64,000 nt of DNA from Pyrenula massariospora. Taxonomy: Eukaryota > Ascomycota > Eurotiomycetes > Pyrenulales > Pyrenulaceae. Made by a program: the position numbers and the translations under genes. Positions 1 to 64,000 of this stretch are shown one piece after another. The stretch covers positions 2,895,230-2,959,229 of the forward strand of contig JAGFMI010000001.1 of the NCBI GenBank assembly GCA_021030905.1, in the 5' to 3' direction. Numbering within the stretch: position 1 is the first letter of the stretch; the number at the start of each line of letters is the position of its first letter. Below the pieces are notes generated by a model that was not told where the DNA came from, did no database searches, and saw only the letters and a program-made list of their open reading frames with translations.

Positions 1-2070
1 GCTCTCGAGTTTTCTGTCGAGCATAAAACAGAATTAAGGCATTTAAACGTCGCAGCCACTCGCGCAGCAGAAATATGGACTCCCGCTCTGTATAGAGCGA
101 GGAGCGCCGGCTGCAGAGACTACATGGAAACTAAATGGCCGGTACAAAACAGGTCAGTATAGATGAAGGGAGAGGATATCCGAGGGGGACGTCATGATAT
201 TATCTATGCTGACATCCATCAAGTCCACCTAACCAAAATCTGACACCATCTTCTCACATAGCCTAAAGGGCACTACACCAGCGACAGCGAGCCTACCACC
301 ATCATCACTAAGCTGTAGGTACGAAGAAGGCAGATATTTACTAACAACACAAGGGCCAACGCTGGTATGGACCAACATCTAGTTTAGACTTCAACATGCC
401 CCAAGAGTTTTCAAGCCCGTCGTCATCGGCAGAGTCCTTAGTCGTTGATCGTAGATTTAAGTCTCGGAGCCTAAGGGATTCAGACCCCGTGAGGAAGCAA
501 CTATCTAAATACTTACAAGTAATGGAATTGAATGTAGCTGGTACTCACCCTCTACGGTCGTGAAGCCCCTCAAGAGCCCAAGAATACAGCAAGGGTGAAA
601 AACAACCATCTCAGCCCAAAAAGTCAGCACACAGATCTCGGGCCAAGGCCACGCCATATCGCGAGCTACCCTCTCCACCAATGGCTGGACCCAGTCCTAA
701 TTCTAAGCTGACTTTAGAGATAGGGTTTGGCAGTCCACTGTATAGCTATATCAAGCTTCTTGAAACAATGTAGGTGCACACGAAGGATGCTCGCTCAAGC
801 ACATCCCGTTGTTGTATGTGCTGACGCCTCTTCGAGAACCTCAACCAACGACGGGGAATTTCCCGCAGTATTGGAACAAAAGAGGTCAAATACGATCAAA
901 CCATCCAGCGACTCCACACGCTAGTCCCTAAAAACGCATCTACTGTAAAGGCATGCATCCACAACAGCCATTAAAACGAGAAGTTGGTCTGGAGTCAGCC
1001 CCTTGGCCCAAGCACGCAAAGAAGGTGTTTCATCGCCTCATCTAGAAAGTCAAGGAGGGACTGTGTAAGCCCCGCAGACTTGGCTTGCCCACATACACGA
1101 GGCGCAGCGCTTTCCTTGAGACATCAGCCAGCCTAGAATTTCGTATCGTTTGCCAGCCTTCATGGTCAGCCCAATTGATGCGTGTTTTCGTCTAGAACTG
1201 GTTTGAGACTTAGTAACCTTGCGCCGAGCTGCACCTTCCAAGCCGTCCGTCATTCTATTGCTCAACCTTGCTTCCAGTGCTGCTGGTTTTGGCATTGTGG
1301 CGTCAGAAGCGGAGATCGCTTCGCACTGTTCTCATGATTCCCTGTGCTTCTTGGAGTAAGCTGAGGACTCGAGCTACTAGCATTCAGGAAATTGGCGTTC
1401 TAGTGCTCTGTGCACTTTGTCAAGCACACCACGACCCAGTGACTTTAGCGACCTTTTTGGTCAACTGTAGCGCTACTAGTTAGGCTGACACGCAGCCCAC
1501 TTCAAGCACAGGTTCAGCTCGCCACAGAACTTTTCACATCTTTATCTCCGCAAGGCCGACGAATGGCAAAGCTTCGTTGAACAGCCTCCAAACCCCCCCG
1601 CTCGCCAAGACGGTGGCTGATCATGTCTACTCTGTTTCGGCCTTTGCGATAAAGCCTGTTCGAACAATTGAGTTTGGCATAGGTCGCCACGGTTATGACT
1701 AACATAGCAGCACCGCACATATTTTGCACATGCAGAACCTAACTGTGACCGGAAAGCCATGCATGATCTAGACGGTCTTTTCTTTCAAATTTGCTCGTCA
1801 CTGTCGACATGTTCAAAGCTTCTACCAGAGCTGTTCGCATGCAAAGTAAGCCGTGCTGAACAAGCATTGGAACGTGCGCGAAAAGAAGAGCTCTGATTCG
1901 CACTTCCCTGGGCCGAGTGAACTCCAGCGAGTTACATGTGCTGTAGCACGTTACCCTGTTATGCCCTTTGTCTCCGATGGCTTCGATCTCCTGCATGCTT
2001 CTGCACCCGTGGCCGGAGAAATACGAGAGACCATGGCGGGTGTGTTTAGAGCCACGACTTCGAAGGGGAA
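1..2070. other. Gene-poor left flank
   Basis: No reading frame here exceeds about 115 codons and none resembles a family I recognise. One plus frame between about 560 and 1100 is mostly open but carries several stops and has no similarity I can name, so I do not call it. Confidence 0.5.
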
Positions 2071-2072
2071 AG

Positions 2073-2080
2073 TATATAAA
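2073..2080 (+). promoter_or_regulatory. TATA box of the small gene at 2207
   Basis: The octamer TATATAAA lies about 130 nt upstream of the ATG at 2207, consistent with a fungal core promoter with a 5' leader of roughly 100 nt. It is the clearest TATA element in the window. Confidence 0.5.
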
Positions 2081-2206
2081 TCTCACCCAGGACCCTCCTC
2101 ATGGGACGACATAGATTCCAAGCATAGCACACTTTTCAAGAGCACATCTGAAGTCCTGAAATCTACGTTGAACTCCTGTCAAAGACACAGAAACCAACCC
2201 TGCACC

Positions 2207-2533
2207 ATGACTTCCTCGTACGTCGACATCAAACTTGTCAACAACTCGCCTAGCGGCAACGGCAACTTTATCCCCGTAACCATCCCGGTCGGCCACCAGC
2301 AACTCCTCGCTCCACTCGTGGGCAACAAATTCCCCGATGGCAAAATCATTGTGACCAGCATCGAGGTGGCGAACCCGGGTCCTATCGCGTCTGCTTTCTT
2401 TATCACAACCGGGCCCCCGAATGGCCCATATAGCCAGCTGGATCCTAACGGCACTCCTTTGAAAGTCAACAATGGGGCTGCGCTGGATATTTCCCAGTGG
2501 ATCATTGCTGCGGTCAAGGCGGCTTCGAAATGA
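2207..2533 (+). CDS. Small uncharacterised cytosolic protein, 108 aa
   Basis: I do not recognise this protein. The start chosen is the ATG at 2207, in a good context (CACCATGAC) and about 130 nt downstream of a TATA box. The frame is open for another 118 codons upstream, but that part overlaps the promoter and looks non-coding. The protein begins MTSSYVDIKLVNNSPSG, has no signal peptide or membrane segment, and is rich in Gly, Pro, Asn and beta-branched residues, which suggests a small beta-sandwich. Its third positions are strongly C-biased (GTCGACATC, GGCAACGGC), as in the recognisable genes of this window, which supports real coding. A 149-codon antisense frame over the same bases is a by-product of that bias. 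It may be a small expressed, possibly stress-linked protein, but nothing in the sequence shows a function. Confidence 0.6.
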   Translation: MTSSYVDIKLVNNSPSGNGNFIPVTIPVGHQQLLAPLVGNKFPDGKIIVTSIEVANPGPIASAFFITTGPPNGPYSQLDPNGTPLKVNNGAALDISQWIIAAVKAASK

Positions 2534-3587
2534 TTCCAAGGAGGACATGGAAGGGAACTTTTGGCGCGGTTGGAATTTTTTCGACTGACAGGCTCAGCGC
2601 GCGAACAGGGCGGCTTCTGAGAATACGATCTTTCGTTGATATCGGAGGGACAGCCAAGGTTCTGGGGTGGGCCGACTTTGGTTTTGCTCCATGTCTATTC
2701 CGGTCGGATTGCTACGTCGGGTACTGTCTAGGCATGTTATTATCAGCCCTTCGTTAACATCTTAACCCTATTCCCTAAATCTTGAGCCATTCCATGAGCC
2801 TTATTGCCTTTCCGTGCTCGCCTTGCATTTGATGTTGTCGTGAGAGCTGGCGTAAATGCTGTCTGGTCTCGGTGAATACCTTGAGCGAATAATGGCAACA
2901 ATCAGGCCAATATCTTCTACATCGAAAAGCGGCAGAACGGAGAATTGTTGAAGGTTACCCTCGGATCAGATCCCGACACCTTGCGTTGGAGGCTCTTCTA
3001 CATGCCTCTATCCTGCCCCCTACCTAAAGGACCTAATCAGGCATGCGGCAGATCCTCGGGGATGCTTTGCGGACTGCGGGGCGGAGTGGTTCTTGGCCAC
3101 AGATCTCTGCGCCCAACTTACCAACCTGATCTGAGATTATGCAAGGCATTCTCGTAGAGTATGAAAGATGCTCATGTCGGCCATCCGAGTGCAGCTCACG
3201 GACCTTTTCTACCACACAGCCGGATAAAAGGATCGTCCACGAGGATTGGCTGAGTCAAGGCCAAGGGACCCGCGGTGGCTTGCTTAATCATCGGCTAGCC
3301 TCTTGGCTCTGGTCTGGCCAAACCTCGTGTTGGATCCCCCGCCCCCAACGCTGTCGCTGTCTCCCTCCCCCCAATTGGCGCGTGCTCTGGGTTCGGCGCG
3401 CTGGTTGGCGCCCCTTAGATCGGGGTCGATAAGACGAAGGTAAGCAAGACTAAAGCAATGCTGAAGGGGGCGGTCTCGAATTCTTTTTAGTACCTTTTGC
3501 ACGTGTTTGATCATTGTCCTTTTCCTGCTCTTCAAAGTTTGGGAGGCGTCGAGGTTTGCGTTGCGATAGAGCGGCCGAGGTTTTCAA
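2534..3587. other. Intergenic spacer
   Basis: This holds the 3' flank of the small gene and the 5' flank of the LtrA-like gene. Only short frames are present and no RNA gene is visible. The last 250 nt are pyrimidine-rich, as is usual for a fungal leader. Confidence 0.5.
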
Positions 3588-6120
3588 ATGGCGTCTCTGG
3601 CGCCTGACGAGGGTATCGCACCGGATGCAACTGAGTTTCCGAGTAGCGATGTGTCGGGGACCGCGACCCCACTCCCAGGCCAAAAGGTCGCGTTCGGAGA
3701 GGAGACACATCATCACCGCATCTTCCATCACCATCATTCAAACGGCCGACGCGTGAAACAATTCTTTCGTCCTGATGGACGGAGGGTACATATCGCCAAT
3801 ACTCCGGAAGAGCATCAGCGATTGCAGCGACATCTCTCGGTTTCCGAGCCGGACCCGCATTTCGACTTGTATGTCTATGGCACGCCAGAGCATGTGAGTA
3901 CTTACTTCTCAGGATCATTTCAGAATCTGCACATGGACAGAGCATTTGCTCGAGAAGGCCTAGAGATGGCTAAACAAAGGCTAGAGTCTTTACTGATATA
4001 TGAGGATAGCTTGATGCGGTCCGAGAATTACACTCGCACCATGAAGCCCGCCGGCAGTCGCTCCGCGATAAGCACCAAGATGTATATGACGAAGTCAAGG
4101 ATGTGCTGGACGAGATCGATGCCCTTGGAGTAGAGCTGCGGTTGTTGACCGAGCATGGTGTCGCGTTGGATGCAAACTTCTCCAAGTTTGGGTATAGCGC
4201 GCACTTGAGGACAAAAGGCGACGACACTCCTGATGCCGGGTCCTCGAGGAGCTCGTTGTCGCTTGATAGGTCTGGTGGAACAGCTCCGCATGACTGGGAT
4301 GCGGAGAGGAGGAATGGAATGAAGTTAAGGTTCTTTCAGAGACCAGTGATTCGGCAGTATTGGCATAAGGGCTTAATTTGGAGGAGTCCGGTATGTGATA
4401 TCTTAACCATTGGCCTACCTTCCGACAAACCTTTCAAGCCACCTTGCTAATATCATTCTCCTTGCATAGAATAGTGGAGAGGCTTCAAGCTCAGAGCTTT
4501 TCGTGTATGTCATTACAACGAACTTCAGTACAAGAAATGAAGCTGACATCTTCCCAGGGATCTCGCCTTCGTCGGGATCATTGGCGTTCTTGGTGACACG
4601 GCCGCCGCTCATCCCAGCGGCGAGTCCTTTGTCCAATTCTTCATCAAGTTTCTCATGGCATGGCGTATCTGGACCGATGTTACCATCGTGAGCAATTGGT
4701 TCGAAATTGACGACATCGTTCAAAAGCTCTTTTTGGTGTTCTACCTCGTAACTCTTTTGGGTTTCACCACCAATATCGAGTACGCATTCGAGTCCACATA
4801 TACCGCCATGACAGCATTTTACCTGGCTGAGCGTCTCTTCCTCTCCCTCTGGTTCGTTGCCTGCGCCTTACTCCTGCCCAATATCCGGGGTTCATGTATT
4901 TTCTATGCGGTAATAACCGTGCTTACGTCGGCACTTTGGATTGGATCGATACAGCTGGTCTACCCTGAGCAACTCGCGCTTATCTTTCTCGCTATTCCTG
5001 GGGATATTTTTGGCCAGGTAAGTATCGTCTGGTTTACGCGTCTTGGCCAGGGGAACAAAGAAGCGAAAAATCCTTTCCAGCGCTATGTCCGGGACCGCAT
5101 TGGTCACTGGTTTGAATTTTATCCCGCCCTAAATATTGAACACGTACGTTCCATTTCCCCTCACAGCCTCGTTCGTCATCAATCTAACCAATACTCTTTT
5201 TGAAGCGTGTATCCCGCAACGCCGCCTTCGTAACCCTAGTCTTCGGTTCCGCAGTCCTGTCCATCCTTTTCCAATTCTCCTCCTCCGACCCTACACCATT
5301 GAACGCCTTCTTCGGCAAAGCTGTCCTCGGTCTGCTAACCGCCTATGCCTTCAACTGGCTGTACTTTGACATTGACTCCTGCGAGTCACGCATCCACGTT
5401 CACGCCATTCGCCGCCATCGCTTCTCCGCCATGGCGTGGACAAGCCTGCACATTCCGTTCATCATGGGCTTCATTCTCGCGGCCGCGGCACTGGCTGACA
5501 TTGTGCTTGCACATGACGCTGGTGGGGCCGAATCTTGGAAGACACTGGGAGAGGAATTTATTGGGAGAAGCGAAGAGCACCTCGAGCAAGGCCTACGGTG
5601 GTACTTCTGCGGCGGAACTGGCGTTGCGTTGGCGAGTATGGGCGCAATCAGCTTCACTCACGTGCACAAGACTGTTGAAGGAGCGCGACTGAAGAAACGG
5701 CCTCGATTGGTCGTTAGAGCGATTGTGTCTATCATTATCATCTGCCTGCCTCTGGCGAAGGAACGGCTATCGTCGTTAGATCTCGTCGGAACAACAGCGG
5801 GGCTGGTAGTCTTTCAGGTCTGGGTCGAGATCTACGGTCTCACTGCTCCGGGCGACCGGTTCTGGACCAGCGGGTGGTGCAACGAGTCGAAGAGGAATTG
5901 CCGATATTCCGCTCGGTGTCCGTTGGACAGGAGGAGGAGAAGGATGTTGGAGAAGAAGATTAAGGCTGGGGAAGAGGTGGGTATTGATGATATACTGAGG
6001 ATGCGGAATAGACGGGATTCGAGTCGGTCGAGTTTGGATAGCGGAGAGACGCTGATGGATGAAAAGGACCACGGCGGAGGAAGGATGCCTCTAGAGGGTG
6101 AGGGAGGGTGGCATGCGTGA
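3588..6120 (+). CDS. Fungal LtrA-like multipass membrane protein, 740 aa
   Basis: Five exons can be read: 3588-3893, 4010-4390, 4470-4504, 4558-5143 and 5206-6120. All introns are GT-AG, and intron 2 has a GCTAATA branch site. They total 2223 nt. The product belongs to the family named after bacterial low temperature requirement protein A. The hydrophilic N-terminus has a His cluster (residues about 42-50) and a charged helical stretch (about 103-160). The membrane domain starts with the family hallmark SSELFVDLAFVGIIG near residue 238 and carries about eight to nine hydrophobic helices. The C-terminal 90 residues are basic then acidic and probably cytosolic. Exon 4 contains a 33-nt in-frame GTAAGT...CAG stretch that is too short to be an intron and encodes family-like sequence, so I keep it. 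The transported substrate, if any, is unknown. The family call is firm; exon 3, only 35 nt, is the weakest boundary. Confidence 0.85.
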
Positions 6121-7289
6121 GCGACAGGTATATGAGGTTGGCTCCCCGCTATTAACTAGAAGACTATTAGACAATCATGAGAGATGCAATAGCAAGCAGA
6201 CTTCTGTTTTCGTTGCTATCTACGATGATGGAAGAGTCTTTCGGGCACGTACTTGTTTAAGATCAACTACAACATACTCTACGCTTTAGCCTCCCTTATC
6301 ACTCCACCATTGAACCCTTCTACCTCCTATTTTCTTCAATTAGGATGGCCTTCGTCCACACTTTGAAACACACTTGAACATCACGGAAGATCTAGAAGCT
6401 TTCACAATCTAGAATATTGAAAGAGGTTCGCATGTATGACTTCAAACAGGTCGTCCCTCTCACGGAAATCAAGGATAGTAAGTGATTTGCTTTCCGACAG
6501 GCTATGTCTATAACAGGGCTAATCAGGCTTGGCCAAAAAAAGAAAGAAAAATCCGTAGCATTATTTCACGGCCGCCACGTCAGAAACGCCGTCCCTCGAC
6601 AACTAGCAAAGATTGGAGACCATCCCATGATCCGGGACTCGGTAGTGCTTGTCTATCATTCAGTTTCAAATTGGAAGTGAATATCAATTCAACTGTGAAA
6701 ATCAGACAATCCTTCCCAGCTACCTGATTGCGGCGCAGATTCGCAAGCTAGCAAGTCTCGCATTGATTCAAGCGTTGAACAAGATAGTATCCCATGTCCA
6801 ATACTGGCATAGACGTCCTTGTACGAGCACAAGCGTAGATCGACTTGCTTTTGGGTTGGAGGTCACTATGCCAAAGGTCTTGTGATATAAGTTTTATCTT
6901 TCCTATCTCCTCACTTCCACCTCACTTTCTTCCACCTGGCGGGATCTCATCTGCAAAAGTCACTCTCTTCGCTGACTGTAAGGTGTACAGTATTATTTGC
7001 TATCGATAAGGAGAAGGAAAATTTTCGTTTGGCATTAGATGCGTGAGTCATCTGCGGACGCGGCAGCCTGGTGGGCTAAAGCTCCTTCTGTTGCATGGCA
7101 TCGTTCTATTTCCTCACTTCTGGCACCTATCGAGTACAACCCACGACATCAACTCTACTTCCCATTCCTCTGTTGGAACATCTCTAGCTCTAAATTTCCC
7201 TCAAAAGCAGAGACCGTGTTGCCATCTCATCATCTCTCGCTTCTTCTTCTTCTTCTTCTTCTCCTTCATATTCAAGCTCGTCAGCCGAG
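6121..7289. other. Intergenic spacer with 5' leader of the F-box-like gene
   Basis: No gene is supported here. The last 100 nt are polypyrimidine with a CTT run, typical of a fungal 5' leader. Confidence 0.5.
7228..7262 (+). repeat. CTT trinucleotide run
   Basis: About eight consecutive CTT units followed by CTCCTTC sit 28 nt upstream of the ATG at 7290, in the likely 5' untranslated leader. Confidence 0.8.
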
Positions 7290-8147
7290 ATGAGTTCCTC
7301 AGACACACGCTCATCGTCAAAATACTTCAAGCTCCCACAAGAGGTTGCGAACTACCTTCCTCATACCGTTTGTAGCTCCACTCTAATGAAAGCATATATC
7401 CTCAAGCAAGACCCAACACAGTGTCCACAACAGCCTCATCTCCTCTCAATTCCGAATGAGATACTTGATCGGATCTTCCACTTCATCTTCCTCATGCCAA
7501 ATACAGATGTAGATGATTTTTCCCACAGACATTACAAGAGCGACTGCCTCATGAAAGCGGAACATCGAGACCATGAGTCAGCAGTCTGCCTCGCGTTGAC
7601 TTGCAAGCGACTGGCCAAAATTGCCGTCATGAACCAATGTCAAAATCCACTCGGCCAAGAGTACTGCAATGACCAAAACATTCCAGAATTCCTAACAATT
7701 TTTGGGCCGGACGGGAATCGCGATGCAGATCTTGTCATGCGCTACGCCACTCGACAAAAACTCCTAGAAAACCTCAAGTCGGGCTGGAATCGCGACCCAG
7801 ATCTTGCCATGTGCCACGCCACTGGACGATTTGCGACCAATGTCCACGAGCCAGGTGACGAGCTACGCATGCATATTCGGGATCTGTGCGACCCACTTTG
7901 CGACAACTGCGAGCGAATCATCATGGAGGCTCTGCCTGAACTGCTGGAGACATTGAAAAGCGACGTTGTATTCGAGGTTGATTATGAATTGGGGCAACTC
8001 ATGGCGGGCGTGGACAACGAATATAGCATTTGGGTCGCGTGGGAAAAGGCGATGAAGAAAAGTTTCGAAGCTGAGAGGGCAGCTGGAAGGGGGGTTGTGC
8101 CGATACAACTAAGGTATCTTTTGGTTGACCCCTGGGTGATCATATAG
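7290..8147 (+). CDS. F-box-like protein, KFP/GWxRD family, member A
   Basis: This 285-codon frame is the outlying sixth member of the family clustered at 41.7-47.8 kb. In order it has KYFKLPQEV (residues about 11-19), an F-box-like pair (HLLSIPNEILDRIFHFI, then AVCLALTCKRLAKIAV), a GWNRDPDLAMC block, a CDPLCDNC cysteine pair and the tail GRGVVPIQ. F-box proteins usually bind Skp1 and select targets for SCF ubiquitin ligases; that role is inferred only from the motif. In the array members a phase-0 intron follows the KFPxx motif. Here a 63-nt stretch (7344-7406, GTTGCG...CAAG with TCTAATG inside) sits at the same place and is a multiple of three. If it is spliced, the product is 264 aa. A 72-nt internal duplication makes a second, degenerate RD-DL block just before the GWNRD block. 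Start: first ATG, 28 nt after a CTT run. Confidence 0.75.
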   Translation: MSSSDTRSSSKYFKLPQEVANYLPHTVCSSTLMKAYILKQDPTQCPQQPHLLSIPNEILDRIFHFIFLMPNTDVDDFSHRHYKSDCLMKAEHRDHESAVCLALTCKRLAKIAVMNQCQNPLGQEYCNDQNIPEFLTIFGPDGNRDADLVMRYATRQKLLENLKSGWNRDPDLAMCHATGRFATNVHEPGDELRMHIRDLCDPLCDNCERIIMEALPELLETLKSDVVFEVDYELGQLMAGVDNEYSIWVAWEKAMKKSFEAERAAGRGVVPIQLRYLLVDPWVII

Positions 8148-9844
8148 AGCGTCCATCGGATGGCAACTCTAGTCTCACACCCTGCACTAAAATCAACCCC
8201 GAGCGTGAGAAGCCAAATGCCCACTTTTAGTTATCATACCAAACTGTCTAACCCCTTCCTAGCTGCATCAGCCATCAAATTTCACAGTCAGCCTAGCTCT
8301 ACGACCCGCAGATACCCACCGTATGCGATTGACGCCGCCACCTTTTCACATCCACTCTACCTCTGAACGACTACCAACAGAACTTAAACGCATACTTTAG
8401 TCAGCCTCGCCGCGGGCAAGTGTGGCCCTCCCAACACCAAGTGCTAAGTTCACGGGCTGATCAAGAAAATCATCATTTCATTCTCCCAGCCTCTGTACAA
8501 GTTCGTAAGCCTATTATCTTACAATTCCCAAACCAGCAAATATGCCACATAGTACCCGATACTCCATCACCACCTCCTATGCACATATCCCCTCTTCTTC
8601 TCCCAAAATTCCACCCACAGCCCTACCGATATTCCCAACCCCAACCCATCCATTACTTTACCTCCATATGTACCTCTCTCCTCTCAACCCGACAATCTCC
8701 TACTATCACCAAACTCTCACCCTGGCCTGATCACGTCTGTCTCTACCCACGCTTTTTCCCCTTCTCTCTACGTGATTCTCTACTTCCGCTCGCCAGCTTC
8801 GACTTCTTAAACCCCCAGCACCCAGACCCGTACGGATGTACACTCCTCGCACCAGCTCTATACAGCTGTGTACCACTCCCCGTTCCTTCATACGCCTTCT
8901 GTGTATCGGCTCTGACTAATCCTCTTCCTCTTGCATCCTTAGATCCGAACCTCGAAACCCTTACCAACCGTCTTTCTTCAAACGCCCAATTTTGACAACC
9001 CCTGCTCCGTCCAAGCCAGCTAACAACATACAGAACGCATCCCCATTAATACAGAAGCGAGATCCCTTCATCGCCAAGGTAATCCCCACGACCCAATCTC
9101 CCCCGACCCCGGGCTTCTTCCTCCATCACCCCACCTCCTTACATCCCAACCCCCCCTCCCCCTAGCCATCTAACCCCCCAATCTCCGCGCGAACGCTACA
9201 CCTCCCAAGCACGCACATCCTCTCCCCCAGGCCAACCCAGCCTATCCTCGCCGCAACAACTCCAACCTCAAAGACACCAAACCAACCCTTCATTCCCATC
9301 CCCCACGCCAAGCCACCAATATCTCCCCCCCATTAACTACATTCTCTCACAGTACCCACGCCTGATCATAGTATACGCACCCTAGGCCCCCATCTGTCCG
9401 TCCCTAGCAGTCTTTCACGCCGTCAGAACTCCAAGTGCCCGCCACATCCCAGATCTCGCATCCTAAATTTGATGGGTCTGCGTATGATTCATTAAAGAAG
9501 CGTGTGTACAGACCGTGATGTGTGTTAGTTGTATGTGAGTGGGTGTGTCTTTGCTTCTACAGTAAACTACCTAAGACGTGTCGTGTCCCGTCCGCAGACA
9601 AAGCAGCACGGATCCCTATCTACAGCCTGTTCACTGTACAGACCCAACGCTGCATGCACGGCTCTCTGTGTCCGGATGCCGACCTGCTTGGCACGCCACT
9701 CTTTCGCCCACACATACATCCCTCCCAATCCCCATCCAGCACAGAATCCCCCGTAACCACTCCATAAACCTACCCACCCCACCCATGGATAGCATCAAGC
9801 ATCATAGCATCACACCCACCAACCACCACCCACCCACCAGCACA

Positions 9845-9876
9845 AGTACAGTACAGTACAGTACAGTACAGTACAG
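9845..9876 (+). repeat. ACAGT pentanucleotide microsatellite
   Basis: About six perfect head-to-tail copies of a 5-nt unit (GTACA/ACAGT register), ending at GTGCACATC. Non-coding. Confidence 0.85.
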
Positions 9877-10018
9877 TGCACATCCCTATCTCTAGATGCT
9901 CATACATCGAGCCCACCGCAAGCCTCTCTCTGTCTGTCTGCGATAGCTTCATGTATAAACTATGAAAGGCGAGGTCTGTATGCAAGACATTGGTTTGTGT
10001 TGATGGTTGGGGTTGTAG

Positions 10019-10038
10019 AGATAGATGGATAGATAGAT
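10019..10038 (+). repeat. GATA tetranucleotide run
   Basis: Short imperfect run of GATA units with one GATG interruption, at the start of the G-rich part of the spacer. Confidence 0.6.
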
Positions 10039-10550
10039 AGGGGTTTCGTATTTGTGTTTGTTTTGGTTTGGTTTGGTGGATGGAGTGTTGTTTGTTTGTA
10101 GGTGGATAATGTAGGGAGGTTGAGGGGGGGGGTTTGGTTTTGAAGTCGTAGCCGTACGGGGTTGGGGTGGGTATGTGGGTGATGGATTTGGGTGTGGGTG
10201 GGGATGGGGGGAGGTATGGATGTAGGGGGTTTTGGAGAATTCACGCTCCAGACCGACTGGTTAAGATATAGGAATTTGAACTTGGTGCATAGGGATGAGA
10301 TGAGAGGAGAGGAGACAGGGTGAGACCGAGATTAAGGTTGGATTGGGCTGGTGTTGTGTTGTATCGGCACTGAGAAGTAGACAAGTACGTATATAGAAGT
10401 GTGAGGGAATGAGAGGGAAGGGGAGCCGAATGAGAATGGACTCGCATGAGGCTTGGTAATCAAGGGAGAGAAGAGAGTACACGCACCACGGGGGATAGGC
10501 GGAAAGAAGAAACAGGCCTAGCTTTAGTTTACGTATGTTCAGTATATTGC

Positions 10551-10602
10551 ATTACGCTCATTACGTCTGGAAGATTTCATTACGCTAATTGCGTCTGGAA
10601 GA
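10551..10602 (+). repeat. Imperfect 28-nt tandem duplication
   Basis: ATTACGCTCATTACGTCTGG at 10551 recurs 28 nt later as ATTACGCTAATTGCGTCTGG, each followed by AAGA. The pair lies about 200 nt beyond the stop codon of the ABC transporter. Confidence 0.75.
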
Positions 10603-10794
10603 GGGCATAACATAACCGGACCGTGAGCAATAACTCTCACTGTAAAATCCATTAACAAACCCCTATATTCGCCACCAAGAATATAAAGACAGCGCGGTGG
10701 ACGCGGATTTTTCACTCATTAATCTCGTACATACTTCTTTCTTATGATCTCAACCCCCAAATTGATATCCATCACAACCTGGACCATATCATGA

Positions 10795-13700
10795 TTACTT
10801 CTTCCTTCCCAACCTCGTCAGCACTTTCCGTCCCCCTCCATAAATCAACCAGCTGAAAAAGAAGATAACCCCGATATTAAACCCACAAAACGCGGCAAAG
10901 ATGCCAAAATCCCGCCACTGATGCGAATACTCCACATTAAACCCCTTCGCAAACTCATCCCCACTCGCATACTGGCAAAACTCGCACATCCCCCCCGCCG
11001 CGCTCTGCACATACCCCCCGGCCTGCTTGATAAACGCGGCGGAGTAGTTCTGGCACGACTGGCCGGGCGGGGGCTGGAAGCGCGCGAACTCACTGTCGGA
11101 GCAGCGCACGGGGACGTTGTGCGTGGCGACGCCGAGGAAGCCCTCGAGCACATATGTAAAAGGGGAGAGGCGGTACATCCAGCTGCGCCAAAAGGTGGGG
11201 AGGCCGGCGTAGGGCACGACGACGCCGCAGAAGGAGACGACGAACAAGAAAAAGATGGGGACGAGGATGCTGGCGAGGAGTTCGTTGGGGGAGAAAGAGG
11301 CGATGGCCTGGCCGAAGGAGACGTAGTACAGCTCGAAGAGCAAGAGCAAGAGATAGGTGTAGCCGGAGACGAAGGAGGTGACGTGCTGGCCGACGGAGCC
11401 GAACCACCAGCAGACGAAGTAGAGGGAGCCGGCGACGAGGGAGTAGGGGATTTCGACGAGGACGGCGCCCGTGGCGAAGGCGAGCCAGCTGTAGATGCGC
11501 GAGTTGCGTTCACGGCTGGCGAAGATGTTGCGGAATTCGAGGAAGCGGGGTTGGAGTTGTTGGATGAGCGGGGGGGAGATGGTGAGGGTCATGAAGATGG
11601 AGAAGAGGCGGGATTGCATGTCGATTGAAGAGTGGCCGAGGTTGAGAAAGGTGAGCATATTGAACAGACCGGTGAAGATGTGGAGGATGGTTTTGCCGGA
11701 GATGTATTCGGGATTGCGCCAGTAGGAGACAAAGTCGCGTTTTACGACGGCAGCAACTTGTGTGGAGAGGGGCATGGCGTATTCACGGTCGTCTTGGAGG
11801 GATTTGGAGGGAGTAGTTGTAGAGCGGGAACGGATCATTTCCTCGATCTCTTCTGAGCGTTTCTGGTGTTCTGGTGACTCTGCCCAGATGTCTGCCCAGT
11901 CTGGCCCCTTGTAGTCAGGATTCCCGGCGCCAATGGCTTCGAGCATGTACTCAGCCGGATTGGCATCTGGAGGACATGCCTTGGCGCCGTTGCGGTCAAA
12001 ATAGTCGATCAAAGTTTGAGAGTCATGGCCTAATTCTCCGTGGTAGACCACACGGCCGCCAGACTTGAGCAGGAGAAGTTCGTCAAAGTGCTCAAAAAGG
12101 ACGGAAGACGGTTGGTGAATAGTGCAGAGGATGGCTTGGCCAGCGTCCGCGAGCTTGCGGAGAAATCGAACAATATTAAACGCAGCGCCTGAGTCAAGAC
12201 CGCTCGTCGGTTCGTCCAAGAACATCAAAAGCTCTGGTTTGCTAGCTAGCTCAACGCCGATAGTGACTCGCTTGCGCTGTTCTTGGTTCAGACCAGATCC
12301 AATCTTTCCGATAGTGGCCCCAGCAATCGGACGCATTTCGAGGAGGTCAATAATACGCTCACAGTATTCATATTTCTCTTCGACAGGTACTTCCTTCGGT
12401 TGCCGCAGAAGGGCAGAAAATTGTAGAGCCTCTCGAACAGTCGCAGTTGGTTCATGAACATCCATCTGCTCAGCAAATCCAGTGGCGCGAGCGAATGATC
12501 TTGGCAATGGTCGACCATCGACAAGGAAATTCCCCGTCACTACACCAAAGTTGATCCTTTGAGCGAGCGTGTTCAACAAAGTAGTCTTGCCGGCACCACT
12601 TGCACCCATCAGAGCAGTCAGCTTTCCCGGACGGACATAACCCTGTACGTCTCGCAATAACTGCCGTTGACCCTTCTCGAACGGGATCGTGTAGTTGACG
12701 TCAGTAAAAGTGTAGACAGTCTCATTCTTCGCGACCTGTCCCATAGACTGCTCCTTCGTGATTGGAGGATCTGATCTATTTAATGTGTCGATACCCGCTT
12801 CCTTGGCGCTCGCATCTCCTGTTTCTTCATCTGACGATGTTGGATCTTTGGCCGACTTGATAGACTCTTCGATGGCTTTCGGAGCCTGGCCTCTCTTGAA
12901 AATAGTCACAGAGCCACCTCCTGCATTTGGCTTTGCAATTTCCTGACCCAACATAGTAAGGATCACGAAGAAGATAAAGAATGCAACTATGAGGCCGAAG
13001 TTTCGCCAGAGATGGGCACGAGTGTATTTATATGCGGTCATGATGTAGTCGGCACCAGAGACTGTCGTCGAGCCAGGACGAGATCCTTGGATTAAGCAGC
13101 TCTGATACTGTGGTTGAGCTCCTGGTCCAACTGGCACAAGAAATGGCGGATTACATTCGATGTCGAGGTCGTAGAATTCGTTGGCCATTATTGCTTCGAA
13201 ACCATACTGCACTGGGTTGATCCACCGCAGCCAGCCGAGCCACGGTCTCATTTTGGTTGGTGGGATAAGATAGCCAGTGTATGTGATTAACGCTTGGATG
13301 GCGACACCTGTAATCCGAGTCGCAATATCCAAAGAACCGCTAAGCGCTCCAATACTTCGGAAGAAAGCGTACATCGTCATGGTCGAGATCCAAACGATTA
13401 GACAGTTGATAAAGAATTGCGACGCGGTTCTAGCGAGGTTGGCCATGAAGTATACAATTAGATTAAACAGGATTACTTGTATGAAGATGAGAGGAACGTC
13501 GAGGAAAGTCTGAGCAAGAGCGAAGGCCGAAGGCCGGTAGAAGCTGAATGACTTATGCTTTAGCATAATTGGTCGGCTCGAAAATGTCGCTGTGAGCTCG
13601 GCAAGGGCGAGCAGGGCATTGAATAGTAGAATGAAGAATAAAGCACCTCCTCTTGGAAAAACACCACTCGCCGTTGACGGCATGTTGTAGAACAGACTGC

Positions 13701-15488
13701 CGACGATGAGCGCTTGGAAGACAATTCCGCCCCATTTCCCGACCAGCGAGGCTCGATCTCCAACTGTAACCAGCAATTGTCGATGCGTACAGGCAAGTAC
13801 CTGCTTGTAAAACGAAATGGTATAATTTTTCTTCTTTGGCGATTTGTTCTGGTTCGCAAGCCTTTCCCGGCGTTGCGCTTCCAGCTCTTGCTCAAACGTA
13901 TTGATGTCAGCCAAATTCTGTTGGTAGATCTCACTCTTTCGGTAAGCTTCGGCAAACTGCTGGGCTGAACGCGGGATCCTGTTTTCGTAGCCTTCGCGAA
14001 TACTTCTTTCGTGTTCATCTGTTACAGATGTGAGAAAGTCTGCTGTGGTCCATCGTTCTGGGCATTGGAATCCTTGATCCTGGAAGTAGGCCTTTGCCGA
14101 CTCAGCTGGTCCGTAGTAGATACATTGACCTTCCTCTATGAGGAGAACCTTGTCGAAGAGGTTGTAGAGGCTTTCACCAGCTTGGTAGAGGGCAACAGCT
14201 GTAGAGATATGTGCCATGTTAGTCAAAGAGCGGATGCTCTGCACATACTCCAGAGCGGTTGAAGCATCCAGCCCCCTTGTCGAATTGTCCCAGGCTTGGA
14301 CCGAGGCACGAGTGATCATAGCTTCGGCGATACTGACACGCTTCTTCTCGCCACCAGATACACCTCGAGTGTATTCATCTCCCACTTTCGTTCCCAATGT
14401 ATGTTCGATCCAGAAGAGCTTGGTGACGACCCTGAGAAATTCTTTGACATAGTCGGCCCTGCTCTCACCTTCCTTTCGTGAATCTTTCCCGGGTGTGCGT
14501 GTCTTGAGTGCAAATTCAAGAGTTCTCTTCACGGAGAGCGTCGCGTAATGCAGGTCGTCCTCTGGATTGTATAAAACCTTGCACATTGTCAGACTTGGGC
14601 AGGAATAGATTGAGGGGCACTTACCTCGCCTCGGAAGTCCTTCAACATGATTTTCGCCGACGTGCCGCCATATGTCACATCACCTTGTACATCCTCATAC
14701 CCAAATCTCTGATTGCCTAATACCTTTAGAAATGTTGAGCATCCAGATCCGGGTCGTCCCAAGACAAGGGTCATTTCGCCGGGACGAATGCATCCTGTAA
14801 AGTCATCCAACAAATTCCTAACAGGCGGCTTCCCCGACACCGCTCGTGGACCATTCCTGAACAAATTGCTCAAGAACCTTGGCAAAGCCAGAAAAAAGTC
14901 GCCATTTGTGGGTTGTAGCGCAGCTCCAAGACCCATGCCTTTGACCGTAAGATCCCTCCAGACTACGCCAACATGTCTCGTCTTCTCTTCCTCCGACTGT
15001 TCCTGCCGGCCTCGCCCAAACATGCGGGACATGAGCCTTTCTATCTCTGCCTGCTCTTCCTCAGATGTGAATTCGGACGATACGGCTGAAGCACCAGTTC
15101 GGCGCCGTGACAAAGCTTTGAATAGGTCATTCTCGCTCATCTGGCTGGCAGACTTTCTAAGATGCGGGCGCTTGGGTCCATCGCTGGCTTGATTGCTCTT
15201 GATCGGCTCGAAAGCGTTGGTTTCTTTCTCCGCCGCATCGTCATCTATGCTAGAGGCGTAGGAGGAGGCAGTTGCAGGTCGGATCTCTTTTTCGAGAGCT
15301 TCGTCGTGCGGAGAAGGCATGGCGGTGCTTGCTGAGGAAGAGTGGTGGCCGGGTGGAGGGGAAGACTCGGTGGGTGCAAGTGTGTTCGCTTGCTGTTTGG
15401 TCGTTTGCTCGACAGACTCGGTTGCGCGTGTGGCTTCGGGCTGCGCGCCCGCAATGCCGTCGGTGACGGCTTTCTCAGCGGGTTCCAT
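10795..15488 (-). CDS. PDR-type (ABCG) full-size multidrug ABC transporter, 1548 aa
   Basis: Two exons on the minus strand, 15488-14625 and 14577-10795, are separated by a 47-nt intron (GTAAGT donor, GCAAG acceptor). The order is NBD1-TMD1-NBD2-TMD2, the reverse layout of pleiotropic drug resistance pumps. NBD1 has a Walker A with Cys in place of Lys (GRPGSGCST, about residue 244), the signature VSGGEKKRVS (about 361) and AWDNSTRGLD. NBD2 has a canonical Walker A (GASGAGKTT, about 944), a degenerate signature (LNQEQRKRV, about 1050) and FLDEPTSGLD. This asymmetry is normal for fungal PDR proteins, so the pump should be active. Expected role: ATP-driven plasma-membrane efflux of hydrophobic drugs, azoles or plant defence compounds; the substrate cannot be read from sequence. 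The length is typical. Many codons in the last 300 shift to G-ending. I see no gene-cluster context. Confidence 0.95.
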
Positions 15489-18336
15489 TGTGGATGGGAG
15501 ACCTTTGGAGGGCCTGGAAGTGAGCGACAGGCAGAGAGAGAAGAGAAGAAGTACGAAAATGGGATGAGACCCAAGGTGAAAAGAAGGGCCGTTACGTCCG
15601 TTCTACGCCTCCATATCTGCACGAAAATGCACTGTTTACATACACAATTCCCCCTTCGGACCCGAGGCCATGGGAGAGCTCCCAGCTCCCAATCCTTCGG
15701 TCGAACAAGGTTTCAGGCTGACATGTGCCAACCCTGAAGGTCGTACGCTGCCTCCAATTGAGAATGCTCATGTTCTGCGCCGAGCGGCGGAACGAGAAAT
15801 ATAGAGCGTCATCGCCTGGCGGCCGCCCCACTGATGCCCGTCGGTCAACGGAGCTAGCGGTGGGCGAATCCGGGGCCTCGGAGCCTTTTCAAAGCCGCTT
15901 TTCGCCTAGAGCCAATGGGCGCTGGGAGAAGCTGACCCGGAGTGGGAAGTCGTATACACCCGTTCTCATCATTCTGAATCATCCAAAACACTCTAACAAT
16001 TTGTGCTCTTCATAGCTCGCATCTTCAATCACAAATTCGGGTTCAGGAACCCGAAATACACCAAGCGAATCCTGGTACTAGTAACACCATTCAGCCACTC
16101 GGCGCACCATGATCCTGGGTCGGGTCTACTTCAAAGCCCCGTCCCTCCTTTCTCCCGTCTCTATTCCGCACCTAGTTACCTAAGCTTTGTAAGCGGGACG
16201 CCTTTCAAGACCGCTCGGGTGCTAGGCCTACTCTGTACAAAGACACGGGATGGGAACAGACACCTCAATCTGAGATTGAATAGAACTCCAGAAGAGTTAC
16301 CGTAGACGTCGAGAAGGGGCAATGCGTCCACACAAAATTCCATTTTGCACCTCCGCCTTGATCCGCCGCCAAGAGCCTGATTTTCGCTGACTGTCTACGA
16401 TCCCGTATGCGAGCTTACGATGCCTATGCAGGAGACATGTGCGATAGTCAACGGCAACGCAGAAAATTATTTATGGTGAATGCCCCGCGTATGCTGTGGA
16501 ACGCTCGAACTGGACGGCGGTGCTCTGTACGGTGGTCGTCGTTCAGGGCGTATTGATGTTTGCGGTATTCTCACGTCAGCTCTGAGGTGCAATTTTCACT
16601 CACTGTACGACATGCATACTGTTTTAAGGCACTCTTAGGCAACAATCATACCGGCAAAGTGTATCACGTTGCCAACCTTGCACGAAACCATGCGGGAATT
16701 TGGAGACTGGATTTCAAGATCTTGAAGCTGTGGCTAAAGACCATCGACGTCCGTTTCCAGAATGGCTTTCCTAACCTTGCCCAGCTTCAGAACTTACCCC
16801 ACCGCCACAAGTTGATCAGCTTCCACAAAGTCTCAATCCAAGATCTTTGCCGGCTAACGTTCCATGCCGCCAGTATACGGAAATCTATCAATGCAGAAAA
16901 GCCTCGCAACAAGCCTGGATTTGTCCAAACTCGAGAATGAAGTTGTAAGAGTCCTATCGTGGCTATTCCAGTGGCCATCTAGGCGTAGCATCTGTGGGGC
17001 GGAGCTTGTTCCGTCCAACGACCTATGGCTTTGCAATATCCGCCTGTTTCGCAGGACACCTCATAGTACCGGCGAAGACATACGAGGTGGCACAATGGAA
17101 TTCCAAATTTCTAAAACATAGCGTGTGAAAAAAGGAAGTTGGGAGGGCGGAGACGGCGGCGAACCGGGGAGGCATGTATTTGGAAGCATGGCATTCGTAG
17201 ACGCCTTTGATGACTTCCGCCGGTTCTGTTCAAGTGATAGTCCCTGGCTGTCGGACACGCTGCAGAAACAAAAATTCTTCTCTTTCCTGCGGATCACTTC
17301 GCTATCGCTCTCGTTATCTCTTCATATGCTTCTGATGCACGAATACTCGCTTTCCTGAGGTACGCGTCAACTATTTTGAACGATGTTCTAGTACCGCGAG
17401 CTACCTAATGTACCTAGATCACATGGTCTCAATCACCAGCCCTGCCACGCTCTTAAGGGACGTCTAGTAAAATGGTTAACGCTAACAGATTTATTTGTGT
17501 TATGAGTTTTGGAGCTGCCAAAGTTCTATCCGGCCAATGGTCTGCACAGGCAGGCTCAATCCAACCGCGAGGCGTAGAACAAATACCCGAGCCGTAGTCT
17601 TCTTGCGCGATCTCTTGTAGCAGAGATTTCCGTCAACAACACCTACAACAAGAGCTGTGCGTAGAGCTCAGCAAAAGAGGCAGCAAGCCGAGCTCAAGAC
17701 CACCTGCTCGCACTGCATTTCGGTGCGGTGATACCGGAGATAATTCCTCCCCTTGTCGGCTGGTCGGACAACCGTGCTCGACTCGCTGCTGTCGTTCCCA
17801 TTGACATTGAAGAGCTCCGTCTTCACTGCTGAGTAGTGCTATCAGGTACTACGATTATGAAGTTCTCTCACGTGGCACGACGGACGAGTTTTCTTTACGG
17901 CGACGTGCGAGGGATTCCCCATCCAGTCACGAATGTCTTGGGAGCAGCTTTCGTCCGTGCTGATCCAGTTTTCGTCCGTGATATTCCAGATCTCGACGAG
18001 TACGGGCCAATATCGGATCAATTGGGTTATTGAAGCATTTGTGACGAGAGACATGACCTGGCATTGGGTTTGGTGAGTGTCAACCCACGCAAGCGAAAGA
18101 TTCAGACCTGTTCGCGCCGGCGGACGACGCAACACAGCAGCTTGGTAATGAAGTTAAGCCGGTGGGATAGACGCAACTTCCGTTTTCTCTAGCGGCCAAT
18201 ACCCTCAAGTACCGAACCAAACAAACCCTTGAAAAAGAACCCACCACGTCCAACCAAAACCTCCCACTCCCATTAACATACCCGTTCTCCCAAAATTCGC
18301 CCCCCCAAAGTTAAGTCAAAATCCGCCGAATCTACG
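15489..18336. other. Intergenic region, divergent promoters
   Basis: Promoter space between the ABC transporter (minus strand) and the oxidoreductase (plus strand). A CCAAT box is visible near 15912. Frames of up to 131 codons occur but are low in coding character and match nothing I know. No RNA gene seen. Confidence 0.5.
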
Positions 18337-19588
18337 ATGGCAACGCCCTCCCTCCCCCCGACAATGAAAAAATGGACCCTAACCGCCCCCTCCCCCTCCC
18401 CCCGCTCCACCCTCACCCTCACCCCCTCCTCCCCTCTCCCCCCTCCCCCTCGCCCCTCCGAACTCACGCTCCGCATCACCCACGCCCCCCTCAACCCAGG
18501 CGACCTCCACCTAATGCGCACCCCCATCCCCCTCCGCCTCCCCGCCACCCCGGGCATGGACTTTGCCGGCACGATCGTCCAGCTCGGCCCGGACTGTCCG
18601 CCGGGGTTGGGGGTGGGGATGAGCGTTGCGGGGGCGATGCCGTTTTGGTGGATTTTGAGGGGGGAGGGGACGCTGGCGGAGTTTGTGGTTGTGCCGGCGG
18701 ATGCGGTGGTGGAGGTGCCGGGGAGGTTGGGGGAGGCGGGGGCGGCGGGGTTGCTAGGGGTTAGCGGGCAGACGGCGGCCATGGTGCTGCGGGCCATGGG
18801 GGGGATGGGGGAGGGGAAGAGGGTGTTGATTAATGGGGCGAGTGGGGGGGTCGGGGGGGTGCTTGTGCAGGTTCTGAGCCGCGGGATGGGGCGCAGGGTT
18901 ACGGGGATTTGCTCGGGGGGAAATGGAGGGGTTGTGAGGGGGTGGGGGGCTGAGGAGGTAAGTTGACTACCTACCTTACCTGGCGGGTGAGGGAGGGAGG
19001 GGATGGGGCGTACATGCCTTGCTGTGCTTTTGCTTTCCTTTTTTCCGCCGTTGGCGAGTTGTTTACCCACCTCCAGTGAGAAAGTTGCGCCAAGGTCTAA
19101 CTCACTTCCCTGCCCCAACAGGTCATAGACTACACCCTCCACCCCGACCTCCCCTCCCACCTCACAACCCTCTTCTCCAGCAACCCTTTCTCCGCCCTCA
19201 TCGACTGCGTCGGCAGCCTCCCCCTCTACCGCCACTCCCCGTCCTACCTCCTCCCCACCGCCCCATGCATCAGCATCGAAGGCTCCCTCCTCCTCGAACT
19301 CAAATCGAACTACCTCCCCACTTTCCTCGGCGGGATGTCGCGGCGGTATAAGAGTATTATGACGTATCCGTCGGGGGAGTTGGCGAGGGAGGTCAAGGGG
19401 TGGTGGGAAAAGGGGTGGGTGGGGGAGATGAGGGTTGATGGGGAGGAGTTTGGGATGGAGAGGGGGGTGGAGGTAGGTGGTGCCCCGTGTGGGCGTTGAC
19501 GATTTCTGGCTGACTGTGTGTGTTGTAGGCGTTTGAGAAGCTGGCTAGTGGACGGGCGGCGGGGAAGATTGTGGTCAAGGTTGGGTGA
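18337..19588 (+). CDS. Zinc-free MDR-family oxidoreductase (quinone oxidoreductase-like), 343 aa
   Basis: Three exons: 18337-18957, 19122-19472 and 19529-19588, all phase 0, with TCTAACT before the first acceptor. The N-terminal GroES-like fold has NPGDLHLM and PATPGMDFAGTIV. The Rossmann part has GASGGVGGVLVQVL, a nucleotide-binding glycine motif of the NADPH type. The GHE zinc motif and the structural Cys cluster are missing, so this is a quinone/enoyl reductase-type member rather than an alcohol dehydrogenase. Predicted reaction: NADPH-dependent reduction of a quinone or activated C=C bond. A second ATG at 18364 (MKKWTL) is also a plausible start and would remove nine low-complexity residues. 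Codon use is extreme: exons 1 and 2 each open with almost only C-ending codons and turn to G-ending codons halfway (about 18600 and 19330). Confidence 0.85.
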
Positions 19589-20353
19589 GGAGGTGGTGGG
19601 AGATATTGTTGTTACGGAGATTTTCGGTCGTCTGAGAAATGTTTCTGAATTGCCGTTATGTTCTTTGACGCAGTGATATTTCGTAATTTGCTCCTTTCAC
19701 TAAGACTTGACTCGAGGATCATGTCACAATGCGAAGACTTGCTACCTCAAGAAAGAAGCTATCGAGACTAGTCTTTCTCATAGAAACAGTGCCAGCAAAG
19801 AACTGAAATGCTTTGTCTCTGACGAAATCGTGAAGAGGCCACCCTGAGTAAAGTGTAGGAAAGCCCTGCGACGCTTGCGGGAACTTTTCCCATATCAGAC
19901 CTTGCGTCCATCTTGCATCGATAAAACAAACAGCAGCATTGTGGAGATTGCCATCTAGTGAAGTTTTCTTTACCAACGCGCCAGGCACGTCGTCTGATGG
20001 CGTGGGCTATTAAAACCCATCAATTTTCGCGGCAGATACACCCTCGTTTGTAGGTTATTGTTAGTGCAGGTAACATTCCTTGGTGCAAGATTGGTTCCTA
20101 TTGAACTTTTTAGACCGCGGCCGGCAGATGCAGCACCTGCGCTTGACGTTAGCAATGAAGATAAAAGACATGCGTCTCTCAAGGATCTTCTTAGAGGCGA
20201 CAAATCGCCTTGGCGTCAAAATGAAGGAGGTTTCTACTAATTAGATCTCGAAGGGGAGAAAAGAGTCGGCTTACGGATTGTTGAAAATGTCCTCGGATAG
20301 ACTTCTGTGTTGCCATGGAGCTTCAACGCTACAGGTAACGTTGCTCGCTGGAA
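19589..20353. other. Intergenic spacer
   Basis: A minus-strand frame of 89 codons at 19719-19988 has no recognisable feature. Nothing else is seen. Confidence 0.4.
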
Positions 20354-23300
20354 CTACCAGATATACATATCACAGAGTCTTCTCTTTTGTTCATTCTGTG
20401 GTATGGTGTTGTCGGTTGGAGCAGTCCTCGCAGAGCCGAACATTTCATCATCCGAGTCCAGATCCATTTCGACAGATTTTATATCCAGACTATCGTTTTC
20501 AGATTCATCGTCGTCTCCATTCGTTTGTGGCCGCCGTTGCTGCGATTTCACTTTTAGGCGCGGGATCTCGTCGTCAGACCCTGATTGCTCCTCTTCGGTC
20601 GTACTGCTAACAGATAGAGCTCCATCTTGTAAAAAATATTGGTGCGGATTTGTTGGTGGCTCCGCAAATGGGCGCAAACAACATTTCCAGCAGTGGTCTG
20701 GCGAGATAATGAAAGCTTTGTGACCGAGCTGAGCGCTGAGCACAGCGAATGCAAGGCGTGCTTGCCAATTTTTGTAAGCTCGAACGATGCCAGGATTGAG
20801 TGGGGGCTCGATCAATTCTTCCCATCTATCAATGCAAGCTAGGGGCAAGGGAGAAAGGCCTCTTTCAATCGGCCGTTCGTCGCAAATGCAGGCTATTTGA
20901 GGGAGAGATATACAATTCATACTACGAATTGCCCCAAGGATGTCTAGATCCGCAACCCAGGTTCCGTGGTCGTGTACAGCAACAAATCCATTGACAAAAC
21001 AAACTTCTGTATCTCGAATGCCCAATTTACTGGTGTCAATGGCTTGCTGCCAGTCCGATATCGAGATGTGTAATGTCAATTGTTCGAAAGCATTATCGGA
21101 TGTACCATTGAAGCCCGTGTGACTGATCACGTGCCAGGCATCATTCTCTAGCTTCCGCACCCGAGGTTGATCTGGAGCGATCATCATGATGATTCCGGGA
21201 CGACCAACATTTCCCACAATTCTTTCCACAGAAGCCAAGTCCGCGGTGCGTTCTGCAAAGCTCAGCCCAGGGTCCTTCCAGGGGTCGATAAGCAAAGCCT
21301 TTGCAACGTAGAGCGAATTTCCGCTTGAGATCGCCATTACGTTTTTGAGCGATTTCGGTGGTAGGTCGACGTTCCCAGATTCACAAGCAAGAATGCAAGC
21401 AAATCTAAGCGATTCATCACAGTCATGCACCGGATTGAGAGAACGGAACACTGTAGAGCTCAGGTTTCGTGACCAGTGCCATTCTGTGATTTTGTGGTCC
21501 GCAATTTTTAAGGAGACCGTAGCGCCATGAAGCTTCATGTAGATGAAGGACAGTATGTAAAGTGCGTCTAAGCCCTGAAACATCTCGATCATATCTTCAT
21601 CCCAGTCACCTTGTGTGAAATTTTCAACTAAAAGACTTCGAGACACCAGTCCTTGCGAAAATGCGTAGTTTATATCATCGAGCGGAAAGCGTCTTTCTAT
21701 ACTGACTGAAGACGAAATATTCACCGGGACAAAGACTGCACCTAAATCTTCATCCCCGAAGACCATATCAAAGGCGATTGTAGAAATTTGTGCTTGCTTG
21801 TCGCTTGATTGCTCACCAAAAGCATTGACAACATCCTGGGACACGTTTGTCCATTTCATTCTTGGTCTCGGTGAATACCAGAAGTCGATGTCAGGGGCGA
21901 GATCAGCTGTCTCACCTAGTTCTTGTACTTGTTTGCGTCTTCTTTTGAACTGACTATCTGCTGATGTACTCTCGCTGCATATCCACCTTATGTGACCGGT
22001 ATTAGCGACTTTCACTGAGCCGTCTAATTGCCTTTTCGAGCTTTTCAAAGAAGGTGCGATAGGAGCGGCGGAGGCGTATTCATGAGGTCTGATAGACTCA
22101 GTCTCTGTTGGTTTGCATAGATACTTTATGACTAGCTTCTCAGAGATATCAGGATATCGTTTCTGGCAAACAAGCCTCAAGAAGGCTAGTCGCTGCTCAA
22201 AATTCATGACTCGTAGCAGATTTTGAGGTCTTTGGAACCCAAAATATCGTTGCGAAGGCCGAGGGATGAAATTGGTATACCTTCTCACACCGGCCATTAC
22301 TAGTTGCCAAGACTCTGTCCTCCGCTCAGGCTTTGTCTTCAGGAAATTGTCTGCTTGTTCACCAAGAAGCCTGAGCCAGGAGGCCCCGGTGGGGGAGTTT
22401 CCGTCTAGTGACACTGCCAAATTCAGAAGGCTGACGAACTTTATGGACTCTTCCAACATTGACACCTTCCTAATCCATGGTTCTATCAAGGCCCCAAGAC
22501 CAACGAGGAGAAGCTGCTCAATGGTCACACGGGAAGTCTCGCGATTTACCCAACGTTTCACCAAAGGAGGGTCCCCATAGAAACACAGGTAAGCGAGCGG
22601 CAATGACCAGAACACACCTTGCTTCTCAGTGTCCCGATTCTGAAGACCTAAGGTGATCAGAGTCCCGGGAGGTAGAAGGTCGTCGCCCTGAGATATTTTC
22701 TGATTGGTCTTACCAAGGACAAACATATCTGGATACAGATGCCAGGAAGCTAGACCTAGGAGAGATGCACCATGTTCAATGCTTTGGCTTGAGCCTTTTA
22801 CCAGGTTGTCGATCGCAGTCAGGGAATTTTTCCAAGCCTCGAGTACACTCGTGTACAAGAAGGGCTTAGAATTTACCGAAGTTCCCACATTGTTCAGTAT
22901 CAGCATTAATTGAGCCTGTTGAACCTTTTTAGCCTCATCTGCAGATTGAAGCCAAGCACGTGCGCTTGCGTCCCAAGCAGCAATTTGAGACCTGGAAAGG
23001 TTTATGCGGGAGCTTTGCAGAGCAAGAATCCCAAGAACACTATCTTGATCTGAGCTGCTGCCAATAATTCGTTTTCTCTCTTCAACGAACTCAACCCATA
23101 TTGAGACGGCCTCAGCATGTGACCACATCCGAGCCAACATGCACGCTAATAAATGAAGAGCAATGACTGTATCTCCTGAGGTTGCTGCCGCCCAAATACT
23201 AGTTCCGTCAATGCCAAGATGCTCAGCAAATATGCCGTCACGTCTATTGCTTTTAGAGCAAGATTCCGATTTTGCTATTTCACTAGCTCGCAGTCCATAA

Positions 23301-23548
23301 GCGCGGTAAAGATCGGGAGTCTTAGGGATTGCCTCTGCAAATAATGCTCCGAGTTTCCGGGCCGTAACGTGGATTTGACCTTCCTCAGCCTCGGTACTAC
23401 GTTTGGCAGATAGAGACAATCCAAGATCTTGATATTCCTTTGGTGCGTCAACCTTTACCAAAGAGAAATCAAAATTGGCAATTGCGAGGGCGGCATTGCT
23501 TTCGAGGCTCCCCGATATGGCAGAGACGGTTGCTTTGCCGATCGACAT
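20354..23548 (-). CDS. Large uncharacterised fungal protein, 1064 aa
   Basis: A single uninterrupted frame. The upstream Met at 23578 adds ten residues, but the start at 23548 (MSIGKATVSAISGSLESNA) matches how I remember homologues of this widespread, uncharacterised ascomycete family beginning, so I prefer it. Other recognisable blocks are ADGTSIWAAATSG-like sequence near residue 120 (GIDGTSIWAAATSG) and HLLACMLARMWS. No signal peptide or transmembrane segment is visible. The C-terminal 100 residues are highly acidic with phospho-acceptor-rich runs (EEEQSGSDDEIP, then SENDSLDIKSVEMDLDSDDE), and just before them is CWKCCLR. The protein is probably soluble or nuclear. No enzymatic motif is apparent and I do not assign a function. 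Confidence 0.8.
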   Translation of the reverse strand: MSIGKATVSAISGSLESNAALAIANFDFSLVKVDAPKEYQDLGLSLSAKRSTEAEEGQIHVTARKLGALFAEAIPKTPDLYRAYGLRASEIAKSESCSKSNRRDGIFAEHLGIDGTSIWAAATSGDTVIALHLLACMLARMWSHAEAVSIWVEFVEERKRIIGSSSDQDSVLGILALQSSRINLSRSQIAAWDASARAWLQSADEAKKVQQAQLMLILNNVGTSVNSKPFLYTSVLEAWKNSLTAIDNLVKGSSQSIEHGASLLGLASWHLYPDMFVLGKTNQKISQGDDLLPPGTLITLGLQNRDTEKQGVFWSLPLAYLCFYGDPPLVKRWVNRETSRVTIEQLLLVGLGALIEPWIRKVSMLEESIKFVSLLNLAVSLDGNSPTGASWLRLLGEQADNFLKTKPERRTESWQLVMAGVRRYTNFIPRPSQRYFGFQRPQNLLRVMNFEQRLAFLRLVCQKRYPDISEKLVIKYLCKPTETESIRPHEYASAAPIAPSLKSSKRQLDGSVKVANTGHIRWICSESTSADSQFKRRRKQVQELGETADLAPDIDFWYSPRPRMKWTNVSQDVVNAFGEQSSDKQAQISTIAFDMVFGDEDLGAVFVPVNISSSVSIERRFPLDDINYAFSQGLVSRSLLVENFTQGDWDEDMIEMFQGLDALYILSFIYMKLHGATVSLKIADHKITEWHWSRNLSSTVFRSLNPVHDCDESLRFACILACESGNVDLPPKSLKNVMAISSGNSLYVAKALLIDPWKDPGLSFAERTADLASVERIVGNVGRPGIIMMIAPDQPRVRKLENDAWHVISHTGFNGTSDNAFEQLTLHISISDWQQAIDTSKLGIRDTEVCFVNGFVAVHDHGTWVADLDILGAIRSMNCISLPQIACICDERPIERGLSPLPLACIDRWEELIEPPLNPGIVRAYKNWQARLAFAVLSAQLGHKAFIISPDHCWKCCLRPFAEPPTNPHQYFLQDGALSVSSTTEEEQSGSDDEIPRLKVKSQQRRPQTNGDDDESENDSLDIKSVEMDLDSDDEMFGSARTAPTDNTIPQNEQKRRLCDMYIW

Positions 23549-23578
23549 TGCAAACTTCGAGTTCGAAATCGAACGCAA

Positions 23579-24410
23579 CCTTAGCTTGCCTTAAGGAGCC
23601 TCGGAAAAATCGATCTGAGGATTGAAGTGTTGGTGGCAGAAAAAATTTAGCGTTAACCCTTGTCGTCCTCGGGTCGCATCAAATGCTAGCTTGTCTCGAG
23701 CAATCATTCACGGGCAAAATGCCAATGCGCGATGATCATGCGCCAACGCAAAATGCTAAGATGATCAATCAAAATTGTAGCATTCGCATTTCCATGAAGG
23801 TAGTTGCAGACTGAAAGATGAAGGGACTCCATCGGCTTGCGAGGCTGAGAATGCACAGCGCAGCTGCATGATGAATGAGGCGAAGCAGTCCCACCTGTGC
23901 CGACCTTTTTGCGCATGAGGTAGTCTTATTGGCCTGCGTTATGTTATCCTGCTGTGATAGAGATGAGGGGACTGATAGCGCATCTCTGATAGGTAGTCAA
24001 AAGCAGCCACTTGCTAAGCTTTGGCGAGCATGCCCGAAGAGGATGCCGCCTGAACAGCAGGCAGGTATCCCTGAAGCGGGGCTAGAGGCATAGCCTTTCT
24101 CGCTTGCAGCCTGGTACGCAGAGACACCCTCTTTTGTAGGGTAGTGTCCCTGTGGGTAATATTCCCATGTGCAGCACCGGTAACCCCAGCCGAACCACGC
24201 GAACTGTCTGAAGCGTGGCCGGCCCGTGCCGCCCCCACGCTCGGTCTTCAGCCAATTCTTCCGTAGGCATGAGCCTAGCACAACCCACCACAACATCGAG
24301 AATATGTCGTCAAGCCCAATGGACGGCAATGAGGGCGCTGCTGGCGTGAGAGAGAGAAACTAGGTTCGCACGCCTTTCAGCGTTTTGTCAACCTAGCCAT
24401 TTGGCCTGTT
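23579..24410. other. Intergenic spacer
   Basis: Only short overlapping frames of low coding character. Nothing recognised. Confidence 0.4.
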
Positions 24411-25227
24411 GCACCGACCCTCTTGCAACCAGACCCTTCCATTGTAACAACCCCAAAGATATCCGACCCTTGGACGGTAGAAAAAGCCCTAGCTACTATT
24501 TCGACAGGCAAATTCGCGGGTTCACGCTCTCCCATACCATACTTCCACCCATTAGAGCGCTTCAAGACTACGAAGCGCGCGGGGTGGAAGCGGTTCGGGA
24601 TCAATCACTGAGGCTATCAGTCATAATTTCATGGTAGCCTAGTTATGCTGAATATTAATCTGAAGTGGTGAATCAATTGCTGACCATAAGTTTCGAATTT
24701 CTCTGATGGCGATGCTCCCTCCGCCTTCTCTTGAGTCACGGATCGATATTGACAAGTGTATTAAGATGTGTCTGATTCATGGCATGGCGGAATCACTCGT
24801 GGGTGACCTTACACCCTCAGATATGGTCCCAAAGTCGGAGAAGAATCGACGAGAGTCCGTAGCTATGGACTATATCACACAAAAGCTGTTGGGAAACGTC
24901 TACGGCGAAACGACAAACGTCGGCGAGGATATCCAAGCTATATGGCAAGAGTACGAAGGTTCGACTACTCTAGAAAGCCATTTTGTCCAAGATCTTGATA
25001 AGCTGGAACTTCTTCTCCAAATGGTGGAGTATGAGAAACGTGGGGAAGGTAAGGTCAATCTGAGCGAGTTCACATATGTAGCGACCAAGATATCTTTACC
25101 AGAGATGCAGGCTTAGGCGGAGGAAATCCTCAGGGGGAATGAAAAGTTTTGGGCAGGGCTGAAAGTCGTTCACGACGAGACAATAGAGGAGAGTCGTGCA
25201 ATGCAGGATAAGTATTATGACGGCTAG
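24411..25227 (+). pseudogene. Decayed HD-domain 5'-deoxynucleotidase (HDDC2-like)
   Basis: The translated pieces follow eukaryotic HDDC2/YfbR-type HD phosphohydrolases, which dephosphorylate deoxynucleoside 5'-monophosphates. The 5' piece (to 24608) ends FKTTKRAGWKRFGINH, and the family motif ESIADH resumes at about 24673. Then come KFRISLMAML, CLIHGMAESLVGDLTPSD, IWQEYEGSTTLESHFVQDLDK and MVEYEK. Three signs of decay are visible. No GT donor follows GINH; the frame meets TGA at once. The metal-binding HD of the family's VHDMAE motif is HG here. A TAG at 25114 interrupts the C-terminal helix, after which 36 more in-frame, family-like codons run to a stop at 25225. No ATG opens the 5' piece. 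The functional copy presumably lies elsewhere in the genome. An expressed shorter form from the ATG at 24706 cannot be excluded but would lack the first catalytic His. Confidence 0.75.
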
Positions 25228-26143
25228 TAACAAGCGATGATTGCAAGAATTATGATCATGTTTGATGCTTGTGCGATTTGGTAACCTGCATATACTTGCT
25301 AGGCTTCTTGTTTGCAAACTCGTTTTACGCCTTCATCTCATGCGTCCTTGCTTTGCAGATGGACAACGGATCAACGCTGTTCCGTTTTGAGTGGCCATTT
25401 TTAAGCAGTACTTTCTTCCAAGTCTTCAACGCCCCTTTGAGAACGACTTCTTCGTCGCAGCAAGATGGTCCTCTTCTCATCCCTCTGCACGCGCTGGCAT
25501 GCATCAGGCTTCAGCAAGGCCTACAAGATGTACTAAATTCACGTTAATTAATACGTATTATCCTGGTCACGGATAATGTCCTAGGGGGATATGGGGCATT
25601 GGAGCAGCAATAGTATTGATTATAGCATTGGTTCTCTGACGACTTGTATGATTGATTGATCGTAGAGCAATCTAGATAAAGGGAAGATGTACAAGAGGTG
25701 TAGGGGTTGTCATTGTGCCTTGCCTGTGCAGGTATGAGCCTGCCTAACAACTATTCTAGGTACACCAAGGATAAAAATGAAGGTCTCACGTCCTGCCTTG
25801 CACAATCACGGAACTACATCCCAAACTCTTCCAGCGCATTATCAGAGACGTACTCGTCAGTAAACACTCTTAACAAAGACAGCGAAGTACAATGGAAAAA
25901 ACCTTCCAACACAGCTCATTGTCCCCCAACACCCCAAGCAACCTACCTAGCACCTCAACCCTTTATCCCACCCCTCCCCCCTCCTCTCCTCATGCGTCTC
26001 CCTTCCTCGCCTTGCGAACAAAGCAACCCCCCAACCCCTCACTCATCTCCCCTATATCCCCCCATCCTAACACAACACTCCCAAAGCACACCACACCATC
26101 CCTCCTCCCCATCCCGAGAGAACAAATATACATAAGCCCAACC
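25228..26143. other. Intergenic spacer, C-rich toward its right end
   Basis: No gene supported. From about 25900 it becomes very C-rich, probably the 5' leader of the small gene at 26144. An in-frame ATG at 25892 would extend that gene by 84 low-complexity residues. Confidence 0.4.
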
Positions 26144-26353
26144 ATGCCTCGCCCCCGCCGCCGCTCAACATTCGATTCCCTCCCCTCCACCGCGACGACC
26201 TCGCCACTCTCCCCCTCGCTGCTGTCTCCGACGTTTCGCGTCCCGAGGTACCCTCCCCGATCGCGGGTAAGGGTTTGGAATATTTGGAATGCATTTGTGG
26301 TTTTGGGGGTGGCAGGGCTGGCGTGGTGGGTGTACGGGAGGTGGCGTAGGTAG
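26144..26353 (+). CDS. Small tail-anchored basic protein, 69 aa
   Basis: The ATG at 26144 has a good context (CAACCATGCC). The protein starts MPRPRRRSTFDSLPST, continues with a Ser/Pro/Thr-rich stretch and a basic patch (RVPRYPPRSRVRVW), and ends in one hydrophobic helix (AFVVLGVAGLAWWVYG) followed by RWRR. This is the layout of a C-terminal tail anchor with the N-terminus in the cytosol. I do not recognise the family. The codon pattern runs from C-ending to G-ending like real exons here, which supports coding, but the short length keeps confidence moderate. A 153-residue form starting at 25892 is possible. Confidence 0.45.
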   Translation: MPRPRRRSTFDSLPSTATTSPLSPSLLSPTFRVPRYPPRSRVRVWNIWNAFVVLGVAGLAWWVYGRWRR

Positions 26354-27319
26354 GGAAAGGGATGGTATTGGCGGCGGCGAACGGGTGAAGATTAGCACAG
26401 GGTGGCTGGTAGCGTTGGAAAATCATTGCTGGAGACTCTCACACTTTAGGTGAACGCGAGCTGGGCCATCGATGCAGGGCAATGCTGAGTACAGGTTGGA
26501 CGGAGAGGCTGGCGTACTAGGCTTTCGGCATATGAAGTCGTGTTTCGGGTGCGAGCTAGAAAATTTCGTTGAGCGGCTCGTTCGGCGTGGAGAGGAGGTC
26601 TGTTTTAAGTAGTGGTGGTGGCGTGATCGGCGTTCTATTGAGGACCTGTGTCAACGTCAGTCAACATGATAGGAGGTGGATTAAGTGGAGAGGGGACAAT
26701 ACTTTGTGCAGGAAGCGGAAAATCCGTGATGAATCGGTGGGATAAGATGATGATGCCATTCTCAGCGAGCCCAGTCCTTAAAGTTCATCGAAAGCTCGGA
26801 CGAGCAATAAATAAGACCGCTGATTGTGCGCTCAGATAGAAAGGGCAGATGATGGGCAAGGGGTTGCATGAGGGATACATCAGTTTGGTCAACAAAAACA
26901 TGCCGGGGCCAAGACATGAGACAACTCTCATCACTAAATAGAAGATTCAGAAGTGAAATATCGCAGTCGAAATGGGGTCATGCGATCTCCGTGGACGGAG
27001 TGCTGGTCAGCATCGACTCCCAGTATCATAGACCAAGGTTTGAAGTTCCTCATAGTGGTGAGAATAGCCATGACGTTCCTGTCAGCCCCTGAACGGAAAA
27101 TGGATAGCGAGAGTCAATACGTATGACGTTCCATCTAGGTCAGCATTCTTGCTCGTATAAAAATACTAGACTAATCCAAAGCTTCTTTATCGATCATCAT
27201 CTACACTAATCCAAGTGCTGTGGTGGCCTGATTCACCAAGGTTAAACACAATTGTTTCTCGGGTCAATCTCCTAAAATTGTTGATCACGTCCTCATTTGG
27301 CTAGGGCGCGTCGGGGTTT
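26354..27319. other. Gene-poor stretch
   Basis: Only short frames. No recognisable gene, repeat or RNA. Confidence 0.4.
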
Positions 27320-27892
27320 TTAGCATCGTAATATTTCACGCGATTGAGAAAGCACAGCCCTGTTTTGAGCAGATGGTGCGAGCTTGGCCGTTGCCTACGA
27401 AGCATATCACAGCCTCATAGTTTAGGAAGCCAAAGGATTAATGTCTGCTCTTATCGACTTACTGCGTAAGTTACTATTCTGATGGGCTCACCAGAGCTTC
27501 CGGATATCATCAATCTCAACACAGCTGAGGCATTACTCGAACCGACATATAGCTTAAGCGCATGGAATAGCCTCGCGGCTCTCAGAATAAGCATATGTGA
27601 CCAGCTAGCTCTAATGGTAGGGCGGATCGAGATTGCTCGTTTCAAACCGATACAAAAGAGGGAAAATAAAATGGTAGGAGGAAAATTCATACCAGCTGAT
27701 CCGGTCTTTCCGAGTAATACCAAACAAAACTGAACGAGGAGGTTTCTGGAAGCCTTGATTCGATAGCGACTCTTGGAAGACGGGTAAAAGTTCGTTCTTG
27801 CTAGCGTGCAGACCAGTCCAAGGAACATAATTGTAACCGGTGTGAGGATCCTGCAGGAATACTATCACAATACGAATTGTGAGAATCCATCT
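27320..27892 (-). CDS. 3' part of an unrecognised three-exon (or longer) gene
   Basis: On the minus strand three open pieces join through plausible introns: 27892-27693, 27604-27463 and 27394-27320. The donors are GTATGA and GTAAGT. The second intron has CCTAAAC before its TAG acceptor, and the phases fit. The joined frame of about 138 codons includes IVFLQDPHTGYNYVPWTGLH, FGITRKDRIS, MLILRAARLFHALK and GSSGEPIRIVTYA, which reads like ordinary protein rather than noise. I do not recognise the family and could not find a start: a TAG precedes the first piece, or that TAG could be the acceptor of a further intron. It may be a complete gene with an unseen first exon or a truncated remnant. Confidence 0.4.
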
Positions 27893-28928
27893 CTATACGA
27901 AAGCCATTAAGGCGGCGCTTGAAAAGGTTTTCTCTCCGGTATGAAAGACAAAATAGGGATGGCTGAGTTAAGTTTTCGGATAAGTATCGGAGGCGCCAGT
28001 GGAAGTCGTAAAAAAGCCAATTTGAAAATGGTTGAGACCCCGAGACATGAGGATAGAGAACTCAATAGAGTAAAACTCAGTTCGATTTCATTGATGTCTT
28101 GAAGCTATCAAGAGTGATAGACTGCTAGTTGATGAAAGCTCGTTTCTCCTGACCGTCTTGACCGGCAAGGAACTGTAATGTCTCTCCCGTTGCTGTCTTA
28201 TGCACTATCCTAGGGTATGCCTGTTAAAGGCATGCCCTGCGTGACGAATAGTAGGATCTTGAAGTGGATGACGGCGAAGAAGGCGATAAGTCAAGACTTC
28301 ACTCGATAAAAGAAGTAGATTACGGCGCAAACTATGTCTGATTGGTAAATTTTAGTGTTAGCAATTAGTCCCTTGTTTCAGATTTTAGAATTGAAATAGA
28401 GTTCACTATCATTCTCCTGTCCAACGGAGGAGACTTCCGATGGTCTTAGCATCAGGACGTTGTCTGTAAGCGTGACTCTGAAACCCTGGATGCTGCGACT
28501 TGGCAACCTATAGTAGGCGCCTTATAGCTCGTATTTCTTCAGCTGCGCTCGTTCCCACCTTAGCTGTCTTCGGCCGCAAAAATGTGCGTCGGCTGGCGGA
28601 TCTTGCAGCGACCGTAAATCACGGGAATGGTGTTCCGCCCAGCCTAATCCCCCTTGTCGTAACTACGGGCAAGGGCCTCTTCCCAAACATAAGCGGTGCT
28701 GCATCCCTGTCCACTGCTATTTACGCTTACAGAGCAGCAAACCGACAAGATGTCATTGAAATCAGGATCAGTGGTTGAATAGCGTCAATGTCCTCGGGAT
28801 GATGCGCTCGCACAACACACTGATCCTCTTAGCAAGGTTCGGACTTGTCAAATTTGTACAGATTGCCTAGGTAGGAGTGTGAGTCCCAATGCAAACAGCC
28901 TCGCCGTCAGATTACGAGCCAACTAATC
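27893..28928. other. Gene-poor stretch
   Basis: No frame of note except a 92-codon plus-strand frame at 28500-28778 with no recognisable feature. Confidence 0.35.
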
Positions 28929-29039
28929 ATGCCGCCTCTATCCGCCGTTGAGGCGGTTCAGCAAGGCGATTTCTTCGCTCTTTGGAAACGGATACGGTCG
29001 GAGAGGATCCTGCCAGCAGTTCTTGCCAAGGTTTTTCAA
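28929..29039 (+). other. Possible first exon of an unrecognised gene
   Basis: An ATG at 28929 opens 37 codons (MPPLSAVEAVQQGDFFALWK...) that run without interruption into a consensus donor GTGAGT at 29040. The composition is protein-like. I could not find a convincing continuation downstream, so this may be the stub of a lost gene. Confidence 0.25.
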
Positions 29040-32000
29040 GTGAGTGGAAGATAATAGACAGTGTCTACTTCGCGGTAGAGTAAGTTCAGTAGGAATTGTT
29101 TTACCCTACCAAAGATATGGGGCGAAATTGGCGAGAATTTTAAGTTCCGAACATGAAAAAGTATAAACTCAGGTGTAGTAGTATGCATGGATATGCCTTC
29201 GTTCAAGATCTGTAAGAACTCCAAATGCATGGGAACTGCTTAGAAGGTAATTTTCGGCATCGTAGCTTCCGTGGGAGCTTGAAGGGGGGTTGGAATGGAG
29301 CATTTTGCCATAGCAACGGGAATGTCATTGTGGCCAAGTCTGATAGCTAAGGGCTTTCCTGGCGTAGACTGGACAGATAAATGCATCGAAGTTTGGTTCG
29401 CCATCGAGTTTCTCGGTGAGAACATTTGGTCAAGTATCAAAACTTTACGATGCCGCAAAGGTAATGCCTGTGACCTACGCCGGTCGCGTGCCAAGGCTTG
29501 GTTCGTAGGGACGCGTTGAGGTTTCTTCGGCAAATCTTCGGCTAAGACGCGAAATCTACACGACGACACGTGACTGCGAGACATGTATACTTTGCACCTT
29601 TCAGTTATCGTTCGTTTCAGAAAGCTGAACATGCTAAACCTGAATCTCATGCAGGACACGACCATAGGCTTTCATCATTGACACGAATTTCGACTCTGCT
29701 CGTAGGTACAGCCTGGAAGATGTTTGATTTGCGTCTTTCTGTGTTTAACATCTGTCACGGAGGAGCAATATCAAAACATCCGCAACGCATTTCATATAGT
29801 TCAATGGTAATGCTGGGTCTCGATTCTCTCATAATGTAGGTGTATTAAAGTACCAGTCGCGCCGCTCTCAGAGACTACCGTTTAGACGTGGCACGCGGCA
29901 AGATTTGTTGATACGGACGCCCTTTCGCCCGGCTTGCTTATCTTCCTCGGGAGCCGCTTTTGCGCCTAATTGCATTGACCAGGCAGTCGAGCCTCAAGCC
30001 GAGTACGTGAAAGTAATCCTATTCTCACGTCGATAGCAAAGCCTTGTTCATGGGAGTCTCCCCCTGGTCAGGTATCTAACGCTCTCAAGATAACGAGCTT
30101 CGGATGAAGCGAATCAGGTAGGTCCAGGCGGCGGGGGCAACGATCGTGGATGTTACCTTTCGCCAATCGCCCGTCGCATAACAATCAGCAGCTTACTTTT
30201 TGCATGGTCAGTGTCTGCGGTGACACCCTATCAGGATTTGCGGTGTGATACTCCTTGCTCAGGAGGAACAGTCACCGGTGGGCCTCGTGCCAAGCCAAGC
30301 CCTGGCATGCATATGCATGCATGATACGCCCTCGAGCTCATCTATGCATTCTTGTCTTCAGCTACGCCACGCTGTACAACCGCACAAAAGCTTACGAGAT
30401 GTGCGTACATGTGCATGTTTGCGGCGGTCAGCACGTATGTGGTTTGCAATGAACATCATTCCTCACTGCCTCGGTACATATCGTGAGGGTCGTACTCGGA
30501 CCGATTTTGCAGCTACGATTGTTGGAGCCGCCGCCAAGGTAGAATAAAAGCTTGAGCCTGATGCTTGCATGCACGACCAAAGAGAAGACGGCATTTGAAT
30601 TAAGATCGGTCATTGGAAACCCTTCCTGTGCGATTATGTTTACTTGTGCGAGAGACGCGTGCGTCGGAAGCGGTATTGGCTTTGTCGAGGGCTGCGTGAT
30701 GATGTTATGCTTGGAATTGGGAAACCGATAAGATGATATTGCCTGATGAAATCTGGGGTGTGAAAAAAGAGATAGGATCAATGACTGAGGCTGCATGGCT
30801 CCAGTCGTGCGGCGATGCTCGTGATAATTTGCTTAGATGGATGCCTGGGAGCGGTTGAACCGTATACGTAATGTGGTAGTATATTTTCAAGACTAGGAAG
30901 AGTGGCTAGATAATCAATAGAACAGTAGCAAATAGGAGATAGTTAGAGGTTACAGAGAGGCCGCGAATGCGGGATTTTGAACCTGAAAATAATAACCGTG
31001 TGTTAAGGAGAGGGAAATATTAATGATTTGACCAGATTCGCCCACGAGAGATGATGAATGTTGTCTCAGTCTGCTCGAGACTGTTGCTCTCCAGCCTGAG
31101 AAAGTGGTCGTTGATCAAAACATCTGAAGATTTCATTCTCTTGAAACCGTCTAATGCCGAACTTCTCATTATCCAATATTCCGCGGAATCGCTTCTGTTA
31201 GGTACCTTTGCATAAAGATCAATTTTAGTAAATGCCATTCTAGGCTGGGAATAGCCCAAGCTTGTGCACGCCTCGCTTATCGGACATGCGAAACTTTCTC
31301 GCGTGGTAGAATTGTGCGGTAGAATTAAGTACGTGCTCGGTAAGAGGTACGGGGGCGAGGCGGGCGATTTCGAAAAGCATCTAACGAGAAATGCGACGAT
31401 CTGCACTTTCAAGGAGAAAATTTGCCTTCGGTTACCTCAATTCCCCTTCGTTTTGCAAGTATATAAACATCTGAATATCCTATTTCGCCCCTTGATGGTG
31501 CGAGAGCAAGGTAGCTACTGTATGTGAATGGGGCCAACGACCTGGTTTTCGTTGGGGGCTCGGCGTTGTCGGCGCGAGAATCGAGCGATGAGGTAGGTGC
31601 CCTAATTTTAGCTTTCTTGATGACGCCGGCCATGAGTGTTCACTATTTTGATTTCATCATTAAAGCCCAAGATGAGACTAGAAGATCAACTACGAAGAGT
31701 TGGTGAGGGTCAGCAATTTGAGTCGTGGGGGGCGGATCAATTTAGAGAGGTTTGAAGGCGGGGTTCAAGATGCGGGGTGGGCAGCGGGTGATGACAGGGC
31801 TGATGTTTATGGGTCTAGAGCTGACATCTTGAATTCCTATACAGGCAACAATAAATGACTTCACCCCAAAATGGATTGTGAATGTCATAAATACCCTTAG
31901 TAACGACTGTGAAAAAACTTTACACCGGTGCGTGTCAGGGCCCCCTCTAGGCCGTGCGTGCTAAGTGAGATCAACGATCATTTACCATCTTCTGGTAGCT

Positions 32001-32318
32001 TTGTGCTTTGCTTCCTGCTCACCGGCAACGGTCTCTTTGTTTGGCCCCAGTGATCGGGGCAGGTGTATCAGATCCTATCGATCTCTCGATTCGAAAAGCT
32101 GTCGCAATTAGCAAACAAACTAACCCTAGCTTATGACAGTAAATCTACAAGCCGACATAGACATTATAGAGTAAATTAGGGAGACTTGCCTATTATTCCA
32201 TTATACATCCTCATTTAGGCACACTTATGCAATCATTACCCACGTCTTCATCTCCAATATAATTCCTAGTCTACATCTTGGCCTCTCTGTTCATTTCTAT
32301 CACGGTCTTAGATAGCTC
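29040..32318. other. Gene-poor stretch
   Basis: Several frames of 100-141 codons exist (for example minus 29240-29665 and minus 31020-31412), but none shows a domain, and their intron context is not convincing. I see no transposon proteins, long repeats or RNA genes. Confidence 0.35.
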
Positions 32319-32660
32319 TTACGCATTGGAGACGCGGTTCTTGTAGACCATCCGCAAGAGGGTCACGATCGTAGTGATAGACTCGTCGAGGTCGCACGAG
32401 ATGAAGAGGCAGGTAGAAAAGGTTTTAGGGGCAAGCAACGTCCGCGAGTGCTTTGTATCTGCCTTGGTCGGAGGGATATAGCATCTGAAAACAGGATAAA
32501 GCAGAGGTCTGACGAAAGCAAATAGTCAAAATGATTGCATACATGAAATGTTTACAGCGATTAGAGCTACCATCAACAGAACTGGTTGAGGAACGCGGTA
32601 GAGAGCTTGTAGTTCTGGTGAAATTAGAAGACAGAAATGGAGGGGACGTAGTCAGCGTTC
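32319..32660 (-). CDS. Possible 3' exons of an unrecognised gene
   Basis: On the minus strand an open, Ser-rich piece ending near 32547 joins through a 62-nt GTATGC...TTTTCAG intron to a last exon, 32484-32319. The joined tail contains CYIPPTKADTKHS, TLLAPKTFSTCLFISCDLDE and TTIVTLLRMVYKNR before the stop. It is coherent protein-like sequence. Further upstream (to about 33440) hydrophobic pieces such as CIVLIASTAYLIRILSF and ENMLGAAVWTIVRIS suggest a multi-exon membrane protein, but I could not connect the frames. Function unknown; it may be partly decayed. Confidence 0.3.
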
Positions 32661-35519
32661 CCGCCCATATCCAAAGACTCGTCCGCTAATCCCCACCCAA
32701 ACCTCCGGCGCCGAACTTATGGGGTAGAGCCTAGATAAAAGACAAGATACGTATAAGGTAAGCGGTACTCGCGATGAGGACGATGCAACCGCAGCTCCAG
32801 GTCTGAAATGATTTACGGTAGCAAAATGATAACACTTAACATTGGGGAACCAACCAAGGCACAAGTTGGCGTCGGCTAGTATGAGAGTCCCTGTGGTCGA
32901 TTTCATTCAGCAGCGATATAAAAACTCGTCATTCTCAAAGATACCTGTATCGGATAGGAACCGCGCGGTACCCGAGCCTGGCGGAGGAGGCTTTGGCGGT
33001 CGTCAGCCAAGAATTCGGGACCTCAAGGCTGAGCATAGTTCGTCAGCGGCGATAACAGTGTATTCAGATATATTGCAGGCCGAATTTCAGAGATCCGGCA
33101 CCATCAGTCGAGGCGCTCACTGCCCGTCCCCTAAGTCGTAGAGTCGTAAACTTAGCTTCGCTGGCGTCATCCGCCACTGCCAGCCTCAAAAGCTCATTAT
33201 GGAAATCCGCACGATGGTCCAGACAGCGGCACCGAGCATGTTCTCTACCATGGTCAAATTGATCGTGATAACGCAGTGGAACGAGTCACCCTGGCTCTCG
33301 TTCGATATCCAGGTTTTGCCAAACGCTTCTGGTGGAGGACAAGCCGGGTTTGCACACGACACTTTCGTCGCGCGTAATTGAGAATGCATCATTTCGTATT
33401 CAATATCTATCACTAAGGAAACTTGAGAGACATGGCTCAAAGGAGAGGAGGCTCGACTTATCTGTGCCTTTTACGTGGCTAACTACAATATTTAGCCTTG
33501 CACTGAGACCAGCGATCCCAGGCCCTACAATGTTTCTTCATATTCCGGGCGAAAATGGTGAAATGTTAGCAGTGCATGCACTTAATGCGCTGAGTTGACT
33601 GGGTCTGTCCGTTAACGGGCGAGCCTTATTAAGGTGCAATGTCGATGCTCGGCGATACTACTTCGCTCCAAAAGCGAAGAGATTCCTCTCCCATTACCTA
33701 CATTATCGATCATCTGCGCACAGAAATCTTCTCACTAAGATGTTGTTCAAGGCGTTCGACGAGACAAGGTCCGCCAAGAACATGAGATCCCTGGTGACCG
33801 ATTTTATGTCTTTGGCGCGAAGAGAAAAGGCAGCGGCTGACGTTATCGATGGAATGAATCTAGGCTCGCGGGGATCCATTCTCGTAACGGTGAGGATGAC
33901 TAAAGGTAATATCATTAGCAGTCTGTCCAACGATTCTCCTGATGTGTCGAGGGATGAAGCGAATTGCCTTAGCTGTATGCGAGGATGCGACGGCGAAGTT
34001 CGGTGGGCTCTTGCAGGATTCTTAGGTACATTCGTGGGGACCAATAGTGCAATCAGGCAAGATAGTGGGATGGACCACCGTGTGAGCTGAGGTGCAACCG
34101 CCACTTGCGGTTTATCGTGTTTGGCTGACAGGCGCGCTCGGATCCGGTCTCTCGCTCCTTTGTCGCTCCTTGGCCGCGCAACGCCGGTGTACGGCGGGCC
34201 TCAGCTTATCCAACGGGGGTTGACAGAGGCCCGGCTGATGCTCTGTGTAACGATTCGAAAGTCGCAGATAGCTCTACACCTGATAGTCAATTCCAGCGTC
34301 CAGCAAAAAGCCTGCGCTTAGAAACAACGGGGTAGTTAGGGCGGGATCGGAACCTAATGGGGCACCGACGGGAGGACAAGCCCTCGCCTGGCGTGTCTGG
34401 GCGAAAAGGTTCGCACCACCCTCCCAGCACACCACGCCCCCACGAATCTTTTCGCCTTTCACTGGGTCCACAACATCGCAGATCAATACGTGCAGCAGCT
34501 CAAAATGGCAACAAAGGCTCGGTAGCGGCTCAAATCCGATTGTCCTGGTCTCCCCACCGCGCCGTTGAGAGACAAGTCGTACCCCATAGCCCCCCAGGGT
34601 ATGTGAACTTTGAAAAAATACCCTGCTTGTTCGAGGCTTTAGGCTGGCGGCCACAAGACCGGCCCCAGCGGCTCATAACGACCACACTGAAACTGCAGCA
34701 AGCTATTCTGTCCTTCCGGCGATGCTCTTTTGTCAAGCCTATTCCTCAGGCGGGCCGTCCCTCCCACCATTACGCACTCTGTCCGCAGTCGCCTAACGAC
34801 CACGAATCTCCCGCAGAACAATAGCCAACTTGTAGACCGTTTCTTATCCACATCTACCGGCAACAAGCTTTACCGGGGAAAGAGGAAACGTGGGCGGTCG
34901 GCTTAGGGGCTTACCTGGCATGATTAGAATGTGAAGACAGGCGGCTCGGGGCCAGACGGCACAGGTCAATTGGCGCTTATGATTCACGTCCACAACCCTT
35001 GACAGCCATCGACATCAGCGACCCTACGCCTGCAGCGCGACCTATCACCCTACCCGTTCCGTAGTGCTAGATGGCGTCCACACCTGCACGGGCCTGGTCA
35101 ATCGTCAGCAAGCAGCATGGAACATCCTCGCCAATTACACGTGGTATGTGAAGGATTGCCACACCTGTTTAGGCTACTCTTGCTGATCCGGCAAACTAGA
35201 CCTTGAATAATACGATCGAGTACGAACAAAACCGCGATCCTCGATGTGTAATACAACGCCTATACCGTCTCTTCACCTCGTTTCTATTTGGCTCTACGAA
35301 CGATTCCTGATTGGGGTGTCAGCTTTACCCAGCATTTCACTGTCGGAAAATGTTGGCTCGCCGCTGACATCGATTTCTGCATGCAATCATTTGAAGCTTC
35401 TTTTCTGGCCATGGATATTTGGGCCTCTAATAAGGGCAGCCAAATCAACCGCGGTATCCTCCCCACCTCACTTTCAATTTCCTTGTTGCTGTAGACGAGA
35501 ACATTGACAGCAAGTCACC
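32661..35519. other. Gene-poor stretch and upstream region of the Zn2Cys6 gene
   Basis: This has coding-looking hydrophobic fragments on the minus strand between 32700 and 33440 and overlapping frames of 116-155 codons near 33.7-34.8 kb with no recognisable domain. From about 34900 it is promoter and leader of the transcription factor at 35520. Confidence 0.35.
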
Positions 35520-37316
35520 ATGCCCGGAGGCTCTGGGAAACTCCGCCATGCCTGCAACGAATGCCATCGGATGAAGATCCGATGCTCAGGCGAAAATCCA
35601 TGCGAGGGATGCGTCAACTCTAGATCTGCTTGTTGCTATAGCGTCTCCGGTCGACTTGGGCGACCCAAGGGTACGAAGAACAAGCGGACGCTTCAGGACG
35701 GAGAGACAAACCCCGCTCATCGACGTCCACGGGGTCCGGATCGAGATAGACACGAACCTCGTCAGGAATCGAGGCAGCAGTCTCCTCTGCAGCAACAGAC
35801 GCAGTTCATTAACAATCACAACGGGCCGTTACAATCACCCACACGTACACCGACTCTAAAGACCAACGATTTTGCGATTACTCAAGACGCGGAGAATCCT
35901 CTTCTCCTCGACACAACAATGTACGACAGTCCGTACAACATACCTCTTGACTTTGCCGACACGAGACTTCTTTGGGATACGCCAAACTTCGATGTCCCTC
36001 AACTTACTGGCACCGAAAAGGATGCTTACGATCATCAAACCTCTGTAACTAAGGTAGGTTGACATAATTTTTCGCTTATCACTCTGAACACGCCGGCCAA
36101 AACAGGACCCTAGGTTTGGTCCATGCGCTGGCTCTAATATTTGTTGTCGAATATTCACTACCTTTATCTTGTCAGATTGCAAAGCTTTGTACCGATCCAT
36201 CATAGCTGTGCTGCTTCACTTGACTTTTACGAGCATAGCGAGATTTTTGTTATCATGGCGTTGCCTGTCCAGGAGATCTCTAGATCAAAAGGCCGTGGCA
36301 CACGCGGCATCGACTTTGATCAGTCATGCGGTTTCATTACCGCAGACATGCTGACTTGGAAGCAGGAACCTTTTAGCTCCGATAACGTCACTATGGATGA
36401 GATCCTCCCCAAAGCGTTCTGGCTGTCATCCTATCCGTCTCCCCAAGGATCCTTATCGAAGGCTCAACCCTTCGACGGGGAGTCAACCAGTCCAACATCC
36501 AGCTTCTCTTTTACAAAGCCACCTTCTCCTTCGTCCTACACCAATAAACCAGCTTCTCCTGAGAGCTACACCTTCAAATCAAATTCGCCCCAAACCTACA
36601 GCTCCAAGTCAGCTTCGCCACCGGTCTCTACATCTCAGCCTCTTCACGTCTCGACATCACAGTCCAAGCATGCTCCACCTCTCCAAACCTCCTGCACCTG
36701 CTTCCAACAGAATACTGATCTCCTTTGTGCCCTCAAAAGCGCTCCTTCACCACCCACAAACGGCAGCACCACTCACGAGTCAAATATTGGCTCACTCCTC
36801 CCTACAGTCCAAGACGGTCTCAAAGCTTGGCGCTCTCTGATTGAATGTAGCGTCTGCTCCAACAACGCGGAGCAGGAAGTCCTTCTCGTTGCATTGATGA
36901 GCATCCGAATTCTACTGCTTCGGGTGCAGGCTCAAATGCCTAATGACTGCGACCATTCGGTCTCTCCTCCAAGCCGGTCGTCTGACTCACAACGACATCA
37001 AATTTCACAACCGTATGGTCAACAGACCACCCGCTCATCTTATCCTGCCGTTCAAGTCATGATTGACGATTATGAATTGGACGAAAAGGAACGGGGGCTC
37101 GTCACGCAGGTCCTGCTTCTCAACACCGTGCGAAAGATCAAGGCGGCGGTTAAACGTTTCCGTGAAATGCTAGGAAGGAGGATGAAGCCAGCAATTGTTG
37201 CCGGGGGCACATTGACGCCCACGGAGTTGGACGCCGGTTTCGACCACGTCGCTCAAATGTTAAGAAACTTGGTTGTTATGGTTGAAAGTCTTGAGAAGGG
37301 GCTTGAGAGAGAATGA
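35520..37316 (+). CDS. Zn2Cys6 transcription factor with AflR-like layout
   Basis: The ATG at 35520 (GTCACCATGCC) opens exon 1 (to 36053, donor GTAGGT). Near the N-terminus is a binuclear zinc cluster, Cys at residues 12, 15, 22, 28, 31 and 38 (C-x2-C-x6-C-x5-C-x2-C-x6-C, within ACNECHRMKIRC), followed by the basic linker GRPKGTKNKR. The main second exon is in frame from about 36234 to the stop at 37316. Exon 2's start is uncertain, since 36054-36250 offers several AG acceptors and may hold two introns. It carries a Ser/Pro-rich region, a paired-Cys stretch (SCTCFQQNTDLLCAL) and a helical C-terminus typical of the AflR regulatory domain of polyketide-cluster activators. Expected role: a nuclear DNA-binding regulator, possibly of secondary metabolism. 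No biosynthetic enzymes are adjacent, so its target cluster is not in this window. About 540 aa. Confidence 0.8.
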
Positions 37317-37443
37317 AGGTCCTCTATTTATCTCCCTGACACATTAAGTTGAAGAGGATCAGAATAGAGACATATCATGGGTTTTTTGGCGCTATGGGCA
37401 AATCTACGGGAAGTAGCATGTGTAGGCGGTTGTGCTGTGCAAT

Positions 37444-37791
37444 CTATCTGGGCGGCATCGGAGTCTTGGATTCAACAGGCAGGCTCCGGCTAGTGTCGCT
37501 ATTATGATAGACCGATAGAATATTCGTCCTACGAAATGTTGGAAGGCAAATCTGTAGTAGATAGAGAAGATTTGTGGTATACGGGCTCCCAAGAAGAATT
37601 GTCACGATAGCGGGCAATTCATCGTCCATTCTATCGTTAATTAACATCTTAATCGCAACGTCGAGCACGCGATTGACAGTGAGTACCTTGCCTACAGACC
37701 GTGTCCATCGAAGTGTCGACGAAATTTCCCTCATTATTGATAAGCCTTTTTCATCGTTGACAAGCTTTTCTTCATCTTGGATAAGCATCAT
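37444..37791 (-). CDS. Hypothetical protein, about 115 aa
   Basis: A minus-strand frame starting MMLIQDEEKLVNDEK with protein-like composition: an acidic start, a helical middle (STLRWTRSVGKVLTVNRVLD), then an amphipathic Leu-rich segment. Together with the frame just upstream (37807-38025) it may be one interrupted gene. No family recognised. Confidence 0.3.
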   Translation of the reverse strand: MMLIQDEEKLVNDEKGLSIMREISSTLRWTRSVGKVLTVNRVLDVAIKMLINDRMDDELPAIVTILLGSPYTTNLLYLLQICLPTFRRTNILSVYHNSDTSRSLPVESKTPMPPR

Positions 37792-37806
37792 ACTTGTATA
37801 AATCTA

Positions 37807-38025
37807 TCAAACACCGTAGTCGCTCATTCTTTCCTTGATCACGTTAGTAATACCTGCCAAGACTCGCTCACAAGCAGGATTTTTGAAGTCCAAGAACCGG
37901 CCTGCTGGACCTCGACTGTGCACAATGCGCTGGCACGCAGGAGCGGATACATTTTCCACCAACACCAAAGGAAACATGCATCCATCCATGCCGTGAAACA
38001 CTGGATCAACGGTTTGGCCGCTCAC
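37807..38025 (-). CDS. Hypothetical protein or exon, about 72 aa
   Basis: A minus-strand frame with two Cys-containing repeats of similar flavour (APACQRIVHSRGPAG and NPACERVLAG), ending MSDYGV 16 nt before the frame at 37791 begins. It reads as real or formerly real protein, but the pair of frames is separated by a stop. Unrecognised. Confidence 0.25.
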   Translation of the reverse strand: MSGQTVDPVFHGMDGCMFPLVLVENVSAPACQRIVHSRGPAGRFLDFKNPACERVLAGITNVIKERMSDYGV

Positions 38026-40117
38026 GTCATTTCAACTCCATCCTTCCCGTGCCGCCGTACCAACTACTACGTAGTACCTTATCACATTGCTTCTTCCGTC
38101 CCGTACCTTCCACTGTCCCCAAGATGCAACCGCTGCAGCCTTACAACCCTAGGTGTGTTGCACGCAACATCTTCTGCTTCCTCAACGTGTGCAACGATAA
38201 TCCTGTTTGTGAGCCGCATCCATACTTCGGCATTTCGTCTGATAGCTATCTCTGGAAATTCCATCCCCATTCTACGATGCACCATTCCCTGGCTTCCATT
38301 TGCCGAGTGTCAACCTTCATTCGGGCCGATGCAATTCTTTGTGTCAGGTCTGTCTAATTTTCAGGGTTCGCCTACGTATCCGCCAACCCACCCTGCTTAC
38401 CTTCCTCCTACCTACCTATCGCGGTTCCAGCACCGCCGTCGCACTAGATTGGAATGAGATGTATTCTCCGAAGAGGCCCGTGGTGACGGTTTCCGAACAC
38501 CAGGCCAGGACAATATTAAACGACCGTCTCACACGCACAGACAAGTAGCATACTCACTCCTCTCATCTTCTCACCCAATAACACCTGGCATCTGAATCAT
38601 TTCCTGACGCGGTTCCTGACTACCCTTCCCTACACGTCATTTTGACCAGTTGACGCACCTCCAAAAGAACAGTGCAGCTTGCAGCCTTGTTTCTTTTTAT
38701 CTACGCCGATCTCGGGGATCTAGAATGGGCATACCGTATGCCGCACGTGCAGCGAGCCCCAAGGCACGTCGCAGGATAAACCATGCACGTGCAATACCAC
38801 GGATTTCTCCGGAATAACGGTACTAGTAATACCGGAAGATTCGGCACACAATTCTACTCTAAGTGCGATAACAATATTTGTTCTCTCGTCTGAGGAGTCC
38901 GATACCCCAAACGAGTCATGTATAGAGAAATGCAAATACGGTTGCGGCCAGGGCGACTTTGCGGTAGCCTTACAGAACTTTATTCTTCATCCATCTCTCA
39001 ATATGAATCATCGGAAACGACTACAAGATTCATACTCATAGCGCGGACACGAACACGCCCCGCCTGATCCTTAACCTGCCCTACGATCTCAACCTGCTTT
39101 ACGACTCTACCACGGACTTTCTCCATCAGAAACAGGCAAATGTTTCATACGTGCACCCAAAATCTCCGTTTCAATACCTCGGGGTATACACGGATAATAC
39201 TGAACCTTACGGACACAAATTCGCCACGCCAAGGACCATGACAGCCACAAATCAGCCCCGTATGAACTCTACTCTATCCTCCTCTCCTCTTCTCTCTTAT
39301 ATTTCCTGCCCATTATCGGAATTGGAGGATAAGAGACAACCATAAGTACCATGCCCAACACGGCAATCGGTTCTTGTGCCGTACCTTGCATAACTGGTGC
39401 AAGATCTAGGATATGATGGACTTGCATGGAAAAGGACGCCGTTCGAGCCTCGGCCTCGGCCTCCGGAGCCGCGGATGGGGATGATTAAGGTTTGGGGGGC
39501 GGCTGAATTGAACGAGGCTGGCTGGCTGACTGGCTGGCTCGGTGTAGATAGGTAAGTGATCAGGTGAGTGAGTGTTGTGAAACGAAACCGACAGACATGT
39601 GCCAAGAGCTGCAATTAAATGAAACCCCGACACTAACTAGTGGTCTGTGCCGTCTGCTCACAGGATTCGGAGTACAGTACGGTTTATCCCGGCTTTTTGC
39701 CACAATCAACGCCTCGGCATCGCATGCCTGTCTTTAATACTTGTTCTATGCATACGGAGATAGATGGACTTGCCTGCGTAAGATACGGTGCTGGGGTCGG
39801 CCTTCGATTGCGACTGCTTGATGTGGTAAATGGCATGGTCTATTACGAATACGGTATTCTAGGGTTACGAGCCGGCTATGCGAAGGCAATCTAGTTAAGG
39901 TGCCTACCGAGTTAAACCAGGTCAACGGGTCCGGGGTTACGGCATGTTTCATCACACTGTCCAACCCGATGTCAAGACACGTCATGGAGCGAAGTATATT
40001 TCTTTTTGGGTTGGGGAAAACATTTCCGCCCTTCCGGAAGTCGAGATTCTTTTCTGCAAGGTTATCACAATAACCATGATGGAATGATAAGGTAGGTGTT
40101 CCTCTTCGCGTTCGCAT
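38026..40117. other. Intergenic spacer
   Basis: A plus-strand frame of 226 codons (37777-38457) runs here, but its composition is erratic and it overlaps the more protein-like minus frames, so I do not call it. No RNA gene or repeat seen. Confidence 0.4.
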
Positions 40118-41008
40118 TCACGGCACCCCCCTCCCCTTCCTCGTCGCCTTCGCCAGCTCCGACTGCGCCCGATCCTCCGCATACCGCGTATATATCGGCA
40201 AATAGTGTTCCCTCTCGCTCATCGTCTCCTGCACGCTCTTTCTGCTGGCGACGGCTTGCGCCCACGCCCTCCACCTCTTCCAAACCTGCTCATCCTCGCC
40301 ACCTTCGCCTTCGGGTGGGATGCCTAGACCGCCCTTGAAGTGGTCGAAGACCCACAGGCGCACCGCCCAGGGTGCAAGCGCGATGTCCGGCATGCTGAAG
40401 CGCGGGCCGGAGAAGAAGGGGCCCGTCGGGTCGGCCGCGCCGATCCAGGTCTTCAGCGCGGACAGGAATTCGGCGCGGGCCTCGGCGATGGCGGCGGGGT
40501 CTTGGTACTGGAGGAAGCGGTGGTAGGCGGGGATGAGGCGGGTGGTTATGAAATCGATCCAGATCTTGACGCGGGCACGTTCGTAGGGGTCTGTGGGGAG
40601 GAGGGGGGACCCGTGGGTGGAAGGGTCCGAGTAGACGGTGTCGAGGTATTCGCAGATTATGTTTGATTCGTAGAGGGGTTGTGGGCCGGTGGGGGTGGGG
40701 CAGGAGAGGGTTGGGACGAGGCCGCGGGGGTTGAGGGCGAGGAGGTGAGCGGGTTTGTTGTAGGGGTTTACTTCAATGTAGTGGTAGGGGATTTGTTTTT
40801 CTTCAAGAGTGAGCCAGGCCCGTTGGACGAAGCTGTACGGTTAGGATGTTAGTTGCGGGGTGGTGAGATAGCTGGGAGATGGTGGGTGGTACGGGCAGAA
40901 CCAGCCAGAGTAGAGGGCGAGAGGCTCTTCCTTGCTGCGAGCTGCAACGAGCTTTGCCGCGGGGCCGGTGGCTTCGGGGTGGAGCTCGGCGTCTGGGTGG
41001 GAGGTCAT
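40118..41008 (-). CDS. Omega-like glutathione S-transferase, 276 aa
   Basis: Two exons on the minus strand, 41008-40893 and 40832-40118, flank a 60-nt intron with an AACTAAC branch site. The N-terminal thioredoxin fold contains the omega-type active site WFCPFVQRAW (Cys at about residue 38), which forms mixed disulphides with glutathione. The intron splits the Pro codon just after that Cys. Glutathione-binding landmarks follow: RGLVPTL (cis-Pro) and LYESNIICEYL (Ser of the ESxxI motif). The C-terminal helical domain includes FSMPDIALAPW. Expected activities are thiol transferase, dehydroascorbate reductase or conjugation in stress response and detoxification, in the cytosol. Codons are nearly all C-ending until about 40330 and then shift to G-ending. 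It is divergently oriented to the F-box-like gene at 41675. Confidence 0.9.
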
Positions 41009-41674
41009 GGTGAAATGTGGGTGGCAGAGGAACAGATGTTGCGATTTCGAGAGCGAAACTGAATCATGGATAGAAAGGTTTGTGAATGCTCTCTTCCATC
41101 AATCAACGCCTTAACAGTCACGTTAACATTCTTCAAGAATGATGCAATCGTCATCACCCGTCACGTGTGAGGGGCGGATTGAGACAATTCGAAAGGGAAA
41201 GCGGGGAAGTACGAAATAGCTCTACTGGAGATTGCAGGAGTAGATAGCCTCTATCCCGTATTGCACTACTTCGTAGATTCTGATGGTGATTGCGTTATAT
41301 CAATAGCGGGAAGGACGCATGCATCATGGTCGAAAAACGATATCGGTCGCTTTGGAGGGTCATTATTGTGTTGCGGCTTTTGTAGAAGAATATATGGAGA
41401 AGGAGGTTTTAAGCTCATTCAAAAATCTGAGCCGGACTATTTCTCGAAAATTGCCACTTACATATGGTAAAATAGGATCGCGTGAACGCGTGGACGCGAT
41501 AAAAGGAAGGTTGGTCTGCTATGGCAGGTTTGCCGAACGCGAACAGGCACCGGTCACGCATTTTTGCAATCTATAGCGGACTGGAAAGTGAGAGTTTTTG
41601 AGAACAGATCACTCGGCACATGACAGTCTCGATCTGCTAATATCTCTGCTCATACCATATCCTACTTCTGAAAG
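41009..41674. other. Divergent promoter region
   Basis: Shared upstream region of the glutathione transferase (minus) and F-box-like member B (plus). A palindromic E-box CACGTG lies at 41162-41167 and an ACGCGT element at 41486-41491. Neither has been shown to act here. Confidence 0.4.
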
Positions 41675-42496
41675 ATGACTGGTCGACCACCTTCCTCATG
41701 GAAACCATGGCGAACGAAGCACCAAGATTCGAGTAGATGCTTGAAATTCCCGAAAGATGTACGTGTAGCCCTCTATTTCCAACAGCCACTGTGAGATCAG
41801 ATTGCTAACGCTATGCAGGCTCTCCAGCGACAGATAGCAAGGTATGATCTATCTCGAACGCACCTCCTTGCAATGCCGAATGAAATCCTCTACGCAATCT
41901 TTCAACTCGTCCACCAGTCTCCGCGATCTGACGAATATCCAGGAGAAGCCCTCTCGGAAGATGTGGAATCTGGCCTCTGCCTTGCACTGACATGTAAAAC
42001 TATGGCGAAGATCGCGGTCAGCCTGCGCTTTGAAGATCCATTGCATGGAGACAATCCGCTGCATTGGTCCCGGGCTTTTGATCTGCTTCGTCTACTCGAA
42101 CGCGGCTGGAAGCGGGATGAGAGAATTGGTATATGCTATGCGACGAGGAAATTTGCACCTTGTGTCAAGGTTCCAAGCCTCTTGCTCCGTCGGCAGCTTA
42201 GCTTTATGACCCTGGTTCAGTATGTTTGCATGGACTGTCATTCCGTTATCTTGAATGCATCAAGACACGTGGAGTGTTTGCTGATGGCTCAATTTGCAGG
42301 GGAGCTCAAGTTCACAGAATGGAAGTATCGCCAAAATGGAGTATTTCATCTCTACGAGCATCAAGAGCATGGCGGCTTGGTTGCAATAACTCGGTTTCAA
42401 GCGGTTGACGCCTGGGTAACGGCCTTGGATATGGCTTACGACGAAGAAAGACTAGCGGGAAGGAAGGTTGTCCCTATGCCTTTCCAATATTATTGA
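41675..42496 (+). CDS. F-box-like protein, KFP/GWxRD family, member B, 253 aa
   Basis: Two exons: 41675-41758 and 41819-42496, phase 0, with donor GTACGT, branch site GCTAACG and acceptor GCAG. Exon 1 (28 residues) ends in CLKFPKD. Exon 2 has the F-box-like motif HLLAMPNEILYAIFQLV, then CLALTCKTMAKIAV, DPLHGDNPL, the block LLERGWKRDERIGICYATRK, a Cys pair (YVCMDCHSVIL) and the tail GRKVVPMPFQYY. All features recur in members A, C, D and E. The SCF adaptor role is inferred only from the F-box-like part; the conserved middle and tail could be the substrate-facing part. No signal peptide, leucine-rich, WD40 or Kelch repeats. It is the first gene of the tandem array and looks intact. Confidence 0.8.
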
Positions 42497-43340
42497 GATG
42501 ACTATCGAAGGCTCGGATCTTGAACTCACGTCTCTCCTAGTCTTCGCGCATCACGACTACCACTTAATACGCCAATATTCTCGACGATCATGTCTCGCGC
42601 GGAACGCCATCGTTAGCCCTAACCAGGTCGCTCTAAACTTATCCGAATGTCTTGGTGAAACTCGCTCCGGTTTACCTTTTGCGAGAGGCTGGCCAACAAG
42701 ATCAAACAATGGCAATGACATTATGAGAGAAAACTGTCTCTTTGCTGGGATACTGGTGATTCTGTTTCCTAAGAATATATCTCGGCAATGACCATGAGGT
42801 TTACAATCGGAATTGGAAAGGGCCTGGCGAGCCGCGTTCGGGACGATGATTTAAAAGGAGGGAGCAACCGGCCACACGGTACAGAACCTTATGATCTCGC
42901 ACGACTACAGGAACGTGTTCGACGACCGGAATGATTGAGACCTCAATGGCCGGCAGCACAAAGAGATCCGCCCATTTATTCCGACGATTCGAATGTTTTG
43001 TTCGTGAGCCATGTGTGTGCGTAGCAAGCTGCTCGTGGACATCGGACATCTCGCAGTGCTACGGTGTCGAGTGTTTTACAACAGTCGGTTGTGCTTTCCA
43101 CTCCCCTCGAAGCAATCAGTTCAAATCCCAAATATTTCAAAGGTCTTTCAGATGGCCTGTGATTTATTATCTCTTTCTTGCTCCATAATAGTCAACACCC
43201 AGAATGAGCTAGGAGTGACAGCGAGATAAGCCCTGCTGATCTAGCTCTCACGTGTAGGCGTTTAGCTCAGGCAGACGGAATCGATCTAGACTGTGATGAG
43301 CTATAGGTATCATTAAACAAGTTTTCCAAGGCTGATTTCG
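42497..43340. other. Intergenic spacer within the F-box-like array
   Basis: No intact gene. A minus-strand frame near 42801-43049 has a hydrophobic Val-rich run but nothing recognisable. Confidence 0.35.
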
Positions 43341-43350
43341 TGACAACAGC

Positions 43351-43720
43351 TTATCGATATGCCAATTCTTGAAGAAAGCTGCTCGCGGAGTTAGCCTTCC
43401 TGAAGATGATACTTCTCGGAACGGCATCTAGCAACTTGAGGCTCTGGAGTCTTAGTGGCTTGAGGACAACTTCCTGGATGATATGGGTTAGAAGGAGGCC
43501 AATAGCGCGCGTGCAGAGTGCGCAGAGTGCGCAGAGTGCCAACGAGTGGCTAAAAGAGTGACAGCCGAGTACAAAGCTCGGACTTTGGGTTACTCACTAT
43601 CTACGGGGACGGGCCTCATTTTGTTTTTCACGTATGGGAATCAGATGCATCGAGACTTTGGGAGGCTGCTAAAGAGGAGCAAGCTGGGAGGAAGGTGATA
43701 AAAGTGAACCGGGAAATCGC
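43351..43720 (+). pseudogene. Remnant of a sixth array copy of the F-box-like family (copy F)
   Basis: Translation recovers the family's C-terminal half only: CQFLKKAARGVSLPEDDTSR corresponds to the C-x-x-x-x-K-x-A segment after the GWxRD block, then AECAECAECQRVAKRV to the Cys-pair region, then LWEAAKEEQAGRKVIKV to the GRKVVP tail. The first part contains three in-frame stops (TAG) and the tail lies in another frame. The F-box-like half is missing. The Cys pair has been expanded by three copies of a 9-nt unit (TGCGCAGAG register). It is a decayed duplicate of the neighbouring genes. Confidence 0.7.
43508..43536 (+). repeat. 9-nt tandem repeat in the decayed copy
   Basis: Three near-perfect copies of a GTGCGCAGA-type unit. 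Each encodes Cys-Ala-Glu in the family's reading frame, multiplying the CxxC motif. Confidence 0.8.
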
Positions 43721-43975
43721 GACTGAGTTGCTTAGTAGTGACTCATCACGCGTGTTTCATTCAGTACGGATTCCTGCGGATAGATTCGCCAAGCTTACCT
43801 CTGTTCAATTTTCTTCAGAGCAGTGATGTTTTCTCGCTTCAGACTTTACAGCTAGACACACTTCCGTCTATCCAAGTCCATCTGTGGTATAACGCTACGA
43901 CATCCTAAATCCGCTCCAGCGCAAACACTAAGATCTCTAGCTAAAAACTTGAGCCCAGAGGATCCTTTCACTACG

Positions 43976-44731
43976 ATGTCAACTTCGTCCTCCGCCTCTT
44001 CCTCCGCTTCGTCTTTGGAAGACGATGAACTACAATGGTCCGGATATTTCAAATTTCCACAAAATGTCTCAGATCCTTCTCAAGTTGATGACTCCATGTC
44101 AGGACTGACGTTTGCTTAGATACTTGATGAAACGACTTATGACGCCAAAGTAAAAGGCTCGTCCACGAAGTCTCTTCTCTCGCTTCCAAACGAATTGCTC
44201 TGCATGATTTTTGAGGGAATTGCTCGTGATGATACGAGCTGCAACGGTTACGAATACAACTCACCCATCTGCCTCGCTTTAACTTGCAAGGTACTTGCGA
44301 GGCTATCGGTCCCTCTGAGGTTCCTTAACCCCCTCCACCCTGTTGACGACGGGTCGCACAAGGACCAGCAGTTGCAAATGCTTGAACTTCTTGATAGAGG
44401 CTGGAATCGCGATACAAACCTTAGACCGTGTCAATTGTCCAGAAAATTTGCTCAATCTACGGGAATGCCAGATGAAACGCTTTGCGAAACGTTTGGAGAT
44501 CTAGATCCCAACATGACTGTATGCCAGCCTTGTAAGATGGTCGCACTAAATGCTTTGAAGAATTTTCAGTCGATGGTGAGCCACAATATCATTCTAAAAG
44601 AAGGAGGATTCCAATTTCACGATAACATGGGCCCTGTTCATTATTATTGGGCGGAGGCAAGAATCAAGGCTTATGAAGAAGAAGAGGAAGGCGGACGAAA
44701 AGTGGTTCCGATTCAATACAATGTTGAATGA
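43976..44731 (+). CDS. F-box-like protein, KFP/GWxRD family, member C, 233 aa
   Basis: Two exons: 43976-44065 and 44120-44731, phase 0. The donor context is weak (AAT/GTCTCA), but its place directly after the KFPxx motif (GYFKFPQN) matches members B, D and E, and CTGAC precedes the TAG acceptor. Exon 1 is a Ser-rich and acidic 30-residue leader. Exon 2 starts ILDE, as in member D, and has SLLSLPNELLCMIFEGI, CLALTCKVLARLSV, LLDRGWNRDTNLRPCQLSRK, a Cys pair (TVCQPCKMVAL) and the tail EEEEEGGRKVVPIQY. It is the shortest intact member. Function is unknown beyond the F-box-like inference, and its polyacidic tail before GRKVVP is unique among the copies. Confidence 0.8.
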
Positions 44732-45341
44732 ACCTTCCGGCAACACGTACAATCCTCCGCCGGGTCAGAATGTCCTCTACTAATATTGGCCAATTCACTG
44801 CAAACATTTTATGGTGGAAAATACAAAGCTCCAGATCAAAGAACTGGGGTTCTTCGATGATCAATTCATGAAGGGCTCTCTCGTGTGGTGGTACAATGAC
44901 AACAACTTTCAACTTGCTGTTGCACAGGAAAGGGAATCATACTCACACCATTGTCCGGGCCTATAATCACGCGCAGGTTACGACCTGGGGTTTTCCCAGA
45001 CCAAGCTAGTAACTACAATCCCCATCTTTACCTCTACGCCACATCAATTCATGTGTCACTCCTAATTTCTCATGAACATGATACTCTGAGAACATAAAAA
45101 CTCACAAGTGGGCAGATTTGATAGCCTGTCGCGCCTGCCCTTTTCGATTTCAATTTCGTGCCTGCTCCTTTCGGATTACTTTCGTGCCTGTCTTATGACT
45201 TGTACATTCGGATCGCGCTGATTTCAAAATCTCGTACATTCAAAGTTCTGTGCGTTCAAAACTCCATCCAAATCCCCCTGCTCTCACCCTCTCTTCTCTG
45301 GGCGAATTTTGTCTCTTGAAGTACGTCAATCCATCATCCTC
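44732..45341. other. Intergenic spacer within the array
   Basis: No gene. The right 200 nt are T/C-rich leader-like sequence. Confidence 0.4.
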
Positions 45342-46195
45342 ATGACACAAGTGGCGATCATGAACCGATATTATGATGACCCTCACCCGGGAGACCCTTC
45401 ATACTGGTCCATTCCTTCACTCTTAGTTCCAGCTCTGCCTGCGCTCGCGACGTTCCATGGACTGCGATACGCGACAGACTTCAGCATCCAGCGCCCACGT
45501 ACCGCATTCAAGCTTCCTACAGCCGTAACTTATCATTAAATCTCCACCAAGTGACGCCCCAACTAACAAACGGGCAGATCCTCGATGAGCCTTACCAGAC
45601 TCTCCGCCTACCTCAACCCCAACCTCGTGCATCTCTCTTCTCCCTCTCAAACGAAGCCCTCTGCCAGATCTCTCGCCTTCTCGTCGACATCTGCCCGACC
45701 ACCCATCTTCAAAACAACGACGCTCAAATCTGCTTCGCATTAACCTGCAAGCTCTTCGCCAAACTCACGGTATCTCTCAACGCCAAGAACCCCCTATCAG
45801 GAGACACCTTCACGGACTCCAAACATGGAAAGTTCATGACACTCCTAGAAGAAGGCTGGGTTCGGGACAAGAACCTCCGTTTCTGTCACTGTACATGGAA
45901 GCTTGCTTCTCGTGTCCGGGAGCTCGCGGATGTCCCTGAGACGGGCCAGCCAGCGCTTAACACAATACTACAAAGGGCGGGGGAGCCGTTCTGTATGGAG
46001 TGCTTTGATGTGGCTAAGAGGGCGGTGAAGATTGCGAATAGATTTGCGAGGGCTCCGTGTGCATGCTGCAGTCGAAAGAGAATGGAATGCCTGTCACTTT
46101 CCTATGATCGTGAATATGAATGGGAGAGGGCGAAGAGGGCGGTGTACCGGCAGGATCTGAGAGAGGGAAAGAAGGTACTGCCGTTTGTGTGGTGA
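45342..46195 (+). CDS. F-box-like protein, KFP/GWxRD family, member D, 266 aa
   Basis: Two exons: 45342-45524 and 45578-46195, phase 0, with donor GTAACT, branch site AACTAAC and acceptor GGCAG. The ATG at 45342 (MTQVAIMNRYYDDPHPGD) was chosen as the first in the frame; one at 45360 is also possible. Exon 1, 61 residues, is longer than in the other members but ends with the same element (AFKLPTA). Exon 2 has ILDEPYQTL, a diverged F-box-like motif (SLFSLSNEALCQISRLL), CFALTCKLFAKLTV, NPLSGDTF, LLEEGWVRDKNLRFCHCTWK, a Cys pair (PFCMECFDVAKRA) followed by a second one (APCACC), and the tail EGKKVLPFVW. Codons shift from C-ending to G-ending at about 45960. It looks intact. Confidence 0.8.
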
Positions 46196-47003
46196 CAACA
46201 GCTCTGGTAGCTCGCTGCAGAGATGACAGTCATGTTGGGCTATAAACCAGGCGGTACATGACGGATAGCAACCGTTGAGCTAGCAAGATAGACTGTCCAT
46301 TGCGGACACTAGCGTTAGCCATCTAATTGGGACAGGGAGACCGTCTACGTACATCGAGCGTGTAGAAAGGGCAGTCCTTACACTTTGTGCTTAAGCAAGC
46401 ATCCGAGCGAAGGAAAGCTGCAGAACGCTGCCCAGTGCTTTCATACACGTGCGCTGCAGAGCCTATGCTTGAAGCTAAACCTTTTTTAAAGCTTTTGCAG
46501 ATCATTCGCTTACAGAAAGGGGCGTCGGATTGGTTTCCTCTCAAGAAAAGGGGAAACTGCTGGAGACATTGGCTTGCTGGTTGCTGACCTGCGTATCTAG
46601 GCGCATGAAAGTACTGCAGAATTGAAAGGTTCTCCCTCAAGACTTCTCCCAAGATCTATGAAGTTTAAGATAAAGCATAACGGCCGTTCATGACGCATAT
46701 TGCTCTCGTGTATGCACTTCAAAAATCGGGATGAGGAGTACTTTGTATGGTCCCGTACTTATACTCAGAGGGAAGACCGTGGAAAAGAATCACTGCCATT
46801 ATATAGGATGATTCACTGCCTGTGGGGCAGGTTGTTTCTCAAAGCTTCCCCATGAGCCTGAACTCCTCGAAACAAGGCGTGGTGACCGTTTCTGAACAGA
46901 TTTGCTCATATATGGTCCAAAAAAAGTCAATGTTGTTTCTTCATTTTGGAAGCAAAGTATCAAAGTCTCTTTGCGCTCCGTACTTGCGCCGGACAAGCCA
47001 GCC
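46196..47003. other. Intergenic spacer within the array
   Basis: A minus-strand frame at 46323-46652 contains KCKDCPFYTLDV, loosely like the family's Cys pair, but no other family motif is present, so I do not call a copy here. Confidence 0.4.
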
Positions 47004-47766
47004 ATGTCGTCCCTCACTCTATCAGATCTAAACCAAAGATGGTCGCTCAAGTTTCCTAAGAGTGTAAGTCTCAACTAAAAACCTTTGACGACCTGGCCAC
47101 CGCTAATAAGAGTGTCGTCTAGATCACACAAAACGTTCGCCAAAATGTGAACAACCTTACCGCAGGACCCTCCAGCCAGATCTGCGGGACAGGTGGGAGA
47201 GCGTTAAAACCGGATAAGACTCTACTCGACCTACCCATTGAGTTGCATGTTAAAATCTTCTCTTACCTTACCGATGATCAATCTTCGCTCTGACCTGTAA
47301 GACGCTCGCTGGCGCGGCCGAATTGAGCCACGTCATGAATCCGATGGTCTACCCTTTCACTTTTTACGACGTGAAGAAGAACTTCATACGTCAGCTTGCA
47401 GATGGATGGAATCGGGACAAGGACCTGAGAATATGCCAGCTGTCTGGTAGGTTTGCTCGAAATGCTATCTATGACCCTCTTCTCGTCTCGGACACTGACC
47501 TTAAAGGTCTGACCCTTGTCGGCCCGATTTGCGGACTATGCGTCGGTATTTGGAAGAGGGCCGCGAACGTCGGCAAGAGGAAAACTGGAAAATGCATTTT
47601 GCCTGCGAGAGAAGGAAGCTGGCATCGAAAGATTTGGACGGATGCTCTACAGACGGTGCGCGAGGAAGAGAAAGCGGCGGGAAGGAAAATTTATGTCTGT
47701 GAGAATATGTTTCATGTTCGGCCGGAAGACGTTGATCCGTTCCAGAGTAGACCATGGCATTGTTAG
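47004..47766 (+). pseudogene. F-box-like protein, KFP/GWxRD family, member E, frameshifted
   Basis: Exon 1 (47004-47063) encodes 20 residues ending SLKFPKS. A phase-0 intron follows (GTAAGT, GCTAATAAG, TAG at 47122). Exon 2 starts ITQNVRQNV and has the F-box-like motif TLLDLPIELHVKIFSYL. At about 47279, just where the other copies have the IC-ALTCK helix, the frame changes by one base. The upstream frame hits TGA at 47292, and the family sequence IFALTCKTLAGAA continues in another frame. From there it is complete: LADGWNRDKDLRICQLSGRF, a Cys pair (GPICGLCVGIWKRA) and EEEKAAGRKIYV, with the tail extended past GRK. Everything else is well kept, so the lesion looks recent, or is a sequencing error. 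Confidence 0.75.
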
Positions 47767-48803
47767 CTTGATATCGAGATGCAGATTTGGAACAGGGTCA
47801 TCGGAACTGAAAATTAGAGGGAAGGCTGAAATATAGTGAGGCAGGGGTGGTCTGATGGAGGTTTGGTATCTTGGGAATGTCAGGTAGCCGTCTGGAAAAC
47901 ATGAATGATGTCAAGGAAGTAGCCATGTCTGGAATCAGACTGAGCGATATGAGGCCTGTGGGCTTCTCATGCTGGAAATTCATGTGGCTCTCGCCAAGCT
48001 TCTGTTGACATAAGTTATCACTAAATTAACCTAAAACTTAGATGAGCGCCGCGAATCCGAGATGCATCTTATGTGAGAAAAGCCCAAGCCAAGCATGGTG
48101 ATAAGTCTAATTAGAGATGACGGAACGTTTAGAATAAACACGCAGGATTACTAAAGATATTAAGCAGTGCATTCTTAGAAGATCCCTCCTGTACCGCCTT
48201 CAGCAGCTTGACGTCGCTCCAGAAATGCTCTAACTTGTCACGGTCTATACAGATACTGCTCACATTAAGTCAGATCAAGTCGCTCGAGAATAGGCCGTTT
48301 TATGGTTTGGTTGTCGTTGCTCTAGTTCCTATTGTCAGTGCTAGGAGTCGGTGAGTACCTAATTGCAGACCGGTTTGTTGCATTCAGCAGCATGTTCATA
48401 TGTATATGACGAACAACATATTTCAGAAGCAATATTTGGATAAATAGGTACCTGTCATCAAGTGCTTGAGATTTTGTAAGACGTGGTACACCCGGCTATC
48501 TTCCGTCAACATGGCTGTGCCAAGCCGTCCACTGCGTCCAAGCCTTGCCGAATCATCAGCTTCGCCTGGCATGACTTGTTTCACTTAACGTAGGTTGCAT
48601 GTACTCAAGACACAATTATCACAAAAACCAACCAGCGGGAGCTGTCCGATTCACAAAACATCTGTTATGCTCCAAAAGATCAAGGCGAGGCGGCTACACT
48701 AACCGCGATCTGTCTCACGTAAAGTCCAATACATCTACACCAGGCCGACCAACAGAGACATGGCTCCTCTCATAGCTGTCTCTACGCCCTTACGAGTTTC
48801 GAG
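47767..48803. other. Intergenic spacer with a possible exon remnant
   Basis: A minus-strand stretch at about 48151-48290 reads IDRDKLEHFWSDVKLLKAVQ and ends with a stop, which is protein-like, but I found no further exons and do not recognise it. Otherwise nothing. Confidence 0.3.
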
Positions 48804-49850
48804 ATGCATTTAACCATGAACATGGTCTCTGTTGCTCTCCTATTTGTCTTATTGTCTCCAATCACGGCGCAGTATTCTTACTGGGTGCACCGAACATGCG
48901 CGAACGTACCGAATGACGGATTTTTCGTAGCGCTTCTTGGGGCCCAGGATATGGCGAGACGAGCCATTCGCAGACTATATAGTAGAGACGATACATACAC
49001 ACTAGGAGTATTTGAACGAATTTTCAAGACAGACTACAACGACCAGGATGCTCTTCAGCAAGTTACCGGTAATTATACCTTTCTTGAATGTCTTTGAACT
49101 TATACTGTTATGCTAACAATAGCCGGAAGACGTTTTAGTCAATCTCGCAAACATGAGGCTAGAGTCTGACCGAGTCCATTCAAACTATCGTTATTACTGC
49201 GACGACGACATTTATGGGCTTACTCCTGATCGCTCTAGATGGAGCCTTCGTGAAGACCCACCTGCTGAGCAAAGACCCTTTGGGTACAGGAGGCAGATAG
49301 ACCGAGTCGGCCGGGACCAAATCCGCCCGCCATGGCAGGAATGGGTAGACATACATAATGGTGTTAGCAGATCCTACAGCGCAAAACAATTGTGACACGA
49401 GTACTTACACGTTACTGTCTGATTAGATGTTCATGGGACCAACCTACGGGTGTAAAAGTCAAGATCCGTCGTTTGCAGCAGTGACGTATCATCCCTACCA
49501 TGTCGTTGAAGGAACCAACACACGGGAGTTCTTTGGAAACAATGAGATCATGAGACAACCTTATCCGCGGGGTACAACAACTGTACGTTTACCTGCCATC
49601 CAGCTGGGCCATATGGACATTGCTAAGACTGGTGTCACTGGAGGTCTGCTATAAACAGCTCAGATCCCGATTTCGTTCATTCTATAATCTCCAAGGGGAG
49701 GATGATCTTCAATTCGAGGGGCTTAATAATGTGGAGTTCTTCCGCAACATGACTGCTTTTGTGCTGACACATGAGGTTTGTCTTACACCAGACCGGTAAT
49801 TATTCCTTTACTCATAATGTCACAGTTTGCTTGCCTCGAGCCTTTCCATA
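48804..49850 (+). pseudogene. Degenerate secreted peptidase-like (zincin-type) gene
   Basis: The first exon encodes a good signal peptide (MVSVALLFVLLSPITAQ, from an ATG at 48819 or 48804) followed by a mature region with YSYWVHRTCANVP. Later pieces, in different frames, contain SNYRYYCDDDIYG, YHVVEGTNTREFFGNNEIM and finally FVLTHE immediately before GTTTGTC. In fungal secreted zincin-like proteins a YCDDD element and a late LHExxH motif occur in this order; that link is from memory and moderate. The exon joins do not give consistent phases (one gap would need an intron of 35 nt), and after the last possible intron the second motif His is not found. I therefore read it as a decaying gene. It might instead be a functional gene with unusual splicing. 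Confidence 0.45.
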
Positions 49851-50661
49851 GTGAGTGCCTCACTCTCAACCACGACAAACTATCAACCACAAAGTCATTC
49901 TGATACCATCGTCCCTCAATTCAGAGACCAGTCGATTCATACTAGTCAATCCTGATGCTGAAACGCTGCCACGCGACTTTCAAGACCTTCAACGCCTTTC
50001 TCGGGAGCGAGCTCTTGGGCACGGTGACAGTTACGCGTACTTTGCCTCGTCGTCTACTTTACCTCTGCGTTAACTTGCTATCTAGGTACTTTGCTCTACT
50101 CACTACGCTTGCGGATCGTGGCTGGATTCTTTCCGACGATGACGCCGACGCGACAAGAGGCTGGCTGATTCCTCAGCGGTCGCTCACGACAGCGATCTCG
50201 AGTTAGCTTGGGGAAGATCTTGCCGGGAAAGGAATCAAATATGGTCATAGCACGCGTGCCAACTACTACCGAACACTCATCAAGCAAAAGTGACGGGAGC
50301 AGGCTCATGAAAGATAAGGAGGAAATTTGAGGACCGTGCGGACGGGATGTCAAGAATTCTTATAGAACAGTCTGTATGCAGTACTCGTCAACTACAGCAA
50401 AAGTTCTTGATGCTAATGCCAGCCAGGACTTCAAGAATCCTGAGGGGTCAGCCAACCTGAGTACCGAGCCGAATTGAAAATGGCCAGCCCATTCACGTTA
50501 TGAGTATTCCGAAGATGTGTCAATTATCAACTTGATTTATATTCTACACGCGAAGCTTGTGTCGAAGGCGCTTTCTGAGCAACTTCATCGGTCAATGACG
50601 CAATAGAATCATCCGAACCCCATGACATTTCGGCCTACGAGCCCAGAAGCATCTCAAATAA
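49851..50661. other. Intergenic spacer
   Basis: Short frames only. Nothing recognised. Confidence 0.4.
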
Positions 50662-51236
50662 TCAAGAAACGAAGAGGCTGTCTTCGTCTCGCAAGTACCT
50701 CCCACAGCCTGCGTGCCGAAAGCAGACGATTCCAATAGGCTCCAATCGCTTCGCCATTGAAGCTGACCTTGCCGAGACTCCAAAGCCAAGGGGATCACCA
50801 TCAATTCCGCAGATAATAACTCCCTGCTGCCCCGGGCAGTCCTGAGACCAACGACCAGCGTGAGCATTCAGGACGTGGCCACCATACAAGAGGGGCATCT
50901 CTCCATCCGGCCGAACGTAGATCCTGTACCGCGCATGCTCAGCTAGAAGAGACAAGGCTGAGATATGTAGCCTGAAGCGGCCGGCCTTTGTGAACCTCCC
51001 TAAAACTAGACTCCCCGATGGCGCTGAGTTCGAGGATGTGGAAGATACCTAGGCAGGTGCCAAGAGATAGAAGCTTATTGCGACGGATTGCCGTAGCCAG
51101 CTTTGCTATTGAGTCCCGCACAAGAGGAACGCGATAGTGAAAAATGCGGAAAACATTGCGATCAGCTCCGGGAGGATTACTGGCGACAATGACGTCCCAG
51201 AGTGATGATGCGGTATTCTGCCAGCTTTGCGAGCAT
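50662..51236 (-). pseudogene. NIP7: Diverged, frameshifted copy of 60S biogenesis factor NIP7
   Basis: NIP7 is an essential PUA-domain protein needed for 27S pre-rRNA processing and 60S subunit assembly in the nucleolus. On the minus strand one exon reads DRNVFRIFHYRVPLVRDSIA and NKLLSLGTCLG. A 49-nt intron (51048-51000, GTATCT...TTTTAG) joins in phase to RFTKAGRFRLHISALSLLAE. Then come EMPLLYGGHVLNAHAGRW, GDPLGFGVSARS, IGIVCFRHAGCGRYLRDEDS and the stop. These match the family along its whole C-terminal two thirds. At the 5' end an ATG at 51236 opens MLAKLAEYR, which fits the family's N-terminal helix, but it lies in a different frame from the rest (a one-base shift near 51200), and no in-frame ATG exists. 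The extreme N-terminus is missing. Substitutions at usually invariant places (VPLVR where VYYVR is normal) suggest relaxed selection. The working copy should be elsewhere. An N-terminal exon I failed to find would change this view. Confidence 0.75.
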
Positions 51237-51735
51237 CTTATTTTCTATGAGCTCGTGCATCTTCAATTAATTGCTTTCGGTGAATTGGATACGATTCCGT
51301 GGTTTCTGATAGAGGCGATTGTCGAATGGCAACATGAAACGTTGGTGCAAGGCTGTATCACGTTGGCGTAATGATCGCGTAAGGGCTGACTGCCTGTTCT
51401 AGCAGGTGCGCAATGATTTCGTGGGTTGGCGCAGATCCATTGTCATCCTTGCTGTTGACGTGATTGGTGAGGGTTAGCGATACCTTGACGCTATCTAAGG
51501 TTCAATCTTTCTTAAGACCACGCAAAGATTGAAAAATAATGCATGTGAATCTCGACCAATCGTGGCATCCCCCTTTCGGCTAAAAATCGGGACGAGAGGT
51601 GCCACGACTTCTGTGTCCCAGCCTCGTTTGGCAGGCAGAAGCTTGACGCCTAACGACAGAGACTTCTTTATCATCTAATGAATGCGATAAATATACATAC
51701 TGCCGCGCAAAGAGACTCTCAGGTGTTGTGTATCC
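51237..51735. other. Intergenic spacer, promoter of the next gene
   Basis: A TATA-like element (AAATATACATA) lies about 45 nt before the ATG at 51736. Nothing else is seen. Confidence 0.4.
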
Positions 51736-52827
51736 ATGAAAATATTGCGCTCTCCAGAAGAAGGCTGGATTAGTTGGATAGCTCCCGCCTTCAAGATGCT
51801 ACTCGGTAGAAAAAGGCGACAGAAGAAAATCGATCGACTCACCCAAGAACTGAATACTCTCAAGGAAGAATTTCAAAACTTCAAGCAACAAATCGAATTC
51901 AAGGAAGCAGCGGAGGTACGATGGGTGACCCCGAATCCTTCCGAAGGTCCCGCTCTCAATAACAAAGCTTCACCGGTAACCTTACTTGAAAACTCCACCA
52001 CCCAGTCAAGCGATGCCAGGAAGACATTTCTGCAAATCCTACCATTTGAACTCAGACAGAAGATCTTTGATTACGTAGCAAGTGGCTACAATGTAAGAGA
52101 CGCTGCCAACGACCGAAAATGGAGCACCCTCATGCATTGCCCAATCGAGTTGGTGGTAAGCCGACAATTTGCTCGAGACTTCTGCCTCGCCTTCTACCGA
52201 CGTTCATTCAACCTGGAAATCAACCGCCGGCACACCAAAGGCGAACATGCCAAGAAGATAGCAAAATCATTTCTCGACCGCGCTGGCGGCCCCATGATCA
52301 GCTACTTCCCGCAGATTGCGTTCGTGCTTCAGATGTATAACTGCAGCTATTGGCATCAGGATCTTCCATGGCTGTTAAATGAGCTTGACAAGTTTAGCGT
52401 GGCGCCGATTCGGACGTTGGGTGTTGCGTCGCTTGAGGTCAGCTCGGTACAGCATCGTGACGACAGTACCAACTCGGAGAAATTGGACATAGAGATCATG
52501 GTGCGAGTAAAACACATGAATCAGAATGTGTCGGTAGGTTTTTATTTCACTTCATCATTAATGCCTTTGCTGCTCTCTCTTCATGGGTGTTAACAAGAAG
52601 CTCTCTAGCCGTTCACCCTGCAGATTGTAGGGAAAATGAAGAAGAACAAGTGGAGCTCGATTGAGTGGAAGAAAGAAAGTGTAAACACGCAGATCCAAGA
52701 CGGCTTCCCGAAGCTGTTCGTTGGAAATAAGAGCAAAAATCCAAGATTTTTCTGGAACCGGTTTAGCGATGAGTTCTATAACACGGAGAAAGACTACAAG
52801 TACGACTCTGACGACGATTCTTGGTGA
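51736..52827 (+). CDS. F-box-like protein with N-terminal coiled coil, 333 aa
   Basis: Two exons: 51736-52533 and 52624-52827, phase 0, with donor GTAGGT and a 90-nt intron ending CCTGCAG (a second acceptor, CTCTAG, lies 18 nt upstream). Residues about 25-58 form a basic then heptad-like helix (RRQKKIDRLTQELNTLKEEF). An F-box-like motif follows (FLQILPFELRQKIFDYV, about residue 97), then a region with VSRQFARDFCLAFYRRSFN that is common in fungal F-box-like proteins. The last exon is basic and then strongly acidic (DYKYDSDDDSW). It has none of the KFP, GWxRD or GRKVVP motifs of the array and is a different family. An SCF adaptor role is inferred from the motif alone. Confidence 0.7.
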
Positions 52828-53669
52828 TCTTCCATGGAATTCTATTTACAACTCGATCCGAAAATGGTCTTGTTCTGTCTTAGTATTTTTTTGCTAAAAT
52901 CTCGTATGTAGCAGCTGATGTGAGCGAGAGAAATATCCAGGCGAGGTCTTAGGAGCTTAAGTTATGTCGGACAATTTGACATTTTGATGATCGCTCTTCT
53001 GTTTGCGATTCGCATTTTATTTTCTGCCCCTCACTCTATCCAAAATACTTCTTTCAACTTAAGACGTTTAATTCTACTCTACAATTTGATGCCCTGTTAC
53101 CCTTACCACTTTCCCAGCGTCTCTGCGCCAATCCTCACGAACCAGCCTTCCAAAATGTTTTCATCAGCAATGCCCTCCGTCCGTCAATCCATGTCCCCTT
53201 CCCCTTCTCCGCCTGATGGCTATCTATCGTTTACCACCTTCCTTTCTCGCCCACGCCCTCACCCTTCGTCCAGCATTTTCCCCAAACCCTATCCGTCCCT
53301 CCACCCCAAAAATCCTCCACCCTAAAGAGACGCCCACACACTACCCCTCCACATCCTATGCGGTCGTTTCCTCTCCTTACTTTCCCTCCTCCGCTCCACC
53401 CCCCTCTCATACTCCCAATCTGATCCAGTCTAACCCAATCCAACCCCCAAACCCCACACTGAAACCCACCCAGACACCAACCAACCACACTTCCCAATAA
53501 CAACCCCCTCCTCCCCCAACACACAGCCAAGCTCCTTCCCAATCTCCTATCTCAAGTCCAGCATAGCAATGCACCAGCTCCAGTCTAGTTTCAGTCGTCA
53601 ATCAGAAATCCCTGCAACCCCCCCTCCCTTTCCCGACGCTCTTAACACACCGCATACACACCCCTCCGC

Positions 53670-53699
53670 CGTCGCCGTCGCCGTCGCCGCCGCCGCCAC
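53670..53699 (+). repeat. GCCGTC/GCC repeat
   Basis: Three to four GTCGCC hexamers passing into GCC trinucleotides. Confidence 0.75.
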
Positions 53700-53947
53700 C
53701 GTGCCAAACCTTCCCCCCTCATTTCCGGTCCAACACGAACAACAACACACAGCAATCGTCCACCCCCACCCTTACCATCCCCGACCCGGCACGCCAACAC
53801 CGCTCCAAAACAGCCCCAGCCCACCAGAGAACCACCAACCCAAAAAGAACTTCATAGTCCATACACCGTCGACCCACTATACCACCCTCACGCATCCACT
53901 ACCCAGCCCAAACGAGGTGAGCACGCAATGCTCCTAACCAGACAATT

Positions 53948-53975
53948 AGGTAGGTAGGTAGGTACCTAGGTAGAT
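53948..53975 (+). repeat. TAGG tetranucleotide run
   Basis: TAGG repeated about four times, then TACCTAGG. Too short and of the wrong unit to be telomeric. Confidence 0.7.
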
Positions 53976-54984
53976 AGTCATCCCCCTCCCCATCCCCATC
54001 CCCATCCTGCCTCGCTCCACCACCCTACAGGCACCGTACATGCCATGCCACACGCCGACGCCGACGTCCCCCGACCAATCGATCCGTGCCGTGCCGTCGA
54101 CGCTGTTCCGCCCGTTGTGCATTATCCAGTCGCTGTATGCTGCATGTTGGACACACTTTGCTTTCGTTTTAATTTCCGTGAGGCCGGTAGGTACGTCGAA
54201 CAGATAGATGGAGCTTTTACGGATCTGTCGCTGGCGCTGAAGTAATTAGATCGTGCGATTAGACTTGATGAGGTGAGTTGGGATGAGCTGGGATCGATTG
54301 ATTCTGGGTCTTGTTTGAGTTACATTCAGACCTGACTATGTTAGATCCTTCGTGTGGATCCATTCATCCATAACAAGTATCCGGTGTTGAGCTTCGACGG
54401 CAAGCAAGCTCGGTGGTGAGTGTGTTTGTGTAGTAGTATCTAGTTCATTGCGCGCGATGTATGTCATGTACTGTACGTACAAAACAAAGCAAAGGTTATT
54501 CACTTCGCATCATATCAGTACCAATGGTACACGGCACGACATGATATCTTTTCAGAAAAGTTGATTTTAACCCGTATTTTGATTAACATACCATAATCTA
54601 CGGTGCTGTGCTGTACTGTACACTGACCCCCCAACCCCCATTCATATCCGCATGCTGATCTGCATACGAGTCCCGATCCGCATGTCAATACCTAACCCGA
54701 CCCAGTTTTCCGTCCCATTCCATTTTCCGCCTTTCCTCCTGCGTGAAGGGTCTGGCAGGGAACTACCACGCATGCCGAAGCAAGGAGGAAAGAACAAAAT
54801 CAACCGAGCCAAATCAACCCGCAACAGTAGCCACTTGTTAGTACAAAGAACCGGACCCATCCCCTCATCCCACGATCATCGGAGTCGGTATCAGAAGAAT
54901 CTTCCAAAGCATTCCATTTCAATCATGCCATTCCGTTCCATCCCGTCGACGCTCATTATTCTCGCCCACAAAATCAACCTCGCT

Positions 54985-59504
<4,520 letters not shown>

Positions 59505-60500
59505 AAGGAATGAAGGGCGGTGACAGCACGGTCTCCGCGGAGAACCTTGCTGGGCTGATCACGATTGAGAAGGAAGGCAGACTCGTCTGTCAGGTGTAGG
59601 TGAGGATAATAGTCCTGCGCCTGGGTCGCATGTAGAATGACAATAAAAGATGTATATCAGGTTTGCTGTGATTAAGATTTGGATGTGAGCAGTGTGTATT
59701 TCTCGGGAAAAAAGCTGAAGATAGCTTCGCACTAAAATGTTTGAGAATCTTCGTGAGATAGTATGTACAGCGAGTACACGATAGGGACTGGAAGGAGATC
59801 TGTAAAGGCTGACGGCGGACTCGGAGCCAGTCGTTAGAATCTCCGGCAGGAGGATGAAAGCGAGGGGTAACCCTAACACTATGTACGGAACGATGATCGA
59901 CAGAATTTCGTCCTCACAGTTTTTGAGCAGTGCTGACAGTGAAGGTTTGGTGTAACGAGTTTGGGAGGGTGGAGGTCGGTCGGTGGTGAAGGCTTGGTGT
60001 GCGATATGTCACTCGGCTGGGGGTAGCTGCCAAGCGGAACACTGTGCTCACGGACCAAAGCCCGCAAGCAACTGCGTAGGAACAACACTCTCTCAGCGCA
60101 ATCACAGGCAAGGTGAGTAGCGATGAGCAGAAGAGGACTGGCAACGCAGGTGCCGCGGGTGCGATAGAAATTTGCCAATGATGAGTGGGAGTACCAGCAG
60201 TGAGGAGGTGCCATGATGGAGGTTCGAGGCCGCTGCAGGCTGGGCCCGATCCGGCCTAGCGTCGGATCAGGGATCTCCGTCCTCCGGCAGATGTGATTGG
60301 CGCAACGATTCAACGATGGTGGGCTGCGGCTCAACGTCTGCTGCAGGTCAGACGCAGCGTGATAAGGGATCTTCAGCCTCACATGGCGAGACGCATCGCA
60401 TTGGCCAGAGGGTTATAATCCAGAGATGGGTGCTTGCAGTGCTTAAGCTGTTGGCCAAAGGGGTTCACATTCACAAAACGATCATTTTCGTCATATCGAG
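59505..60500. other. Upstream region of the demethylase gene
   Basis: Long leader and promoter space. A 167-codon minus frame (59879-60382) has no domain and is likely chance. No RNA gene. Confidence 0.45.
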
Positions 60501-61474
60501 CTATGCTTGCACAAACTTCCAACCCCTCTCCATCGGCCGCAAACGCACAATTATCCTATTAGCCTCCTTCTCTAATGCACTCACTCGTCCCATCCCCTTC
60601 CCTTGCTCATCATCCTGTTCCTGTAACCCATGAAACATCAACGGCACCGTTGACCACTTGTAATGGTGATCGCTCGCCTCACCCCGCGGCCGTATCTGCA
60701 CCGACATCCCGATGAAGAAGACCAACGTGCAGACCACGAGTGCGGCTGGGAACGTCAAACACGCCCACCGCACTCGGACACACGTCTCTTTTTCGAAGGC
60801 CTGTCCTGACGCAGGTGCACTCCTTCCCTCAAAGCCCTTGGTGCGTATGTGCATGGTGATCGCGCTTGCAACGTTCTCCCACGTCGCAGCTACACTCTCA
60901 AACGTAACGTTCCCGCTGTCGAAGAGCTGTCCGATGACCGACCACATACCGCCTGCAGTGGCGGAGATGACCGCCATGGTGCCATTGAAGAAGTCGCTTA
61001 GGAAGCTCAGCGGCCTTTAGTATCACCGCATTGATCGATATCAGAGCGTTTATGGATAGATTGTACGGCCATTGAGGTAGAGCTCGATCAGAGTATGGGT
61101 AGACTGTTGCCCACATGGCAAATGCCGTACTTACGGCTAGCTAGCAACAGATAAACTCTTTCCACCAATATCGCGAAACAAAATTCCATCTTCGCGGGAT
61201 GTTTCTGAGGGAATAGTGTAGGCTTGAAAGAGGCACGCGAATCCTTGAAAGCTGCTTCCTTTCCTTTCGACGACTGCGATTCAAACGCAGAGTTGCTTGT
61301 TATCCCTTCCTGATACATAGGAGTGGACGGCGAATGCTCGATATGCTCTTCATTTCCAGCGTCTAAGAGATGTTCTAGGCGGAAATGGCTCTCTTCGCTG
61401 ATGAAGCTGTCAGAGCATCTTCGAGACGCAAAAGATCGGGCCGATAGAGAGCGTGATGATAGAGTACGCTGCAT
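60501..61474 (-). pseudogene. DUF3176-family membrane protein with its middle deleted
   Basis: DUF3176 proteins are fungal membrane proteins of unknown function, usually 500-700 residues, with N-terminal helices, a large outer domain and one C-terminal helix. Here the minus strand keeps an N-terminal motif at about 61116-61012 (DRALPQWPYNLSINALISIN). Directly next to it, in another frame, is the C-terminal section (60501-61016): PLSFLSDFFNGTM, then NVTFESVAATWENVASAITM, the helix FPAALVVCTLVFFIGM and VPLMFHGLQEQ. The several hundred residues normally between them are absent. Upstream, a frame at 61088-61474 with a Ser/Arg-rich start may be the original N-terminus. I read it as a gene that lost its core and then drifted. 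Confidence 0.6.
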
Positions 61475-62499
61475 GTCGAAGATAACGAAGCTTTTTAAGA
61501 AAAGAAGTCCACGTCGTGTTCCGTCAAAACATAATCATCACCCGCGCGGCTTTAGCCAACGACCTTGGTCCTTGCGAACGAGGGAAATTTAGAAACGCAT
61601 AACCCAGAGAATGAAGAGTAGCGTTGGCGCTGAATGAGATTTCAACAACGAAGAACCAGGCGGGTTTGAGGAAATCAGAATCAACAGTCGACATCTATGG
61701 TATTCTCCAAGCATACCCCGCAGCAAACCGATAGATGTACCAATTCCTCCCCAACGCCGCTCAAGTCAGCCACATCAAGTATTGCAGGGCTGAAACGGCC
61801 GTTAGTAGGAATCCTAGATAGTCAGCGATCTAAAAGATCAAACTAAACATTGCGCAAGCGAGGCCCAACCGATCGATATTGGCTACATCAGGATGCGAAT
61901 CGCTGGTAGTCAGAGCTAAGAAATGACAGATCCACGCTAGCTAGAAATCGAGTATAGATGTCCGAAAAGCATGAACGATTTCTTACCCATCCCCATCTAG
62001 AAGCATGCAGAGAAGCTGTGCCGCACCGTTTTTGAGATTACGGGCGGTTTAGTCTTCTGTCTTTTGTTTCATGGTCTCTTTCGAGACGGAAAAGACCGAT
62101 ATAATGCTCGGTCGGCTCGAAATATCATCTTGAATGTCTTCGGATGATAGATGATATTAGCTTTATCCTCTATCTATCCAGTTGAGAATGCGCGGTTCTA
62201 GAAACACCGGCGAAACTCCGTCCTCGGCTAACCTACCAAACCTGGCGACATCGGTTTTGTGTTCGTTGAAGATTGAAGATTGAAGATTTTGCGATGAGGA
62301 CGGTTTATTCGACGAGCTTTGGGTGTCCGACGACTTTTATCGCACCCAGGATTTCTCACACGTTGTATATGCAATCAGATGTCCTACTAGTATCCCATAT
62401 CCGCCCTGTACAGACCATTGAACACCACACTCGCTAAGCAGCAGTTGAACAGACCAGAAACATCATCGACGTCCAGATCTCCCATAGGCCGCATCCTCA
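61475..62499. other. Intergenic spacer
   Basis: No gene. A short GAAGATT run (about three copies near 62266-62290) is the only repeat. Confidence 0.45.
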
Positions 62500-64000
62500 T
62501 CAGTACTCATTCAACCTCAACTTCTTCCCCACCGTTTTCCGCTTATGCGCCGCCTCACTCGGCCGTTGCTCCTTATCCGCCTTGAGTGCCTGTAGCAACA
62601 TCCCAGCATCGAAAAATCCATCTACATATCACGCGTTAGAACCTGTGCAATAAGAGGTGGAAAAAAAGACTCATAACTTACAGCCGCCCAATCCATCATC
62701 CTCCACCTCTCCGCTATCAGTCGTTGGCGTCGTCACACTCTCCGGCTTTCCCGACGACTCCGCCTTGATGACTCTCCCTCTGCTCTTCAGCCTGCCACCG
62801 GCCGTCGGCCGCTCTTCTGCTTCGCGTGCCCGGCTGGCTTTCGGGCTAGCCCCTCTCCTCGCCGTAGTACGTAGCAACTTCCGTATTTCGAGGAGGTAGC
62901 TTTCCAGCGAATCGACAAGCCGCTGGGTTTGCCGGTGTTTGCTTGATGCGCATATCGAGATGGAATCGTCTTTGATGATATATCCAATACCAAAACCTTC
63001 GCCAGAGGTAGGCCCAAAACCAAAGTGTCGTAAAGAAGGATTTCCGCAATTGGAAGTGCTTAGGATGGTGTTGTTGATCTTATCCCACCCACTATCACTG
63101 AATAGCGAAGGGACATGCGTAGGAAGCCGGCCATTCGGTGATGAGCGACCGTTGGGCGGAGATCTTCGGCCAGCAGAGCTAGGCGAAGAGACTCGTTTTG
63201 GAGAACCCAGGTCAGATTCGTCGGCTGGACTGGAATAGCCATTCGAGCTCATGCCTGAAGAGCTTGCGAGCTCTGCGCCTTCTTCGTCTACCGAGCGCTG
63301 CCACACGCTGTAAAGGGCGTAGAGATGTCGGTCTTGACCTTGCGCTTTACTACATTCTTTAGTGATCGCCGTATGTTTCTGGGTGGCCTTCCTAAGAGCG
63401 TCGACTTTCTGCTGCGGAGGATTGTCAGCCCAGAAGGTCTTAACAAATTCGACTGACTCTGGAGTGACGGCTCGGACTGCTTCGGTGCGGCCGTGAAGGT
63501 AAATCTTCGTCATCGCTGGCTCGTACGTGTTTTCTATCCGTCCGTAGAGCCCATAGTACGCGGCTTGGAATGCGGCTTGCACGAAGGCATCAGGTGAGAA
63601 GCCCATTGAGGTGATAAAGGTCTTTCCATAGTGCGCGAAGTCCAAGGTCCGGAACTCATTCTGTTGGATAAGATCTGCTAATCTTGTTTCCGCAAAGCGA
63701 AGAGCAATGCTCAATTCCGGTATCATGTCCCATTCGAGCTTGTGCGGTGTTGTGCTTACGTCTCCAAAACTCGCTGGATCGCGCTTGGAGGGGTCTGGAC
63801 TGTTTGACGCCCACATTGTAGGTGCTTGACCATTGATCGTGCGAGCAAATCGGAGGATGGTGTCAGTATACACATCGCTAGCGAAGCGGAGCACCGTGTG
63901 TCCGTCGACACCGGTATGCTCGAAATTGATGCCAGCACTACCATTTTTGCAAACAATGATCTGAAGCTTGTCATACCACCGGTTGGTGCATGTGCCGACT
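62500..64000 (-). CDS. Carnitine O-acetyltransferase, C-terminal part (cut by window edge)
   Basis: On the minus strand the gene enters from the right edge. The long exon runs from beyond 64000 to 62682, a 60-nt intron follows (GTAAGT...ATGTAG), and a last exon, 62621-62500, restores the family-typical end (GYGFFDAGMLLQALK). The first visible residues read TNRWYDKLQIIVCKNGSAG and then NFEHTGVDGHT, which contains the catalytic His. Farther on are ALRFAETRL, FVQAAFQAAYYGLYGR, YEPAMTKIYLHGRTEAVR, the STS carnitine/acyl-binding motif (NNTILSTSNC) and FGPTSGEGFGIGYII. The enzyme moves acetyl groups between CoA and carnitine in mitochondria and peroxisomes. A Ser/Pro/Gly-rich insertion (MSSNGYSSPADESDLGSPKR onward) is inserted before the STS domain, and the C-terminus is basic with no visible AKL-type peroxisomal signal (ends RLNEY). 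The N-terminal half is outside the window. Confidence 0.92.

Follow-up and report, generated by a model that had tools for sequence, protein, structure and literature searches.

An old, diverged subfamily of small F-box proteins with invariant cysteines in the fungus Pyrenula massariospora

The F-box is the usual mark of adaptors that pass proteins on for destruction, and F-box proteins are also able to work outside SCF complexes. An F-box type with the motif LLxLLEKDLPxxxxCxxCxRLY is widespread in ascomycetes. Large F-box families with many paralogues, gained and lost as copies, are described for nematodes and plants (PMC8665587, PMC3719486). No family like the one analyzed here is named in the titles or abstract openings of the literature matches listed.

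This family resembles F-box and F-box-like proteins (PF00646, PF12937) in having LPxE..L..IF and LALTCK helices near the N-terminus. It differs from them in its variable inter-helix loop, the invariant residues P71, C104, C135/C138 and a tail glycine, and a 5' mini-exon common to its copies. Like F-box proteins lacking a known C-terminal domain, its members are small and have a C-terminal part of other sequence. The many paralogues, gained and lost, recall the nematode and plant families, whereas here at least 22 loci were counted, the copies are old and no recent expansion is visible.

Genomic locus, gene structure and family size

The window, the whole stretch of 64,000 nucleotides that was analyzed, belongs to a 37.8 Mb genome and contains an array of family copies as well as a separate member, A (Table 1). 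The preliminary description had listed five array loci in addition to A at 7.3 kb. Its open copies B, C and D, the frame-broken copy E and relic F were all recovered, and B to E share the proposed architecture: in the gene models read from the DNA, a phase-0 intron directly follows K[FL]Pxx. The same architecture did not extend to A, in which no convincing intron was seen. Member A carries KYFKLPQE at its N-terminus and an internally repeated GWNRD block. In B, the intron measures 60 nt in the gene model; the exon-1 scan instead places the acceptor 42 nt after the donor.

Table 1. Positions of family members in the window. Scores are against the family profile; "row" marks sequences that are themselves rows of that profile.
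Feature	Position	Strand	Score (bits)	Remarks
Member A	7290..8147	+	197.7 (row)	single open frame, 285 aa
Member B exon 1	41675..41758	+		ends CLKFPKD; gene model and exon-1 scan
Member B exon 2	41819..42496	+	199.4 (row)	F-box, C block, CxxC, tail GRKVVP
Relic F	43208..43823	+		between B and C; F-box helix, C block, CxxC and tail present as pieces in family order, with broken frames
Member C exon 1	43976..44065	+		ends YFKFPQN; gene model and exon-1 scan
Member C exon 2	44120..44731	+	211.4 (row)	
Member D exon 1	45342..45524	+		ends AFKLPTA; by eye; start codon choice uncertain
Member D exon 2	45578..46195	+	183.2 (row)	
Member E exon 1	47004..47063	+		ends SLKFPKS; gene model and exon-1 scan
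Member E exon 2, piece 1	47123..47290	+	13.6 (E 0.0033; no row)	F-box helix 1, frame stops
Member E exon 2, piece 2	47278..47766	+	135.6 (row)	different frame, LALTCK to tail

The first exon was also assayed by scanning 19 copies (A, F and L030 excluded) over the preceding 150 nt, with a pattern that was fixed only after the copies had been inspected. A mini-exon with an FKLPxx-like end and a phase-0 intron was detected in 13 of the 19 copies with the loose form of this pattern (1 of 380 shuffled controls) and in 10 with the strict form (0 of 380). The scan misses D, L010, L018, L020, L021 and L028; a related or looser ending was found in each of these by eye, a reading that has no control. 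For D, the miss is due to the 150-nt limit of the look-back.

With member C as query, 21 family loci were found genome-wide. Counting relic F, the family has at least 22 copies. Seventeen of the 20 other loci matched at E-values from 1.5e-26 to 2.9e-6, and the three weakest were L028 (6.5e-4), L029 (0.034) and L030 (0.056). Outside the family, seven weak genome matches were obtained (E 0.02 to 1.6). Six further queries of the genome gave no confident additional locus, and member C, run against viral contigs, produced 9 pattern matches, none of them a relative. The kinship among the family copies is beyond chance.

The comparisons over 19 copies use an alignment of 19 rows. It omits L029 (diverged, tail lost), L030 (a fragment) and F (the relic). 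Partial rows represent E and L014 (the piece after the break), L018 (the first 153 residues) and A (from inside the frame). The anchors held when 14 further copies were added to those of the window. Of the two outcomes that the preliminary description had named as refuting it, blocks aligning only by chance and a described domain matching over the full length, neither was observed. The proposal of a real gene family is supported.

The F-box and the C-terminal part

Twelve of the 19 exon-2 proteins match PF12937 at E≤1 (best 2.8e-6) and eight match PF00646. Of the 21 family loci, the genome scan places six above the PF12937 cut-off (24.3 bits) and five below it; the other ten have no listing at E≤0.1. 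The scores reach 30.0 bits for L024, 29.7 for L017, 25.9 for L029, 25.4 for L021 and 24.4 for L012; L018 scores 24.1 bits, or 25.3 with its neighbours. L024 and L029 also exceed the PF00646 cut-off. At E≤0.1, PF12937 additionally matches two of 14 control genomes, both bacterial, never above the cut-off. A to E all stay below the Pfam F-box cut-offs, and for D and E there is no match at all at E≤10; these members are counted as F-box proteins because they are homologous to the family loci that do pass. Judged by this homology, the N-terminal part of the family is an F-box, as had been proposed. The genome contains one Skp1 locus (PF01466, E 2.8e-29).

The preliminary description was also right that leucine-rich, WD40 and Kelch repeats, the marks of the FBXL, FBXW and Kelch F-box subfamilies, are absent: no Pfam match to them was found in A to E at E≤10, and none of the nine Pfam families that the 19 members hit at E≤1 is of these kinds. 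More generally, no Pfam family convincingly covers A to E or the 19 members outside the F-box. Scattered single-member matches there, such as ATP-synt_F6 (E 0.0049, one of 19), were taken as chance. When PDB sequences were compared with the 19-copy profile, the one match was FBXO31, at a non-significant E-value of 0.93. AlphaFold models made with the five window sequences were poor, with a mean pLDDT of 45.2 for C exon 2 and 51.4 for A, and are usable only for noting helices. Therefore, a single folded C-terminal domain stays a prediction.

Five residues are invariant in all 19 aligned copies: C56, P71, C104, C135 and C138. E25 (17/17) and G192 (18/18) are likewise invariant in the rows that cover them, and W95 (17/18) and W177 (16/17) are nearly so. 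Outside the F-box, one cysteine and the two of a C-x2-C motif thus never vary, and the CxxC pair had rightly been described as common to the family; in member C it lies 31 residues past C104. The complete GWxRD motif, read by eye, is restricted to six of the 19 rows (A to E and L010). It is therefore not the family-wide block first assumed, its tryptophan being kept in 17 of 18 rows.

Conservation in the family is strongest in the F-box helices, with column entropies of 1.42 and 1.62 against a mean of 2.31. Over the 19 copies, mean entropy is 1.91 for the tail, 2.02 for the GW block and 2.33 for the CxxC block. Random draws of columns were as low as the GW block in 186 of 2000 cases and as low as the CxxC block in 1015 of 2000. 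As wholes, these two blocks are not clearly more conserved than random columns. The claim that the last three elements are as conserved as the F-box holds within A to E; over 19 copies they are looser, except for their cysteines.

Possible roles of the family

We consider it probable that the copies are diverged SCF substrate adaptors, forming an old family that arose by DNA-level duplication and in which some copies are dead. The N-terminal F-box would dock on the Skp1 of this fungus, and the C-terminal 130-150 residues or so (LLxLL..W...C, CxxC, W..A...GRKVV) would offer a target to the SCF ubiquitin ligase. Copies may have spread by duplications in which the mini-exon was retained together with its phase-0 intron. 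Loops and leaders have diverged strongly, the skeleton of cysteines, two tryptophans and tail was preserved, and some copies have died. The variable parts may read different targets. Alternatively, the copies might be F-box-derived proteins free of the ligase, such as decoys or regulators, whose weak F-boxes have lost Skp1 binding. The loci that fall below the PF12937 cut-off or are unlisted speak for this reading; however, no other segment of the family is as well conserved as the F-box helices, which fits a docking face that remains in use, and we regard this alternative as unlikely.

Concerning the C-terminal part of such adaptors, it is a reasonable possibility, slightly disfavoured, that it derives from the ascomycete LLxLL..CxxC type by replacement of the second cysteine of the first knuckle by Ser/Thr. 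This origin does not exclude an adaptor role. Two other F-box proteins of the same genome, L063 and L061, have a block of this kind or a less strict version. They share with the family an F-box followed by an LLxLL-like stretch, and a cysteine at the corresponding position; they differ in having a CxxC knuckle where the family has C104-x2-[ST] in 19/19 rows, with its CxxC pair coming later. The family motif continues mostly with [KR][FL], by eye in register with CxxCxRL. Profile comparison aligned 55 columns from the F-box to LLxLL (probability 82%, E 1e-5). The comparison covers these two sequences, and with the F-box removed the match shrinks to 10-22 columns of LLxLL and stops before the cysteines. 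In that form, L063 alone scores 14.3, a borderline value equalled in two of 100 L063 shuffles, and the two-sequence version scores 16.3, a figure without shuffle control.

Zinc binding by the middle and tail had also been suggested. A site made of C104, C135, C138 and a changeable fourth ligand, with the metal stabilizing a recognition module, seems rather unlikely to us. All three cysteines occur in every one of the 19 copies, and in both low-confidence models a predicted helix begins within the CxxC pair; on the other hand, outside the F-box there is no conserved column that would supply a fourth Cys or His. Among columns with at least 12 letters, the best candidates hold Cys or His in 5 of 17 (column 80), 4 of 19 (column 67) and 4 of 18 rows (column 122), and L020 exon 2 contains no histidine. 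C51 (14/19) and C56 (19/19) belong to the F-box helix, in which a core cysteine is usual among F-boxes. The four conserved Cys/His ligands of a classical zinc finger were not found, C104, C135 and C138 being the only invariant ones outside the F-box. It is quite improbable that the exon-1 peptide (FKLPxx), the three-cysteine core and the GRKVV tail form one undescribed target-recognition domain placed on an F-box and serving, in this lineage of fungi, a fast-changing recognition task such as defence or the distinction of self from non-self.

The family is real but fairly ordinary as an F-box subfamily. It adds a defined, testable subfamily to the F-box proteins, and if its C-terminal part were a new recognition module, the protein would be a compact substrate receptor. 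The main present value is better annotation. With their weak F-box and tiny first exon, such small fungal genes readily escape detection.

Damaged copies and age of the family

Relic F is composed of fragments at 43208-43303, 43336-43428, 43492-43695 and 43554-43823, scoring 9.9, 7.9, 9.0 and 5.0 bits. Taken singly, these scores are near noise, since unrelated sequence at two other places in the window reaches 8.5 and 8.4 bits. The two best pieces sum to 18.9, a value matched by none of 200 dinucleotide shuffles of 43100-43830 (best shuffle 10.2). F is thus assigned to the family by the order and place of its fragments and by this shuffle result. Stops were also detected in L014 and L030. For repeat-induced point mutation (RIP), the two indices over the array and A range from 0.41 to 0.89 and from 1.04 to 1.62 (0.80 and 1.37 for F), no clear signal by the usual thresholds.

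The closest pair of copies is only 44.5% identical. Therefore, no recent burst is seen, and synonymous change between copies would be saturated. The family is old, deeply diverged and not freshly expanding. The mix of open and dead copies described earlier was borne out. In the tree, good support is limited to three of the 16 inner branches, joining L017 with L028, A with L026, and B with the A-L026 pair. Contig groups require six changes on this tree; of 200 shuffles, 6 needed no more than that.

Size and state of the family

The genome of the window comprises 37.8 Mb in 33 contigs, the window being C11:2895230-2959229, and contains short introns as well as Zn2Cys6 and JmjC genes, features that, together with its size, point to a probable filamentous ascomycete. 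Searching it with member C returned at least 23 matches at E<=1, on at least 21 loci. Six other queries (D and the further loci L012, L017, L026, L024 and L018) recovered subsets of these loci, plus at least seven weak matches lying outside the family (E 0.02 to 1.6). Counting the decayed relic F, the family totals at least 22 loci. Four copies are damaged, namely E, F, L014 (in-frame stop) and L030 (fragment), inspection by eye indicated that L018, L025 and L029 have no normal tail, and the other 15 of the 22 have open exon-2 frames.

Location of family loci and of other features (C, contig; G000, the genome of the window)
Feature	Location	State
Member A	window 7290-8147
Internal repeat of member A	window 7707-7831
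Open frame	window 20354-23590, minus strand	1078 aa
Members B, C, D	window, between 41.7 and 47.8 kb	two-exon models, open frames
Relic F	between B and C	badly decayed
Repeat in relic F	window 43511-43540
Member E	window, between 41.7 and 47.8 kb	exon 2 divided over two frames
Further protein	window 51691-52593
3 family loci	C11 2.72-2.74 Mb
8 family loci, F included	C11 2.885-2.943 Mb
6 family loci	C18 239-248 kb
2 family loci	C21 71-74 kb
1 family locus each	C2, C22, C28
Other F-box matches	G000 C15:28557-46296 and C15:105908-107666

Relic F keeps pieces in the family order: LALTCRRLAQ from the F-box helix, RDNSLSICQFLKKA from the C block, then a remnant of the CxxC block, and AGRKVIKV from the tail. 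Its two best pieces were matched by 0/200 dinucleotide shuffles of its own stretch; taken singly, the pieces score at most 9.9 bits, close to the 8.5 bits of unrelated window pieces. The CxxC segment is now a short tandem repeat of GCAGAGTGC units, reading CAECAEC. Member A is repeated internally: PDGNRDADLVMRYATRQK precedes KSGWNRDPDLAMCHATGRF, so that the GWNRD block is present in two versions, of which the first is missing its Cys. The minus-strand open frame had no Pfam match at E<=0.01.

F-box identity and duplication history

The loci form a true F-box subfamily without a Pfam label. Of the 19 members, 12 gave a match to the Pfam F-box-like model at E<=1 (the best at E 2.8e-6); in genome scans the cut-off of this model was passed by 6 of 21 family loci and that of PF00646 by two. 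Matches to the Pfam F-box were weak for A, B and C (E 0.014-0.077) and absent for D and for the piece of E; this weakness in the window's own members makes the family easily overlooked. Outside the F-box, Pfam gave scattered single-member matches only among the 19 members, and the sole PDB match was to the F-box stretch and was not significant. Among the literature matches listed, titles and abstract openings did not name the family. A further protein of the window carries a LPFELRQKIFDYV helix, putatively F-box-like or 2EXR-like, with no Pfam family above cut-off.

The genome has one Skp1 locus. In F-box proteins generally, the F-box is the part that contacts Skp1, and the protein delivers substrates to the SCF ligase, as described in PMC5029927. 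The C-terminal part of each copy would carry a target to this ligase.

For the shared mini-exon of the preliminary description, a script examined the upstream regions of 19 copies: 13 have an FKLPxx-like exon end, a GT...AG intron directly after it and a phase-0 rejoin, compared with 1/380 for shuffled upstream sequence (strict pattern: 10/19 against 0/380), where the shuffles gauge chance matches and not the choice of pattern, which was set after the copies had been inspected. The second exon opens with I or V, then L, in 9 of these 13 copies. The six copies missed by the script have endings visible by eye, for example AFKLPTA (D), LFKLPKA (L020) and DLKISES (L021). In member A the frame is open across the intron place, making splicing there unsure. 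Because the intron is common to the copies, it argues for spread by DNA-level duplication.

The closest family pair shares 44.5% identical residues and the median pair 26.6%. In the tree, B groups with A and L026 with support, the latter lying on another contig, C and D have no resolved position, and E pairs with L016, a pairing that carries the program's warning of a potential long-branch artefact. Some neighbouring loci do pair (L017 with L028, 100/99; L011 with L014, 90/85; L015 with L024, 90/79), which counts against a history of dispersal alone. The tree shows some clustering by contig (6 changes, as low in 6/200 shuffles). Altogether, pair identities, tree pairings and contig clustering indicate that local duplication took place, long ago. 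Thus, of the birth-and-death evolution proposed earlier, loss is seen in E, F, L014 and L030, but recent birth is not, the closest pair being only 44.5% identical.

Conserved residues and the C-terminal part

Conservation was counted over an alignment of 19 exon-2 proteins, numbered after exon 2 of member C. C56, P71, C104, C135 and C138 are invariant; E25 (17/17) and G192 (18/18) are kept in every row counted, and W95 (17/18) and W177 (16/17) in all but one. The mean column entropy of author-chosen blocks was compared with 2000 random draws (overall mean 2.31). The F-box helices had the smallest values (1.42 and 1.62; as low in 0 and 8 draws), followed by the stretch behind C104 (1.74; 92 draws), the tail block (1.91; 55 draws) and the GW block (2.02; 186 draws), while the CxxC block (2.33; 1015 draws) lay close to the mean. 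Residue counts and entropies therefore identify the motifs first described as true anchors amid looser sequence. GWxRD, proposed as a common block, is complete in only 6 of 19 rows, those of A-E and L010.

Three Cys outside the F-box are unvarying in these 19 proteins. Zinc binding had been suggested; a classical zinc finger was rejected, since the alignment holds no fourth conserved Cys/His column outside the F-box (best 5/17) and exon 2 of one member contains no His. Structures predicted from alignments of five sequences had low confidence.

L061 and L063, other F-box proteins of the genome, have a CxxC knuckle behind an LLxLL-like stretch. With this knuckle past the F-box, L061/L062 and L063 (C30) are possible cousins of the family. 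The likeness of the family to the L061/L063 type is significant with the F-box included (E 1e-5) and borderline with it removed (2/100 shuffles as high); on these sequence comparisons, common descent is plausible and unproved. Other F-box matches are likewise grouped, on C15.
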